Part shown: piece by piece, positions 1 to 64,000 of the stretch
Numbering within the stretch: the first letter of the stretch is position 1
Layout of the letters: every line of letters starts with the position of its first letter
From: an uncultured Clostridia bacterium
GTDB lineage: Bacteria; Bacillota; Clostridia; Oscillospirales; Acutalibacteraceae
Length of the DNA stretch: 64,000 nucleotides
NCBI GenBank assembly: GCA_945874765.1
Contig: CAMCHQ010000001.1
Coordinates: forward strand, 62,001-126,000
Direction: 5' to 3'
Made by a program: the position numbers and the translations under genes
The notes under the pieces: generated by a model
Databases searched by the model: none
The model's input: the letters and a program-made list of their open reading frames with translations, nothing else
Told to the model about the DNA's origin: nothing

Positions 1-771
1 AAGTGACGGCAAAGCAAGATTCAATATGGCGGGAACACCGATAGAATAAAGTTTTTTAACCATATGAGAAGTAAGTCTTACATATTTTTTCTCTACCTTG
101 ACGCTTAAAGGTTTTGAAACATAATAAACAACATAAATAATAAAGGTTACGCATTGACCTATACCCGTTGCAAGCGCAGCACCTTTAATTCCCATTTTCG
201 GCATAAATGCAAGACCGAAAATCATAATCGGGTCTAAAATAATATTTGTTATACAGCCAACCATTAAGCCTATCATTGTTATTTTCATATTTCCGACAGC
301 CTGAAAAAGCTTTTCAAAAAAGAGATTTAAGCTGTTAATAATTGTAAAGAGAAATACAATATTGCAATACCGCACGCCGAGTGAAATTACGTTGCTGTCC
401 TTTGTAAAAGCGGACAAAAAAGGTCTCATAATAAAAATGCACGATACGGTAAGAACAACGCCGTGAATTAAAGAAAGCAAAAGACCTTGAGTTGCGGCAT
501 CATCAGCCTTTTCTTTATCACCTGCACCGAGATGAAAAGCGATAACTGCATTAATTCCGACGCCAAAACCGATAGCGACTGCGTTAATAAAATTTTGAAC
601 GGGATAAACAAGTGAAAGAGATGTCATAGCATTTTCACTGATTTTTGCAACAAAGTAACTGTCAACAATATTATAAAGTGAATTTACACACATAGAAATA
701 ACCATAGGAAGCGCCATTGAAATAATAAGCGGCAAAACGGGTTTTTCTTTCATAAATGTTTCGTTTTTCAT
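1..771 (-). CDS. MATE family efflux transporter (partial; C-terminal part runs off the window)
   Basis: Open minus-strand frame from an ATG at 771 to the window edge, hydrophobic and paralogous in style to the adjacent MATE gene; too truncated to appear in the ORF track. Confidence 0.75.
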   Translation of the reverse strand, partial: MKNETFMKEKPVLPLIISMALPMVISMCVNSLYNIVDSYFVAKISENAMTSLSLVYPVQNFINAVAIGFGVGINAVIAFHLGAGDKEKADDAATQGLLLSLIHGVVLTVSCIFIMRPFLSAFTKDSNVISLGVRYCNIVFLFTIINSLNLFFEKLFQAVGNMKITMIGLMVGCITNIILDPIMIFGLAFMPKMGIKGAALATGIGQCVTFIIYVVYYVSKPLSVKVEKKYVRLTSHMVKKLYSIGVPAILNLALPSL

Positions 772-807
772 AAATACTCCTCTCATTCATAAATTTAGGC
801 ATAAAAT

Positions 808-838
808 AAGCCATACAGCCAAAAGACTGTATGGCGAA
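808..838 (-). terminator. Rho-independent terminator between the two MATE genes
   Basis: GCCATACAG(810-818)/CTGTATGGC(827-835) inverted repeat followed on the minus strand by a T-rich run. Confidence 0.6.
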
Positions 839-916
839 AAGGTGACAATAAGTCAGGAAAAATCCACACTTGTTTTCGTAAAGTTATTATAACATAAGAA
901 ATAATAAAGTCAACAT

Positions 917-2299
917 TTATTTTTTAAGCTTAATTTGCTCGTGCGGAAGCCACTTTCCGAACTTTGTGTAAAGTGCCATAAGGATTGCACCGACAAGCCA
1001 AGAAATGGGATAAAGAATAAATACACCGTCAATGCTTGAATAAAACGGCAACGCAATTTTAATCCAAAGAATACGGAATACGCACATTGAGAAAAGCAAT
1101 ATAAGCATAGGCGGAACACCCTTGCCTGCACCTCTGACCGTTCCTGCAAGAGTATTTAAAATACCCAAAAGGAAATAGAACGGGCAAAAATACTTCATAG
1201 CAAGCTGACCGTATTTAATTACATTCTCATTATGAGTAAACATTCCCAACACCTGATGAGAGCCTAAAAGAAGAACAGCACCGATAAAAACAGTATATAT
1301 AAGCACCATTACAAGAGCATAGTACATACCCTTTTTAACCCTGTCGAGTTTATGAGCGCCTACATTTTGACCTGTAAATGTAGTAACAGCCATACTTATA
1401 CTCAAAACCGGAAGAATATTAAATCCGTCTATTTTCAGGTAAGCCGCATAACCTGCCATTGCAGTAGCACCGTATGTATTAACACTTGACTGGACAAGAA
1501 CGTTTGAAAACGAAATGACCATATTTTGAATAGCTGTCGGCAAGCCTATTTTAATAATTTTAACAGCTATATCCTTATTGATTTTCAACTCTTTAATGTA
1601 AAGTTTATAATCCGATTTAACTCTGAATAAATACCCGAGCGCAAGCACGCAAGAGAGTGCCTGACTGATATCCGTCGCAATAGCCGCACCCATAACGCCG
1701 AGCTTGAAAACCTTAATTAAAACAAGGTCAAGGATAATATTTGTTACAGAAGCAACGGCAAGATAAACAAGAGGTTTTTTAGAATTACCTGCCGCATTTA
1801 AAATACCGGTTGCCATATTATAAATTACGTTAAAAATAAGACCGCCGCAATAAATTTGAAGATAAAGAGAAGAAGCTTTCAATACCTCTTTAGGTGTTTT
1901 CATCATAACAAGCAAAGACGGGCTTAGAAATACACCGAGCAGTGACAAAACCACGCCTAAAATAACAGCTATGCACATAGCCGTATGAACGGATGTTTTG
2001 ACCTGTTCCTTTCTGTTAGCACCGAGATACTGCGACACAACAACGCCTGCACCTACAGCCGCACCCTGCGCAAAAGCAATAATCAAATTAATAAGAGCGG
2101 TGCCGGCGCCGACTGCCGCAAGACCGTTACTGCCAACAAAATTACCTACAATAATCGAATCGGCTGTATTATACATTTGCTGAAGAAGGTTACCCAAGAT
2201 AAGAGGAATAGAAAAAACAATAAGAAGCTTCCAAATATTTCCTTCAGTCATCAAAAGAGTAGTTTTGTCTTTTTTCGTTTTTGCTGCATTTTCCTGCAA
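917..2299 (-). CDS. MATE family efflux transporter
   Basis: 460 aa polytopic protein; motifs such as GNLLQQMYNTADSIIVGNFVGSNGLAAVGAG and TFTGQNVGA are typical MATE/NorM-like. Confidence 0.93.
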   Translation of the reverse strand: MQENAAKTKKDKTTLLMTEGNIWKLLIVFSIPLILGNLLQQMYNTADSIIVGNFVGSNGLAAVGAGTALINLIIAFAQGAAVGAGVVVSQYLGANRKEQVKTSVHTAMCIAVILGVVLSLLGVFLSPSLLVMMKTPKEVLKASSLYLQIYCGGLIFNVIYNMATGILNAAGNSKKPLVYLAVASVTNIILDLVLIKVFKLGVMGAAIATDISQALSCVLALGYLFRVKSDYKLYIKELKINKDIAVKIIKIGLPTAIQNMVISFSNVLVQSSVNTYGATAMAGYAAYLKIDGFNILPVLSISMAVTTFTGQNVGAHKLDRVKKGMYYALVMVLIYTVFIGAVLLLGSHQVLGMFTHNENVIKYGQLAMKYFCPFYFLLGILNTLAGTVRGAGKGVPPMLILLFSMCVFRILWIKIALPFYSSIDGVFILYPISWLVGAILMALYTKFGKWLPHEQIKLKK

Positions 2300-2336
2300 A
2301 AAATCGCTTTCCTTTCATTTTTTATAAATCAACTGT

Positions 2337-2365
2337 ATTATAATCAAGTAATATATCAATGTCAA
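2337..2365 (-). promoter_or_regulatory. Sigma70-type promoter of the MATE gene
   Basis: Minus strand TTGACA (2365-2360) - 17 bp - TATAAT (2342-2337). Confidence 0.75.
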
Positions 2366-2370
2366 TAGAT

Positions 2371-2411
2371 AAAACAGCCGACAACTCAATGCTAACGCCA
2401 CATAAGGAAGT
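2371..2411. repeat. attL / left terminal inverted repeat
   Basis: AAAACAGCCGACAACTCAATGCTAACGCCACATAAGGAAGT; arm inverted relative to 13509-13545. Confidence 0.75.
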
Positions 2412-2460
2412 AATTTGAAAATACATAAAAAATACAACTTTATGGGCGTTACAAAGGCGG

Positions 2461-2505
2461 AAAGACAGCGTAGAAGGCAGAAATGCTTTTTACGCTGTCT
2501 TTTTT
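2461..2505 (+). terminator. Terminator at the left end of the element
   Basis: AAAGACAGCGTA(2461-2472)/TACGCTGTCTTT(2491-2502) perfect 12-bp inverted repeat followed by a T-run. Confidence 0.7.
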
Positions 2506-2582
2506 ATGTTCAGAAATATAATCGCACATTCGTCATCTTAATAATCTCCTGCTACAATGTAGATGAAAAGGAGGTTGAGCTT

Positions 2583-2768
2583 ATGCGAAAGCAAAAATAC
2601 TACTTAGCGATTGATGATTATGAGCGTAGCGTTATTATCAACAGTTTGAACAATTTGAGAAATAAACTGATTTCAGACGGAAGATATACAGATGCAGTTG
2701 ATGAACTTATTATCAAATTTGCTCACGCGCCGATTAAGAAATTTAGAATTAAGATGACGGAGGTTTAA
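2583..2768 (+). CDS. Small 61-aa mobile-element-associated protein
   Basis: ATG at 2583 with AAGGAGG upstream inside ORF 2415-2768; MRKQKYYLAIDDYERSVIINSLNNLRNKLI resembles a small protein recurrent in Firmicutes mobile elements next to TnpV. Confidence 0.7.
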   Translation: MRKQKYYLAIDDYERSVIINSLNNLRNKLISDGRYTDAVDELIIKFAHAPIKKFRIKMTEV

Positions 2769-2772
2769 GATT

Positions 2773-3150
2773 ATGGAAAAGACAATTTTTGAGCAAATGG
2801 GCGGTACATACGAACAGCAGGGTGATTATCTTATCCCCTGTTTGAAATTACCCGCCGAAAAGGAAGAAAGATATATAGGTGTTTGGGGACAGCGACATTT
2901 GCGGTACATTCGCCAACATAGAAAAGTGTTATTTTCAACATTGCTAACAAGTGGCAAAATAAATACCTATCTTGCCGATGTTGAAGAACAGGCTCAAGAA
3001 CTTTTTGACCGTCTTATGAAGAAACGAGCAAAGCGTGAGGGTATTACCGAAAAGCTGAAAGCCGAAAACCCTATGTTATGGGTCGGTAGAATGAACGCTC
3101 TGCGAGATGCGGTCACGGAAACTGTCAATACAGAAATAATCTACATATAA
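2773..3150 (+). CDS. TnpV-like transposon-encoded protein
   Basis: MEKTIFEQMGGTYEQQGDYLIPCLKLPAEKE...GVWGQRHLRYIRQHRKVLFSTLLTSGKINTYLADVEEQAQELFDRL matches remembered TnpV-family architecture. Confidence 0.8.
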   Translation: MEKTIFEQMGGTYEQQGDYLIPCLKLPAEKEERYIGVWGQRHLRYIRQHRKVLFSTLLTSGKINTYLADVEEQAQELFDRLMKKRAKREGITEKLKAENPMLWVGRMNALRDAVTETVNTEIIYI

Positions 3151-3179
3151 AGCTAATCAAAATGCTACATTATGTAATA

Positions 3180-3213
3180 TCGAGGGGTAAGGTATAAACA
3201 CCTTGCCCCTCGA
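3180..3213. terminator. Strong hairpin downstream of tnpV-like gene
   Basis: TCGAGGGGTAAGGT / ACCTTGCCCCTCGA, 14-bp arms with one G-T pair. Confidence 0.45.
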
Positions 3214-3435
3214 TGTTCGTGTGTCGAAAACAGCCTGAATTAAGGCTTCTTTCTGCCCTAAATGTCTACTTCTTATTTGGATAATAAACGAGATGATATT
3301 CTTTATCGAGTAATGTTGATTAAAAAGAGACAATTGAAACATTAATAACAGCCAACATCTTATACGGCTCTGAAATATTCAAGCCATTTATTCGCAACTT
3401 CTTGCGAATAATAGAGATATTATTAATCAAAATAG

Positions 3436-3464
3436 TTGACAAAATGCTTATTTGGTTATATACT
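3436..3464 (+). promoter_or_regulatory. Promoter of the cargo operon
   Basis: TTGACA (3436-3441) - 17 bp - TATACT (3459-3464), upstream of an SD and the HTH gene. Confidence 0.6.
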
Positions 3465-3512
3465 ATAATAGTGTTAGTGAAATCATTTTCGTGCTTACAG
3501 GAGGTGCGTAGT

Positions 3513-3725
3513 TTGCGAGTAAGCTACAAAAAGCTATGGATACTACTGATTGAAAAAGAAATATCTCCTGCTACGCTACGCAAAGACCTTAATATTGCTA
3601 CTGGAACAATGACCAAGCTGAGGAGAAATGAAGAAGTTGCGCTTTCAGTTTTGTTAAGAATATGCGAATATCTTGACTGCAATATAGGCGATATTTGTGA
3701 TGCCGTAAAAACTAATGATGAATAA
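3513..3725 (+). CDS. Small helix-turn-helix (Cro/C1-type) transcriptional regulator
   Basis: TTG start at 3513 preceded by AGGAGG; LRVSYKKLWILLIEKEISPATLRKDLNIATGTMTKLRRNEEVALSVLLRICEYLDCNIGDICD is typical of the 70-aa YozG-like HTH family. Confidence 0.85.
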   Translation: MRVSYKKLWILLIEKEISPATLRKDLNIATGTMTKLRRNEEVALSVLLRICEYLDCNIGDICDAVKTNDE

Positions 3726-3769
3726 TGACTTGATTTGACAAAATCGTTATCAAGGGAGAAAACAGGGAT

Positions 3770-4621
3770 ATGGAAAGTAATAATCAAATACGTTTTTGTT
3801 CTTATTGCGGAACTAAACTAGATGATGGAGCGAGATTTTGCAAAGGATGTGGTAAGGCAGTCATACAGACCACTGAATCTACTCCAGAACACAACACAAT
3901 TAATGAACCTACTTATGAAACATTTTCCCATGAACCAAATACTGAAAGAAAAACAGTATATGAAGGTAATATACATAAATGCCCAAATTGCGGCGAAGTA
4001 TTACAAGCGTTTGTAACGCATTGCCCTGCGTGTGGGCACGAAATAAGGGATACTCACACTGCCAGTTCTGTCCGTGAATTTGCCGTAAAACTGGAGCGAA
4101 TAGAAGCTCAGAAAATGCCTGCTTTTGAAGAAAAAAAGTCTGTAATGAAAATGGTGTTCGGCAGGGATTTCAAAGATGAAGATGAAGCGGAAGAAGCAAG
4201 AGACCGATGGGAAGAACAAAAACATCAGGAAAAAGCAAATCTGATTATCAATTATTCTGTTCCCAATACAAAAGAAGATATTATGGAATTTATGCTACTT
4301 GCTTCTTCAAATATTGATGTAAAACATGGTACTGATGATGTGGTTACTAAAGCATGGATTTCAAAATTAGATCAGGTTTATGAGAAAGCAAGAATCTCTA
4401 TGGGAAACAGTTCTGATTTTGCACAGATTAAGAAAATTTACGACCAAAAGAAAAAGCAATTAAAAAATAAAAAAGTGCGAGGATTTCTTATTGGCGCAAG
4501 TTGTGTTGCTGGCTGGTTCTTCCTTTTAGGGCTTCTTTGGAATCCCGGAGCAACGATTGGCATTGCTATTGGCATATTTGTGCTAATAATTATCGGATAT
4601 ATTATATTCAAAAAAAGATAA
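3770..4621 (+). CDS. Double zinc-ribbon membrane protein
   Basis: N-terminal CSYCGTKLDDGARFCKGCG and CPNCGEVLQAFVTHCPACG zinc ribbons; two C-terminal TM segments. Confidence 0.85.
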   Translation: MESNNQIRFCSYCGTKLDDGARFCKGCGKAVIQTTESTPEHNTINEPTYETFSHEPNTERKTVYEGNIHKCPNCGEVLQAFVTHCPACGHEIRDTHTASSVREFAVKLERIEAQKMPAFEEKKSVMKMVFGRDFKDEDEAEEARDRWEEQKHQEKANLIINYSVPNTKEDIMEFMLLASSNIDVKHGTDDVVTKAWISKLDQVYEKARISMGNSSDFAQIKKIYDQKKKQLKNKKVRGFLIGASCVAGWFFLLGLLWNPGATIGIAIGIFVLIIIGYIIFKKR

Positions 4622-4652
4622 TATCTGAAATGACACAAAGGAGGATAATTAT

Positions 4653-5969
4653 ATGGCGCTGTTTGATAAGAATAAAAGAACAGGCGGATTTATGGATGAA
4701 ATCCGCTGTGATGAACCATCATATTTAATTTGGAAGTGGCATCCTTCCGGTTCAGAACTCGGTGAGAATAATCGCGAAAATGCTATTCGTTGGGGCTCAT
4801 CGCTAAGAGTAAAGGATGGTGAAGTTGCAGTATTTGTTTACAAGCAACCAAACGGGCAAATGCAGGATTTTATTGTTGGTCCTTATGACCAAATTATCAA
4901 AACGGAAAACTTTCCCGTACTTGCCAGCATTGTTGGATTAGCTTACGAAGGAGGAACACCTTTTCAAGCAGAAATATACTTTATTAACCTTGCTCAGATT
5001 GTTCAGACTAAATTTGCTGTACCCTATTTTGATGTGTATGATCCGAGGTTCTCAGATTTTGGCGTTCCGATTGCCGTTAGAGGAACTGTAAGTTTCAAGA
5101 TTAGCGATTACAGAGAGTTTATTAAACTTCATAGACTCAGTAGTTTTAATCTTGAGGATTTTCAGCATCAAATTCGTGATGCAGTGAGCCGTTATATTAA
5201 AGATACAGTTACCAATGCTCCTGCTGCTAACAATATACCTGTAATCCAAATAGAGAGTAAAACATCGCAGATTAATGACATCGTCGAGTATGATATAGCT
5301 GAAAGGTTAAGAGAAAACTTTGGTGTGAGTGTCTCCGGCATTGACATTGGAGCCATTGAAATCGACAAGTCTAGTGAAGGTTACAGGCAACTTATGGCAG
5401 TTACAAAGGACATTGCGGCTACAAGAATTCAAGCTGAAACAACTGACTATGTTGAGAGACTTCGCATTCAGAGAGAAGAAGGACAATACGCACAGCATAA
5501 GCAGACACAATCCGTTAATATAGGAGCTTTTCAAGTTGAAAAACAAGCAGAAGTGGGTGTCGCCGGTGCAAATGCTTTGGGACAGATGGGTGCTAACGAT
5601 GCTGGCAATGTTGATTTAGGCGGAAATGGTGTAGGGTTTAATCCTGCTGCAATGATGGCAGGTATGGCAGTTGGCGGAGCCGTGGGGCAGAATATCGCTG
5701 GAACCATGAACGGAATGATGTCCGGCATAAATCAACAGCAAGGCGTTGGTACTACCCCTCCTCCCGTTCCGATGATTTCATATCATGTTGCAGTAAACGG
5801 TCAAGCAACAGGTCCGTATGATATAAATACGCTATCACAGATGGCTATAAACGGGCAACTAACCGAAGGGACACTGGTATGGAAAAAAGGAATGACTGCG
5901 TGGAGTCGGGCTGATTCTATCGATGAACTTAAAGGATTATTTATCCCACCTATTCCACAAACAGAATAA
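4653..5969 (+). CDS. SPFH (Band 7)/YdjI-like protein with C-terminal GYF-like domain
   Basis: N-terminal SPFH-type region (KWHPSGSELGENNRENAIRWGSSLRVKDGEVAVFVYKQPNG...); C-terminal YHVAVNGQATGPYDINTLSQMAINGQLTEGTLVWKKGMTAWSRA is GYF_2-like. Confidence 0.87.
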   Translation: MALFDKNKRTGGFMDEIRCDEPSYLIWKWHPSGSELGENNRENAIRWGSSLRVKDGEVAVFVYKQPNGQMQDFIVGPYDQIIKTENFPVLASIVGLAYEGGTPFQAEIYFINLAQIVQTKFAVPYFDVYDPRFSDFGVPIAVRGTVSFKISDYREFIKLHRLSSFNLEDFQHQIRDAVSRYIKDTVTNAPAANNIPVIQIESKTSQINDIVEYDIAERLRENFGVSVSGIDIGAIEIDKSSEGYRQLMAVTKDIAATRIQAETTDYVERLRIQREEGQYAQHKQTQSVNIGAFQVEKQAEVGVAGANALGQMGANDAGNVDLGGNGVGFNPAAMMAGMAVGGAVGQNIAGTMNGMMSGINQQQGVGTTPPPVPMISYHVAVNGQATGPYDINTLSQMAINGQLTEGTLVWKKGMTAWSRADSIDELKGLFIPPIPQTE

Positions 5970-5999
5970 AGGTTATTGAAATTAATGGAGGATAAGAGA

Positions 6000-8039
6000 A
6001 TGAAATGTTCAAAATGTGGTGCCGAATTAAGCGATGATACGAGGTTTTGTTCCTATTGCGGAGAAAAGATTGAAGTAAATTCTTCTGACTCTGTTGATAA
6101 TGGTGTAAGTGAATCAGATCACGGAGAAACAAATAATCAAACGACATTTTTGCCTGAAAAAGAAAAGAAATCCATTGCTGATAACATTAAAGATCGTGGC
6201 GTAGGCTTTTGGAACAAGCTATCTTCTTACGAAAAGGTAACAACCGTTGCATTGATAGTATTCACACTTATGTGTCTTATTGCATTTATTGCGGGAAAAA
6301 TTTTTGCAGGAATTATTGCATTATTGTCCATTGCACTTACAGTTGTTGCTCTTCTTATGAAAAAGCAGATTATAAAAACCCCTAAAAGTTGGATACATAT
6401 TGTTGCTCTTGCGATTGCAATAGTTCTGATAGTACCTTATTTTTCGCTGTTTGGAGGGAACGGAAATAGTTCCACTGATAAAGGAGAAAAATTTTCTTGG
6501 TCAAATTTGATACTCGGAGAAGTTATCCCCCAACCAAAATCTGATGTTGGCAAGATAATTACAAATACCGAAAGTAGTCTCTCGGTGTATATCTACAAAA
6601 CATCAACAGATGATTTCTATGATTATATAAAAGCTTGTAAGGATAAAGGATTTAATGTTGACGCAGAGCAATTAACATCTTCCTTTAATGCTTACAACGA
6701 ATCGGGATATAAATTATCTTTGTATTATGCAGAGAGCAACAAGGAAATGCACATTGGCGTGGACGCTCCTGTTGTTTATGGTGAACTTAAGTGGTCAGAC
6801 AACGGTCTCGGAAAACTTTTGCCGACACCAGTCTCAAAAGTCGGAGAAGTTAAAAAAGATGATGACAAAGGTTTTGAAGCGATTGTTGCTGAAACATCCA
6901 TTGAAGATTTCAAAGCCTATGCAAAACTATGTTTAGATAAAGGCTTTTCGGTAGATATAAAAGAGTCTGATAAATCCTTTGATGCCAAAAATGCAGATGG
7001 GTATAAGCTATCTGTTAAATACATCGGCAATAATGTAATGTCTATTTCCATTGATGAACCTGAATATCAAGTTACTGTCGAAGTCGAATGTGTAGAAAAT
7101 TGGATATTCAGCAAATATGATGTAGATGTTTATGTGGATGACTCTTTAGAAGGTACTCTCTCGCACGGAACTACAGACACATATTCTGTTACTCTTACAA
7201 AAGGAACTTATACCATTAAGTTTGTAAGTGCGGAAGATGATGGTGTAACCGGAACGGTAAAAATAGACATTTCAAAGGATGAAGATATCAAACTCAAGAT
7301 TTCTTGTTATAGCGACAAAATCAGCGTAGAAACCATCAGTGGCACATTGAGCAATAATAACGAGAATACTGAATCCTCAACTTCCGAATCATCCAAAATC
7401 ACTGTTACAATGAGCGAAGATGATTTCAAAGGTATGAATTATAAGGATGCTGAGAAAAAATTCCGAGAAATGGGCTTTACAACATTTGAGTATAAAACTG
7501 TCGATACGGAGAATGAATCAGCCGCAGATACGATTTGCTATATTGAGATAACCGAGTTCTTTATTGGTGATTCTGATTTCGTAAAGGGCGACAAATTTGA
7601 TGCTGATTCAACTATAACCTTCTACTCCTATAAGTATGAAGAACCAGAGGCTCCAAAACCTGTTTTCTACTCAACCAATGATTACGAAACTGCCAAAAAA
7701 GGAAATACAGGTGTATTTTCTTATCGTGATAGAAGCGGTTCATACGACATTTATTGGATTATAGATTTTAACGAGGGATATGTTTATTACTTTACCGATG
7801 GTAATGGTGATACCACCTGTGATAAAGTTAAAATAGTTTCCGGAGATTTGAACGATAAAATAATTATTACTTATCACGATGGCAGTGATGTTTGGTCTTA
7901 TGGTTTACATTTCAAATATGTTAATCATCCTGAAACTCTAATTATGCAGGATAACGATGGATTTGAATACAAGTATTCCACAACAGATTTAGACGATGCA
8001 TTGAAACTTAGAAATACGAAAACCATTCACGAATACTAA
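6000..8039 (+). CDS. Zinc-ribbon/TM protein with duplicated DUF6591-like domains
   Basis: ATG at 6000 with GGAGG upstream; CSKCGAELSDDTRFCSYCGEKI zinc ribbon, TM segments, then two similar repeats (LGEVIPQPKSDVGK... and LGKLLPTPVSKVGE...). Confidence 0.75.
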   Translation: MKCSKCGAELSDDTRFCSYCGEKIEVNSSDSVDNGVSESDHGETNNQTTFLPEKEKKSIADNIKDRGVGFWNKLSSYEKVTTVALIVFTLMCLIAFIAGKIFAGIIALLSIALTVVALLMKKQIIKTPKSWIHIVALAIAIVLIVPYFSLFGGNGNSSTDKGEKFSWSNLILGEVIPQPKSDVGKIITNTESSLSVYIYKTSTDDFYDYIKACKDKGFNVDAEQLTSSFNAYNESGYKLSLYYAESNKEMHIGVDAPVVYGELKWSDNGLGKLLPTPVSKVGEVKKDDDKGFEAIVAETSIEDFKAYAKLCLDKGFSVDIKESDKSFDAKNADGYKLSVKYIGNNVMSISIDEPEYQVTVEVECVENWIFSKYDVDVYVDDSLEGTLSHGTTDTYSVTLTKGTYTIKFVSAEDDGVTGTVKIDISKDEDIKLKISCYSDKISVETISGTLSNNNENTESSTSESSKITVTMSEDDFKGMNYKDAEKKFREMGFTTFEYKTVDTENESAADTICYIEITEFFIGDSDFVKGDKFDADSTITFYSYKYEEPEAPKPVFYSTNDYETAKKGNTGVFSYRDRSGSYDIYWIIDFNEGYVYYFTDGNGDTTCDKVKIVSGDLNDKIIITYHDGSDVWSYGLHFKYVNHPETLIMQDNDGFEYKYSTTDLDDALKLRNTKTIHEY

Positions 8040-8045
8040 TAATAG

Positions 8046-8085
8046 AAGGCTATGTAATCCAACTCGGGCTACATAGCCTTTTTAA
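8046..8085 (+). terminator. Rho-independent terminator of the cargo operon
   Basis: AAGGCTATGTA(8046-8056)/TACATAGCCTT(8070-8080) perfect 11-bp repeat followed by Ts. Confidence 0.85.
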
Positions 8086-8134
8086 TAAGAAAGAAAAAAT
8101 TATGAGTGGCTTACATAAAATTTTCCTCAAAGTA

Positions 8135-8164
8135 TTGACAAACATATGTTCTGTGATGTATAAT
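8135..8164 (+). promoter_or_regulatory. Promoter of the mobilization leader with embedded palindrome
   Basis: TTGACA (8135-8140) - 18 bp - TATAAT (8159-8164); spacer starts with palindrome AACATATGTT (8141-8150). Confidence 0.7.
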
Positions 8165-8397
8165 AAAACAGTCTCTACAGAGAGATACAACTGAATATAA
8201 GAAATCACAATTTTAAGGGACGACTAAAAGTCGGATAATGTCTGCGATATACTAAGCGAAAATATCGCCGCTTCCGTCAACGCTTTGGTACTGTTGGCAG
8301 ACGGAAAGCGAATAAACAGTCCCGTCTTTGATTTTCAAAGCCGGTTACATTGATGTGATACCAAAGCCGCAAGGGATAAGTCTATCCTTTTGTATCG

Positions 8398-8427
8398 GTC
8401 GGTATGCGTTGATGTACCGGCTTTTTT
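8398..8427 (+). terminator. Candidate attenuator in the mobilization leader
   Basis: GTCGGTA(8398-8404)/TACCGGC(8415-8421) followed by TTTTTT. Confidence 0.5.
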
Positions 8428-8643
8428 GTTGCCCAAAAGTCGGTTACAACTTAATGACCGGCTGAATGGGATATGATTTTGCCAAGACCTCTTGTGTGAA
8501 CAGAGCGAGCGAAACAACGCTGCGGTGAGATTCCGGGGCAGGAACTGCATTTAGGCAGAACGGCAAATAGCATAACGGTTGCGGCAATACGGATGTCGCA
8601 TACCGTAACGAGCAGGGAAACTGTATTGACAGTTTCCGCTCAA

Positions 8644-8690
8644 ATCGACAGCGTGTGTCGATTACTCTTTGGGGAATACCCCAATCCCCT
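8644..8690. other. Candidate oriT region
   Basis: ATCGACA-GCGTG-TGTCGAT and TTGGGG-AATA-CCCCAA inverted repeats immediately upstream of mobC-relaxase. Confidence 0.45.
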
Positions 8691-8716
8691 AAAAAATCTA
8701 AGAAAGGACTGATGTT

Positions 8717-9112
8717 ATGAATGAAGTTAAGAACAAAAATCTGTTTATCCGTGTAAGTCAAAAAGAGAAAAATATCATTGAATTAAATGCTGAAAAGTGC
8801 GGGCTTTCCGTGTCGGAATATCTCCGCCAGCGTGCGTTGGGATATATGCCGAGAGCAGTTTTGCCCGAAGTATTCTTCTCTTTTAATGACAAGTTAGATG
8901 AACTCTGCGTTGTTTGTGAGGGCAAAATCTCACCTGATACGGAAGAAAAAATCATCTCACTCATTGAAAGTATTACCGAAGAACTGATACTGCCGAAGCG
9001 TGAAAGGCTGGTGCAATCGGGGCCCCCGCAAAGCCTGCTTTGTGGGGAAAAGGAGCATCCACGGATTGTTGAGTTTTCGACGCTTGCGGCGGAAACGATG
9101 AAAGGAGTGTGA
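8717..9112 (+). CDS. mobC: MobC-like relaxosome accessory protein (ribbon-helix-helix)
   Basis: NKNLFIRVSQKEKNIIELNAEKCGLSVSEYLRQRALG is a typical MobC N-terminus; directly precedes a relaxase. Confidence 0.82.
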   Translation: MNEVKNKNLFIRVSQKEKNIIELNAEKCGLSVSEYLRQRALGYMPRAVLPEVFFSFNDKLDELCVVCEGKISPDTEEKIISLIESITEELILPKRERLVQSGPPQSLLCGEKEHPRIVEFSTLAAETMKGV

Positions 9113-9118
9113 TGCGAC

Positions 9119-10471
9119 GTGGCTACAACCGGATTTTGGCCTGTCAAAAGCAGGCTCAAAGAAGTAATTGATTATGCGGAAAACCCCGACAAGACCATAG
9201 ATAAAAAGTATGTGGACACCGACCTATACGCCGCCTTGCAGTATGCGGCAGATGATAAGAAAACGGATGAGCGTATGTATGTGTCAGGTATCAACTGCAA
9301 TGCAAAACGAGCCTATGAGCGTATGACGGCAACTAAAAAACGCTTTGGCAAAACAGGCGGTAATGTAGCGTATCACGGGTATCAGAGCTTTCAGACGGGT
9401 GAGGTTACACCTGAGGAAGCGCACAAAATCGGTATGGAAACCGCAAGGCGTATGTGGGGCGGGAATTACGAAATTGTTGTTACCACACACCTTAATACAG
9501 ATAATATCCATAACCATTTTGTTGTTAATTCCGTATCCTTTAAGACCGGCAGAAAGTTTGAAAACCATATTTCCGACCATTACAGACTTCGTGAAATTTC
9601 CGATGCCGTATGTTTGGATTACGGTAAAAGTGTACTTAAAGAAGCAAACTTTTACGGTGGCGATAAAAAAGAATACTGGCTGAAAAAGAAAGGCAATATG
9701 ACCCACCGAGAACTATTGAAATCGGATATTGATACCGCCATTTCACAGTCAACCAATTTTAAAGCCTTTGAAATTCGCCTAAAGGATATGGGATATATCA
9801 TACAGCGTGGCGAGGAATATGCCCACTATTCCGTCAAAGCACCAAGCTGGCAGAGGGCAATCCGTTTAGACAGACTGGGAAAGGAATACTCTCCCTCCGC
9901 TATTCGTGAAAGGCTGCTTGATAATCAGCGCCATATCGGTTATGTTCCGTTTCAAAAGCCTAAGTATGCACCGCTTATTATGCTTGAAATCGAATACCGA
10001 AAGGCAAAGAAGATGGACGGCGTACAGGTAATGTTCCAACTTGTGATTGAGCTCTGCAAATTGATTACAGGTAATAATATTACGCCGCAGACTCCGAGAC
10101 CGCTGTCTCCCGAAATGAGGCAAGAGGTTGTAAAACTTGATAAAACGCTGAAAGAATACAAGTTCCTATGTGAGAATCATATAGATTCCCCGCAGGAGCT
10201 TGTTTCTTTTATCAGCGAAAAGCGCGAACAGATAGATGTTTTAGAAAAAGAAAGGCAGTCTGTCTATAACCGCAACCGTCATAAGAAAAGCAAGGAGATA
10301 AACGCACAGGCAAGGGAAATTACAGCACAAATCAAACCTTTGCGTGAAGAACTATCCGTAGCAAAAGCGGTTCTTGCAAAAATACCGAAACTAAAAGAAC
10401 TGCTTGAAATCGAAAGGCAGACAGAAAATGATGCCATCTACAAAACGAAAGAAAGAGGTTATACACGATGA
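9119..10471 (+). CDS. Relaxase/mobilization nuclease (MobA/VirD2-like, MOBP)
   Basis: MATTGFWPVKSRLKEVIDYAENPDKT...; TTHLNTDNIHNHFVVNSVSFKTGRKF carries the HxDxxHxH-like relaxase histidine motif; GTG start. Confidence 0.93.
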   Translation: MATTGFWPVKSRLKEVIDYAENPDKTIDKKYVDTDLYAALQYAADDKKTDERMYVSGINCNAKRAYERMTATKKRFGKTGGNVAYHGYQSFQTGEVTPEEAHKIGMETARRMWGGNYEIVVTTHLNTDNIHNHFVVNSVSFKTGRKFENHISDHYRLREISDAVCLDYGKSVLKEANFYGGDKKEYWLKKKGNMTHRELLKSDIDTAISQSTNFKAFEIRLKDMGYIIQRGEEYAHYSVKAPSWQRAIRLDRLGKEYSPSAIRERLLDNQRHIGYVPFQKPKYAPLIMLEIEYRKAKKMDGVQVMFQLVIELCKLITGNNITPQTPRPLSPEMRQEVVKLDKTLKEYKFLCENHIDSPQELVSFISEKREQIDVLEKERQSVYNRNRHKKSKEINAQAREITAQIKPLREELSVAKAVLAKIPKLKELLEIERQTENDAIYKTKERGYTR

Positions 10472-11376
10472 AAAATACAGAACAATTAGTAAATGAAATC
10501 TTATCCCCACCGAAGAAAAAGGCGGCGAACATACCCATTGAAAAGCTCCATACCTTTAACGGACATCCGTTCAAAGTCCTTGATAACGAGGAAATGGAGA
10601 TTTTAATCGAAAGTATCCGTCAGCAAGGAATACTCTCTCCGCTTATTGTAAGACCGATGGAAAACAAACCCGATGAATATGAGGTCATATCGGGACACCG
10701 AAGGTTGTACGCTTCTGTGAAAGCAGGGCTTACGGAAGTACCTGCTTTAATCTATCCCCTTGACCGCAATGCGGCAATTATTGCGGTGGTGGACAGTAAT
10801 ATCCACAGAGAACAGATACTGCCCAGCGAAAAAGCCTTTGCGTACAAAATGAAAATGGAAGCTATGAAAGAACAAGGTAAAAGAACGGATTTAACTTTAT
10901 CGCAAGTTGCGACAAAGTCGGATACCGCCGCAGCTATCGGCAAGGCACAGGGCGAAAGCCGTGACCAAGTATTCCGATATATCCGTCTTACTAACCTTAT
11001 TCCAGAAATCCTTCAAAAAGTTGACGAGGGTGCTATCGCTTTAAGTCCTGCCGTTGAGCTGTCATACTTATCCGAAGAACAGCAAAAAGTATTGCTTGAC
11101 GCTATGAGCCTGAACGACTGTACTCCCTCCCACGCCCAAAGTATCCGTATGAAAAAATCGGCACAGCAAGGCACTCTTTCTTCGGACAGTATTTATGAAA
11201 TTATGTCAGAGGAAAAAGCCAATCAGACTGAGCATATCAGTTTTAAAGTGCAGGATTTGCAGGCTTTCTTCCCAAAAAACTACACTCAAAAGCAGATGAC
11301 CGAAACCATCTTAAAATTGCTTTATGACTATCACAGAAAAAACGAACGAAAGCGTAACAGCCGTGACGAAAGGTAA
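10468..11376 (+). CDS. ParB/Spo0J-like N-terminal-domain protein
   Basis: IPIEKLHTFNGHPFKVLDNEEMEILIESIRQQGILSPLIVRP...YEVISGHRRLYASVKAGLTEVPALI; start overlaps the relaxase stop. Confidence 0.9.
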   Translation: MKNTEQLVNEILSPPKKKAANIPIEKLHTFNGHPFKVLDNEEMEILIESIRQQGILSPLIVRPMENKPDEYEVISGHRRLYASVKAGLTEVPALIYPLDRNAAIIAVVDSNIHREQILPSEKAFAYKMKMEAMKEQGKRTDLTLSQVATKSDTAAAIGKAQGESRDQVFRYIRLTNLIPEILQKVDEGAIALSPAVELSYLSEEQQKVLLDAMSLNDCTPSHAQSIRMKKSAQQGTLSSDSIYEIMSEEKANQTEHISFKVQDLQAFFPKNYTQKQMTETILKLLYDYHRKNERKRNSRDER

Positions 11377-11385
11377 GGTGACAAT

Positions 11386-11664
11386 ATGAAGAAAATAGAT
11401 ATGTTTCCGAACAATGAAGTAGTTTATGTGACTCCGCCGGAACAGATAGACGAAACCGAAGAAATCTGTGTTGTAGATTATCTGATACCGAGAAGTAATG
11501 AGCGCATATTTGACTATACAAAGGTACGCCGTTTCGGTGAAGATAATTTCACAATGAAAATCGGTGGAACGACCTATGAAGTATCCACACACTTTAATCC
11601 AAAAGGTAGGCAGTGTTTATTGGAACAATTCAAAGAATTGATACTGTCCGAACATTTAATTTGA
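11386..11664 (+). CDS. TnpW-like small transposon-associated protein
   Basis: C-terminus KIGGTTYEVSTHFNPKGRQCLLEQFKELILSE resembles TnpW-family proteins of clostridial elements. Confidence 0.55.
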   Translation: MKKIDMFPNNEVVYVTPPEQIDETEEICVVDYLIPRSNERIFDYTKVRRFGEDNFTMKIGGTTYEVSTHFNPKGRQCLLEQFKELILSEHLI

Positions 11665-11686
11665 TAATCGCACCATAGAAAAAGAT

Positions 11687-11729
11687 AACAGGGCATACTA
11701 CAATAATTGTGCCTTTGCTATGCCCTGTT
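11687..11729 (+). promoter_or_regulatory. Hairpin just upstream of the recombinase SD
   Basis: AACAGGGCATA(11687-11697)/TATGCCCTGTT(11719-11729), perfect 11-bp arms, followed by GGAAAGGAG and ATG at 11751. Confidence 0.55.
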
Positions 11730-11750
11730 GTCGGAAAGGAGAAATGATTT

Positions 11751-13451
11751 ATGACAACAGCAAACAATATTAAAGGGCAGACAGAAGAAAAAATCACAGC
11801 GTTGTACTGTAGATTATCGGTTGATGATGACAAGAAAGACGCCGAGTCAAATTCCATAACCAATCAAAAGCAAATACTGTTAGATTACTGCCAAAAGCAG
11901 GGCTTTACAAACACGATGTTTTTTGTAGATGACGGTATTTCCGGCACAAGCTTTGAGCGAGGCGGCTTTCAGCAGATGCAGAAAATGGTGGAGGAAGGCA
12001 AAATATGCAGAGTTATCGTTAAAGACCTCTCCCGTTTCGGTCGAGAGATGGTTGAAGCAGGCAGACTGACTCAAATTGTATATCCTTCCTTGGATGTTAC
12101 CTTTATCTCACTCCACGAGAATGTAAACAGCACTACCGGCGAGGGTATGGAAATGCTGCCGTTTTACAACATATTCAACGAGTGGTATGCGGCACAAACC
12201 TCTAAGAAAATCCGTGCGGTGTGGCAGTCGAAAGCGGAAAACGGAAAGCGTGTCTCACCGACCGTTCCTTTTGGATATGTGAAAGACCCTAATGATAAAG
12301 AGAAATGGCTGATTGACGAGCCAGCCGCCGAAGTGGTACGCAAAATCTACGCTTTGTGTCTTGCAGGACGAGGTCCGTCACAGATTGCAAGACAGTTGGA
12401 GAAAGAGAGAATCCTTGTCCCCTCTGCCTACTATGAATCTGTCGGCAGAAGCCACGCACAGAAAGTACCAACTAATCCGTATAGTTGGGATCAGGCAACG
12501 GTTGTAGGTATTCTTGAAAACCGACAGTATACGGGTTGTGCGGTGAACTTCAAAAGCACTACGGTCAGTTACAAGGTTCACAAGAAAATTCATAATGCCA
12601 AAGAAGATTACCAAATCATACCGAATATGCAGGAGCCGATAATATCCGAAGAACAATGGCTGAGGGTGCAGGAACTTCGCAAACACCGCCGCAGACCGAC
12701 AGCAACCGGAAGAACAAGCCTGTTTTCGGGATTGGTATATTGCCCAGATTGCGGCGCAAAACTGCATTTCTGTGCTGCAAAGAGTCTGAAACGCAATCAG
12801 GAATTTTGGAGATGTTCCAACTACAAGGATGGCAGAGGGACTTGTCAAATCCACTATATCCGTGACGTTGTGCTTGAAAGAATAGTGCTTGAAGCAATCA
12901 GCAGCTTAGCGGATTTTGTGAAATGCCACGAGCCGGTATTTCTGTATATGCTTGCAAAGAAAACCAATGCTATGCGACAGAAAGAACACAAAAGGCTGGA
13001 GCAGGCGGTGGAACAAGGCACAAAGAGAATCGCCGAAATTGACAGGTTGATTGAAAAGGTTTTCGAGCAAAACGCAAGCGGCATACTCTCCGATGAACGC
13101 TTTTCTAAAATGCTTCAAAGCTATGAGAAAGAGCAAAAAGCATTAACACAGGAGGTTGCCGACAGCAGACAGACCTTAGAGGAAGCCAAGCAGAAAGCAA
13201 CGGATTTAAGGCTTTTACTCCGTACTCTGCGTGAAATGACCGAAATAAACGAACTCACGCCGACAATTGTAAATTCTCTGATTGAGCGTATTGAAGTCCA
13301 TAATAACGACAAATCAAGCGGTCATTGTTATGTGAAGGTAGATATTTACTTTACTGCGGTTGGTATGATAGATATTCCAACCGAACAGGAAATTCTTGCT
13401 ATGATGGAAGAAATACGGGCAAATCCGCAGGACTTCCGCTTTGTAGCATAA
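11751..13451 (+). CDS. Large serine recombinase (TnpX-like, resolvase/recombinase/zinc-ribbon, DUF4368-type C-terminus)
   Basis: ALYCRLSVDDDKKDAESNSITNQKQILLDYCQKQGF, GISGTSFERGGFQQM, VKDLSRFGREMVEAG, CPDCGAKLHFCAAKSLKRNQEFWRCSNYKDGRGTC. Confidence 0.96.
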   Translation: MTTANNIKGQTEEKITALYCRLSVDDDKKDAESNSITNQKQILLDYCQKQGFTNTMFFVDDGISGTSFERGGFQQMQKMVEEGKICRVIVKDLSRFGREMVEAGRLTQIVYPSLDVTFISLHENVNSTTGEGMEMLPFYNIFNEWYAAQTSKKIRAVWQSKAENGKRVSPTVPFGYVKDPNDKEKWLIDEPAAEVVRKIYALCLAGRGPSQIARQLEKERILVPSAYYESVGRSHAQKVPTNPYSWDQATVVGILENRQYTGCAVNFKSTTVSYKVHKKIHNAKEDYQIIPNMQEPIISEEQWLRVQELRKHRRRPTATGRTSLFSGLVYCPDCGAKLHFCAAKSLKRNQEFWRCSNYKDGRGTCQIHYIRDVVLERIVLEAISSLADFVKCHEPVFLYMLAKKTNAMRQKEHKRLEQAVEQGTKRIAEIDRLIEKVFEQNASGILSDERFSKMLQSYEKEQKALTQEVADSRQTLEEAKQKATDLRLLLRTLREMTEINELTPTIVNSLIERIEVHNNDKSSGHCYVKVDIYFTAVGMIDIPTEQEILAMMEEIRANPQDFRFVA

Positions 13452-13462
13452 GAGAAAAAGAA

Positions 13463-13496
13463 TACGGTGTAACCCATTTTACTGAGTTACACCGTA
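13463..13496. terminator. Hairpin terminator at the right end of the element
   Basis: TACGGTGTAAC(13463-13473)/GTTACACCGTA(13486-13496), perfect 11-bp arms between convergent genes. Confidence 0.6.
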
Positions 13497-13498
13497 CC

Positions 13499-14233
13499 CT
13501 ACATAAAAACTTCCTTATCTGGCGTTGCCAAATGCCGACTGTTTTTTATTTTAAGCGTCTTTAAATATGCCTTATCCTCGTCTGATACTCTAAGGGATTC
13601 GCATATTTTTTGAATAGTTTTATTATGAACCCAAGGCTGTAATTTTTTGCCTTTAATGATACCGTCCACCTTATCCTTATAGTCAACATAAGCAGTTGCC
13701 AAAGTCCACGCAATTGCCATATTGATATAATATTCATCTCTTTTTATTGACAAAAGGATATTTAACACATTATCTATATATTCATCTTTTAAATAATAAT
13801 CGAGCATCATAACACACATAAAGCGCACTTCATACTCACTGCCGTTTTTGTATTTAAGAATATAATTTAAAACTTCATCAATATTTTTTAAAGTAAACTT
13901 AAATGTAGCCGCACAGCAATCGCAGATACCCCAATTATCAATAAGCGGTACAAATTCGTCAAGAAGAGAAAGTCTTTGCTCAATGCTTAAATTCTTATTA
14001 TATTCGATAACCATACCCTTTATCATTTTTTCTTCATAATAAAAGGTATCAACAAATGCATTTTCTTTAGCCGCCGCTTTTGCAATTTTCCTGATATTCG
14101 GAAGTCTTACGCCTATTACCTTATCTCTTTCAATATTCGGAATAAGTTTTGAATGAAAATCTCCGTATTTTTCATCTTGATTTTTAAATAATTCTTCTCT
14201 TACGTTCATAATATCACCGAGGATATTATACAT
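13499..14233 (-). CDS. DNA alkylation repair protein (AlkD-like); last about 11 codons supplied by the mobile element
   Basis: NVREELFKNQDEKYGDFHSKLIPNI...DRVIGVRLPNIRKIAK-type AlkD-like protein; coding sequence crosses attR. Confidence 0.85.
   Translation of the reverse strand: MYNILGDIMNVREELFKNQDEKYGDFHSKLIPNIERDKVIGVRLPNIRKIAKAAAKENAFVDTFYYEEKMIKGMVIEYNKNLSIEQRLSLLDEFVPLIDNWGICDCCAATFKFTLKNIDEVLNYILKYKNGSEYEVRFMCVMMLDYYLKDEYIDNVLNILLSIKRDEYYINMAIAWTLATAYVDYKDKVDGIIKGKKLQPWVHNKTIQKICESLRVSDEDKAYLKTLKIKNSRHLATPDKEVFM
13509..13545. repeat. attR / right terminal inverted repeat
   Basis: ACTTCCTTATCTGGCGTTGC...GCCGACTGTTTT, inverted copy of the left end. Confidence 0.75.
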
Positions 14234-15510
14234 TAAGCAATATATTCTTTCAAGTCATCAATAATACTCTTTTCCATTATAATCTTATTTTCTCTTATTT
14301 CGCAATCAAGTTTGATTTCATCAACAAGTTTGGGATTTCTTAGTTCAATTGAATTATCGTTAAATCTGATTATATTCTGCACACCGCCTAAAGAGGACAC
14401 GGTATTTTTCAGCTTATTCGGTATATAAATATTTAAAAGTGAACTGATTCCGTACTTTTCATAAAAATATTTGGTGACAAAATAACCTATTGCAACAAAA
14501 ACAATTGAAACAGTTACAAGATAAACGTATTTATCGGCATTAGAAAGTATTTCAAATATTCCGCCGCCGAACGAGAAGCCGACAGATATTTTTACTAATG
14601 ACGCACAGAAATAGCAAAGTGAAGAAACGGCACACATACTCAAAAACAAATACGGGCTTTCAAAAAGAACAAAAAGCATAAAGAGATTAATATTACCGCA
14701 AAGAACGGCTGAAGAAAAAATCACGATAAAAACAATTTTTTCAACACCTTTAAGTTCTTTAAAAAGTGATGAAAATACGCCGACAATAAGAAAGATTAAA
14801 TATGAATGGCCCGAAAGATAATTTATAATCGAATTTGATTTAATCCCCGCTTTAAATAAATTAACAGCGCCGCTTATGATATGATTATCACTCAGTGCAG
14901 TTGAACCGAAACTTTTGTAATAAAACATATTTTCAAAATTTGAAAAGTCAAAAGGTGAAAAAAGAGAATTAATAAAGCCGAACAAAGCCGATGAAACATT
15001 ACCTTTATTAGATACAAAAGTTGCCATAACCATAATCAGATTATTATAATAATCAAACAAAAAGGTACATAAAACAGCAAAAATCAGAGTTGACAGAATA
15101 ATCAATAAAGTTGCGGTTATAAAATTTAAATTTTCATAGCAGTAATATGTCAACAAAGAAATCAATATTGCAAAAAAATATGATTTAGACTGTGTAAACA
15201 CTGAATAGAAAATAAAAGCGGAAAACAGCGAAAGTAACGCCTTAGCACTTTTTCTGCCTTTAACCAAATAAAAAGTCGTAAAGAAAGCAATTGAAAGCGG
15301 TGCAAAAAATTCAAGAGAAGATGAAAGAGCTGAAAATGACACAATATCGTTATTAAATTTCACCGACAAAAAGTCAAAAAAAGCCTTAAATGCAAAAATA
15401 AGCGATGATATTATGAAAGAGGCAAGCATTGCATTTTTTATTTTATTAAAATTACTGTAAATATTCATACACCTATTATTGCCAATTGACAAAAAAATAA
15501 ACAAGAGCAA
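14233..15510 (-). CDS. Polytopic membrane protein, divergent PTS EIIC(B)-like
   Basis: Many TM segments; LFMLFVLFESPYLFLSMCAVSSLCYFCASLVKISVGFSFGGGIFEIL resembles the C-terminal core of glucose-type EIIC; tail SLGGVQNIIRFNDNSIELRNPKLVDE resembles EIIB. Confidence 0.5.
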   Translation of the reverse strand: MLLFIFLSIGNNRCMNIYSNFNKIKNAMLASFIISSLIFAFKAFFDFLSVKFNNDIVSFSALSSSLEFFAPLSIAFFTTFYLVKGRKSAKALLSLFSAFIFYSVFTQSKSYFFAILISLLTYYCYENLNFITATLLIILSTLIFAVLCTFLFDYYNNLIMVMATFVSNKGNVSSALFGFINSLFSPFDFSNFENMFYYKSFGSTALSDNHIISGAVNLFKAGIKSNSIINYLSGHSYLIFLIVGVFSSLFKELKGVEKIVFIVIFSSAVLCGNINLFMLFVLFESPYLFLSMCAVSSLCYFCASLVKISVGFSFGGGIFEILSNADKYVYLVTVSIVFVAIGYFVTKYFYEKYGISSLLNIYIPNKLKNTVSSLGGVQNIIRFNDNSIELRNPKLVDEIKLDCEIRENKIIMEKSIIDDLKEYIA

Positions 15511-15531
15511 GAAAAAATTTCCTGCTCTTGT
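15501..15531 (-). terminator. Terminator downstream of radC
   Basis: ACAAGAGCA(15501-15509)/TGCTCTTGT(15523-15531). Confidence 0.6.
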
Positions 15532-15541
15532 AACAATTTAA

Positions 15542-16399
15542 TTACCATTCGTCTTGCATAAAGCTCATACGAAGTGAAAACGGCTCGTCATTACCGATTA
15601 TGATATGGTCAATAAAGTTGATATCAACATTTTTAAGCACCTTGTCAATAGAAACCGAAAAATTCAAATCAGCGTCAGAAGCTTTACTTGAACCGTTTGG
15701 ATGGTTATGTGTAAAAAGAACACCCGAAGCTTTATCGATTATCGCCGCTTCAAGAATTTCTCTTGTATTGGACGGAGCTGTATTTGCATTACCCTCACCT
15801 ATCAAATGAATATTGATAATTGAGCCGTCATTATTAAGCGAAATCATATAAAGTTTTTCAACTTTTTCGTATTTAAACAGATTGGTACAATAAGCTATTG
15901 CCTCTGCCGAACAATTAAGATTATCAACATTTTTATTTCTGTTATTTGCAACTCTTTTATTAAGTTCAACAACCATTTTAATACCGACTGCGGCAGATTC
16001 ACCGATACCGCTTACCGTCATTAACTGATTTGCGTCGGCATTAAGAACACCCTCAAGAGAGCCAAAACGATTAATCAATGCATATGCAAGCTCTTTGACA
16101 TCTTTTTGAGGAATAATAATCGATAAAAACAATTCAAGCAGATTGTGGTCGGGTGCATTTTCCATTCCGCCTGCAAGATATGTTTGCCTCATTCTCTGCC
16201 TGTGACCGTTCCTGCTGAGTTTTGGATTGTTTGATTCAACAGAGAGATTGTTAAAATCATTTACAGGAAAATTCTTATCAAGCGAATTTTGATAATATTT
16301 ATTTGTAAATCTGTTTTTGTCATTATAATCGGACAATGCACTGCCGAAATCAAATTTCGACATATCGATTTTCATACTATCACTTACTCTTTTCACCAA
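15542..16399 (-). CDS. radC: RadC family (JAB domain) DNA repair-associated protein
   Basis: LLELFLSIIIPQKDVKELAYALINRFGSLEGVLNADANQLMTVSGIGESAAVGIK and FTHNHPNGSSKASDAD. Confidence 0.93.
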   Translation of the reverse strand: MVKRVSDSMKIDMSKFDFGSALSDYNDKNRFTNKYYQNSLDKNFPVNDFNNLSVESNNPKLSRNGHRQRMRQTYLAGGMENAPDHNLLELFLSIIIPQKDVKELAYALINRFGSLEGVLNADANQLMTVSGIGESAAVGIKMVVELNKRVANNRNKNVDNLNCSAEAIAYCTNLFKYEKVEKLYMISLNNDGSIINIHLIGEGNANTAPSNTREILEAAIIDKASGVLFTHNHPNGSSKASDADLNFSVSIDKVLKNVDINFIDHIIIGNDEPFSLRMSFMQDEW

Positions 16400-16644
16400 A
16401 TTTTATTATTATAATCAGCGCAGTGTTTGTCTTTTAACGCCGCACGAATTTCTACATAACATCCGCATTTTAGGCACATACCCGATATAAGGAAATCACA
16501 TTTTTTACATTCGTCAAGCCTTGATTTGTATGTTTTATCATCTGCTTTTAACGAATCATCAAGGATATCAAGATATTCTCTTACAGTGGTATAAGACTTA
16601 TTTTCTCCCGCTTCCGACAGGAGACACCTCTTACATTTTTTCAT
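16393..16644 (-). CDS. DUF6171-like cysteine-rich small protein
   Basis: CKRCLL...RLDECKKCDFLISGMCLKCGCYVEIRAALKDKHC; overlaps radC start. Confidence 0.65.
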   Translation of the reverse strand: MKKCKRCLLSEAGENKSYTTVREYLDILDDSLKADDKTYKSRLDECKKCDFLISGMCLKCGCYVEIRAALKDKHCADYNNKIW

Positions 16645-18128
16645 TATTCAATAATAAACTTTACAACACTGCAAGCAGGAAGCGTTGCCGTAAATCCGTC
16701 TTTTAATTGCCTGAAATTTGAAAATTCTTTTATTTTGACAACGTCGGCGTTATCAAAGTCGTTTCTATCGTGAATATCACCGCTTAAAACGTAAGCCTTT
16801 ATGCTTTCAACTTTTCTGTCGGCAATTTGGCATTTGATTTTAGCTGTTTTTTTATCTGAAACATTTACAACAGTTGAATAAATAATGCCGTTTTCATCTA
16901 TTGATGCCGATTCGATAAGCTGCGGGCAAGAACGCTTTGCCTCTTTAGAATCGATAATATCGGTAGTAATAAAGGAACCTAAAAGCATATTGTCTTGATG
17001 TTCCTTAAACATTTTGAAAACGTAATACGTCGGGGTAAGAACCATATTTTCGGCATCCGTTAAAATCATTGCCTGCAAAACATTAACCGTCTGCGCAATA
17101 TTTGCCATCATAATTCTGTCACTGTGTTTGTTAAAAATATTGAGAGTTAACGCCGCTACCATAGCGTCACGCATAGTATTTTGCTGATACAAAAATCCCG
17201 GATTGGTGCCCGGTTCAACATCATACCAAGTTCCCCACTCGTCAACTACAAGGTTGACCCATTTTTGCGGATTAACGCTATCCATTACGGCAATATGATT
17301 ATTTATAAGTTCGTCAATTCTGTAAGCTTTTGCAACAGTTTTATAATATTCCTTTGTATCAAACTCTGTTGCAGAGCCTTTATGCTCCCATGTGTCACCG
17401 GGAATAGTATAATAATGAAGCGATATCCCCTGTGCGTGATGCTTAACCTTATCCATTACCTCTCTTGTCCAGTGGTAATCGTCAACATTTGCACCGCAGG
17501 CGATACGTTTTATTTTGTTATTACTGTCATAATTACGAACATAAGTATTATATCTCTTGTAAAGGCAACCGTAATATTCTGGGTCCATATTACCGCCGCA
17601 GCCCCAAGATTCGTTACCCACGCCGAAATATTTAACTTTCCAAGGTTTTTCACTGCCGTTTTTCTTGCGAAGTTCAGCCATAGGAGATACGCCGTCAAAG
17701 GTCATATATTCAACCCATTCGTTCATTTCCCGAACCGTACCGGAGCCGACATTTCCGTTTATATAAGCATCGCAGCCGAGTTGACGGCAAAGTTCAAAAT
17801 ATTCGTGAGTGCCGAAGGAATTATCCTCAACAACACCGCCCCAATGAGTATTAATCATCTTTTTACGGCTTGACTTTTCACCTATTCCGTCTTTCCAATG
17901 ATATTCATCGGCAAAGCAGCCGCCCGGCCAGCGAAGAACCGGAATACCCATATCTTTCAATGCATTTACAACGTCAATTCTCATACCGTTGACATTAGGA
18001 ATCAGAGAATTTTCTCCCACATAAATTCCCTCATATATGCACCTGCCCAAATGCTCGGAAAAATGACCGTATATATCCTTATTAATCTTACTTATTTTAT
18101 GATTTGGGTTAATTAAATATTTTTCCAT
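16644..18128 (-). CDS. Alpha-N-arabinofuranosidase (GH51)
   Basis: [88 protein letters not shown]. Confidence 0.97.
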
Positions 18129-18253
18129 ATTTACTCCTAAAAAGAACTATACAATGAAAATATCACATCAAATTAAATTTGTCAATAATTTGCAGAAAAT
18201 ATTGACAACAAATATAAATACGTTTATCATTAACTCGAAAGCAGGTAATAAAA

Positions 18254-19330
18254 ATGTATATAAATACAGAAAAAACAGCAAAATTAATTCAAAAAAGAAA
18301 TTGCGACGCAGTTATTCTTTTTAACGAAAGCAATATGCACTACATTTGCTCATTTTCGCCGAGTGAAGGTGTAATTATCGTAACAAAAGACGGTAACGCT
18401 TATCATATTGTCGACTCAAGATATACCGAAACGGCAGAAAATCACGCCGAAAAAACAGGTTTAAAAGTAATAGAAATCAAAAGCACATTTTCAAATGAAG
18501 TGTACGATATTATCAAAAAAGAAAACATCAAAACGCTTCTTTTTGAAAACGAAACCATTTCTCTTTCACAATATAAGTTATATAAAGAAAAACTTGACAG
18601 CGTGGAATTTGTTGAATTAAATCACGATTTTATGCTTATGAGAAACAAAAAAGAAGCATTTGAAATTGAGCTTATTAAAAAAGCAAATAATATTGCTGAA
18701 AAGTCATTTTTAGAGCTTTTAAATGAAATCAAGGTCGGCAAAACAGAAAAAGAGCTTGCCGCTTTATTTGATTATATTATGGCTAAAAACGGTTCGCACG
18801 GAGTAAGTTTTGACACAATTTTATTAACAGGCACTCACACCTCTATGCCGCACGGTGTGCCGTCGGAAAATAAAATCAAAGACGGCGACTTTGTACTGTT
18901 TGATTTCGGTGCAACATATCAAGGCTATCATTCCGATATGACAAGAACAATTGCCGTGGGTCATGCAACCGACGAAATGAAAGAGGCATATGACCTTGTA
19001 TTAAAAGCACAACTTGCCGGAATAAAAGCACTTAAAGCCGGTGAAAAATGCGCCGATGTTTATCAGGCTGCGTATGACGTTCTTGATGAAAAGGATATGG
19101 CAAAATATTTTCGTCACAGTTTAGGGCACGGAGTAGGTCTTGATATTCACGAGGGATACAACGCTTCTCCGAGAAGCAAGGATACATTTGAAGTCGGAAA
19201 CGTAACTTCTATAGAACCGGGAATTTACTTACCTGACAAATTCGGAATAAGAATTGAAGATTTGCTTTATATTTCACCACGTGGCAGAGAAAATCTTTCA
19301 AAAGTCACAAAAAAATTAATAGTCTTATAA
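18254..19330 (+). CDS. Xaa-Pro aminopeptidase-like M24 peptidase
   Basis: LLTGTHTSMPHGVPSENKIKDGDFVLFDFGATYQGYHSDMTRTIAVG, HSLGHGVGLDIHEGY, SIEPGIYLPDKFGIRIEDL. Confidence 0.96.
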   Translation: MYINTEKTAKLIQKRNCDAVILFNESNMHYICSFSPSEGVIIVTKDGNAYHIVDSRYTETAENHAEKTGLKVIEIKSTFSNEVYDIIKKENIKTLLFENETISLSQYKLYKEKLDSVEFVELNHDFMLMRNKKEAFEIELIKKANNIAEKSFLELLNEIKVGKTEKELAALFDYIMAKNGSHGVSFDTILLTGTHTSMPHGVPSENKIKDGDFVLFDFGATYQGYHSDMTRTIAVGHATDEMKEAYDLVLKAQLAGIKALKAGEKCADVYQAAYDVLDEKDMAKYFRHSLGHGVGLDIHEGYNASPRSKDTFEVGNVTSIEPGIYLPDKFGIRIEDLLYISPRGRENLSKVTKKLIVL

Positions 19331-19335
19331 AACAG

Positions 19336-19365
19336 TAACCTCTCTGTAAAAAAGCAGAGAGGTTA
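19336..19365. terminator. Bidirectional terminator
   Basis: TAACCTCTCTG/CAGAGAGGTTA perfect 11-bp arms between convergent genes, flanked by A/T runs. Confidence 0.85.
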
Positions 19366-19370
19366 TTTTT

Positions 19371-19595
19371 TTATAAATCTTTATATTGCCCTGTTGTATC
19401 AAATGCATCAGGCTCTTCGGGAATAAGAAGAGCACAAACAACGTAAATCAATATACCCGGAATAGTTGTCGATATCAAAGATATAACAGCCCATATTACC
19501 CTGACGGTGGTAGAATCAATGTTGAAATATGCGGCAATTCCACCGCAAACGCCTGATATTTTTCTATCCGTTTTAGAACGAAAAAGTTTTTTCAT
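19371..19595 (-). CDS. PspC domain-containing protein
   Basis: KKLFRSKTDRKISGVCGGIAAYFNIDSTTVRVIWAVISLISTTIPGILIYVVCALLIPEEP. Confidence 0.95.
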   Translation of the reverse strand: MKKLFRSKTDRKISGVCGGIAAYFNIDSTTVRVIWAVISLISTTIPGILIYVVCALLIPEEPDAFDTTGQYKDL

Positions 19596-19613
19596 AAAAA
19601 CACTTCCTGAACT

Positions 19614-19772
19614 TTACAGTCTTTTATCTTTCTTTTCAAGATTGTCATAATGTTTGCCCATTTTATCATATACAACTCTAATAAGTTTCATATCAAGATT
19701 GAAGAAATAAATTGTAAATGTAAGAGCAAAAAGAGCAAGAATAACAATAAGTATAATAAGTAATGCTTTCAT
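19614..19772 (-). CDS. 52-aa small single-TM protein (not in the ORF track)
   Basis: Translation MKALLIILIVILALFALTFTIYFFNLDMKLIRVVYDKMGKHYDNLEKKDKRL*; TAATG overlap with the activase stop suggests translational coupling. Confidence 0.65.
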   Translation of the reverse strand: MKALLIILIVILALFALTFTIYFFNLDMKLIRVVYDKMGKHYDNLEKKDKRL

Positions 19773-20566
19773 TATTTAGCGAGTCCTTTCTGTCTTGCAT
19801 ATTCAGCGGCACCGAGTGCACCCATAAGCTGTGGGTCGATTGATAGGTCAACCACTTTAATTTTAAGTACCTTTTCAATAGCCTTTTTAAGTCCCTCGTT
19901 TTTAGCACAACCGCCTGTAAGAGTAATAGAATCGGTAGCGCCTGCTTTTTTAGCCATTACAAAGCAACGTTTTGCAACTGCAAGCTGAATACCTGCGGCA
20001 ATCTCATCCATAGGCTTACCCTCACCGACAAGGGATATAACCTCACTTTCGGCAAATACAGTACACTGAGCGGTAATAGGAATAGTATTTTTAGCCTGAA
20101 GAGAAAGTTTACAGAAATCGGGTAAAGACATTTCAAAAGCATTAGCCATAGCCTCAAAAAATCTGCCCGTACCTGCGGCACATTTATCGTTCATAGCAAA
20201 GTTTTTAACAGTACCGTCGGTATCGATTGCAATACCCTTAACATCCTGACCGCCGATATCTATAATAGCCTTTACACTTGGATTTGTTACGTGAACACCC
20301 ATAGCGTGGCAACTGATTTCGGATATATTTTCATCGGCAAAAGGCACTTTATTTCTGCCGTAACCCGTACCGATAAGATAAGACAAATCCTCCGCTGAAT
20401 TAAGGTCGTCAACCTTTGAAATCGCCTCACCCAAAGCAAGTTCGGCACTTTGAACCGGATTAATTTTACTTCTTACCGTAGCGTCGGCAACCATTTTACC
20501 GTTTTCATCAAGAATTACACATTTTGCGTAGGTGGAACCTACATCACAACCACCAAAATATTTCAT
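19772..20566 (-). CDS. 2-hydroxyacyl-CoA dehydratase activator (BadF/BadG/BcrA/HgdC-like ATPase)
   Basis: MKYFGGCDVGSTYAKCVILDENG, IIDIGGQDVKGIAID, NDKCAAGTGRFFEAMA, LTGGCAKNEGLKKAIEKVL. Confidence 0.95.
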   Translation of the reverse strand: MKYFGGCDVGSTYAKCVILDENGKMVADATVRSKINPVQSAELALGEAISKVDDLNSAEDLSYLIGTGYGRNKVPFADENISEISCHAMGVHVTNPSVKAIIDIGGQDVKGIAIDTDGTVKNFAMNDKCAAGTGRFFEAMANAFEMSLPDFCKLSLQAKNTIPITAQCTVFAESEVISLVGEGKPMDEIAAGIQLAVAKRCFVMAKKAGATDSITLTGGCAKNEGLKKAIEKVLKIKVVDLSIDPQLMGALGAAEYARQKGLAK

Positions 20567-20582
20567 ATGTTTATACCTCTCC

Positions 20583-22124
20583 TTACCAAGCCATTGTATC
20601 GTCAAAATCAACGAGCGTCGGGTCAACAGGCTCTTCCTGCAAAACCGTAGTCATGTATTTATTAATCTGTTCACGCATATCACGTCGAGAAATAGTACGT
20701 GGGTCCATAAGGTCTTGGTCAACCCAAATGAAATTGATATTTCTTTCTCTTGCCTGGTCGTCAAACAAGCCGTTTAGACCGTCCATACCCTTGCAGGAAA
20801 TCTGATTATACATAATTACAGTATCTGCATTGAAGTCCTCGCATACTCTCCAAAGCTCATCGAGAACATTTTGATATCCGCCTTTTGTATGCTTACGCAT
20901 TGTCGTACGCTGAAGAGTTTTTGCATAAGTTTCAAGCGATTTTTCCTTATCCTCGGTATCATACATAATATATGAAATCATTGTTTCCATATCCATAACT
21001 ACATTGATACCCCAGCAGTTTTCAAGCCAATTTGCAAGGGAAGTATAGTAGTTGGCAGGGCATGACCAAACAATTGCTCTGTGGCGCATTTCTTTTGAAC
21101 AAGGCGTTTTCTTTTCATACGCTTTCATCATAATTTTATTAACCTTTTTATCGGTCTTTAAAAAACGCTTATCAATACCGCCTGAAAGGTGAAAATAGAA
21201 CAAACGGTAAAGCCAAAATGTAGCGCCTGTCATTTGCGGATAAGGTGTTTTATTTACGTCCCATTTTTGAAGTTCATATTCAAGCTGTTGGTTATAAACT
21301 TTCATAGCACTGAAATAAGAATCCCAGTCAAATTTCTCACCTGTTTGCTCTTCAATAAACTTAATACAGGATTTAACCTCATCAACTGCATATTCCTGCG
21401 TTGCCTCCTCCGTATATCTCAAAGGAACATTTACAACGTGAGTTGGCATATTAAATCTTCTTTCAAGGAAAGATGAATTCATTGTAGAACCGTCGCAAGG
21501 CATATTACATGAAAGGAAGATTTTACCCATCATAGGATAATCGTCGCAAATTGCAACACCAGCCTCGGCAGACGGAAGCGGACAAACGTCGGCAGGAACA
21601 CCGTAACTTTCCGTCGCATCAAGATAAGGCGGTGTAATATGCTGGTCAACCATAGACGAAAGGAAAATCGGCATAGTTTGAACAGGAACGCCGTATAAGT
21701 TCGGAAAACCTGACATAATCTCAAATGAGAAAAGTTCATCCATACAAACTACTTTGTCAGAAAACTTATCGTTTGGGTGAAAATGCTTATCGTGTTTAAA
21801 AAGCATATGTATCATATCGCACGCATGCTTAATCATTGCATTAAAATGAAGATGAGTAATACGAAGCTGCGGACCTCTCAGTCCCTCGGTATGTCTGTCT
21901 ATCCATGCGGGAACGGTAAGATAACTGCACATCCATCTGTAGCTGAAAAGTCCTTTAACGGTGGAAACAGGCGCTTTTAAAACCATTACTATCATATCTT
22001 TCCACGTAATGAGCCAACGGTAATAATCATACATGGTATCCTTAAAGCCACGCCATTCTCTGTGCTTTAAAATACCGGTTTTATCCTTATGAAGATTACC
22101 GAGATTTTTTGGTTGATTGGCCAC
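20583..22124 (-). CDS. 2-hydroxyacyl-CoA dehydratase family subunit (HgdA/BcrB-like)
   Basis: 513 aa; size, cysteine placement, position between activase and HgdB-like subunit; MYNQISCKGMDGLNGLFDDQARERNINFIWVDQDLMDPRTISRRDMREQINKY. Confidence 0.85.
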   Translation of the reverse strand: MANQPKNLGNLHKDKTGILKHREWRGFKDTMYDYYRWLITWKDMIVMVLKAPVSTVKGLFSYRWMCSYLTVPAWIDRHTEGLRGPQLRITHLHFNAMIKHACDMIHMLFKHDKHFHPNDKFSDKVVCMDELFSFEIMSGFPNLYGVPVQTMPIFLSSMVDQHITPPYLDATESYGVPADVCPLPSAEAGVAICDDYPMMGKIFLSCNMPCDGSTMNSSFLERRFNMPTHVVNVPLRYTEEATQEYAVDEVKSCIKFIEEQTGEKFDWDSYFSAMKVYNQQLEYELQKWDVNKTPYPQMTGATFWLYRLFYFHLSGGIDKRFLKTDKKVNKIMMKAYEKKTPCSKEMRHRAIVWSCPANYYTSLANWLENCWGINVVMDMETMISYIMYDTEDKEKSLETYAKTLQRTTMRKHTKGGYQNVLDELWRVCEDFNADTVIMYNQISCKGMDGLNGLFDDQARERNINFIWVDQDLMDPRTISRRDMREQINKYMTTVLQEEPVDPTLVDFDDTMAW

Positions 22125-23324
22125 TTACTTTCCCTCCTTTGCCTTTTGAATATTTTTAATTTCAAGACTTTCAACAAAAGCCTGAACACGTGTACGAAGC
22201 TGACCGGACGCACTTGCGGTATATTGCCTGTCAACAGTTACAGACGGAATACCGTATTCATTAGTCATAATATGTGACGCAAGCGCACGCTCATATCCCC
22301 AATATTCGCAGAACTTGATTTGCTCATAAATAACACCGTCTGCATGGTACATATGAACTAAATCTCTGACATATTCCTTTCTGCCATGCACTTTTTCTGC
22401 GCTCATATAACGAGGGCACTGACATGTTTTCATATAGTGAAGAACGATTTGTTCAAGAAGCGGAGTACCGTCATCTTTAAGGTGAATTTCCTCACGACCG
22501 GGAAGTGAACCGAAACAATATCTGTCTGCAACAACAAGCGCACCCGATTCCTCAATAAGTTTTGTAAAATCAGGATCATCCATTTCGGAGCCGACAACAA
22601 CAACTTTTGCCCTGTAATTCTTTTTCTCGTCAGGAACTCTTGTTTTAAGTTCCTCGGCAGTTTCACGAAGCTTATCAATAATCAAATATTTCGGGCAACA
22701 GTATGTAACAAGATTGATAACGTGAAATTCATAACCTGTAATTCTCGGGTTTTCTTCTTTTCTGTACTCCCCTATTTCCGTAATCAAACGGCAAACCTCA
22801 TTATGCTCCTCAACAGCCTTACGTATTGCGTCATCACTTATATCAATACCGTAAACCTCGTGAAGCTTATCAAGCACCTTGATTTGCATTTGATTTGTAT
22901 AATGCTTGACTGTGTGAGGCTCGATTTTAAATGGAATATCTGCAATGCTTACAAAAAACTTGTCATTTTCAACAAGGTTTAAAAGCTTGAAATGTTCATA
23001 AGTTCTGTTCATTTCAGAACACGATTCCGAACCGATAAGAGCAGAAAGAAAATTATATCCTCCCTCAATACCACGTTCCAAAAGAGCCTTTGAATAACCG
23101 CAAAGATATGAACTTAAATAATATGTTGCAATATCCATTGAGCCTGTTCTCGGCGCACGAAGCCTTACAGAGAAGCAATTGTCAAGATTGAGCAAAACCT
23201 CGGGAATATGATAGCAAGTATAAGCTATCGCCCTTTTTCCCTCGCTTCTTGCCTTTTGGACAAGCTCGTTATTAGCCTCCTGCAATAAATTTTCAAAATA
23301 AATAAGATGTTTTAAATCCCTCAT
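22125..23324 (-). CDS. 2-hydroxyacyl-CoA dehydratase family subunit (HgdB/BcrC-like)
   Basis: KRAIAYTCYHIPEVLLNLDNCFSVRLRAPRTGSMDIATYYLSSYLCGYSKALLERG; VIYEQIKFCEYWGYERALASHIMTNEYGIPSVTVDRQYTASASGQLRTRVQAFVE. Confidence 0.87.
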   Translation of the reverse strand: MRDLKHLIYFENLLQEANNELVQKARSEGKRAIAYTCYHIPEVLLNLDNCFSVRLRAPRTGSMDIATYYLSSYLCGYSKALLERGIEGGYNFLSALIGSESCSEMNRTYEHFKLLNLVENDKFFVSIADIPFKIEPHTVKHYTNQMQIKVLDKLHEVYGIDISDDAIRKAVEEHNEVCRLITEIGEYRKEENPRITGYEFHVINLVTYCCPKYLIIDKLRETAEELKTRVPDEKKNYRAKVVVVGSEMDDPDFTKLIEESGALVVADRYCFGSLPGREEIHLKDDGTPLLEQIVLHYMKTCQCPRYMSAEKVHGRKEYVRDLVHMYHADGVIYEQIKFCEYWGYERALASHIMTNEYGIPSVTVDRQYTASASGQLRTRVQAFVESLEIKNIQKAKEGK

Positions 23325-23933
23325 ACCTTACCTCTTATATAAAAAGTAAATAATATTCTAACCTAATTAATTATACACATTCAGCTATATAAATACAATA
23401 ATTTGTCTAAATTTAAACGTTCTTTGGTAAAATTTTGTCAATTTTCACAATTTGGTACCTATATTTTTGTTAATTATTTAACGAAACAAGATAATTACAT
23501 ACAAAAAATAAAGGACACACAAAGTATGTCCTTAAAATCAGTTAGATGTAAAATGTAATATCAATCGTTTAACCTATAAATTTGACTGATAAATAAACGC
23601 TATTCTTTTTAAAATCATCTGATAAACCTCACGTTGACTAATACTTATAATGAAATAAATACGGCAATACCTCAATATTATTTTATAAAAACATAAAGTC
23701 AAATATTTCTTATGCAATTCATTAATCATATAATAACAGCAACAACATAATCCTACAAGTCAGCTTTCAGATATAGTTTTATTAATTATTCTATAGCAAA
23801 AATATTTTTGCAATACGCATAAATGTTGCAGTTTTTTGATTTTATAAATGAAAGATTTTTCAGTCGAAATGATAAAGTAATAAAGCGGGTCAAGAAAATG
23901 TATAACAAATCATCTACTGCGGGCACAAAAAAG

Positions 23934-23952
23934 AGGCAGGAAAAACCTGCCT
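23934..23952 (-). terminator. Terminator downstream of ppa
   Basis: AGGCAGG AAAAA CCTGCCT with minus-strand T run. Confidence 0.7.
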
Positions 23953-23974
23953 GAAATTATTTATTATTGATTTT

Positions 23975-24508
23975 TTATAACTGAAAATTTTCAATATAAT
24001 TATCTATACAGTGCTGAATAATTTCCTCTGCCTCTTCTTTCGGCTTAACTTCGGTAACAGAGGTTGTTTTTTCATGTTCAAGAGTTTTATAAACCTCAAA
24101 GAAATGCTTTATTTCATCAAATCTGTGAGCCGGAAGCTGGTCGATATTTGAATAGCAGTTATAATTAGGGTCATTAACGGGAACGGCAATAATCTTTTCG
24201 TCCTTAGCACCGCCGTCCTCCATAATAAGAACGCCTATAGGAAAGCACTCAACAATAGTCATAGGCTGAATTTTCTCACTGCATAAAACAAGAACGTCAA
24301 GCGGGTCGTTATCACTTGCATAAGTACGTGGAATAAAGCCGTAATTAGCCGGATAATGGGTAGACGTGAAAAGAACACGGTCAAGTTTAAGCATACCTGT
24401 TTCCTTATCAAGTTCATACTTATTCTTGCCGCCCTTTGAAATTTCAATTACAGCATAAAATCTATCTTTTTTAATTCTCTTAGGTGAAATGTCGTGCCAA
24501 ATATTCAT
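23975..24508 (-). CDS. ppa: Inorganic pyrophosphatase (family I)
   Basis: NKYELDKETGMLKLDRVLFTSTHYPANYGFIPRTYASDNDPLDVLVL. Confidence 0.96.
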   Translation of the reverse strand: MNIWHDISPKRIKKDRFYAVIEISKGGKNKYELDKETGMLKLDRVLFTSTHYPANYGFIPRTYASDNDPLDVLVLCSEKIQPMTIVECFPIGVLIMEDGGAKDEKIIAVPVNDPNYNCYSNIDQLPAHRFDEIKHFFEVYKTLEHEKTTSVTEVKPKEEAEEIIQHCIDNYIENFQL

Positions 24509-24648
24509 ATACATTTTCCTTTCGTATTAATTTAATATAATTTTATCACAAGTATTCGAATAAGTAAATATACAAAAAATGAATATTTGTTGAAAGTATA
24601 AAATATTTAGTGTATATTATTATAAGACTTATTCGGAGGTATAAATTT

Positions 24649-26025
24649 ATGGATTATCGTATTGAGCACGATTCTATGGGAGAGGTAAAAGTTCCTGCCG
24701 ACAAATACTGGGCGGCACAAACGCAAAGAAGCCACGAAAATTTTGAAATCGGCGTCGGAATTGAAACTATGCCGAGAGAAATTACTCACGCATTCGGAAT
24801 ACTCAAAAAAGCGGCGGCGATTGCAAATAACAGATTAAAAAGCGATAAAATGACAGACGAAAAACTGAATGCAATATCTAAAGCCTGTGACGAGGTAATT
24901 GACGGAAAACTTAATGAGCATTTCCCTCTTGTTGTTTGGCAGACCGGCTCGGGAACTCAATCGAATATGAATGCCAACGAGGTAATTGCAAACAGAGGCA
25001 ACGAAATTGCAGGCAAAAAAATACTTCATCCAAATGATGACATAAATATGAGCCAAAGTTCAAACGATACATTCCCTACTGCTATGAGCATTGCGGCTGT
25101 ATTGGGACTTGAGGACAAAGTTATTCCTGCAATAGATATTTTAACAGAAAGTTTCAAAAAACTTGAAAAGGAAAACGAAGGAATAGTAAAAAGCGGACGC
25201 ACCCATTTACAAGACGCTACGCCGATAACATTTTCTCAGGAAATAAGCGGCTGGAGAAGTTCGCTTGAAAAGGACAGGAAGCTCATTGAAATCGCTTTGC
25301 CTGAACTTAAAGAATTAGCACTTGGCGGAACAGCGGTAGGAACAGGTCTTAATGCACCTAAAGGATTTGACAAAGAGGTTGCAAAAGCAGTTTCAAAAAT
25401 TACAGGAAAAGATTTTGTAACAGCTGAAAACAAGTTTCACGCATTAACGTCGAAAGACGAAATAGTTTTTGCCCACGGTGCTTTAAAAGCGCTTGCCTGT
25501 GACCTTATGAAAATAGCAAATGATATAAGATGGCTTGCAAGCGGTCCACGTTTGGGACTTGGTGAAATAACTATACCTGAAAACGAGCCGGGTTCATCAA
25601 TTATGCCCGGAAAGGTAAACCCTACGCAATGCGAAGCAGTAACAATGGTGGCTGTTCAGGTTATGGGTAATGATGCGGCAATCGGCTTTGCGGCAAGTCA
25701 GGGTAATTTTGAGCTTAACGTATTTATGCCGGTAACAATTTACAACTTTATGCAATCGGTCAGGCTTTTAAGTGAGGCAATGATTAGCTTCAATAAAAAT
25801 TGTGTAAGCGGAATTAAAGCGAACAAAGATAAAATGGACAGCAATCTTCACAATTCACTTATGCTTGTCACTGCTCTCAATCCTTACATAGGATACGAAA
25901 ATGCAGCAAAAACCGCAAAATACGCATATAAGAACAACATATCTTTAAAAGAAGCCTGCACAACACTCGGATTTTTAAGTGAAGAAAAATTTGACGAAGT
26001 TTTCCACCCGGAGCAAATGGTTTAA
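24649..26025 (+). CDS. fumC: Class II fumarate hydratase
   Basis: MDYRIEHDSMGEVKVPADKYWAAQTQRSHENF, GSGTQSNMNANEVIANRG, GSSIMPGKVNPTQCEAVTMV; SD GGAGG upstream of 24649. Confidence 0.97.
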   Translation: MDYRIEHDSMGEVKVPADKYWAAQTQRSHENFEIGVGIETMPREITHAFGILKKAAAIANNRLKSDKMTDEKLNAISKACDEVIDGKLNEHFPLVVWQTGSGTQSNMNANEVIANRGNEIAGKKILHPNDDINMSQSSNDTFPTAMSIAAVLGLEDKVIPAIDILTESFKKLEKENEGIVKSGRTHLQDATPITFSQEISGWRSSLEKDRKLIEIALPELKELALGGTAVGTGLNAPKGFDKEVAKAVSKITGKDFVTAENKFHALTSKDEIVFAHGALKALACDLMKIANDIRWLASGPRLGLGEITIPENEPGSSIMPGKVNPTQCEAVTMVAVQVMGNDAAIGFAASQGNFELNVFMPVTIYNFMQSVRLLSEAMISFNKNCVSGIKANKDKMDSNLHNSLMLVTALNPYIGYENAAKTAKYAYKNNISLKEACTTLGFLSEEKFDEVFHPEQMV

Positions 26026-26044
26026 AAACATAAAATACAGAAAA

Positions 26045-26076
26045 AAGGCACGAACCGATTAACCGATTCGTGCCTT
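26045..26076. terminator. Bidirectional terminator
   Basis: AAGGCACGAA/TTCGTGCCTT perfect 10-bp arms between convergent genes, flanked by A and T runs. Confidence 0.85.
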
Positions 26077-26089
26077 AAACTTTATAAGC

Positions 26090-27307
26090 TTATTTATTAA
26101 TCTGCTTTGAATATTTAGCAAGATAAACTGTTCTCATAAGGAAACATTCTGCCTTTGGAACATAATGAGGACGATTGAAGATAGAAACATCAACCTGAGC
26201 CTCACAACCCTTTTCCATAATAAGGTCAAGAGCCTGCATATCACCGTCACTGTTACCTGTAACGATAGCACCGTTACCCTGAACAAGAACTGCGTTTCTG
26301 CCGTCAACTGCCTTAGCAATTTCCTTAGCACATTCATCTGTATCGCCGTCAATCCAAGGAACACACTTAACATCAACACCAACGATTTGAGCAAAGTCAT
26401 CAATCATAGGATACATTGTTTCATCAAGACAGGAAACAGCGACCTCATAAGGATTAGCAACATGCTTAATCATTGTGCAATTCTGGCTTTCATAAATAGC
26501 TCTGTGAATCTTAGCGCATTTAGGAGCGATACCGTTGACAGCAAGACCTGTTGTCATATCAACGTCAACCTTCTTGTCTCCATCATATGTAAGAGTAAAG
26601 ATATTGCCGTTTCTTACTGAAGAACCGAGGTCACAGATTGATTCCGGCATCTTGCCTGCCTCTTCCTTATTAAGGAAGTAGTTAAGTTTATTTTCAACAG
26701 AATATGTCTTATCCCAAGAATGACGAAGATAATTATCCTTAATTACCTTTTCGCAGCATTTTTCAAGTGCACCTGCAACCTCAAATGCCTGGTCAAAACT
26801 TTCACCGAGACAAAGAGTACCGTGGTGCATAAGCATAAATGCACGGCAGCTTGGGTTCATCATCATACATTTTTCAACCTTCTTACGAAGAGGTGTTGTT
26901 GTTGACATAGCATATTCAGCAACAGGAACATAGTCACCCAAAACAGGCTTAAACTCATTATAAACATTCTTGATTTCCATACCGGTAATGCTGACGATTG
27001 TAGCAGCCTTTTGGTGAGTATGAATAACAAAATTAACAAGCGGATGATGCTTATATGCATCAGCGTGAATACCCTTTTCAGATGAAGGTTTAATATCGCC
27101 TTCGTGTGAGCAGTCGTCAATATTAACAACAACTACTTCATCAGGTGTAAGAGTGTCATATGCTCTGCCTGACGGAGTGATAACAAACTGAGTGTCACTG
27201 ATTCTTGCAGAAACATTACCCCAGGTACGAGCAATAAGACCTGTTTCAAGAAGCTTTTTACCTGCTTCAACAACTAATTTCTTAGCTTCTTCAACATCGT
27301 AAGCCAT
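26090..27307 (-). CDS. Class II aldolase/adducin family protein with an extra C-terminal domain
   Basis: N-terminal half: LVVEAGKKLLETGLIARTWGNVSARISDTQFVITPSGRAYDTLTPDEVVVVN...VIHTHQKAATIVS...HHGTLCLGES; C-terminal half distinct. Confidence 0.92.
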   Translation of the reverse strand: MAYDVEEAKKLVVEAGKKLLETGLIARTWGNVSARISDTQFVITPSGRAYDTLTPDEVVVVNIDDCSHEGDIKPSSEKGIHADAYKHHPLVNFVIHTHQKAATIVSITGMEIKNVYNEFKPVLGDYVPVAEYAMSTTTPLRKKVEKCMMMNPSCRAFMLMHHGTLCLGESFDQAFEVAGALEKCCEKVIKDNYLRHSWDKTYSVENKLNYFLNKEEAGKMPESICDLGSSVRNGNIFTLTYDGDKKVDVDMTTGLAVNGIAPKCAKIHRAIYESQNCTMIKHVANPYEVAVSCLDETMYPMIDDFAQIVGVDVKCVPWIDGDTDECAKEIAKAVDGRNAVLVQGNGAIVTGNSDGDMQALDLIMEKGCEAQVDVSIFNRPHYVPKAECFLMRTVYLAKYSKQINK

Positions 27308-27389
27308 AAATTTTCTCCTTAATTTTAAATAAAATATGTAAACGCACATAAAGGGAGCAAGTATTAGCCTGCTCCCTTAAAGCTATTGA

Positions 27390-28874
27390 TTAATAATCAA
27401 TCTTTTCGCACTGAGAAAGAACCTTATCAAATCTCTTGATACATTCGTCGATATCCTCTTCAGTGTAAGCACTTGAAGTGTAAAGACGTGAGCCTGCAAG
27501 AGTAACAAGACCTTCAGCCATATAAGCAGCACCCATATACTGCATTTCTGTCTGACGGATACCTGTTTCCTTAAGAACTGACGGAATAGTCCAAGGCTTC
27601 TTCCAGTTAATTCTGAAGTGCATTGTAGCAACAGTATGAAGCTGGCAGATAGAACCGATGTTGTAGCAAACAAACGGAAGGTCATACTTCTTAATTGACT
27701 CGTTAATACCCTTAACAAGTCTGTCAGCCATCTGACCTGCAACCTGACAAGCATTTCTCTTTTCAATTTCGGTAATTACAGTGTAACCTGCAACGCAAGA
27801 AATAGGAGTAGCAGCCATTGTACCGCCGCACATAGCCTTATGAATCTTCTTGCCCTCAGCCTTATCAAGACCAGCGCCAAGATACTTCATAACTTCTCTG
27901 TGACCGCCGATACCGCCTGCACCAGGATAACCGCCTGCGATAATCTTACCGAAGATTGTGATATCAGGATCGATACCGTAGTAACCCTGTGCACCTGAAA
28001 GACCGATACGGAAGCCTGTAACAACTTCATCACATACAAGAAGAGCGCCATACTTACGGCAAAGAGCCTGAACACCCTTAGGGAAGTCCTTATCTACAGG
28101 ACGAGTTGCTGATTCAGGACCGCATGGCTCAATGAATACAGCAGCTGTGCCGCCACGGAACTTATTGATGATAAGTTTCTTCTCAAGATCCTTAAGGTCA
28201 TTAGGGAAGAATTCCTGAGTATGCTTAAATACGAACATAGGTACACCGTGTGACTGAAGGTTAAGAGTACCGGGAACACGCATACCCCAAGCAAGCTGGT
28301 CAGACCAACCGTGGTAAGCGCCGCCCATCTTAATGATATTCTTATGACCTGTAGCAAGACGAGCTACACGAACAGCACACATACAAGCCTCAGTACCTGA
28401 ACCGAGCATACGGAACATTTCTACTGAAGGAACACACTCGCTGATCTTCTTAGCAAGCTTATATTCATAAGGGTGGAACAAACCTGTTGAAGGACCGCAG
28501 TCATCAAGGAGCTCCTTAACCTTTTCTTTTACAACGTCATCGTTTGAACCGATAATTGTAGGACCGCCTGCCTGAAGGAAGTCGAAATATTCATTACCGT
28601 CGATATCCCAAAGTCTGTTGCCCTTAGCCTTTGTCATAACGATTGGGAACGGATAGTTGAAAGCAAGGTTATGCTGAACGCCGCCCGGAATTACTTCCTT
28701 AGCTTCAGTAATCATTTCCTTTGACTTTGCACACTTCTTCTCAAAGTATTCTTCTTCATACTTCTTAAGAGCTGTACGGTTGATTGAGTAAATTGGTTTT
28801 TTGATGAGCGCATCAAGCTCTGCTGTGAGTACGGCTGCATCAGGATACTCTGTAATAGCGAATCTTGTATCCAT
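27390..28874 (-). CDS. Class III (glutamate-1-semialdehyde-like) PLP-dependent aminotransferase
   Basis: AKGNRLWDIDGNEYFDFLQAGGPTIIGSND, FRMLGSGTEACMCAVRVARLATGHKNIIKMGGAYHGWSD, LLVCDEVVTGFRIG, FGKIIAGGYPGAGGIGG. Confidence 0.93.
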   Translation of the reverse strand: MDTRFAITEYPDAAVLTAELDALIKKPIYSINRTALKKYEEEYFEKKCAKSKEMITEAKEVIPGGVQHNLAFNYPFPIVMTKAKGNRLWDIDGNEYFDFLQAGGPTIIGSNDDVVKEKVKELLDDCGPSTGLFHPYEYKLAKKISECVPSVEMFRMLGSGTEACMCAVRVARLATGHKNIIKMGGAYHGWSDQLAWGMRVPGTLNLQSHGVPMFVFKHTQEFFPNDLKDLEKKLIINKFRGGTAAVFIEPCGPESATRPVDKDFPKGVQALCRKYGALLVCDEVVTGFRIGLSGAQGYYGIDPDITIFGKIIAGGYPGAGGIGGHREVMKYLGAGLDKAEGKKIHKAMCGGTMAATPISCVAGYTVITEIEKRNACQVAGQMADRLVKGINESIKKYDLPFVCYNIGSICQLHTVATMHFRINWKKPWTIPSVLKETGIRQTEMQYMGAAYMAEGLVTLAGSRLYTSSAYTEEDIDECIKRFDKVLSQCEKIDY

Positions 28875-28913
28875 TGTAGTATTCCTCCTTAGAATAACAT
28901 TGTGTATTTTACC

Positions 28914-28955
28914 GTGAGCAGTTACTCACCTGTAACGGCGTGAGTGACGGCTCAC
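28914..28955. promoter_or_regulatory. Tandem palindromic operators in the 5' leader of the aminotransferase gene (predicted TetR sites)
   Basis: GTGAG-CAGTTA-CTCAC (28914-28929) and GTGAG-TGACGG-CTCAC (28940-28955), adjacent to a TetR gene. Confidence 0.65.
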
Positions 28956-28970
28956 TAAAATTTACACTTT

Positions 28971-28999
28971 AAGTATATCACATTTTTACGATTTGTCAA
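28971..28999 (-). promoter_or_regulatory. Promoter of aminotransferase-aldolase operon
   Basis: Minus strand TTGACA (28999-28994) - 16 bp - TATACT (28977-28972). Confidence 0.65.
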
Positions 29000-29100
29000 A
29001 TGATAAATTATTAAATATTCGCCTAACTTGTTGCAAATAAACGACAGAAATGATAATATACATTGTATAAGATAAGATTTGAGAGGGAGATTTGTAGAGC

Positions 29101-29823
29101 TTGCACAAAGAGGAATACGTAAATTTGTGCAACACTACAAAATTTATAAAAATGTTAGAAAAGCGATATAAAGAAGCGTTTGAAAGAGCAAGCGAAGAAA
29201 GACAGGAGTTAATTCTTGAAACAGGCATAGAAGAATTTTCTTCTAAAGGCTATGAAAAAGCTAATATTAATGTAATTGCAAAGAAATGCGGAATAAGTAT
29301 CGGGCTTATGTATAAGTACTTTTCAACCAAAGAGGATTTATTTATCACCTGCCTTCAACGAGGAATGAAAATACTTGACGACATACTCGACGATATTATG
29401 GCAAGCGACGATAAGATTCTTGTCAAAACCGAAAAAGTTATTCGTGCAACCTGCTTTCATTCAAAAAAGAATGCGAACTACATTAAGTTATATAACGAAA
29501 TCGCTGCAAGCAAGAACAAAGAAATGGTTGACATACTTGCAACGGCGATTGAAGAAAGCACGAGTCAAAAATATATAACAAGCATTACGCAAGCACTTGA
29601 AAAAGGTGACGTTAGGTCTGACCTTGACCCAAAGCTTTTTGCATTCTTCCTTGACAATCTTTTAACTACTCTTCAATTTTCGTATACCTGCGATTATTAC
29701 AGAAAAAGATTTGAAATCTATACGGGCATCGACGTAAATCAAATGGACGATGAGCAGGTTGTAAGTCAATTATTGAGCTTTATTGAGTCTGCATTTACTT
29801 ACGAAAAGAAAAAACAGCAGTAA
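29101..29823 (+). CDS. TetR/AcrR family transcriptional regulator
   Basis: RQELILETGIEEFSSKGYEKANINVIAKKCGISIGLMYKYFSTKEDLFITCLQ; exact start uncertain (TTG 29101 or ATG 29152). Confidence 0.93.
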   Translation: MHKEEYVNLCNTTKFIKMLEKRYKEAFERASEERQELILETGIEEFSSKGYEKANINVIAKKCGISIGLMYKYFSTKEDLFITCLQRGMKILDDILDDIMASDDKILVKTEKVIRATCFHSKKNANYIKLYNEIAASKNKEMVDILATAIEESTSQKYITSITQALEKGDVRSDLDPKLFAFFLDNLLTTLQFSYTCDYYRKRFEIYTGIDVNQMDDEQVVSQLLSFIESAFTYEKKKQQ

Positions 29824-29839
29824 AAAATTAGCATTTTGC

Positions 29840-29868
29840 TTGAAAGTGAACACGGTGTACTGTATAAT
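29840..29868 (+). promoter_or_regulatory. Promoter of FGGY kinase gene
   Basis: TTGAAA (29840-29845) - 17 bp - TATAAT (29863-29868). Confidence 0.6.
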
Positions 29869-29947
29869 AATAGTATTACACAGCAATTGTTTTGTTTGAA
29901 AGCTTTATTTAATCTGCTGCGTATATTGAATTACGGAGGATATAAGT

Positions 29948-31567
29948 ATGAAAAAATATGTAATCACATATGATATCGGCACAACAGGAATTAAAACCTG
30001 TCTCATTGAAATTGAAGATACAATGAGAATTTTGGCATCGGCTACAGCAGGATATAATCTTTATGTTGACGATGAAACAGGTGTTAAAGGCGGTGCCGAA
30101 CAGGACGCAGACGAATGGTGGGCTGCTATGTGCTCAACTACAAGAACTGTATTTGACAAAATGCCTACAATAAAAAAGGAACAGGTTGAGGGTATCAGCT
30201 TCTGTTCTGCTATGCAAGGTCTTGTACTTGTTGACAAGGAAGGCAACTGCATCAGACGTCCTATGACTTATATGGACCAGCGTGCAAGAGAAGAGCTTAA
30301 AAAAGGTATGGCTCACGGTGTTCAGATTGCCGGCGCAGAAGTTACAAAGCTTTTAAAATATCTTAAATATACCGGCGCAGTTTCATCATCTGTTAAAGAC
30401 CCTATTTGGAAATACAGATGGGTTGAGGCACACGAGCCTGAAAACTTCAAGAAAATTTACAAATGGCTTGATATCAAAGAATATCTTATTCTCCGTGCAA
30501 GCGGTGAATTTGTTATGACGCAGGATTCGGCATTCGGTACACTTCTTTATGATACAAGAAAAGGTCACGAAGGTTGGTGCAAGCCTGTTTGCGATATGGT
30601 TGGCGTTAAGATGGAACATCTTCCTCCTATCAAGAAGAGTACGGAAAAAGTCGGCGAAGTAACCGAAGATGCTGCTAAAGAGCTTGGTCTTGCTCCGGGT
30701 ACTGCTGTTTACGGCGGCGGCGGTGACGCTTCTCTTATCGGTGTCGGTGCAGGTGCTACAGAAGTCGGTGACACTCATATTTATTCAGGTACATCAGGTT
30801 GGGTCGGCACAGTTGTTGAAAAGCAAACTGTTGACACTGGCGCTATGATTGCCGCTATTGTAGGTGCTGACCCTGATACATTCAACTATTTTGCAGAGCT
30901 TGAAACTTCCAATAAATGCGTCGGCTGGGTTAAGGACCACCTTGCACTTGATGAAATCGGCGTATTCCTTAAAAAATACGGCAATGCGGCTGACAGTCTC
31001 GAGCAGACTGAATTTAACCTATACGATTATCTTGAAGAAGTTATCGATACAGTTCCTGCAGGGTCAAACGGTGTTGTATTTACTCCTTGGCTTCACGGTA
31101 ACAGATGTCCTTTTGAAGACCCGAATGCCGCAGGTATGTTCTTTAATATCAGACTTGAAACAGGTAAAACCGAGCTTATTCGTTCTGTAGTAGAAGGTAT
31201 ATGCTTCCATATGAAATGGATGTATGAAAGACAGGGACTTAAAGTTAAGACTTCAGACGCTGTTCGTTTCTGCGGCGGCGGTGCACTTGGCGAAACAACT
31301 TGTCAGATTCTTGCAGATATTCTTGAAAAAGATGTTGTAGTTGTTGAGTCCCCTCAAAATATTGGTGCAGTTGGTGCTGCGGCTTGTATTGCGGTAGGTA
31401 TGGGACTTGTTAATTCAATGAAAGATGTTAAAAAGCTTATTCCTATTAAGACTACATATCATCCAAATACAGCAAACCGTGCAGCTTATGAAAGAAACTT
31501 CAAGGTATTTAAGAATCTTTATAAGTGCAACAAGCAAAACTTTGCTATTCTCAACGGTCAGGAATAA
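29948..31567 (+). CDS. FGGY-family carbohydrate kinase
   Basis: YVITYDIGTTGIKTCLIEIED, FCSAMQGLVLVDKEGN, YSGTSGWVGTVVE, FCGGGALGETTCQILADIL. Confidence 0.95.
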   Translation: MKKYVITYDIGTTGIKTCLIEIEDTMRILASATAGYNLYVDDETGVKGGAEQDADEWWAAMCSTTRTVFDKMPTIKKEQVEGISFCSAMQGLVLVDKEGNCIRRPMTYMDQRAREELKKGMAHGVQIAGAEVTKLLKYLKYTGAVSSSVKDPIWKYRWVEAHEPENFKKIYKWLDIKEYLILRASGEFVMTQDSAFGTLLYDTRKGHEGWCKPVCDMVGVKMEHLPPIKKSTEKVGEVTEDAAKELGLAPGTAVYGGGGDASLIGVGAGATEVGDTHIYSGTSGWVGTVVEKQTVDTGAMIAAIVGADPDTFNYFAELETSNKCVGWVKDHLALDEIGVFLKKYGNAADSLEQTEFNLYDYLEEVIDTVPAGSNGVVFTPWLHGNRCPFEDPNAAGMFFNIRLETGKTELIRSVVEGICFHMKWMYERQGLKVKTSDAVRFCGGGALGETTCQILADILEKDVVVVESPQNIGAVGAAACIAVGMGLVNSMKDVKKLIPIKTTYHPNTANRAAYERNFKVFKNLYKCNKQNFAILNGQE

Positions 31568-31585
31568 TTAAATAAGCAATAATTT

Positions 31586-31613
31586 AGGGACTGCAAATGC
31601 AGTCCCTTTTTTA
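31586..31613 (+). terminator. Terminator downstream of FGGY kinase
   Basis: AGGGACTGC/GCAGTCCCT followed by T run. Confidence 0.85.
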
Positions 31614-31619
31614 GTTATG

Positions 31620-32378
31620 TTATTTTTTGCTATTTTCTTCCTGAGTCGCCGGATTAGACGAACGAAGAAGTTTATGAACCTCATTGTCTGTCAAGCGGCG
31701 TGTTTTACCGGTTTGAAGCATTCCGAGTTTAACAGGACCTATAGAAATTCTTTTAAGTCTCGCAACCTGAAGTCCTACAGCCTCGCACATTTTTCTTATT
31801 TGACGGTTTCTACCTTCTCTTAAAATAAATTCAAGAACTACTCTTCCCTCTTCCTCGGTAATTATATTAATATCACAAGGAGCAGTCTTTCTGCCGTCAA
31901 TTTCAATTCCGTTTCTCATTTTTTCAAGTATTTCATCATTGACGCTCGGTCTGACGGTTACACGATAAACCTTGGCGTAATTGTGCTTTGGATGAGTAAG
32001 CGCATTAGCAAAAGAGCCGTCATTTGTAAGAATAAGAAGTCCTTCACTGTCCTTATCGAGCCTTCCGACAGGATAAACTCTTGCATCACAGTCAACAAGG
32101 TCCATTACTGTTGTTTTTCTGCCAAGTTCATCGGATACTGTTGTAACATATCCACGTGGCTTATTAAGCATAATGTAATACATACGCTCTTCTTTAGTGA
32201 TTTTTTTACCTCTTACTGCGACAATATCTTTTTTAGGGTTAATCTTGTCACCGATATGCGCAACGTGACCGTTTACCTTAACCTTACCCATTTCAATAAG
32301 CTCTTCGCTCTTACGTCTTGAAGCAACACCGCATTCAGCCATAAACTTTTGAAGTCGTACTAAGTTGTTGTTTGCCAT
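31620..32378 (-). CDS. rluB: 23S/16S rRNA pseudouridine synthase (RsuA/RluB family)
   Basis: VRLQKFMAECGVASRRKSEELIEMGKVKVNG, YIMLNKPRGYVTTVSDELGRKTV-type, GRLDKDSEGLLILTNDG. Confidence 0.93.
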   Translation of the reverse strand: MANNNLVRLQKFMAECGVASRRKSEELIEMGKVKVNGHVAHIGDKINPKKDIVAVRGKKITKEERMYYIMLNKPRGYVTTVSDELGRKTTVMDLVDCDARVYPVGRLDKDSEGLLILTNDGSFANALTHPKHNYAKVYRVTVRPSVNDEILEKMRNGIEIDGRKTAPCDINIITEEEGRVVLEFILREGRNRQIRKMCEAVGLQVARLKRISIGPVKLGMLQTGKTRRLTDNEVHKLLRSSNPATQEENSKK

Positions 32379-33429
32379 ATTCTTTTACATCCTCGTCTGC
32401 CTCAATCGGCAGTCTTTCCAATATTTTATCATTATAATAGACTATCGCTTCACCGAGTTTATCACCTTTTTTAATCGGTGCATAAACAAAGGGATAGTAA
32501 TATTCCAAAACTTTCACACTGCCTAAAAGGCAGCGTTTTTTATTATATTTACATTTAACACTTTCATTGATACCGCCGACAACTTTTATTTCAATTTCAT
32601 TTGAAATAGTGACTTGATTATATTTTTTCTCACAAATTTCGGTATAGTAAGTATGTGCGTCCCAATCATCGGGGCAATTAAGTGTAACACAAATAATTGT
32701 ATTATTTTTAAATCTTTTAGCGCTGATTAAGCACCTGCCGGCTTTTTCGGTAAACCCCGTTTTAACGCCTATAAATTTTCCGTCTTTAAGATTATACGTA
32801 AGAAGTTTGTTATGATTATAAACCGTTTTAACTTTCCCATTGATTTTTATATCGGAGCTTTGAAGAGATACAATCTTTGAAAAAGTTTTGTTTTCCATAG
32901 CGAAAGACGCAAGCAGAGCCATATCATACGCACAAGAATAAGGCTTACCTTTATCAAGCCCGGACGGTGTGGCAAAATGCGTATTATTCATACCGATATT
33001 CTTTGCGGTATCGTTCATAAGCTTTGCAAAGGCGTCGATACTTGCGCACAAATAAAAAGCGACTGCATTAGCCGCATCATTACCTGATGAAAGCATCATT
33101 CCGACGCACAAATCATAAAGTGTAATCTTATCCCCTGCTTTTAAATAAATAAGTGAACCTTCCGTACCGTCGAGCATTTGTGATGTAACGGTTACGGTAT
33201 CATTTAACTTATTACTTTTACAGGCAATAAGACAAGTCATAATCTTAGTGGTTGACGCAACACTTCTATGTTCATAAATATTGTTTTCATAAAGTGTCTG
33301 CCTTGTTGTCATATCCATAACGCATACACTCGAAGCGGAAAAAGTCGAAGCGTATGAGATATTAGGAAAAGCAAATAAAAAAACAAAAAGAAACGATATA
33401 ATTTTCTTTAACAAAACAATCACCCACAT
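32335..33429 (-). CDS. D-alanyl-D-alanine carboxypeptidase (DacF-like)
   Basis: ASTTKIMTCLIA (SxxK), SSGNDAANAVAFYL, GVKTGFTEKAGRCLI; signal peptide; start at 33429 chosen by homology-like length. Confidence 0.92.
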   Translation of the reverse strand: MWVIVLLKKIISFLFVFLFAFPNISYASTFSASSVCVMDMTTRQTLYENNIYEHRSVASTTKIMTCLIACKSNKLNDTVTVTSQMLDGTEGSLIYLKAGDKITLYDLCVGMMLSSGNDAANAVAFYLCASIDAFAKLMNDTAKNIGMNNTHFATPSGLDKGKPYSCAYDMALLASFAMENKTFSKIVSLQSSDIKINGKVKTVYNHNKLLTYNLKDGKFIGVKTGFTEKAGRCLISAKRFKNNTIICVTLNCPDDWDAHTYYTEICEKKYNQVTISNEIEIKVVGGINESVKCKYNKKRCLLGSVKVLEYYYPFVYAPIKKGDKLGEAIVYYNDKILERLPIEADEDVKEYGKQQLSTTSKVYG

Positions 33430-33463
33430 AAAATATATGCAGGTGATTGAGGTAATAACAAAA

Positions 33464-33877
33464 TTATTCAGCCTTAGCTTCTTCGCTTGCCGGTGCTTCT
33501 TCTTCCTTGTTTTCAGGCTTGAGAAGTTCTGTAACCTTGTCAACAAGTTCAGGAATCATAGCAATAGCACGGTCAGCAGATGAGGTGTAGTTGTTAATCT
33601 GCATCATTCTGCATTTGCCGTTTTCAATAACGATAAAAGCAACAGGAGTGATAGTGATGCCACCGCCGCCACCGCCGCCGAAAAGCTCTTGGTTTTGCTT
33701 TGAAGGGAGGTCTGTACCGCCTGAAGTAAAGCCGTAAGAAACCTTAGATACAGGAATCAAAGTAGTTGTACCTGTAACCATAGGCTCGCCGATAATAGTT
33801 GAAGTATCAACCATCTGGCGCATCTTTTCGAGAGTGTTTTCCATTATTTTGTTTACCGGAGTTTCCTTCATAATCAT
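33464..33877 (-). CDS. ytfJ: GerW/YtfJ family sporulation protein
   Basis: MDTSTIIGEPMVTGTTTLIPVSKVSYGFTSGGTDLPSK-type and GGGGGGGITITPVAFIVI. Confidence 0.9.
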   Translation of the reverse strand: MIMKETPVNKIMENTLEKMRQMVDTSTIIGEPMVTGTTTLIPVSKVSYGFTSGGTDLPSKQNQELFGGGGGGGITITPVAFIVIENGKCRMMQINNYTSSADRAIAMIPELVDKVTELLKPENKEEEAPASEEAKAE

Positions 33878-34662
33878 TTATCCCCTTTAATAGATTTTTT
33901 ATTTATAATTAAATTTTTGATAAATATAAATACTGCTTTAAATCCGACCTTTAAAATAAGCTTAACATTTATGCTCGCTATAAGCTGAAATTCAAATTCA
34001 GTTCTTTCGGCAATAAAATCAGGTTGAATATAGTCATCGTAATTATCAACCTTCATACCGTTTAAAATCATACCCTTAAGCGGATAATAATATCTGCAAA
34101 GAGTACCGTAGGCACGGGCAATAAGGTCGGCATCGCCACCGCCTACCAATATCATAACATAAAGTGAGTAAATATGTAAACCCCTAAATAACGTTAAAAC
34201 TGCATTATTTGCGGTTTCTGCAACATTTGTAAACAAATCAAGCATTCCGACAATGCCCTGCGTATCCCAAAGTTTTTTAATCGGATTGGGCTTTGGCGGC
34301 TGTTGACCCTTTTTATCCTCAACTTCCTCTGTTTTTTCGCTTTCGTCTGTTTCAAGCGATTTTTCCTCAGCTTCTACAGCAACGTCGGCTACCTTTTCAG
34401 CGGGAGTTTCGTTATCTTTACCCTTTTTGCCTTTTTTGTTTTTCTTTTTGTCTTCGCTTTCTTTTGCTACTTCTTCAGCTTTCTTCTCGGGAAAAAGTAT
34501 AAACGAAAGGATTTTTGAAAGAACTATATCTTTTTTAATAAAAAGAATTTGAACGGTAGTGTGCCAGCCTTTATCATAAACCAAAGTAACCGTTGCAGAA
34601 AGGGACAAAATCGCAATAATGATTACTGCCAAAACAGCAACGATAATAAGAAAAGTTTTCAT
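33874..34662 (-). CDS. DUF2953 domain-containing membrane protein
   Basis: SATVTLVYDKGWHTTVQILFIKKDIVLS..., charged low-complexity insert, position upstream of ytfJ. Confidence 0.75.
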   Translation of the reverse strand: MKTFLIIVAVLAVIIIAILSLSATVTLVYDKGWHTTVQILFIKKDIVLSKILSFILFPEKKAEEVAKESEDKKKNKKGKKGKDNETPAEKVADVAVEAEEKSLETDESEKTEEVEDKKGQQPPKPNPIKKLWDTQGIVGMLDLFTNVAETANNAVLTLFRGLHIYSLYVMILVGGGDADLIARAYGTLCRYYYPLKGMILNGMKVDNYDDYIQPDFIAERTEFEFQLIASINVKLILKVGFKAVFIFIKNLIINKKSIKGDK

Positions 34663-35279
34663 TATTCTTCATCCCCCTCTTCAAGTATTTCAGCCTCAGG
34701 AATATCAGGCTCTTTATTTTTCTCATCCTCAAAAAGTGAAGTTTGAGAATCGTCCTGCTTTTCCTCTTCGGGCAAGTCAGGCAAATCGTCAAGACTGTTA
34801 AGAGAAAAGCAACGCAAAAATCTGTCGGTTGTGCCGTAAACAAGCGGTCTGCCGGGCAAATCAAGCCTTCCCTTTTCCTCAATAAGTCCTTTTTGAATAA
34901 GATTGGATACAGGACCCGAACAATCAACGCCACGTATCTGCTCAATAAAGGAACGTGTTACCGTTTTATTATAAGCAACAATCGCAAGAACTTCAAATGC
35001 TGCCTGACTTAAAGGAGTATTCTTTTTAATTTCAAGAAGTCCCCTAACCTCGTCGGCATACTCTTCTCTTGTGCAAAGTTGATATTTGCCGTCAACACGA
35101 ATAAGCCTTAATCCTCGGTTATTTTCATCATACATAGCTTCGAGATGACCGAGCATTTTTATTACATTTTCAACATCAACATCAAGCACCTCTGCAAGCT
35201 TACCCGGTTCAACAGGGTCACCGGCAGCAAAAAGCATTGCTTCAAGAGACGCCATAATATTATTACTGCTCAATATCAT
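34662..35279 (-). CDS. scpB: Segregation and condensation protein B
   Basis: ASLEAMLFAAGDPVEPGKLAEVL...TPLSQAAFEVLAIVAYNKTVTRSFIEQIRGVDCSGPVSNLIQKGLIEEKGRLDLPGRPLVYGTTDRFLRCF. Confidence 0.95.
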   Translation of the reverse strand: MILSSNNIMASLEAMLFAAGDPVEPGKLAEVLDVDVENVIKMLGHLEAMYDENNRGLRLIRVDGKYQLCTREEYADEVRGLLEIKKNTPLSQAAFEVLAIVAYNKTVTRSFIEQIRGVDCSGPVSNLIQKGLIEEKGRLDLPGRPLVYGTTDRFLRCFSLNSLDDLPDLPEEEKQDDSQTSLFEDEKNKEPDIPEAEILEEGDEE

Positions 35280-35985
35280 TCACCTCGCCAGTCATTTGTA
35301 CTACAGGGTTATCCATATCGCCCTCAATAATTATTTTCTTGGTTTTAGCAAGTTCAAGCACCGCAAGAAATGTTGCAACCATATCGCTTTTTGTTTCGGC
35401 ATCTTTAAACAAATTTAAAAACTTAACCTTTTTACCGCCTAAAAGTTTTTTCATTACAGTAGAAACTTTAGAAGCAACTGCAACAAATTTTTTCGCAACA
35501 ATTACTTTAAAGGAATCAAGCGGAGGCGGTAATTTACGTCTGCCCCTGCCGGCGGCATTGATATATGCATTTAAAAGTTCTTCACCCTCGTGGAAGCGTT
35601 CATAATCGTAATTGATATGACCTTCCTCGGGCTGACGGACAAATCTGTTAAATCCGTCTGTTTGTTTTGCAAGCTTGCCTGCCATTATTTTACAGTCTTG
35701 ATATTCAATAAGTTCGCCCGTAAGTTCTTTTTTAAGAATTTCTGCTTCCTCGTGTCTTGGCAAAAGCGATACCGTTTTAATATAAATCAAACGTGCCGCC
35801 ATTTCAAGAAATTCACCGGCTATATCAAAATCCTGTTCCTGCATTTGCCTAACATAATCGAGATACTGATTTACAAGCTCAACTATAGGAATATCATTAA
35901 TATTCAATTTATGCTTTGAAATAAGATGAAGCAAAAGGTCCATAGGCCCTTCAAAAACATCTATTTTATAATTAAGCTGTTCCAT
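35263..35985 (-). CDS. scpA: Segregation and condensation protein A
   Basis: MEQLNYKIDVFEGPMDLLLHLISKHKLNINDIPIVELVNQYLDYV. Confidence 0.95.
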   Translation of the reverse strand: MEQLNYKIDVFEGPMDLLLHLISKHKLNINDIPIVELVNQYLDYVRQMQEQDFDIAGEFLEMAARLIYIKTVSLLPRHEEAEILKKELTGELIEYQDCKIMAGKLAKQTDGFNRFVRQPEEGHINYDYERFHEGEELLNAYINAAGRGRRKLPPPLDSFKVIVAKKFVAVASKVSTVMKKLLGGKKVKFLNLFKDAETKSDMVATFLAVLELAKTKKIIIEGDMDNPVVQMTGEVNDIEQ

Positions 35986-35987
35986 TA

Positions 35988-36671
35988 TTACCTCGCCAAA
36001 AGACCGAATAAAAGCCTTGGAATTATACCGACAACGCTCATAAGTACGTTTGAAAGCCAAGATATCGGAGTATCAAGCACACCGGTAAAGAGCGCTACCA
36101 TAAGAGCTATCATAATATATTTTTCATATTTCATATAGCCAAAATATTTATCGTCCGGCAAAACGGCAAGCAAAATTCTTGAACCATCAAGCGGAGGAAT
36201 AGGAATAAGGTTAAACACTGCAAGAGTTACATTTACGCTTGCGGCAAAATAGAAGAAATATGCAATAGCATAAGTAACCGTGCTGTGAACTCCCTCAAAA
36301 TCTGCAATTCCATAATAGAAAAATAAAGAAACAAAAGCCATTAAGAGATTGGAAGCCGGACCTGCAAGTGCCGTAAGTGCCATTCCCTTTTTAGGATTTT
36401 TAAAATTATTGGGATTAATCGGAACAGGGTTTGCGTAACCAATACCGAAAAGAAAAATCATAATTGTACCGAGCGGATTAAGATGAGCAAACGGATTAAA
36501 TGTAAGCCTGCCCTGATTTTTCGCCGTATGGTCACCAAGCTTTTCTGCCATTAAGCCGTGTGCAAGCTCGTGAATCGGCAAGCAACAAAATACAACAAAG
36601 CAACGTGACAAAATAGCTATAATAGCCTCTATATAGTTACCTGCTCTTAAATATGAAAGAATTGAAAGCAT
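35988..36671 (-). CDS. Site-2 protease family protein (M50)
   Basis: LPIHELAHGLMAEKLGDHTAKNQGRLTFNPFAHLNPLGTIMIF; FNLIPIPPLDGSRIL. Confidence 0.95.
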   Translation of the reverse strand: MLSILSYLRAGNYIEAIIAILSRCFVVFCCLPIHELAHGLMAEKLGDHTAKNQGRLTFNPFAHLNPLGTIMIFLFGIGYANPVPINPNNFKNPKKGMALTALAGPASNLLMAFVSLFFYYGIADFEGVHSTVTYAIAYFFYFAASVNVTLAVFNLIPIPPLDGSRILLAVLPDDKYFGYMKYEKYIMIALMVALFTGVLDTPISWLSNVLMSVVGIIPRLLFGLLAR

Positions 36672-36695
36672 CGAATCATCCTTGTTTTCATTTTA

Positions 36696-37523
36696 TTATT
36701 TTTTATCTGCAACAACCATACGGTCATTACCGTATATATCTTTTAAAACTGTTACATTGTCAAAATTTGAAAGTATCGGCAAAATATCTTTTCCCTGCTC
36801 GTTTCCGATTTCAAGAAAAAGTTTACCGTATTTATTAAGTTTATTATTCCAATTATCGTTGATTATGCGATAAAAGTCAAGTCCGTCTTTTCCGCCGTCA
36901 AGCGCCATTAACGGTTCTTTTAAAACTTCACTTTGCAAAACGGCAATATCATCACTTTTAATATAAGGCGGATTGGAAATGATAACATCGGCATTTTCAA
37001 GGTCTGAAAAGTTGTCAATTTTACATATATCGCCCTGAATAATCTTAGCGTTTTCAATACCGTTTGCATTTTTATTTAAATAAGGAAGCGCCTCATCGCT
37101 TTTTTCAATCAAATAAACAAAAGCGTTTTTACACTTTTTAGCGATACTCAAACCTATACAGCCGCTGCCTGCACATAGGTCATAAACAATACATTTTGAA
37201 AGCGTTTTAATATAATCAATTGCCTTTTCGACAAGTTCTTCAGTTTCGGGACGTGGAATCAATACGCCCTGTCCTACATAAAATTCACTTTCATAAAAAT
37301 CCCACTTTCCCAAAACATATTGAAGCGGCTGACCGTCTTTTAATTTCCAAAGCATATCGGCAAGCTTTTTATTCGGTACAAAGTCATTTATATGAGATTC
37401 ATACTCGCTGTTTTTTATATTTAAAATAGAGCAAACAATGCAAAGTGCTTTAAAATCGCTTTCGTTAACGCCGTTTCTTTCCAAAAAAGTTACGGCATAA
37501 CTGTAAGCCTCTTTAAGTGTCAT
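36696..37523 (-). CDS. prmC: Peptide chain release factor N5-glutamine methyltransferase
   Basis: GVLIPRPETEELVEKAID, YDLCAGSGCIGLSIAK, VIISNPPYI. Confidence 0.95.
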   Translation of the reverse strand: MTLKEAYSYAVTFLERNGVNESDFKALCIVCSILNIKNSEYESHINDFVPNKKLADMLWKLKDGQPLQYVLGKWDFYESEFYVGQGVLIPRPETEELVEKAIDYIKTLSKCIVYDLCAGSGCIGLSIAKKCKNAFVYLIEKSDEALPYLNKNANGIENAKIIQGDICKIDNFSDLENADVIISNPPYIKSDDIAVLQSEVLKEPLMALDGGKDGLDFYRIINDNWNNKLNKYGKLFLEIGNEQGKDILPILSNFDNVTVLKDIYGNDRMVVADKK

Positions 37524-38491
37524 TTTATCTCATCATCCTCGGGATTATCCGTAATAACTGCTTTCAGAGATTCAATTCCGACTTCTATAATATCGTCGGT
37601 CGGCTCTTTTGTAGTAAGGCGCTGCATCCATAAGCCCGGAGCGCTCAGTATTTTAACGAATAAATTATCGTGCTTACCTGCATACTTAATAAATTCATAG
37701 CCGATACCCATTATAAGCGGAATAAATGCAAGTTTTAAAAGCATCCACAAAACTCTTACATGAGCAATTGACGGAAAAATCTTTGACAAAATCGTGCTGA
37801 AAATAATGCTGATAATAAGCATTACAAAAATAAACGATGTACCGCATCTTGGATGAAAACGGCAACTTTCACGTACATTGTCAACAGTGAGTTCCTTGCC
37901 TGCCTCATAGCAAGCAATCGATTTATGCTCGGCACCGTGATACATAAAAGTTCGTTTAATATCTTTCATTTGACTTACAAGGGCAATATAAATTACAAAA
38001 ATAAGTATTTTCATAACACCCTCAAACGTTCCCTGCCAAGGTGTCAAAGAACCGTGACAAGCCTGATTGAGTTTATTAAATGCAAGAACGGGAAGATAAA
38101 AGAAAATTACAAAGGCAAGTGCAAAACCTAAAACAGTCGCAATACCCATTAAAAAGTTCATAAATTTATCACCGAGTTTATCGGTAAGCCATTTTTCAAA
38201 CTTATTCATTTCAACGTCTTCAAGGTCTTCCATACCGGAAGCTTCGGCTGAATACATAAGCATTTTGTAGCCTAAAATCATAGACTCAACAAAATTGACC
38301 ATACCTCTGATTACAGGCAATCCCCAAAATTTATGCTTATCACGTATATGATTAAATTCGTGGTGTTTTACAACAATATCACCGTCAGCTTTTCTGACCG
38401 CCGTTGCAATTCCACGAGGACCTTGCATCATAACACCCTCAATAAGAGCCTGACCTCCGACTGAGGTTTTATGTATTTTTTTATCTTCCAT
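37520..38491 (-). CDS. DUF1385 domain-containing membrane protein (YqhQ-like)
   Basis: SVGGQALIEGVMMQGPRGIATAVRKADGDI; MYHGAEHKSIACYEAGKELTVDNVRESCRFHPRCGTSF. Confidence 0.95.
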   Translation of the reverse strand: MEDKKIHKTSVGGQALIEGVMMQGPRGIATAVRKADGDIVVKHHEFNHIRDKHKFWGLPVIRGMVNFVESMILGYKMLMYSAEASGMEDLEDVEMNKFEKWLTDKLGDKFMNFLMGIATVLGFALAFVIFFYLPVLAFNKLNQACHGSLTPWQGTFEGVMKILIFVIYIALVSQMKDIKRTFMYHGAEHKSIACYEAGKELTVDNVRESCRFHPRCGTSFIFVMLIISIIFSTILSKIFPSIAHVRVLWMLLKLAFIPLIMGIGYEFIKYAGKHDNLFVKILSAPGLWMQRLTTKEPTDDIIEVGIESLKAVITDNPEDDEIK

Positions 38492-38504
38492 ACTGTTAAA
38501 CCTT

Positions 38505-40064
38505 TCAGTTTTTATTAATTTCTACACCCTCATTGATTTCGGCATCTTGCACTGTTTCGTTTTGCTTCATACCGTCAAGTTCATTTTTTGACGGACTGTT
38601 TTCAACAGGAAGATAAATGGTTACAAGTGTGCCCTTACCCTCTTTACTGTCAATTTCAAGTTTGCCGTGATGAAGATTAACTATTTCGTTAGTTACCGCA
38701 AGACCGATACCCGAACCTCTGACGGAAACATTAGCTTTGTAAAATTTTTCTTTAACGTGAGGCAAATCTTCTTTACTTATTCCGCAGCCTTGGTCGGCAA
38801 TAGCGATTTTAACAAAGTTGTCATTATCAAGCTTCGTAAATTCGGCTTTAACGAAAATCTTGCTCGGCGCACGTGAATATTTAAGCGCATTATCAAGAAT
38901 ATTCATAAATACCTGCTTTAATCTGTTGGCGTCGGCATTAGCTATAGCAGGCACTTCGGGAATGCTGTATTTTACTTCTATTCCCTCTCTCATCGCTCTT
39001 TCACGGAATGTAAATACTGTTTCGTCGAGTTCCGCAAAAAGGTCGGTTTTAGCAAGTCTGAGATTCATTCTGCCGCTTTGAAGACGGGAGAAATCAAGCA
39101 GTTCCTCAACAAAACCTTCAAGTCTGCCGGCTTCCTTAACAATAACCTGCAAGCCCTTACGTGTAAGCTCATCTACGGAATCATCTGTGCCGAGCATAAG
39201 AGTTTCACCCCAGCCTTTAATAGACGTAAGCGGTGTACGAAGTTCGTGAGAAATCGTAGAAATAAAATCGTTTTTCATTTTATCGGTGGTGGAAATTTCC
39301 TCCGCCATTGTATTAATAGAATCGCAAAGATTACCGATTTCATCATCATATTTTTTCTCAATACGAACAGAATAGTCACCCTGCGATATTTTTTTTGTAG
39401 TCTCCGTTATTTCCTGAACCGGGAAAATAATAGAACGGATAAAGAATAAATTAGAAAATATGATTAAAGCAAAAACAATAATAAGTGCCGCAAGAACAAG
39501 AAAAGTAAGCGTTGTAACCTGCCTGTCAATCTGTTCAAGTGAGGACAAAACACGAATAGCGCCGACGTTATCGCCGTTTGAATCTTTAATAATTCTGCAA
39601 ACAGCCATAACTTTTTCGCCGTTACTGATTTTACCTATAAACTTTGCTTTATTGCTGTCGCTTGCAAGCGCCTGACGATAATCGGGCATATCCTGCTTTT
39701 CAATAGCAAAACCGCTTGAAGATACAACAACATTGCCGTCATTGTCGATTATCCACGTAGTAGTTTTTTCTTTATAACTGTAACTGTCAATATATTCTGC
39801 GGCAGACTGTTCAAGAGTATTACCTGCGTCAAGGTTTGCGCTGAAATAACTGACAGCCGTTGAAGAAGCACCCGAATTAAGTATGCTTTCAACATTAGAA
39901 TAATATGTATTTTTAATCGCAAAAGCAGAAATAACAAAAACAATAATAAAAAATATCACAATAACGCCGATGATGTTAATAAGCCATCTCAGCGTAATAC
40001 CCTCAATTTTAGGCAAATGCAATTTTTCCTTAGATATTTTTTTCATTACTTTAAGTCCTGCCAA
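38505..40064 (-). CDS. HAMP domain sensor histidine kinase
   Basis: HAMP plus FISTISHELRTPLTSIKGWGETL and DQGCGISKEDLPHVKEKFYKANVSVRGSGIGLAVTNEIVNLH. Confidence 0.96.
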   Translation of the reverse strand: MAGLKVMKKISKEKLHLPKIEGITLRWLINIIGVIVIFFIIVFVISAFAIKNTYYSNVESILNSGASSTAVSYFSANLDAGNTLEQSAAEYIDSYSYKEKTTTWIIDNDGNVVVSSSGFAIEKQDMPDYRQALASDSNKAKFIGKISNGEKVMAVCRIIKDSNGDNVGAIRVLSSLEQIDRQVTTLTFLVLAALIIVFALIIFSNLFFIRSIIFPVQEITETTKKISQGDYSVRIEKKYDDEIGNLCDSINTMAEEISTTDKMKNDFISTISHELRTPLTSIKGWGETLMLGTDDSVDELTRKGLQVIVKEAGRLEGFVEELLDFSRLQSGRMNLRLAKTDLFAELDETVFTFRERAMREGIEVKYSIPEVPAIANADANRLKQVFMNILDNALKYSRAPSKIFVKAEFTKLDNDNFVKIAIADQGCGISKEDLPHVKEKFYKANVSVRGSGIGLAVTNEIVNLHHGKLEIDSKEGKGTLVTIYLPVENSPSKNELDGMKQNETVQDAEINEGVEINKN

Positions 40065-40079
40065 ATAAATAAAATAAAA

Positions 40080-40793
40080 TTACTGATTATCGGTTATCCA
40101 CTTATAACCAAGTCCCCAAATTGTAACAAGTCTTGTAGGGCTTGACGGATTATCCTCGATTTTCATTCTCAAACGTCTGATATTTACATCAACGATTTTT
40201 TCATCGCCGAAATAGTTAGCACCCCAAACGGTTTTAAGAATATCCGTTCTTGAAAGAGCGGCATTTGGATTTTTGAAGAAATATTCAATAATTTGAAATT
40301 CGACCTGCGTAAGCTCAATCATTTCCCCATTTTTAGAAAGCGTACGATTACGAAGATTAAGCTCAAATTCATCAAGAACAATGCTGTCACCCGTTGTATC
40401 GTTCTTTCTGATACCCCGTGTCATTTCAACACGTCTGTAAACGGCGTCAACTCTTGCCATAAGCTCGCTTGGAGAAAACGGCTTTGTAACATAGTCGTCT
40501 GCACCGTACATAAGACCTGTAACCTTGTCCATCTCCTGTGTTTTGGCGCTGAGCATAATAATACCCAAGTCGCTTGAACGTTTACGAAGCTCCTTACAAA
40601 CAGAAAGACCGTCAAGTTCAGGCATCATAATATCAAGAATTGCGACATCGAAGCCGGATTCGTCCTGAGAAAACTTTTCAAGCGCAACAGCGCCGTTTTC
40701 AGCCTGTTCGACATTATAACCGCTGCGAGTTAAATTGATAACAATAAACTCTCTGATGGATTCTTCGTCCTCGGCAACAAGTACCTTTTTCAT
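40080..40793 (-). CDS. OmpR/PhoB-family response regulator
   Basis: KVLVAEDEESIREFIVINL, VAILDIMMPELDGLSVCKELR, winged-helix C-terminus. Confidence 0.97.
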   Translation of the reverse strand: MKKVLVAEDEESIREFIVINLTRSGYNVEQAENGAVALEKFSQDESGFDVAILDIMMPELDGLSVCKELRKRSSDLGIIMLSAKTQEMDKVTGLMYGADDYVTKPFSPSELMARVDAVYRRVEMTRGIRKNDTTGDSIVLDEFELNLRNRTLSKNGEMIELTQVEFQIIEYFFKNPNAALSRTDILKTVWGANYFGDEKIVDVNIRRLRMKIEDNPSSPTRLVTIWGLGYKWITDNQ

Positions 40794-40810
40794 ACATATA
40801 CCTCCTATAA

Positions 40811-42133
40811 TCAGTATACTTTAATCATATCTTTTAAGGTTTGAATATTTATATCAATATCGGAACTTGAATTTACCTTTGCAAGATAAACAAATCCGCT
40901 ATTTTTCATAACCATTGTATAGTCATTATATTTAGGGTCGTTGGCGCTGTAGCTTGAACTGATAAGAGTAACAATTTCAAGAACGGTACTCTTATTCTTT
41001 TTACTTACAAGTGTAAGTTTTCTTGCCTCGCTGTCATAATTTGCCTTGACCTTGGAAAAATCACTATCGTCAACCACAAGAATATAGCCGTCACGCTTGC
41101 ACGCAAAAGAATAACACTTATGTGACAAAACAGTATTTCCGTAACTCATCCAATTTTGAGACGTAACCTCTGAAGATTGCTTTTTAGAAGAAGTATCTTC
41201 CGGAATTTCAATAACTCCGTCATCATCAATATCACGGCAAGTTACCAAACTCGAACGAACAGTTTCCTTAGTTCTGCCTGTAGAATAGCTGTAAAACGGA
41301 GAAATAATAGAATTATAATAATCCGACCAATAAATAAACTCTGTAACCATTGAAGAACCGTCGGCACAAAGTGCATCGGCATAAATCGACGTACCCTCAT
41401 CCGTCTTTGCATATTTTATACTTTCAAAAGAAGTAATTGTGCTGTCAAGCCTTGTTTCACCTATAAGTTCTCTTTTACCGGTTTCAAAAGAATAAAGCTC
41501 GGCTCTCGGATTTTCGCTTGATGTACCCGTTGCAAAAACAAGAAGCTCCTGAACACCGTCATCATTAGCGTCAACACAAATAAAATCACTGCCTGTTATA
41601 GCTTTTGAAACAGGTTTAAGTGAATATTTGCCGTCATTTTCATTTTGGGAATAAACATTAATCGAAGTACCGGTCTGTTTGGAAACAACGCTCCAGCAAA
41701 CAATTATTTCCATTTTTCCGTCATTGTTAAAATCGCAAAAATCAACACTGTTTACATCTGTAGCCGTACCGTCGACATTGGCAATCACGCTCCAGCGTTC
41801 CCCACTTTTTTTAATAACAGCCATTGAAATGGTACCAACCTTATTTGACGGCTCATAAAAGGCTACTGCTTCGTTGATTTTATCTCCGTCAATATCTTTT
41901 AAAATAAAAGAAGTTGTATAATTACCCGTAGCAGGAATTTTTATGGAATATCCGCCTTTGCAATATTCGTCCACAGCGCTTTGGACACCGGCATTATCCC
42001 CACTCGGTGAAATAGGAGAAATCAAATCATCAATTGAGGAGGACAGGCGAAAATTACTGCAACCGCAAAATAAAAATACAACAAGACACAATACCGCTAA
42101 TATCTTAATACCCTTAAATTTAGGCACACGCAC
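40811..42133 (-). CDS. Lipoprotein with FG-GAP/VCBS-like repeats
   Basis: Lipobox LFCGC; repeated DIDGDKINEAVAF, DFNNDGKMEIIVC, DANDDGVQELLVF, DIDDDGVIEIPE. Confidence 0.75.
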   Translation of the reverse strand: MRVPKFKGIKILAVLCLVVFLFCGCSNFRLSSSIDDLISPISPSGDNAGVQSAVDEYCKGGYSIKIPATGNYTTSFILKDIDGDKINEAVAFYEPSNKVGTISMAVIKKSGERWSVIANVDGTATDVNSVDFCDFNNDGKMEIIVCWSVVSKQTGTSINVYSQNENDGKYSLKPVSKAITGSDFICVDANDDGVQELLVFATGTSSENPRAELYSFETGKRELIGETRLDSTITSFESIKYAKTDEGTSIYADALCADGSSMVTEFIYWSDYYNSIISPFYSYSTGRTKETVRSSLVTCRDIDDDGVIEIPEDTSSKKQSSEVTSQNWMSYGNTVLSHKCYSFACKRDGYILVVDDSDFSKVKANYDSEARKLTLVSKKNKSTVLEIVTLISSSYSANDPKYNDYTMVMKNSGFVYLAKVNSSSDIDINIQTLKDMIKVY

Positions 42134-42277
42134 TCCTCCTTTTAAATAAATCTATAATATTATAACAGAAAGTAACAATAAAATAAACAACTATTTTAAA
42201 AATATTTACACAAATATTACACCGCATATATGGTAATATTACACAAATTAATTATTTGTAACCATATAAATATAAAA

Positions 42278-42300
42278 AATCCCCCGAAGTTCGAGGGATT
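42278..42300 (-). terminator. Terminator downstream of DUF2804 gene
   Basis: AATCCCCCGA/TCGAGGGATT arms (1 mismatch), minus-strand T run. Confidence 0.7.
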
Positions 42301-42311
42301 AAAAAGTTAAA

Positions 42312-43340
42312 TCAGTATTTATTATGTACTTTTTCGGCAAAGCATAAGAAATCCTTAATTCTTATAACCGCTCCGTCATCAAGGACAGCCTTACCTGTCA
42401 TTTTACCGAATACCTGATGTTGATTTGTAACAATTATGCCAAGTGCACTTGTATAGTCGCTTCTGTCAATAATCGGCTCAAATTTCATTTCAAATCTTCC
42501 GTAAGAGGAGGTAAAAGTCCATGGGTCGATAAAATTATCGCTGATATTGAATTTTACATCATCAATTTTATGAGCAACGCCGTCATAAAAAATGACATTT
42601 TCACTTGCGGCAGAAGTATCACCGAAGCCGTAGCCGATATTAAAACCGAAACGGTGGCCGTCAACCTCGCCTGAACCCGAACCCCAATACCAAACATTAT
42701 CATAGGTCCAAACTCCTCTGCCCCAGTCGAGACCGCCGAAATCCGTTTCAGGTGAAAATTCATACAGTTTGCCGTCATAAAGCACCTTGCCCGATGCTCT
42801 CATACAATTGATTTTTTGGTTATAATAAAATGCTTTTTTATCTGTTTTAAACGGAGTGGCAATTACCATTGTGTCATCATCAAGATTTTCAAGCGTAATA
42901 TTTGCTTTAAGTCCTTTTCCGCCGTCAAATTCAGGAAAATCGCAACGAATAATGCGTTTTTTATCCTTAACCAAAAATTCAAGACCAAGCTTTGAATTAT
43001 ACGTTTTTACATCACCGATTGATGAATCGCTCGGCATATGAAGCCTGCCCAAAGGAAACGGTAAAATATTACCCTGCGTATGCTCTCTCGGCACAGAAAA
43101 ATCGAGAAAACTTACGCTGTCAAGTTCAATATATCCCAAATCGGACACAGTAAAGCAAACAGCGATATTATTCTTATTTGAAATTACAGAATAATAATCC
43201 CATTCCTTAATACGGGTGATACGCTTTTTAATATCCTTACGGCTGTACGTTTGAACAAGGCTTGTGCTCCAACCCGGTTCACGTAAAGTACCGTCCATAT
43301 TTAAAAGCGGCTGTTTAGTAGTAACCAAATGATTTCTCAT
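42312..43340 (-). CDS. DUF2804 domain-containing protein
   Basis: PLLNMDGTLREPGWSTSLVQTYSRKDIK...KEWDYYSVIS; GGLDWGRGVWTYDNVWYWGSGSGEVDGHRFGFNIGYGFGD. Confidence 0.88.
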   Translation of the reverse strand: MRNHLVTTKQPLLNMDGTLREPGWSTSLVQTYSRKDIKKRITRIKEWDYYSVISNKNNIAVCFTVSDLGYIELDSVSFLDFSVPREHTQGNILPFPLGRLHMPSDSSIGDVKTYNSKLGLEFLVKDKKRIIRCDFPEFDGGKGLKANITLENLDDDTMVIATPFKTDKKAFYYNQKINCMRASGKVLYDGKLYEFSPETDFGGLDWGRGVWTYDNVWYWGSGSGEVDGHRFGFNIGYGFGDTSAASENVIFYDGVAHKIDDVKFNISDNFIDPWTFTSSYGRFEMKFEPIIDRSDYTSALGIIVTNQHQVFGKMTGKAVLDDGAVIRIKDFLCFAEKVHNKY

Positions 43341-43423
43341 AAATATTCCCCCTTATGAATATTCAAAAAATCGTTTTATTTGCCAAACATATTATATCAT
43401 ATTAAATTTTCGGTGTAAATAAT

Positions 43424-46252
43424 TTATTTTTCCAAAAGCGGCTTTAAGTATTGACCCGTATATGAGTTTTCGCAAGCGGCAATTTCTTCAGGTGTGCCTG
43501 TGGCAACAATAGTACCGCCGCCTTTACCGCCTTCGGGACCGAGGTCAATAATATGGTCAGCCGTTTTGATTATATCAAGGTTATGCTCAATAACAACAAC
43601 CGTATTACCGGCATTAACAAGCATATCAAGAACTGTTGTAAGCCTATGAACATCGGCAGTATGAAGTCCTGTTGTAGGTTCATCAAGAATATAAATGGTT
43701 TTACCCGTACTTCTTCTTGAAAGTTCCGTTGCAAGCTTAACACGCTGAGCCTCACCGCCCGAAAGAGTTGTAGCGCTTTGACCGATTTTGATATATCCCA
43801 AACCGACGTCCTGAAGAGTTTTAAGTTTACGGTAAATTTTAGGCTGAGCAGAGAAAAATTCCGCCCCCTCGTCAACAGTCATTTCAAGAACGTCAAAAAT
43901 AGACTTGCCTTTAAATTTAACGTCAAGAGTTTCCCTGTTATATCTCTTACCGCCGCAAACCTCGCAAGGAACATAAACGTCGGCAAGAAAATGCATTTCA
44001 ATCTTAACAATACCGTCACCCTCGCAGGCTTCACAGCGACCGCCTTTAACATTAAACGAAAAACGGTTAGCCTTATATCCTTTTTGCTTTGCGTCCGGTG
44101 TTTGAGCGTAAAGTTCTCTGATATCATTAAACACGCCCGTATAAGTTGCAGGGTTTGAACGTGGTGTTCTGCCTATCGGAGACTGGTCGATATTAATAAC
44201 CTTATCAAGATTGTCAACGCCCGTAATTTTTTCAAACTTACCCGGTCGTTTTTTAGCGCCGTTTAACGTATTTGCAAGATATTTATAAAGAATTTCATTA
44301 ACAAGGCTTGATTTACCCGAACCCGATACACCGGTAACAGCGATAAATTTACCGAGAGGAAATTCAACATCAATATTTTTAAGATTGTTTTCCTGAGCGC
44401 CGAATACGGTAAGTTTTTTACCGTTGCCCTTTCTGCGTTTTTCGGGAACAGTTATTTTGCGCTTACCGCTCAAATACATACCGGTGATTGACCTTTCGCA
44501 ATTTATAATATCGTCAACTGTACCTGCTGCGATAAGTTCACCGCCGTTAATACCTGCACCCGGACCGATATCAACAATAAAGTCAGCCGCACGCATAGTA
44601 TCCTCATCGTGTTCAACAACAATAAGTGTATTACCGAGGTCACGCAGATTTTTAAGAGTTCCCAAAAGTTTATCATTATCTCTTTGATGAAGTCCGATTG
44701 ACGGCTCATCAAGAATATAAAGCACACCCATAAGAGATGAACCGATTTGAGTTGCAAGACGGATACGCTGTGCCTCACCGCCCGAAAGAGTTGCTGCCTC
44801 ACGTGCAAGGGAAAGATAATCAAGACCTACGCTGTTAAGGAAATTAAGTCTTTGCCTAATCTCATTAATAACAAGTTTACCTATCATTTGCTGGCGTGGA
44901 GTAAGTTCAAGCTTATTTACAAATTCAAGTTCTTCAGAAATAGGCATTGAGCAAAATTCATAAATATTCTTACCGCCGACAGTTACGCTCATTATTTCCG
45001 GAGTGAGCCTTGCGCCTTTACAGTCGGGACAAGTGCAAGTAGTCATAACCGCTTCAATATCTCCCCTTGCCCATTCGCTGTTTGTGCTTTCATATCTTCG
45101 CTTTAAATTAGGAATTACGCCCTCAAATTCAGCCTGGTAATCACCTGTGCCGTAAGAGGTAACACGTTTCATTTTAAGCTTTTTGCCGCCTGTACCGTAA
45201 AGGATTGCTCTTAATCCTTCTTTAGGTATCATATCAACAGGAACATCAAGCGAAAATCCGTATTCCTTTGCAAGACCGTCATAGTACATCTTAGCAATAG
45301 CGCCGTCCTTAACGTTCCAGCCGGAAGCCTTAATAGCACCTTGATTAATAGAAAGCTTCTTATTAGGTATTACAAGGTCGGGGTCAATCTCTTTATATGA
45401 ACCGAGACCGCCGCACTTCTTACAAGCGCCGAACGGATTATTAAACGAGAACATTCTCGGGCTCATTTCCTCAATAACCGCACCGTGTTCGGGGCAGGCA
45501 TAATTAAGAGAAAAAAGCTCCTCCCTGTCACCTACTATATCAACAATAACATTTCCGTCGGCAAGGTGTGTTGCCGTTTCAATAGAATCTGTCAAGCGTG
45601 ATTTAATATCATCGTTGATAACAAGTCTGTCAACTATAACGTCAATATTATGCTTTTTATTCTTTTCAAGCTTTATTTCCTCACTCAAATCATAGACAGA
45701 GCCGTCAACACGAACACGGACAAAACCCGATTTTCTTATTCCGTCAAGTTCTTTAACAAATTCGCCTTTACGTCCCTTAACAATCGGAGCTAAAATTTGA
45801 ATACGTGTTTTTTTATCAAGTTCCATTACTCTGTCAACAATTTGGTCAACAGTCTGCTGAGTAATTTCTCTACCGCACTTGGTACAATGAGGCGTACCTA
45901 TTCTTGCATAAAGAAGCCTTAAATAATCGTATATTTCCGTAACTGTACCGACTGTTGAACGAGGATTACGGCTTGTAGTTTTTTGGTCAATAGAAATTGC
46001 GGGAGAAAGACCGTCGATATAATCAACGTCGGGCTTTTCCATTTGACCGAGAAATTGCCTTGCATAAGATGAAAGCGATTCAACATATCTTCTTTGACCC
46101 TCTGCATAAATGGTATCAAAAGCAAGACTTGATTTACCCGAGCCGGAAAGACCCGTAAAAACAATCAGTTTATCTCTCGGAATAGTTAAATCTATATTCT
46201 TTAAATTGTGCTCTCTTGCACCTTTAATAACAATATTTTTATTCATCGTCAC
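43424..46252 (-). CDS. uvrA: Excinuclease ABC subunit A
   Basis: [80 protein letters not shown]. Confidence 0.98.
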
Positions 46253-48222
46253 ATTCCTTTCTCTTTACTTTTGCCCTCTAATTCGGCAATTTGGTCACGA
46301 AGATATGCGGCGTGCTCGAATTCAAGCAACTTTGCGGCTTCCTTCATTTCCTTTGTAAGCTCGGCAATCATCAACTGGCGTTCTTTCTTTGAAAGATGCT
46401 TTTTCTTGCCCTCAAGTTTTTCTTTAGACGTAATTTCGATAATTTGATGAACGTCTTTTTTAATTGTTTTAGGAGTAATACCGTGTTCCTTGTTATATTT
46501 TTCCTGAATTTCACGGCGGCGAACAGTTTCCGTTATAGCTTTTTCCATAGACGGAGTTACGCTGTCTGCATACATAATTACCTCACCGTGCTCATTTCTT
46601 GCCGCTCTGCCTATAGTTTGAACAAGCGACGTTTCACTTCTTAAAAATCCCTCTTTGTCGGCGTCAAGGATTGCAACAAGGGATACTTCGGGAATATCAA
46701 GTCCCTCACGCAAAAGGTTAATTCCGACAAGAACGTCAAATTCACCCAAACGCAAATCACGTATAATTTCCATTCTCTCAATTGTATCGATATCGTGGTG
46801 CATATATCTTACTTTAACGCCGAAGCCCTCAAGATACTGTGTCAAATCCTCAGCCATAGCTTTTGTAAGCGTTGTCACAAGCACTCTTTCGCCTGCCTCG
46901 GCACGAGTGTTGATTTCTGACAAAAGGTCGTCCATTTGGTCCTCGGTAGGCTTAACGGTAATAATCGGGTCAAGAAGTCCCGTAGGTCTGATAACCTGCT
47001 CAACAATCTGAGCACTGTGTTCTCTTTCAAAAGGACCCGGGGTAGCGGAAGTAAAAATAACCTGATTTATTTTTTTATAAAATTCATCGAATGTAAGCGG
47101 TCGGTTATCAAGCGCACTCGGCAATCTGAAACCGTATTCAATAAGACTTTCCTTTCTTGCTCTGTCTCCTGCGTACATACCTCTGACTTGCGGAAGCATA
47201 ACGTGGCTCTCATCACAGAAAAGCAAAAAATCATCGGGCATATAATCAATAAGAGTAAACGGCGCCTGCCCCGGTTTTCTTCCGCTCATAACGGCTGAAT
47301 AGTTTTCAATACCCTTGCAAAAGCCTGTTTCCCTGAGCATTTCAATATCGTTCATTGTACGCTCCCTGATTCTCTGTGCTTCAAGAAGCTTGCCTTTTGA
47401 CTCGAATTCCGCAACTCGTTCAACCATTTCCTGATATATCTTATCAATAGCTTTATTCATTTTTTCAGGACCTACAACATAGTGAGAAGCAGGATAAATA
47501 GCAACGTGAGAAAGAATCCCCTCAACTTTACCTGTAAGAGGTTGTATTTCACAAATTCTGTCTATTTCATCGCCGAAAAATTCAACTCTGACAGCCGTGC
47601 CGTTAGAGCCTGCTGGGAAGATTTCGACCGTATCGCCTCTGACTCTGAACTTATTTCTGACAAAATTAATATCATTTCTTTCATACTGAATAGAGACAAG
47701 TTTTTCAATAAGTTTATCTCTGCCGTACTCCATACCCGAACGAAGAGAAATAACCATACTTTTATAGTCAATCGGGTCACCTATTGAATAAATGCAGGAA
47801 ACGGAAGCAACTATAATAACATCACGCCTTTCAAAAAGCGCAGATGTTGCTGAGTGACGAAGTTTATCTATTTCATCATTAATCGAAGAATCTTTTTCAA
47901 TATAGGTATCTGTTGTCGGAACATATGCTTCGGGTTGATAATAATCGTAATAAGAAACGAAATATTCAACCGCATTATCCGGAAAGAACTCTCTAAACTC
48001 ACTGCAAAGCTGAGCCGCAAGTGTTTTATTGTGGGCAAGGACAAGTGTAGGTCTGTTAATTTTTTCTATAATATTAGCCATAGTAAAAGTTTTACCAGAA
48101 CCTGTTACGCCCATAAGAGTTTGCTCTTTATCGCCGGCAAGAACACCCTTAACCAAAGCGTCAATTGCCTGAGGTTGGTCGCCTGTCGGTTTATATTTAC
48201 TTACAAGTTTAAATTTATCCAT
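46249..48222 (-). CDS. uvrB: Excinuclease ABC subunit B
   Basis: [39 protein letters not shown]; overlaps uvrA start. Confidence 0.98.
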
Positions 48223-48426
48223 ATATATCAAGCCTATCTCTGTTAGATATAATATTCCATATTTAAGCTATTATAATATATCGTGTAAAAAAAGGCAAGA
48301 CTTTGAGCATTAATGACAACATTTAACATTTTATTAACAAAAAATAATTACAAGTGTGTAACCTTTATTGTTTATTTAGACATAATATGATAAAATTTGA
48401 GCAAAAAGATTTTGGAGGATATATTT

Positions 48427-49059
48427 ATGGAAAGAAAAGTAGTCATTTTTGACCATCCGCTTATCCAGCATAAGCTCAGCATTCTTCGTGACGAGAAAAC
48501 AAGCACTAAGGATTTCCGTGAACTTGTAAACGAAATTGCCATGCTTATGACATTTGAAGCAACAAGAGATTTACCGACAGAAGAAGTTGATGTTAAAACT
48601 CCTTGCGGTATCGCTAAATGCAACCACATCGCAGGAAGAAAACTTGCTTTTGTTCCTATTCTTCGTGCAGGATTAGGTATGGTTGACGGTTGTGTAAGCC
48701 TTGTTCCTGCCGCAAGAATCGGTCATATCGGTTTATACAGAGATGAGGAAACACATACTCCTGTTGAATATTACTGCAAATTACCAAAGGATATTGACCA
48801 GAGAGACGTTTACGTTGTTGACCCAATGCTCGCAACAGGCGGTTCGGCAATCGACGCTATCGGTCAAATCAAATTAAGAAATCCGAGAAAGATTGTATTT
48901 ATGTGCATTATAGCTGCTCCGGAAGGTCTTGAAGCACTTAAAAAGGCTCATCCTGACGTTGATATTTATTGTGCAGCACTTGATGAAAAACTTAATGATG
49001 ACGCTTACATTATTCCGGGTCTCGGTGACGCAGGCGACAGAATTTTCGGTACTAAATAA
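48427..49059 (+). CDS. upp: Uracil phosphoribosyltransferase
   Basis: [66 protein letters not shown]. Confidence 0.98.
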
Positions 49060-49125
49060 TTTTAATTTAGGTTAAGGTTATTTTTTATATCATTACAAAT
49101 TTAATATTTTAGGAGGACTTGAAAA

Positions 49126-50499
49126 ATGTCTAACAAACCAAAAGTCGGCAAAGACGGCATCTATGATGCAAGACAGCTCGGCACTGCAAGAATGGTTGTT
49201 CTCGGATTTCAGCATATGTTTGCTATGTTCGGCGCAACTGTCACCGTACCTCTTCTTACAGGTTTGAGTATTTCCACTACTCTTCTTTTTGCAGGTTTGG
49301 GTACACTCTTGTTCCACTGTCTTACTAAGTTTAAAGTACCGGCATTCCTTGGCTCATCATTTGCATTCTTAGGCGGTTATGCAGCTGTAGCACCAATGGC
49401 TAAGGACGGAACACCTAACAAAGAAATGTTGCCGTATGCTTGTCTCGGCGTAGCGTGTGCAGGTCTTATTTATCTCATTCTTGCCGCATTAATCAAGGCA
49501 GTAGGTATTAATAAGATTATGAAGCTTTTCCCACCTGTAGTAACCGGTCCGATTATTATTGCAATCGGTTTGGGACTTGCACCATCAGCAGTAAACAATT
49601 GCTCGAAAAACTGGTGGCTTGCAATCGTAGCACTCGTTCTTGTAATCGCATTTAACATTTTCGGTAAAGGTATGATTAAGATTATTCCTATTTTGCTCGG
49701 TATAATCGGCGCATATCTCACTGCCGTAATCGTCGGTAACGTTTGCGGTGTTGAAAGCTTTGCAATTGACTTCACAGGCGTTAAAGAAGCTGCTTGGATT
49801 GGCTTCCCTATTGAATGGAGTTCAACAGTATTCGGCGGTGTTCACGACAGCGGTAAGGCTATTTCAGCTATCATTGCACTTGTTCCTATTTCAATTGCAA
49901 CTATGATGGAACACATCGGTGATATCTCTGCTATTTCAGCTACTTGTAAGAGAAACTATATTCAAGACCCGGGTCTTCACAGAACACTTTTAGGCGACGG
50001 TCTTGCAACAACACTTGCTTCTCTTTTCGGTGCTCCTGCTAACACTACATACGGCGAAAACACAGGCGTACTTGCTCTTTCAAAGGTTTATGACCCAAGA
50101 GTAGTAAGAATTGCAGCATACTTTGCAATGGCATTCTCATTCTGCCCTAAGTTTGCCGCTGTTATCGAATCAATTCCGGGCGCAGTAGTAGGCGGTATTT
50201 CATTCGTTCTTTACGGTATGATTTCTGCTATCGGTGTAAGAAACGTTGTTGAGGCAAAGGTTGACTTCTCAAAGGCAAGAAATACTATCATTGCCGCTGT
50301 TATCCTTGTTGTAGCACTCGGCCTTACAAACGGTATTACATTTACGGTAGGCGGTCACGACATCACTCTTACAGCTCTTGCTGTTGCTTCAATTGCAGGT
50401 ATCGTGCTCAACCTCATCTTCCCTGAAAAGGACTTTGACCCTGAAAAAGCTTTTGCGGCTGATACAGTATCAAAGCAGATTGAACTTGAAGAAAAATAA
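49126..50499 (+). CDS. uraA: Uracil permease (uracil-xanthine permease family)
   Basis: VVLGFQHMFAMFGATVTVPLLTGLSISTTLLFAGLGTLLFH; PANTTYGENTGVLALSKVYDPRVVRIAA. Confidence 0.96.
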   Translation: MSNKPKVGKDGIYDARQLGTARMVVLGFQHMFAMFGATVTVPLLTGLSISTTLLFAGLGTLLFHCLTKFKVPAFLGSSFAFLGGYAAVAPMAKDGTPNKEMLPYACLGVACAGLIYLILAALIKAVGINKIMKLFPPVVTGPIIIAIGLGLAPSAVNNCSKNWWLAIVALVLVIAFNIFGKGMIKIIPILLGIIGAYLTAVIVGNVCGVESFAIDFTGVKEAAWIGFPIEWSSTVFGGVHDSGKAISAIIALVPISIATMMEHIGDISAISATCKRNYIQDPGLHRTLLGDGLATTLASLFGAPANTTYGENTGVLALSKVYDPRVVRIAAYFAMAFSFCPKFAAVIESIPGAVVGGISFVLYGMISAIGVRNVVEAKVDFSKARNTIIAAVILVVALGLTNGITFTVGGHDITLTALAVASIAGIVLNLIFPEKDFDPEKAFAADTVSKQIELEEK

Positions 50500-50517
50500 T
50501 AATACCCATAAATATTT

Positions 50518-50555
50518 AACGGTCACACAATTTAGTATGACCGTTATTTTTTGTA
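50518..50555 (+). terminator. Terminator downstream of uraA
   Basis: AACGGTCA/TGACCGTT followed by T run. Confidence 0.8.
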
Positions 50556-50559
50556 TAAA

Positions 50560-51030
50560 TTACTCTCTTGTAATAATCAGCTTAAAATTATCGTTAATAT
50601 TATTAATTTCATCTTTTATAAACTCAGGATAAAGACTGATATTGTCAAGATTATTTGTATCAAGCCAAGCGTATCTATTTATTCGTTTTTCTTCTGCTAA
50701 TTCAAACTCAGATTCAAAATGATTAAAAGAAGTATTAGAAATATCAACATAATAATACATACCGATTTCGTGAAAATTCTTGCCACATTCATCAAAAAAG
50801 CACTCATTGAGCCAAAGAGGTCTGTAATCGGGTATATCGATTTTCAACTCCTCTTTAATTTCACGCAAAAGCGCTTCCTCGCTCGTTTCACCAAAAGTCA
50901 CCCTGCCGCCCGGCAAATAATACCAATTGGCTTTTGTATCTCTTTGAGCAAGAATTTTGCCGTCATTAACTATAACAGCTGCAACACGGTAATTAAAATA
51001 CCCCGCTTTTGTTTTAAGTGTTAAGTCCAT
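50560..51030 (-). CDS. NUDIX hydrolase
   Basis: YYLPGGRVTFGETSEEALLREIKEELKIDI. Confidence 0.94.
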   Translation of the reverse strand: MDLTLKTKAGYFNYRVAAVIVNDGKILAQRDTKANWYYLPGGRVTFGETSEEALLREIKEELKIDIPDYRPLWLNECFFDECGKNFHEIGMYYYVDISNTSFNHFESEFELAEEKRINRYAWLDTNNLDNISLYPEFIKDEINNINDNFKLIITRE

Positions 51031-51074
51031 ATTGAACCTCCAAAATAAAAAAAATAAAGCCCTTGCAAATGCAA

Positions 51075-51110
51075 GAGCTTAACGACCGTGTTCGGAATGG
51101 GAACGGGTAT
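51075..51110 (-). pseudogene. Internal fragment of a 5S rRNA gene
   Basis: Minus strand ATACCCGTTCCCATTCCGAACACGGTCGTTAAGCTC matches the conserved loop B/helix III/loop C core of bacterial 5S rRNA; flanks do not continue the gene. Confidence 0.65.
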
Positions 51111-51251
51111 ACATCTTTTTATCAGTTTTTGCTGATGAAATTAATATAGCATAGATTAAAATAAATGTCAAATTATATGGGTGTTATGAGCCTTCCTCTC
51201 AAGGGGAAGCCTTACAATTCGGCTCAGCCGTCAACCGATTATAAAATCTAA

Positions 51252-53126
51252 TCACTTCAATTTCAATGCACGGATTGCATTTAATACAGCGAGAATCGTT
51301 ACGCCGACGTCGGCAAAAATCGCAACCCACATATTCGCAATACCGAGTGCACCGAGGATAAGGCAAACCGCCTTGACAGCAAGAGCAAATACGATATTTT
51401 CCTTAACAATTTTAAGAGTATGAACACTGATTTTACGAGCCAAAGCAATTTTTGACGGGTCATCATCCATAAGAACGATATCGGCAGCCTCAATAGCCGC
51501 ATCAGAGCCGAGAGCACCCATTGCTATACCGATATCGGCACGGGAAAGAACAGGAGCGTCATTAATACCGTCGCCTACAAATGCAAGCTTCTTTTTAGCT
51601 GATTTTTGAGAAAGTAATTTTTCAACCCAATCGACCTTATCGCTAGGTAAAAGTTCTGCGTGATATTCATCAATGCCAAGTGCTTTTGCAACACGCTCAG
51701 CCGCCTGTTTTGAATCACCGGTGAGCATAACGGTTTTATCAATACCGCTCTTTTTGAGACTTGAAATTGCTTTCTTTGAGTTTTCCTTAACCACGTCTGA
51801 AATTACTATACAACCTGCATATTTACCGTCGCAGGAAACATAAACAACTGTTCCCTCATTATGCTCATTATCTACAGTAATATTTTCCTTTTTCATAAGT
51901 TTAATATTACCTGCGTACACTCTTTTGCCGTCAACGAGTGCAGAAACACCGTGACCTGCGATTTCCTGAATATCCGAAACTTCGTCAAGATTGATTTCCT
52001 TACCGTAATTCTTTTTAAGACTTACACTGATTGGGTGGCTTGACGCACTTTCCGCAAAAGCCGCAAGACGAATAAGTGTTTCTTTGTCGAAATTTTCAGC
52101 AGGATAAATTCCCGTAACTTCAAATACACCTTTTGTAAGTGTGCCTGTTTTATCAAAGACTACATACTGAGTATCAGAAAGAGCCTCAAGATAGTTAGAG
52201 CCTTTGACGAGAACACCGTTAGCCGAAGCACAACCGATACCGGCAAAAAAGCTCAACGGAATTGATATAACAAGTGCACAAGGGCAACTGATAACAAGGA
52301 ATGTAAGTGCACGGGTAATCCAATCTCCCCACATTGCGCTGTTACCTGAAATAAGTCTGATAATCGGCGGTAAAATCGCAAGCAAGAGAGCGCCGCCGCA
52401 TACGGCAGGAGTATAATATCTTGCAAATTTTGTAATAAAGTTTTCACTTTTCGACTTCTTCATACTTGAGTTTTCAACAAGGTCAAGTATTTTAGAAACT
52501 GTTGAATCGCCGAATTCCTTAGTAGTTTTAATTCTCAACACACCCGTAAGATTAATACAACCGCTGATAATTTCATCGCCGACCTTAGCCGAACGTGGGA
52601 CACTCTCACCTGTTAAAGCGCTTGTGTTAAGTGTAGAATCACCGCTGACAATTACACCGTCAATAGGCACTTTTTCGCCGGGATTTACGACAATTTCAGT
52701 TCCGATTGCCACGTCGTCAGGGTCAACTTTTTCAAGTTTTCCGTCAACTTCGACATTGGCATAGTCGGGACGAATATCCATAAGAGATGTAATATTCTTT
52801 CTGCTCTTCCCTACTGCAACGCTCTGGAAAAGTTCACCGATTTGGTAGAAAAGCATTACTGCCGCACCTTCAGCAAATTCACCGAGTGCAACGGCACCGA
52901 CAGTTGCAACAGCCATAAGGAAATTTTCGTCAAAAACCTGACCTTTAAATATTCCCTTAACAGCTTTTTTGAGAATATCATATCCTATAATAAAATAAGG
53001 AACAAGATATAAAACAAGCTGAATCCATTTATTAATTTCAACAAACTTTGTAGTAATCATTATTGCAGCAAGCAAAACAGCCGATACAATAATTCTTATT
53101 AAAACCTTTTTTTGCTTCTTAGTCAT
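51252..53126 (-). CDS. Heavy-metal translocating P-type ATPase (Cd/Zn type)
   Basis: CPCALVISIPLSFFAGIG, FDKTGTLTKGVFEV, VGDGINDAPVLSRADIGIAMGALGSDAAIEAADIVLM. Confidence 0.96.
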   Translation of the reverse strand: MTKKQKKVLIRIIVSAVLLAAIMITTKFVEINKWIQLVLYLVPYFIIGYDILKKAVKGIFKGQVFDENFLMAVATVGAVALGEFAEGAAVMLFYQIGELFQSVAVGKSRKNITSLMDIRPDYANVEVDGKLEKVDPDDVAIGTEIVVNPGEKVPIDGVIVSGDSTLNTSALTGESVPRSAKVGDEIISGCINLTGVLRIKTTKEFGDSTVSKILDLVENSSMKKSKSENFITKFARYYTPAVCGGALLLAILPPIIRLISGNSAMWGDWITRALTFLVISCPCALVISIPLSFFAGIGCASANGVLVKGSNYLEALSDTQYVVFDKTGTLTKGVFEVTGIYPAENFDKETLIRLAAFAESASSHPISVSLKKNYGKEINLDEVSDIQEIAGHGVSALVDGKRVYAGNIKLMKKENITVDNEHNEGTVVYVSCDGKYAGCIVISDVVKENSKKAISSLKKSGIDKTVMLTGDSKQAAERVAKALGIDEYHAELLPSDKVDWVEKLLSQKSAKKKLAFVGDGINDAPVLSRADIGIAMGALGSDAAIEAADIVLMDDDPSKIALARKISVHTLKIVKENIVFALAVKAVCLILGALGIANMWVAIFADVGVTILAVLNAIRALKLK

Positions 53127-53138
53127 AATACCACCTCA

Positions 53139-53357
53139 TTAAAAGAAGATTTCGCAATCATCCTCAACCTTACGGCAATTTTTAAGCACTTGTTTCATAA
53201 CTGCTTTTTCATCTGCCCCGTCGTCAAATTCAACTTTCATTTTCTGCGTCATAAATGAAACTGTTGCATTTGAAACACCGGCTGTTTTGTTAGCGGCGTC
53301 CTCCATCTTTGCGGCACAGTTTGCACAATCAACTTCAATACCATAAGTCTTTTTCAT
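53139..53357 (-). CDS. Stand-alone heavy-metal-associated (HMA) domain protein
   Basis: KKTYGIEVDCANCAAKMEDAANKTAGVSNATVSFMTQKMKVEFDDGADEKAVMKQVLKNCRKVEDDCEIFF with CxxC motif. Confidence 0.9.
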   Translation of the reverse strand: MKKTYGIEVDCANCAAKMEDAANKTAGVSNATVSFMTQKMKVEFDDGADEKAVMKQVLKNCRKVEDDCEIFF

Positions 53358-53396
53358 AATTAATATATCCTTTCAGTAATTATATATTTTAACACA

Positions 53397-53456
53397 GTTG
53401 AACATTTGCTCAACCGTTCTATCTGTATTATAGTTGAACAATCATTCAATTGTCAA
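53397..53456 (-). promoter_or_regulatory. Metal-responsive promoter with two ArsR/SmtB/CadC-like operators
   Basis: Minus TTGACA (53456-53451) - 18 bp - TATAAT (53432-53427); palindromes GTTGAACATTTGCTCAAC (53397-53414) and TTGAACAATCATTCAA (53434-53449). Confidence 0.75.
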
Positions 53457-53514
53457 GACTTTTTTTAATATTTTATGATATTTTTTATAAAATGATACAA
53501 GAATGTATAAAAAA

Positions 53515-53540
53515 CAACCTCTTGAAATAACAAGAGGTTG
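53515..53540 (-). terminator. Terminator downstream of GH95 gene
   Basis: CAACCTCTTG/CAAGAGGTTG, minus-strand T run. Confidence 0.8.
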
Positions 53541-53556
53541 CATAAAAGTTTTTTAT

Positions 53557-56223
53557 TTAAAAACCAAGTGTCTTACTCTCCCCTGCCTTAAGGGTGACGC
53601 TTTGCGTTTTGCCGTTTGCGGATATATTAAGCGTTTGGTCAATATCCGAGGTAATAACTGCTGATATCTTTTTGCCGCTGTCGCTCCATTTAAGCTCGGT
53701 AACAGTAGCACGGTTGCGTGTTTTAATACCCTTAAGTGTTCCGCTTTCAAAGCCTGAAGTAGGAAGCGCCGGAAGAAGCTCAATATCGTCATTATGAGAA
53801 TAAACAAGCGCTTCATTGATAATGCCGAGATAGCCGATTGCAAAATCGGTGCAATAACAGCTTCCTTGGTCATAATCGTGATTAGTCATAAGCGAATCAT
53901 ATCTGATTTTATGATTCATAAGTTTAACAAGTGCATCGGTTAGTGACTCGGAGTCTTTAAGCCTTGCGGCAATCAAACTGCGATGAACAAGAGCGTGCGA
54001 AGCCTCGTTTTCACTTGTTCTGTTAGCTATTGCCTGCTCGCAAGCCTTTGCAAGCTCATCATTGCCCTGTGTTTCAAACAAAGGCCATACACCGTACAAA
54101 TGGCTCAAATGGCGATGCTCGTTATTTTCTTCAAATGCGGTTGTTGCCCATTCCTTAAGAGCACCGCTTTCGTCATAAAGGTACGGTGGAAGCTTATCCT
54201 CAAGCGCCTGCCATTTTGATATATCGGCGCTCGGGTCAACGTCCTGCATAACCTTTTTAAGCATTTCAAGATTATCACGGCACGCTGAAATATCGATTGC
54301 ACAGTTTGCGTCTGACGGGCTGTTATAATTTGACGGATTATTTTCAGGTGAATAGCTCGGCAAAATGCAATAGGCTTCGTCATCATTAAGTGAGGTCTTG
54401 CCCTTTTCATAATGAATTGAGCCGTCTTTAGCCGTATAATATTCCGGTGTCATAAGCTGCGCCCAATAATTTGCGCTTTTAATCAGCAAGGGATAAAGTA
54501 TATCCTCCTCAAGCCTTAAATAGCCGCGCTTTTTGATTTTGTTAATTTGATTGTCTGTTAAATCTTTTTCGCTTATTGAAAGAACAGATTTAAGCTTATC
54601 AAGATTAAATTCATCACTGAGCGGAATATTGATATTGCCGTAAGAAAGCAGGGTTTCATAAAGCGGATTTATCATCCAAGAGGTGCCCGCATTCCAATAT
54701 CTGAAAGGATAAGGATAGCAAGTTTCTGTAATAACAGCCTTGTCGCCGTCGGTATTAACGGGAGCCTGAATAGCATCGGTAAAGCCGTGGGTTGCAGAGG
54801 CATTCTCCTCCCAATCGGGAAGCTGACGCAAAATGAAATATGCATAGCCTACAGGGGTGCTTGACATATTGCTTGTATTCATAGACGAGGTTTGCAAATT
54901 GACATTAGCGTCCATTGTATATTTACTGCCCCAGCCTGTATTGAACTCGCCCGTCCACATACCGTAAAGGCGGCTTGTTGAATAACCGCTGCAGCAAAGA
55001 TAAGCGTATCTGCCTGCATAATATGTACGCTGTGCAAGTGCAGAATTGATTTCCTTTTTACCCTTTTGCGCCTTTAAAAGTTTTTCGTTAGAGTCGAAAT
55101 TATCCTCACCGAGCGATAAAGTCACATTATTAAACTGCGGCTGATAAATTGCAAGATGATTTTTAAGTGCCAAATCATAATTAAAGCCCGATTTGTCATT
55201 ATACTTCTGAGCTACATTTTTAAGAGTATTTACGCAATCGTCAACAAGCGCAAAATCCGTTTGCTTATCAAAAGCATTTATATCGCCCATATCGTAGGTA
55301 CGTTCACTTACGGTGATAAGATATACGCTGTCGGCATCGGTAATTTTAACGCCTGCGTTTTCACCTGTAAACTGCGATTCATCGGTATTTTTATCAAGCG
55401 TAACCCTTTTCTTAGTGCCTCCCGAGGTAACAATATATGTAACGGTTGCATAGCCGCCGTTTTTAAGTTCACTCTTTTCATAATTAGGATAATGAGAAAC
55501 AAGTGCAAGAAAATCACCCGAATTATCGGCAAGTTTAGTATATTTCATATTTTTCTCATCGCTGTCGCCGAAATTTGCAAGAGTTGAAAGGTCGTCGTAG
55601 CTGAGAGTAAGATTAAGTTTTGAGCCTTTTGTAGATTTATCAAACTTAGTCACAACAACACCTTCAGCCATTGAGGTAAATGAGGTACGTAACCAAGTGC
55701 CGTTTTTATCCTCATAAGTAACACCGACCTGAGAGGTATTATAATCAGTATATCTGACGTAATTTTTAGCACGGCTTTGGTCAATATTAATTCTCAATTG
55801 ACCGCCCGGGTGATAACGGTAAACGTCATCATAGCTTGCATTATCGGTAATATCCTCGCCCTTTACTATGCTTTGCTTAACCGTTTCAAGTTCGTCAAAA
55901 GTAACGGGACAGGTACGCTGATTTTCATTCGGCATTATAAAATGCATATTTTGGAAAATAAACGTATCGCTATATGGGCTTCCGCTTTCAATAAAGCCTT
56001 GAAGTCCGTTACCCGACACCATACCCTCACGCCATGATTTTGTTTTATTGCGCTTTTTATCCTTTAGCTGTGTATAATCATAAGAAAACGATACCTTAGA
56101 CGTATCGGTAAAAAGGGATTTAATCACACCCTCATCTGATTTGCCGCCGGAGCAGGAAGCAAGAGAAAAGGCAAACGAAGCCGCCAAGCCGATGCAAAGT
56201 ATCTTTTTAACATATTTATTCAT
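53557..56223 (-). CDS. Glycoside hydrolase family 95-like lipoprotein
   Basis: Lipobox FSLASCSGG; EHRHLSHLYGVWPLFETQGNDELAKACEQAIANR; HDYDQGSCYCTDFAIGYLGIINEALVYSHNDDIELLPALPTSGFESGTLKGIKTRN. Confidence 0.8.
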   Translation of the reverse strand: MNKYVKKILCIGLAASFAFSLASCSGGKSDEGVIKSLFTDTSKVSFSYDYTQLKDKKRNKTKSWREGMVSGNGLQGFIESGSPYSDTFIFQNMHFIMPNENQRTCPVTFDELETVKQSIVKGEDITDNASYDDVYRYHPGGQLRINIDQSRAKNYVRYTDYNTSQVGVTYEDKNGTWLRTSFTSMAEGVVVTKFDKSTKGSKLNLTLSYDDLSTLANFGDSDEKNMKYTKLADNSGDFLALVSHYPNYEKSELKNGGYATVTYIVTSGGTKKRVTLDKNTDESQFTGENAGVKITDADSVYLITVSERTYDMGDINAFDKQTDFALVDDCVNTLKNVAQKYNDKSGFNYDLALKNHLAIYQPQFNNVTLSLGEDNFDSNEKLLKAQKGKKEINSALAQRTYYAGRYAYLCCSGYSTSRLYGMWTGEFNTGWGSKYTMDANVNLQTSSMNTSNMSSTPVGYAYFILRQLPDWEENASATHGFTDAIQAPVNTDGDKAVITETCYPYPFRYWNAGTSWMINPLYETLLSYGNINIPLSDEFNLDKLKSVLSISEKDLTDNQINKIKKRGYLRLEEDILYPLLIKSANYWAQLMTPEYYTAKDGSIHYEKGKTSLNDDEAYCILPSYSPENNPSNYNSPSDANCAIDISACRDNLEMLKKVMQDVDPSADISKWQALEDKLPPYLYDESGALKEWATTAFEENNEHRHLSHLYGVWPLFETQGNDELAKACEQAIANRTSENEASHALVHRSLIAARLKDSESLTDALVKLMNHKIRYDSLMTNHDYDQGSCYCTDFAIGYLGIINEALVYSHNDDIELLPALPTSGFESGTLKGIKTRNRATVTELKWSDSGKKISAVITSDIDQTLNISANGKTQSVTLKAGESKTLGF

Positions 56224-56324
56224 AAACTCACCTCATATAAATTATATCATAAAGGTAAAAGCAAAACACGACATCATCTTTACTTAAATGTCGCAATTTG
56301 GTATAATACAAGCGAGGTGGCAAT

Positions 56325-56987
56325 ATGATAAAATTTGAATGGAACGGCATTGTTTTTCTGATAACGGATTTAGGCGGAGGGAAGCTTGGAGAAAGCATAC
56401 CCCCTCATGCTCACGCAAAGGGCTGCTATGAGCTTCACTTTGTAACAAACGGAAAAGGAATACTGATAGCAGAGGATAAAAAAATTCAGCTTAAAAAGGG
56501 TGATTTTTTCATAACAGGACCAAATATTACTCACTCGCAAGATTTTGACAAAAATGAGCCGATTGAAGACGTATTCGTTTTAATTCAAGTGAAAGACAGC
56601 TCACAAAAAAATTATGTATCAAGCGTATTTTTAGAGCATTATTTTTGTTATTTTGAAAATACGGATAATGCGCTTGCAAGAGAGTTATTAAATGAATACA
56701 AGGAAAAGAATCCGAATTTTGAATATGCTGTTGCGGGATATTTAACAGTTATTTTAACACAAATAGTAAGAAAAATGCTGCCAAAGGATTTCAGCGGTAT
56801 TATAGGAAGTGACAATCTGAACGACAAGCGCTTTGCGATAATTGAGCAGGCTTTTTTGTACGAAAAGGATTTAGCACTTTCCAAACTTTCAAAAATGATA
56901 GGCTTATGTGAGCGGCAAACGCAAAGACTATTAAAAAAATATTATAACAAAAGCTTTAGAGAACTGAAGAAAAGCTCATTAAAGTAA
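56325..56987 (+). CDS. AraC-like regulator (N-terminal cupin-like domain, C-terminal HTH)
   Basis: ESIPPHAHAKGCYELHFVTNGKGILIAEDKKIQLKKGDFFITGPNITHSQ; C-terminal LSKLSKMIGLCERQTQRLLKKYYNKSFRELKK. Confidence 0.88.
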   Translation: MIKFEWNGIVFLITDLGGGKLGESIPPHAHAKGCYELHFVTNGKGILIAEDKKIQLKKGDFFITGPNITHSQDFDKNEPIEDVFVLIQVKDSSQKNYVSSVFLEHYFCYFENTDNALARELLNEYKEKNPNFEYAVAGYLTVILTQIVRKMLPKDFSGIIGSDNLNDKRFAIIEQAFLYEKDLALSKLSKMIGLCERQTQRLLKKYYNKSFRELKKSSLK

Positions 56988-56993
56988 AAAATA

Positions 56994-57019
56994 AGAGGTA
57001 CTCAATTAAGAGTACCTCT
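56994..57019. terminator. Bidirectional terminator
   Basis: AGAGGTACTC/GAGTACCTCT between convergent genes. Confidence 0.75.
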
Positions 57020-57034
57020 ATAAATTTAACTATG

Positions 57035-59536
57035 TTAGATAGATTTAAGAAGAGCTGGAAGTCTTGTAAGTGCTCCGCCAAGTCTCCAGAAAATCTTATT
57101 AAAGCCGACAAAGCTTGATTCATCATCATTGAGCATCATAAGAAGACCGTCAGCCATCTTAGGTGAAAATACACCCATACTCATAGCAATAAAGTTACGA
57201 ATAGGAATTTGAGTAGCCATAGCCGCAAGCATCTTGCCGTCGCCGTTAGCGTCGGAGCCCATACCGCTCATAACCTTAGTAATCAAGTTGCAAAGCTTAC
57301 CGCCCCACTTAGTATGACGTGCGTCATTGAGACAGCAGTAAAGGTCAATCTTCTTAGTAGTGTCAATTTCAGGATTCGGAAGTTCACCGTATACAGCGGC
57401 AAAATCATCACGAGTGATATTTGCAACGTTGTTGTAGTAATCGGGAGCTGTTTCTCTGTAATCAGGAACTTCAGCTTCAACTGTTGATTCTACATTAACT
57501 GTAGCTGTAAGCTTAGGGTCACGGCTTGAAGCGGCAACGATGATATCAAAGTCGCCTGATTCAACATACCAATCGTTAATATTTACATTGAAGAATGCGA
57601 ACGCTCTCTTAGAAAGGTCAATTGAAACTTCCTTTTCCTCGCCTGCTTTAAGGAATACTTTCTTAAATGCACGAAGTTCCTTAACAGGACGGTAAATTGT
57701 TGATTCCTTATCGGCAACATAAATTTCGGCAATTTCAGCGCCGTCTACATCGCCTGTATTCTTAATCTTGAATGAAACCGTAACAGTATCTGTATCTTTA
57801 ATCTTATCAGCAGAAAGCTTAATGTCGCTGTATTCAAATGTTGTGTATGAAAGACCGTAGCCGAATGGGAATACAACGTCAAGGTTAGCTGAATCATAAT
57901 ATCTGTAACCGATATATACAGACTCTCTGTGCTCTGATGTAACAGGGCCGCCGGGATAATTGCCGTATGTCGGGTTAGATTCAAATGAAGTAGGATAAGT
58001 TTCAGATGTTTTACCTGATGGATTTACAACACCTGTAAGAATGTTAGCAACAGCGATACCGCCTGCCTGACCGCCGAGACCAGAGTTAAGAAGACCTTTA
58101 ACCTCATTGAGCCAAGGCATAAGAACAACCGAACCGCCGGCAAGAACAACAACAGTATTCGGGTTAGCCTGTGCTACAGCAGAAACGAGAGCGTTATGGT
58201 TTGCAGGCATATTGATTGTTTCTCTGTCGTAGCCCTCACCCTCGAAATCTTCGGTAAGACCAACAAATACTACTGCAACATCTGCTGATTTAGCAGCTGC
58301 AACTGCCTCTTTGGTAAGCTCTGAATCGCTCTTTCTGTTCTTATCTTTCTTTGTAGGAGCTGATTTATAATAGCCCTGTGAATATGTAAGGTCAACGCCA
58401 AGCTTTTCAAGTTCATCATAAGCATTTGAAAGCATTGTCGGATTAATTACGGATGAACCGGCACCCTGGAAACGAGGAGCCTTAGCCATTTCACCGATAA
58501 CTGCAACTTTCTGTCCTTTTTTAAGAGGAAGAATCTTATCGTCATTTTTAAGAAGAACCATTGAGCCTTCGGCAACTTTCTGTGCAATTGCGTGATGTGC
58601 CTTAGGGTCAAATGTATGCTCTTTTTCAAGTGCAGGCTTTGACTTCATAATAAGATTTACTACATTGTCAACTCTCTCATCAAGAGTAGCCTCGTCAAGT
58701 TCACCGTTCTTAACAGCCGCAATAATTTTCTTAGCATTAAGAGTACCTGAAGTAGGCATTTCAAGGTCGGTACCGTTCTTAAGGCCCGGAATTCTGTCAA
58801 CCGAAGCACCCCAGTCGGTAACAATAAGACCCTCAAAGCCCCAATCGTCACGGAGAATTTCTTGCTGAAGATGCTTATTTTCAGATGCATAAACACCGTT
58901 AATTCTGTTATAAGAGTTCATTACAGTCCAAGGCTGAGCCTCTTTAACCGCAATTTCAAATGCAGGAAGATAAATTTCACGCATTGTTCTTTCATCAATT
59001 ACTTCGTTAAGAACCATACGGAATGCTTCCTGAGAGTTACAAGCAAAATGCTTAAGCGATGTACCAACGCCCTTTGACTGAACGCCGTTGATAACACTTG
59101 CCGAGCACTTACCTGCAAGATATGGGTCCTCACTGAAATATTCAAAGTTACGTCCGCAAACAGGTGAACGCTTAATATTGGTACCTGGGCCTAAAATTGT
59201 AGAAACCTTTTCCTTTAAACATTCCTGACCCATTGCTTCACCCTCTTGCTTTAAGAGGTCCTCATCCCAAGAACAGGATGAAGTAGCGGCAGGTGGGAAA
59301 CAGGTAGCAGGAACAGAGTTACCGAGACCGATTCCGCCTTTCTTCTCCTCACCCTCGGCAGGAACATAATCCTTGCCCTTAGCCTTACGTAAACCGTGAG
59401 GTCCGTCAGTAATCATAATTTTAGGAAGACCGAGTTCAGGTGCCTCCTCAAGATGCCAATAGTCATAACCTGAAACAAAAGCAGCCTTTTGCTCAAGTGA
59501 CATTTTTTTAACGATTTGTGGGTATCTCATACACAA
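57035..59536 (-). CDS. Glycoside hydrolase family 3 (beta-glucosidase-like) with C-terminal extension
   Basis: IMITDGPHGLRKAKG, LGPGTNIKRSPVCGRNFEYFSEDPYLAGK, GLIVTDWGASVDRI, fibronectin-III-like region, then about 130-residue tail. Confidence 0.96.
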   Translation of the reverse strand: MCMRYPQIVKKMSLEQKAAFVSGYDYWHLEEAPELGLPKIMITDGPHGLRKAKGKDYVPAEGEEKKGGIGLGNSVPATCFPPAATSSCSWDEDLLKQEGEAMGQECLKEKVSTILGPGTNIKRSPVCGRNFEYFSEDPYLAGKCSASVINGVQSKGVGTSLKHFACNSQEAFRMVLNEVIDERTMREIYLPAFEIAVKEAQPWTVMNSYNRINGVYASENKHLQQEILRDDWGFEGLIVTDWGASVDRIPGLKNGTDLEMPTSGTLNAKKIIAAVKNGELDEATLDERVDNVVNLIMKSKPALEKEHTFDPKAHHAIAQKVAEGSMVLLKNDDKILPLKKGQKVAVIGEMAKAPRFQGAGSSVINPTMLSNAYDELEKLGVDLTYSQGYYKSAPTKKDKNRKSDSELTKEAVAAAKSADVAVVFVGLTEDFEGEGYDRETINMPANHNALVSAVAQANPNTVVVLAGGSVVLMPWLNEVKGLLNSGLGGQAGGIAVANILTGVVNPSGKTSETYPTSFESNPTYGNYPGGPVTSEHRESVYIGYRYYDSANLDVVFPFGYGLSYTTFEYSDIKLSADKIKDTDTVTVSFKIKNTGDVDGAEIAEIYVADKESTIYRPVKELRAFKKVFLKAGEEKEVSIDLSKRAFAFFNVNINDWYVESGDFDIIVAASSRDPKLTATVNVESTVEAEVPDYRETAPDYYNNVANITRDDFAAVYGELPNPEIDTTKKIDLYCCLNDARHTKWGGKLCNLITKVMSGMGSDANGDGKMLAAMATQIPIRNFIAMSMGVFSPKMADGLLMMLNDDESSFVGFNKIFWRLGGALTRLPALLKSI

Positions 59537-59728
59537 AAACGCTCCCTTCGAATTAATAACACACCTATTATACTATAAAAATTACTTCTTATCAATATAA
59601 TTTTTGTGCATTTTTACAATTTATTTTATATTTTGTTTAGAAAGTGCACCTTTCATCTATATAATAGCAAATTATTTAAAACTGTATATCAAAAATCATA
59701 TTTAATATCACAAATCCCAACTAAAAAA

Positions 59729-59752
59729 GAGAGGCTTCATACAAAACCTCTC
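59729..59752 (-). terminator. Terminator downstream of rubrerythrin gene
   Basis: GAGAGG/CCTCTC with minus-strand T run. Confidence 0.6.
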
Positions 59753-59772
59753 GATAATTATTTTGCTTGATA

Positions 59773-60309
59773 TTAATAATTTTCTGCGCTGATTTCAAAG
59801 AAACTTTGAGGATGATTGCAAGTCGGGCAAACGTCAGGTGCTTTAGTACCTACAACAATATGACCGCAATTGCGACATTCCCAAATCTTAACCTCACTTT
59901 TTTCAAATACTTTCATAGTTTCTACGTTTTCAAGAAGCTTTCTGTATCTTTCCTCATGGTGTTTTTCAACAGCGGCAACAAGTTTAAATTTAGCGGCAAG
60001 CTCGGGAAATCCCTCTTCCTCTGCCGTTTTTGCAAATTGGACATACATATCTGTCCATTCGTAGTTTTCACCCTCTGCGGCAGCTTTAAGATTAGAAGCT
60101 GTATCTGAAATACCTTCCATTTCCTTAAACCACATCTTAGCGTGTTCTTTTTCGTTATTTGCAGTCTTTAAGAACAAATCCGCAATCTGTTCAAATCCCT
60201 CTTTTTTAGCAACCGAAGCAAAATAAGTGTACTTGTTTCTTGCCTGCGATTCGCCTGCAAAAGCCGCTTCAAGATTCTTTTGTGTTTTGGTTCCGTCATA
60301 CTTACTCAT
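59773..60309 (-). CDS. Rubrerythrin
   Basis: [50 protein letters not shown]-terminal [31 protein letters not shown] rubredoxin domain. Confidence 0.97.
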
Positions 60310-60405
60310 AATTTTACCTCCTAAAATATAATGATTAAAAATCATATTAATATACAATTATATTATCTATATTATCATTTTTAAACAAGTTTGTCAACAT
60401 AAACA

Positions 60406-60444
60406 AAAGCCTTGAGTAAAACGTAAGTTAAACTCAAGACTTTT
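60406..60444 (-). terminator. Hairpin between MBL hydrolase and rubrerythrin genes
   Basis: AAAGCCTTGAGT...ACTCAAGACTTTTT. Confidence 0.5.
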
Positions 60445-60485
60445 TGTGTAATAACGTGTAATAGTAGCATTACACGGAGGTTGGG

Positions 60486-61340
60486 CTACATAATATTTTC
60501 TTTAATTACTATATTTTCACCGTCAAACCAAGCGATTATTCCGTTTGAATCCACTGTGGCATAAAGCTTCGAATGAGAAATATTTTTAAGTTTATATTTA
60601 ACGTCAGGATAAACGCCTTTCATTTCGTTGCAAAAAATTGCAATCTTAGGCATTAATTTCTTTACCCAATAAAATGAAGTAGAATAAAAATAGCCGTGAT
60701 GACCTACTTTAAGTAAATCGACATTTCCTATTATATCGGCAATACGTTTTTCATCACCTGCTTTGTAGTTTATATCGCCTGCAAGAAATGCTCTTGACTT
60801 ACCTATTGATACAAGTGTGCCGACGCTGTTTACATTTTCGCCGAATTTTATTTTATGTTCTTTATATTTGCCGTTGAAAAACTTAATGTTAAAATCGCCG
60901 AGTGAAATTTCTTTTCCGTCAAAATTTTCAATAAGCTCAACATTATTTTTTTCAATTGCTTCAAGCATTTGAGTGTAAACTTCTGTATTATCCCACCTTA
61001 CACGTTCAAATCGGCAAATATTTTGTTCGTTATAAGGCTTTAAATAAGCTGTTTTGACAAAAATATTCGGGTGATTAATAACAGTATCGAAACCGCCGAT
61101 ATGGTCGGAATGGCAATGTGTACCCAAAACGAATTCAATATTAACATTGCCGTTTTCGTCGCCGAAATTATCGAGAAGATATTTAACAACAACATCCTCG
61201 TATCCCTTTAAATTAAGATGAGGTTTATCTTTGGGAAAATCAGTATCCTCAGCCGCATCAATCATTGCAATATTACCCTTGCTTTCAAGAATAATGCAAT
61301 CGCTGTGTCCCGTATTTAAAAAATGTATTTTGCCTTCCAT
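60486..61340 (-). CDS. MBL-fold metallohydrolase (ComEC/Rec2 C-terminal-like)
   Basis: KIHFLNTGHSDCIILES, VLGTHCHSDHIGGFDTVI, FLAGDINYKAGDEKRI, KVGHHGYFYSTS. Confidence 0.92.
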   Translation of the reverse strand: MEGKIHFLNTGHSDCIILESKGNIAMIDAAEDTDFPKDKPHLNLKGYEDVVVKYLLDNFGDENGNVNIEFVLGTHCHSDHIGGFDTVINHPNIFVKTAYLKPYNEQNICRFERVRWDNTEVYTQMLEAIEKNNVELIENFDGKEISLGDFNIKFFNGKYKEHKIKFGENVNSVGTLVSIGKSRAFLAGDINYKAGDEKRIADIIGNVDLLKVGHHGYFYSTSFYWVKKLMPKIAIFCNEMKGVYPDVKYKLKNISHSKLYATVDSNGIIAWFDGENIVIKENIM

Positions 61341-61350
61341 TTTTCTCCTC

Positions 61351-62175
61351 TTATTTAATGTAATTATCATATATGTACTTAACTATCGAATCATTGTTTG
61401 AACAAGCGGTATTTTTAGTTATTGATTTAATTTCATCACTTGCATTTCCTGCCGCAACAGGTAAGCCGGCAAATTCAAACATAGTCAAATCGTTTTTACT
61501 GTCCCCTGCCGCAATAACCTCATCACTTTTAGCGCCGATTAACTCGCTTAATTTTGAAAGTGCCGAGCCTTTTGAAACATTTGAGGCAGTGATTTCAATA
61601 TTATTACTCATTGAAGTAGTAAAAATAATATTATCAAATTGCTTTAATTTTTCAAAGCAGTCTTGTCTTTCGTCTTCGTTTTTGAAAAATATATTTAAAA
61701 GTTCCGTTTTATCGAATAAATCAACAGCACTTGACAAATCATCAATACCTATTCTCGTTTTATCAATTACGTCAATGTAATTTTCATCGATTTTAAAGTA
61801 TTGATATGATTTAAAATTAAGTTTTGATTTATCGGTTTTCGGCTCTTTATTTTCATAAAATTCAATCATTGTATCATATGATGACAAAAGATTATAAAGC
61901 CCGGTTAAAGTCGGCATATCTATATAATGCTCATATATGTTTTTGTTTTCTTTTTTATCAAATATAACCGAGCCGTCAGAATAGATAATATATCTAATGC
62001 TCTTTAATTCACGCAAAACCTGAGGTATCTCATAAAAAGTTCTGCCTGTGCAAAGTGCAAATTCTATCCCGTCATCAGTCATTTGTTCAATTGCGTCAAT
62101 ATTATCAGTTGACACATTTGAATTATCATCAAGAAGCGTACCGTCAAGGTCACACGCAAAAAGCTTATAATTCAT
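61351..62175 (-). CDS. Cof-type HAD-IIB family phosphatase
   Basis: YKLFACDLDGTLLDDNSNVS...FALCTGRTFYEIPQ; VIAAGDSKNDLTMFEFAGLPVAAGNASDEIKSI. Confidence 0.95.
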   Translation of the reverse strand: MNYKLFACDLDGTLLDDNSNVSTDNIDAIEQMTDDGIEFALCTGRTFYEIPQVLRELKSIRYIIYSDGSVIFDKKENKNIYEHYIDMPTLTGLYNLLSSYDTMIEFYENKEPKTDKSKLNFKSYQYFKIDENYIDVIDKTRIGIDDLSSAVDLFDKTELLNIFFKNEDERQDCFEKLKQFDNIIFTTSMSNNIEITASNVSKGSALSKLSELIGAKSDEVIAAGDSKNDLTMFEFAGLPVAAGNASDEIKSITKNTACSNNDSIVKYIYDNYIK

Positions 62176-62235
62176 ATTATTTCCCCAACCTAAAATATTC
62201 TATAAATCAATTATATTAAATATGAATACGTGAAA

Positions 62236-62808
62236 TCAAGCCTTTTTCTTTCTGTGGATTACAAAACGGTTCAAAGGATATGTCCAAAGAGTAGGAACTG
62301 TCATAACAATAAGTTTTGTTAAAAGAACAATAAATACGCTGTCGTGACCGCTGTTTTTAATAAGTGTGCCGAGAAATGAACCGAACCAAGTGTTAAAAGT
62401 AATGGTGCAGACAACCATAATTGCATAAAGAATAGTTGAAAGAACAGGGTTAGCGTCTGCTTTAAATGTAAGTTTTCTGTTCATTATATAAGCTGCGGCA
62501 TAACCGATTACTGCCGAAATAAAATAGGAATACATATATCCCTTGTACTCTATTCCCAAAAACGAAAGAACCGGATTATCGGTTACGGGAACTTCGTTAA
62601 GTGATTTAAAAATAACATATTGCAAAAACCAAAAGACTGCAAGCTCCAAAACCGAGGTAGAAGCACCTGTGAATGAGAATTTTATAAATTTCCAAATTTC
62701 TGCGTGTTTATTAACGAATTTAATAATGTTTTCTTTGAATGTGTTTTTCTTTTGAGCTGTCATTGCATCGTCTGTATAAATAATTTGTGTGTCGTCAATT
62801 TGTTTCAT
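62236..62808 (-). CDS. GtrA family membrane protein
   Basis: IKFSFTGASTSVLELAVFWFLQYVIF...SYFISAVIGYAAAYIMNRKLTF; YPLNRFVIHRKKK. Confidence 0.9.
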   Translation of the reverse strand: MKQIDDTQIIYTDDAMTAQKKNTFKENIIKFVNKHAEIWKFIKFSFTGASTSVLELAVFWFLQYVIFKSLNEVPVTDNPVLSFLGIEYKGYMYSYFISAVIGYAAAYIMNRKLTFKADANPVLSTILYAIMVVCTITFNTWFGSFLGTLIKNSGHDSVFIVLLTKLIVMTVPTLWTYPLNRFVIHRKKKA

Positions 62809-62833
62809 AATACTAATCAAAATAAAGCGAAAA

Positions 62834-62864
62834 ACCGCAGCTAAGGCTCAAAGCCGCTTACGGT
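62834..62864 (-). terminator. Terminator-like hairpin between small peptide gene and gtrA-like gene
   Basis: ACCGCAGCTAAGGCTCAAAGCCGCTTACGGT imperfect inverted repeat; minus-strand T run follows. Confidence 0.5.
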
Positions 62865-62867
62865 ATA

Positions 62868-63014
62868 TCAATTTTCAGAAACTGAATATTGAATCGAAGA
62901 TACATCACTGTTTGTTGCACTCATATAACAAGCATAACCCGAAACAGTCATAACAGATACTACAAGTGAAATTGCAAGAAGTGATGATAAAACCGTTTTA
63001 ATCTTTTCGCTCAT
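62868..63014 (-). CDS. 48-aa putative secreted/membrane peptide (not in the ORF track)
   Basis: MSEKIKTVLSSLLAISLVVSVMTVSGYACYMSATNSDVSSIQYSVSEN*; signal-peptide-like N-terminus; SD-like GAGAGA upstream. Confidence 0.55.
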   Translation of the reverse strand: MSEKIKTVLSSLLAISLVVSVMTVSGYACYMSATNSDVSSIQYSVSEN

Positions 63015-63625
63015 ATTTATCTCTCCTTTCCTAAATCGTTGACTAAAGTATAAAACACGTCGATTAAAATATAATCAAGGTAGAGTAAAAAATGAGTAAA
63101 AATCAGGTAAATATCACTTATTATCGATTTAACATAAAATTAAAATTATTTAACATTGGCATAACAAAAGTTTTCTGAGTCTGCCTGATACTCAAGCTGA
63201 AAATTTATCAAAAGAACCATTTGTGCAAATCTCACAAAAAGCAGAGTGATTATTTGTGAAAGAAGCCGAATTTTCCGTTTCTTTTATTTTTTTGTCACAA
63301 AACGGCACTTTTTAGGGATTATGTTTAATGAGGGGATTAATTAAAAAGGAAGTATAAATTGCGACAAAGAAAGATGGTTACTTCTATATTTGGAAGTCAA
63401 ACCGGAATCATTTATAAGCTTGATTAACTTTTTATAATTTTTTTACAAAAAAATGTTCACATTTTTCCAAAAACCAACACTATACATATGAGAGGGCATT
63501 TTCTTAAATAAAGCTTTATTTAAATTTGTGATGAAAGAGGTGTTTGAAATGATTTAGATAAGCTTAAAAATAAACAAAAAAAATTAATAATTCTATTAAC
63601 AAAACTTTGAAAGGAATTTAAACAG

Positions 63626-63726
63626 ATGAAAAAACAGCAAAGCATATCGCATTAATTATGACATTTGTATCTTGTTTTTTATCATTTACACCTAACCGGT
63701 CAAATCCTTTGGAATTATGCGAATAA
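63626..63726 (+). pseudogene. Frameshifted small secreted-peptide gene (candidate)
   Basis: ATG followed by an A6 tract; inserting one A gives MKKTAKHIALIMTFVSCFLSFTPNRSNPLELCE*, a typical signal peptide; SD AAAGGAA upstream. Confidence 0.35.
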
Positions 63727-63889
63727 ATATTCATGTATTCAATTTAACTATAATGCATATTGGTATATAAGCAACGGTGCAACTAACATTCACGACACAT
63801 CTAAAAAGGCTCAGGAACTCTTGTTTGGCGACCTGCTAAGCTTTACTGATATAAATTAATAATCATAACAATTAAACGGAGTATATTTC

Positions 63890-64000
63890 ATGAATAAAAA
63901 AGCAATTACTTTTAGTGCAATTTTAGTTACCATATTAATATGTTCACTTTTGGTATCTGCATTGCATTCTAAAAATCAAGTTGATACTTCACCGGCAAAA
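63890..64000 (+). CDS. Partial exported protein (signal peptide) running off the window
   Basis: MNKKAITFSAILVTILICSLLVSALHSKNQVDTSPAK... open to the window end. Confidence 0.5.
   Translation, partial: MNKKAITFSAILVTILICSLLVSALHSKNQVDTSPAK

Follow-up and report, generated by a model that had tools for sequence, protein, structure and literature searches.

What might a four-gene operon, made up of a small helix-turn-helix (HTH) gene and three further genes here called A, B and C, do for the mobile element that carries it? In the window, the 64,000-nt stretch of DNA from a gut-type Clostridia genome that was analysed, this operon lies on a Tn4451-like element of 11,133 bp (~11.1 kb) delimited by 18-bp inverted ends: AACGCCACATAAGGAAGT at 2394–2411 (forward strand), identical at 17 of 18 positions to its right-hand counterpart, and AACGCCAGATAAGGAAGT at 13509–13526 (reverse strand). 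As a control for these ends, shuffled sequences gave two matches to the terminal repeat at three or fewer mismatches once in 100 shuffles. The backbone genes, all on the forward strand, encode TnpV (2773–3150; PF14198, 6.3e-43) directly 5' of the cargo, a NikA-like mobilisation protein (8717–9112; PF21983, 6.6e-15), a MobA/VirD2-type relaxase (9119–10471; PF03432, 2e-40), a ParB-like protein (10468–11376; PF02195, 2.1e-18) and a large serine recombinase (11751–13451; PF00239/PF07508/PF14287). The presence of a large serine recombinase, TnpV and mobilisation genes inside inverted ends identifies the element as a Tn4451-like mobilisable transposon. Its right end falls within the 3' end of an AlkD-like gene (13499–14233, reverse strand; named by eye from its sequence), and a search of the genus for the empty insertion site found none because this flanking gene is too diverged there. 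Between the end of TnpV (3150) and the start of NikA (8717), the operon is the only recognisable content. The finding of backbone and inverted ends bears out the proposal, made in a preliminary description of this DNA, that the operon is mobile cargo without a resistance gene. On a related backbone (genome G090, locus L145), whose relaxase is 88% identical over the half compared, two DNA methyltransferases fill the slot that the operon occupies in the window.

The four genes are co-directional and all of their domain matches exceed the curated Pfam cut-offs. Transcription would start from a sigma-70 type promoter on the forward strand (TTGACA-17-TATACT, 3436–3464; 11 of 12 consensus positions, 17-nt spacer) and end at an intrinsic terminator, also on the forward strand (8044–8082; −20.4 kcal/mol, z = −5.9 against shuffles). 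Gene order, promoter-to-terminator span and sole-cargo status, as well as the zinc-ribbon and membrane character of the proteins and the YdjI-type SPFH domain, had all been proposed before, and each stands on the Pfam, promoter and terminator evidence.

Protein A (3770–4621, forward strand), a putative adaptor, combines two zinc ribbons (Zn_ribbon_3/DZR, 1.1e-11), with eight conserved cysteines, a three-helix 'PNTKED' domain and a C-terminal transmembrane (TM) hairpin. An invariant-rich block around 'PNTKEDIxEFMxLAxSN ... AWxxKxEQxYxKA' is predicted to form a helical bundle that leads into the hairpin. Structure searches with A returned no significant fold relative; matches to MIT domains were weak and non-significant (2w2u, TMt 0.69, E 3.3). 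Homologues of A can carry add-ons, either extra C-terminal domains or an N-terminal PH-like domain, which in L043 matches Vps36_ESCRT-II at 7.3e-6.

Protein B (4653–5969, forward strand), the putative scaffold, consists of an SPFH domain (Band_7_1, 8.5e-24), a linker, the motif PPPVP, a GYF_2 domain (9.7e-18) and a PPIP tail. Its SPFH domain is of the PF13421 type, scoring 84.8 bits against a curated cut-off of 24, and B is thus a member of the Band_7_1/YdjI-like family; the same model also detects a Bacillus subtilis protein, presumably the PspA partner YdjI. A Gly/Ala/Met-rich linker followed by PPPIP, the GYF domain and the PPIP tail is conserved among B relatives, including a phage-borne copy. 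GYF domains are known binders of proline peptides, and the peptides that flank this one in B are therefore likely to be its own ligands. Sequence searches against solved structures with B and C yielded nothing useful; to our knowledge, bacterial SPFH proteins are widespread and mostly lack an assigned task.

Protein C (forward strand, from ATG 5985 or ATG 6000 to 8039) contains a zinc ribbon, three TM helices, two copies of DUF6591 (2.8e-51), a beta-sandwich, a PASTA-like repeat and a C-terminal beta domain. The PASTA-like repeat and this further extracytoplasmic beta domain go beyond the preliminary description. In the predicted topology, three TM helices are joined to a series of beta domains on the outside; a structure search with C gave nothing meaningful, most of its matches being spurious alignments to multi-domain beta proteins with rmsd >19.

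The first gene encodes an HTH_26 regulator of ~70 aa (3513–3725, forward strand; Cro/C1 type, VanU-like; 1.6e-18), whose start is corrected here to the most likely TTG at 3513, preceded by an AGGAGG-type ribosome site. Copies 82–94% identical to it nearly always adjoin A and B. Across 248 genomes of the order, HTH proteins of at least ~87% identity lie beside A or, in one case (G511, L082), beside a remnant of A; the remaining members of the family found in the order do not exceed 74% identity and are located elsewhere. Upstream of the gene lies a predicted operator, the inverted repeat TCGCAA-CTTC-TTGCGA with an asymmetric 4-bp spacer (3392–3407), which ends 28 bp before the −35 box. In other modules this 16-bp site occurs, also upstream of the HTH gene, either in this form or with the spacer flipped (TCGCAA-GAAG-TTGCGA). 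It is found at two or fewer mismatches in 25 of 32 HTH modules, its end is 27–28 bp from the −35 box in 29 of the 32, and none was found in module loci that lack the HTH gene. The repeat is probably a private operator of the HTH protein, since an exact copy is present only once in the 2.27 Mb of the window's genome; at two or fewer mismatches the genome has five sites, against four for a reversed control pattern. In all five carriers with a site at one mismatch or fewer, it is the single such site of the genome and lies at the module. A diverged HTH gene in another context (L104, 52% identity) is preceded, 76 nt upstream, by a one-mismatch version, TCGCAATAAGTTGCGA. Together with the conservation of the repeat and its confinement to HTH modules, this site supports the HTH protein as its binder. 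The operator is predicted purely from conservation, with binding inferred from it; its constant distance upstream of the promoter points to an HTH protein that activates its own operon rather than repressing it.

Which of these genes belong together was assessed by scanning one genome per species for relatives of B, which gave 49 loci. A adjoins B in 43 of them, normally ending within ~50 nt of it, and in three of the six exceptions B is cut by a contig end; the module-specific HTH gene is present in 25 of the 49. The behaviour of C is different. Of 346 genomes of the order, 27 encode DUF6591, and B was seen in just four of these (G000, G310, G479, G568), which disposes of a conserved A-B-C trio. 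In five loci (L012, L013, L020, L028, L039), moreover, an A-type protein carries DUF6591 or a PASTA-like repeat as a fusion. The claim that A, B and C are conserved as a trio therefore gives way to another: as judged by co-occurrence, the conserved unit is HTH, A and B, with the operator, and C belongs to a set of third genes that replace one another.

The unit is rare: of 300 genomes from the family 3 encode B, as do 12 of 395 from the order (1–3% of relatives), and B is 70–78% identical across orders, reaching into Streptococcus sanguinis and Gardnerella. This sparse distribution at such identity indicates horizontal transfer, and A-B is, by this comparison, a horizontally moved accessory gene pair rather than a household set. 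Conservation of B at ~70% across orders is also a slower rate of change than that of many defence proteins, which counts against the surveillance-platform reading preferred below.

The module is not confined to this integrative mobilisable element (IME), since copies of it also occupy ordinary chromosomal spots. In S. sanguinis SK355 (L004) it lies between mutS and mutL, and in L003 a chromosomal copy lies next to metF, both without an effector. Because many copies sit among household genes with no linked third gene, a plain stress function without a defence role is possible, and the operon could be an ordinary accessory envelope-stress response, YdjGHI-like and PspA-less, that hitchhikes on the IME with no part in conflict. 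Membership of B in the Band_7_1 family and the unremarkable effector-free copies agree with that account; the very sparse, horizontally moved distribution and the repeated association with conflict-type genes do not, and neither does the absence of PspA from most carriers. PspA (PF04012) has no match in the window genome; at E ≤ 0.001 it is lacking in 11 of 13 carriers, and it exceeds the cut-off in one of the 13. An ordinary stress response is judged somewhat unlikely, and a Psp system as such is excluded because the window genome and most carriers lack PspA; of the Psp-like link suggested earlier, the YdjI type of the SPFH domain persists and the connection itself is weakened.

Location on the element raises a different possibility, namely that the operon supports transfer, by protecting donor or recipient membranes during conjugation or by excluding a second copy or an incoming phage. 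The operon does sit between TnpV and the mobilisation genes, two further copies (L005, L016) directly follow TnpV, and A-B occurs, without the operator, on a single IMG/VR phage contig. Most copies, however, do not adjoin relaxase genes, and the module is served by a promoter, terminator and operator of its own and is found outside mobilisable elements as well, so that a role in transfer appears quite improbable. That A and B are phage genes is mostly ruled out; beyond the one IMG/VR contig, a GenBank 'phage' match (MT835670.1) has the gene context of a bacterial genome (L053, L073).

The third slot, taken as the region within 150 nt downstream of B, is where copies of the module differ. Besides C-type zinc-ribbon proteins it holds a TIR, SLATT-like and TIR series in L005 (ThsB 3e-64, PDC-M50A 2.8e-49 and ThsB 1.1e-121; 'SLATT-like' is a label given by eye to the protein that matches PDC-M50A), DUF4062 in L001, YpsA/SLOG in L043, SUKH with Tox-GHH in L010, and in L016 and L068 a 178-aa uncharacterised family with Cys and His motifs. 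In L012, too, DUF4062 follows, at a distance of ~300 nt. Several copies lack a linked third gene, while in L082 the HTH gene and remnant A stand beside a GmrSD-type gene (GmrSD_N) with an internal stop. Such swapped-in TIR/SLATT-like, DUF4062, SLOG and GmrSD neighbours make an anti-phage or envelope-protection role more plausible on the evidence of gene context, although they could merely reflect island-rich insertion sites.

Taken at its most specific, this pattern would make the operon an anti-phage system in which A-B is sensor and platform and the third gene a swappable effector, C being the membrane effector here. The strong ThsB and PDC-M50 matches in L005, DUF4062 and SLOG in the slot, GmrSD beside a decayed copy and the methyltransferases in the same slot of the related backbone all point that way. 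Set against them are the lack of any PADLOC match for A, B or C, outer domains of C that look sensory or binding rather than toxic, the copies with no third gene, and the ability of TIR/SLATT pairs to act without A-B; the proposal is unlikely on balance. A broader version, only tentatively entertained, is a modular immune platform of Firmicutes and beyond, spread partly by small mobilisable elements, in which a constant HTH-A-B sensor core with its SPFH-GYF scaffold would work with interchangeable partners (DUF6591 surface sensors, TIR/SLATT, DUF4062, SLOG, toxin/SUKH).

The reading preferred here, in which belief and doubt are evenly balanced, is that the operon encodes a mobile, PspA-independent, membrane-recruited SPFH platform that senses envelope damage and protects against phage, toxin or envelope attack. 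A patchy core in unrelated bacteria whose differing partners include several known or suspected anti-phage proteins looks like an undescribed, swappable envelope-surveillance module and not like a household set. The anatomy and regulation of such a module are well supported, as domain content, boundaries, the HTH-A-B core, the operator-like site, the swapped third gene, patchy spread and location on the element can all be read from sequence; from these we infer the protective role. Mechanistically, the HTH protein would bind the 16-bp inverted repeat, whose midpoint lies ~36 bp before the −35 box, and from this fixed position activate its own operon. The C-terminal hairpin would anchor A in the membrane, leaving both zinc ribbons and the three-helix domain on the cytoplasmic side, and A would recruit B by analogy with the recruitment of YdjI by YdjG/YdjH. 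B might assemble on the inner membrane face as a ring- or patch-like SPFH scaffold that is closed or tightened as each GYF domain binds PPPIP/PPIP of the same or a neighbouring subunit. C, a transmembrane protein whose zinc ribbon would lie in the cytoplasm and whose large outer part contains DUF6591 and PASTA-like domains, may sense the condition of the wall or surface and couple it to A-B, a place that TIR/SLATT, DUF4062, SLOG or another protein would take in other copies. The selective benefit would be that host and element are shielded from phages, bacteriocins or antibiotics that attack the envelope. As a self-contained, self-regulated, mobile and PspA-less SPFH unit with a candidate operator, a clear adaptor and a swapped partner, the module offers a test of SPFH scaffolds as membrane sensors in bacterial immunity, and the signature of operator, HTH and A-B can be used to collect candidate effectors.

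Comparison with known systems places the module near several of them. Backbone genes and layout of the element are those of Tn4451-like mobilisable transposons, with the HTH-A-B-C operon as cargo and no resistance gene. The closest NCBIfam match of the HTH protein is VanU of the vanG operon (2.9e-19), but it falls below the curated cut-off (69 versus 150 bits) and the neighbouring genes differ. Proteins matching Thoeris and PDC-M50 systems (TIR and SLATT-like) are third-slot genes of the relative L005 only; the ThsB-like TIR and the SLATT-like partner are absent from the window copy. None of the four proteins (HTH, A, B and C) matches a PADLOC model, and A-B is therefore not part of the catalogued Thoeris or PDC-M50 systems; PADLOC and PHROGs searches of A–C returned only zinc-ribbon and other weak matches. 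A search of the available literature likewise found no account of the module, in line with the suggestion that it is undescribed.

Among characterised systems the closest relative is YdjGHI of B. subtilis, whose SPFH protein is linked to PspA (PMC8581546, PMC11237479); YdjI depends on YdjG/H to reach the membrane and has been tied to envelope stress (PMC8581546). As in the window, pspA-ydjGHI (PMC8581546, PMC11237479) pairs an SPFH protein from this Pfam family with a membrane protein that bears two zinc ribbons (YdjG), and membrane recruitment by a partner is, by analogy, a likely shared mechanism. The window operon differs in lacking PspA and YdjH. YdjI has a zinc-ribbon end, whereas B ends in GYF and PPIP, and YdjG has a reported YpeB/NTF2-like domain where A has its PNTKED helical domain. 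Finally, pspA-ydjGHI is governed by sigma-W, in contrast to the dedicated HTH and operator of the window module, which is set apart further by being mobile and sparse.

Third genes of the module at two loci from other genomes, L016 (3242-3778) and L068 (3484-4020), encode a 178-aa family with the motifs CCGDTS and GQ(T/G)HAWLV, which has no Pfam match and possibly adopts a cysteine-peptidase-like fold. Short cysteine-containing proteins of 72-81 aa are encoded between the HTH regulator and the zinc-ribbon/TM adaptor gene (A) at L026, L043 and L066, and L025 contains an alpha-helical ORF, without a Pfam match, that is HEPN-like in appearance by eye.

The SPFH-GYF scaffold gene (B) appears to be split by an IS21-like transposase pair in Massiliimalia timonensis (L030, 10001-13960). 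Distant relatives from Bacteroidota- and spirochaete-type genomes (L040, L041, L042, L045 and L048) have a separate, additional GYF gene after B, and in most of them a small multi-TM gene lies nearby. The A-B pair is flanked by mutS and mutL in Streptococcus sanguinis SK355 (L004), where the HTH gene is absent. It is also encoded on phage contig IMGVR_UViG_3300013426_000183 (L187/L188), which carries genes for guanylate kinase, MazG and exonuclease as well; the C-terminus of the phage-borne A looks like a TM2-type hairpin.

In a related element backbone (L145, G090:C17, 3388-7767), the cargo slot is filled by two DNA methyltransferases, of the N6_N4_Mtase and Eco57I/N6_Mtase types, and four uncharacterised genes. 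This methyltransferase set occupies the same slot as the HTH-A-B-C operon of the window element, and the L145 cargo may represent a new restriction-modification-like system.
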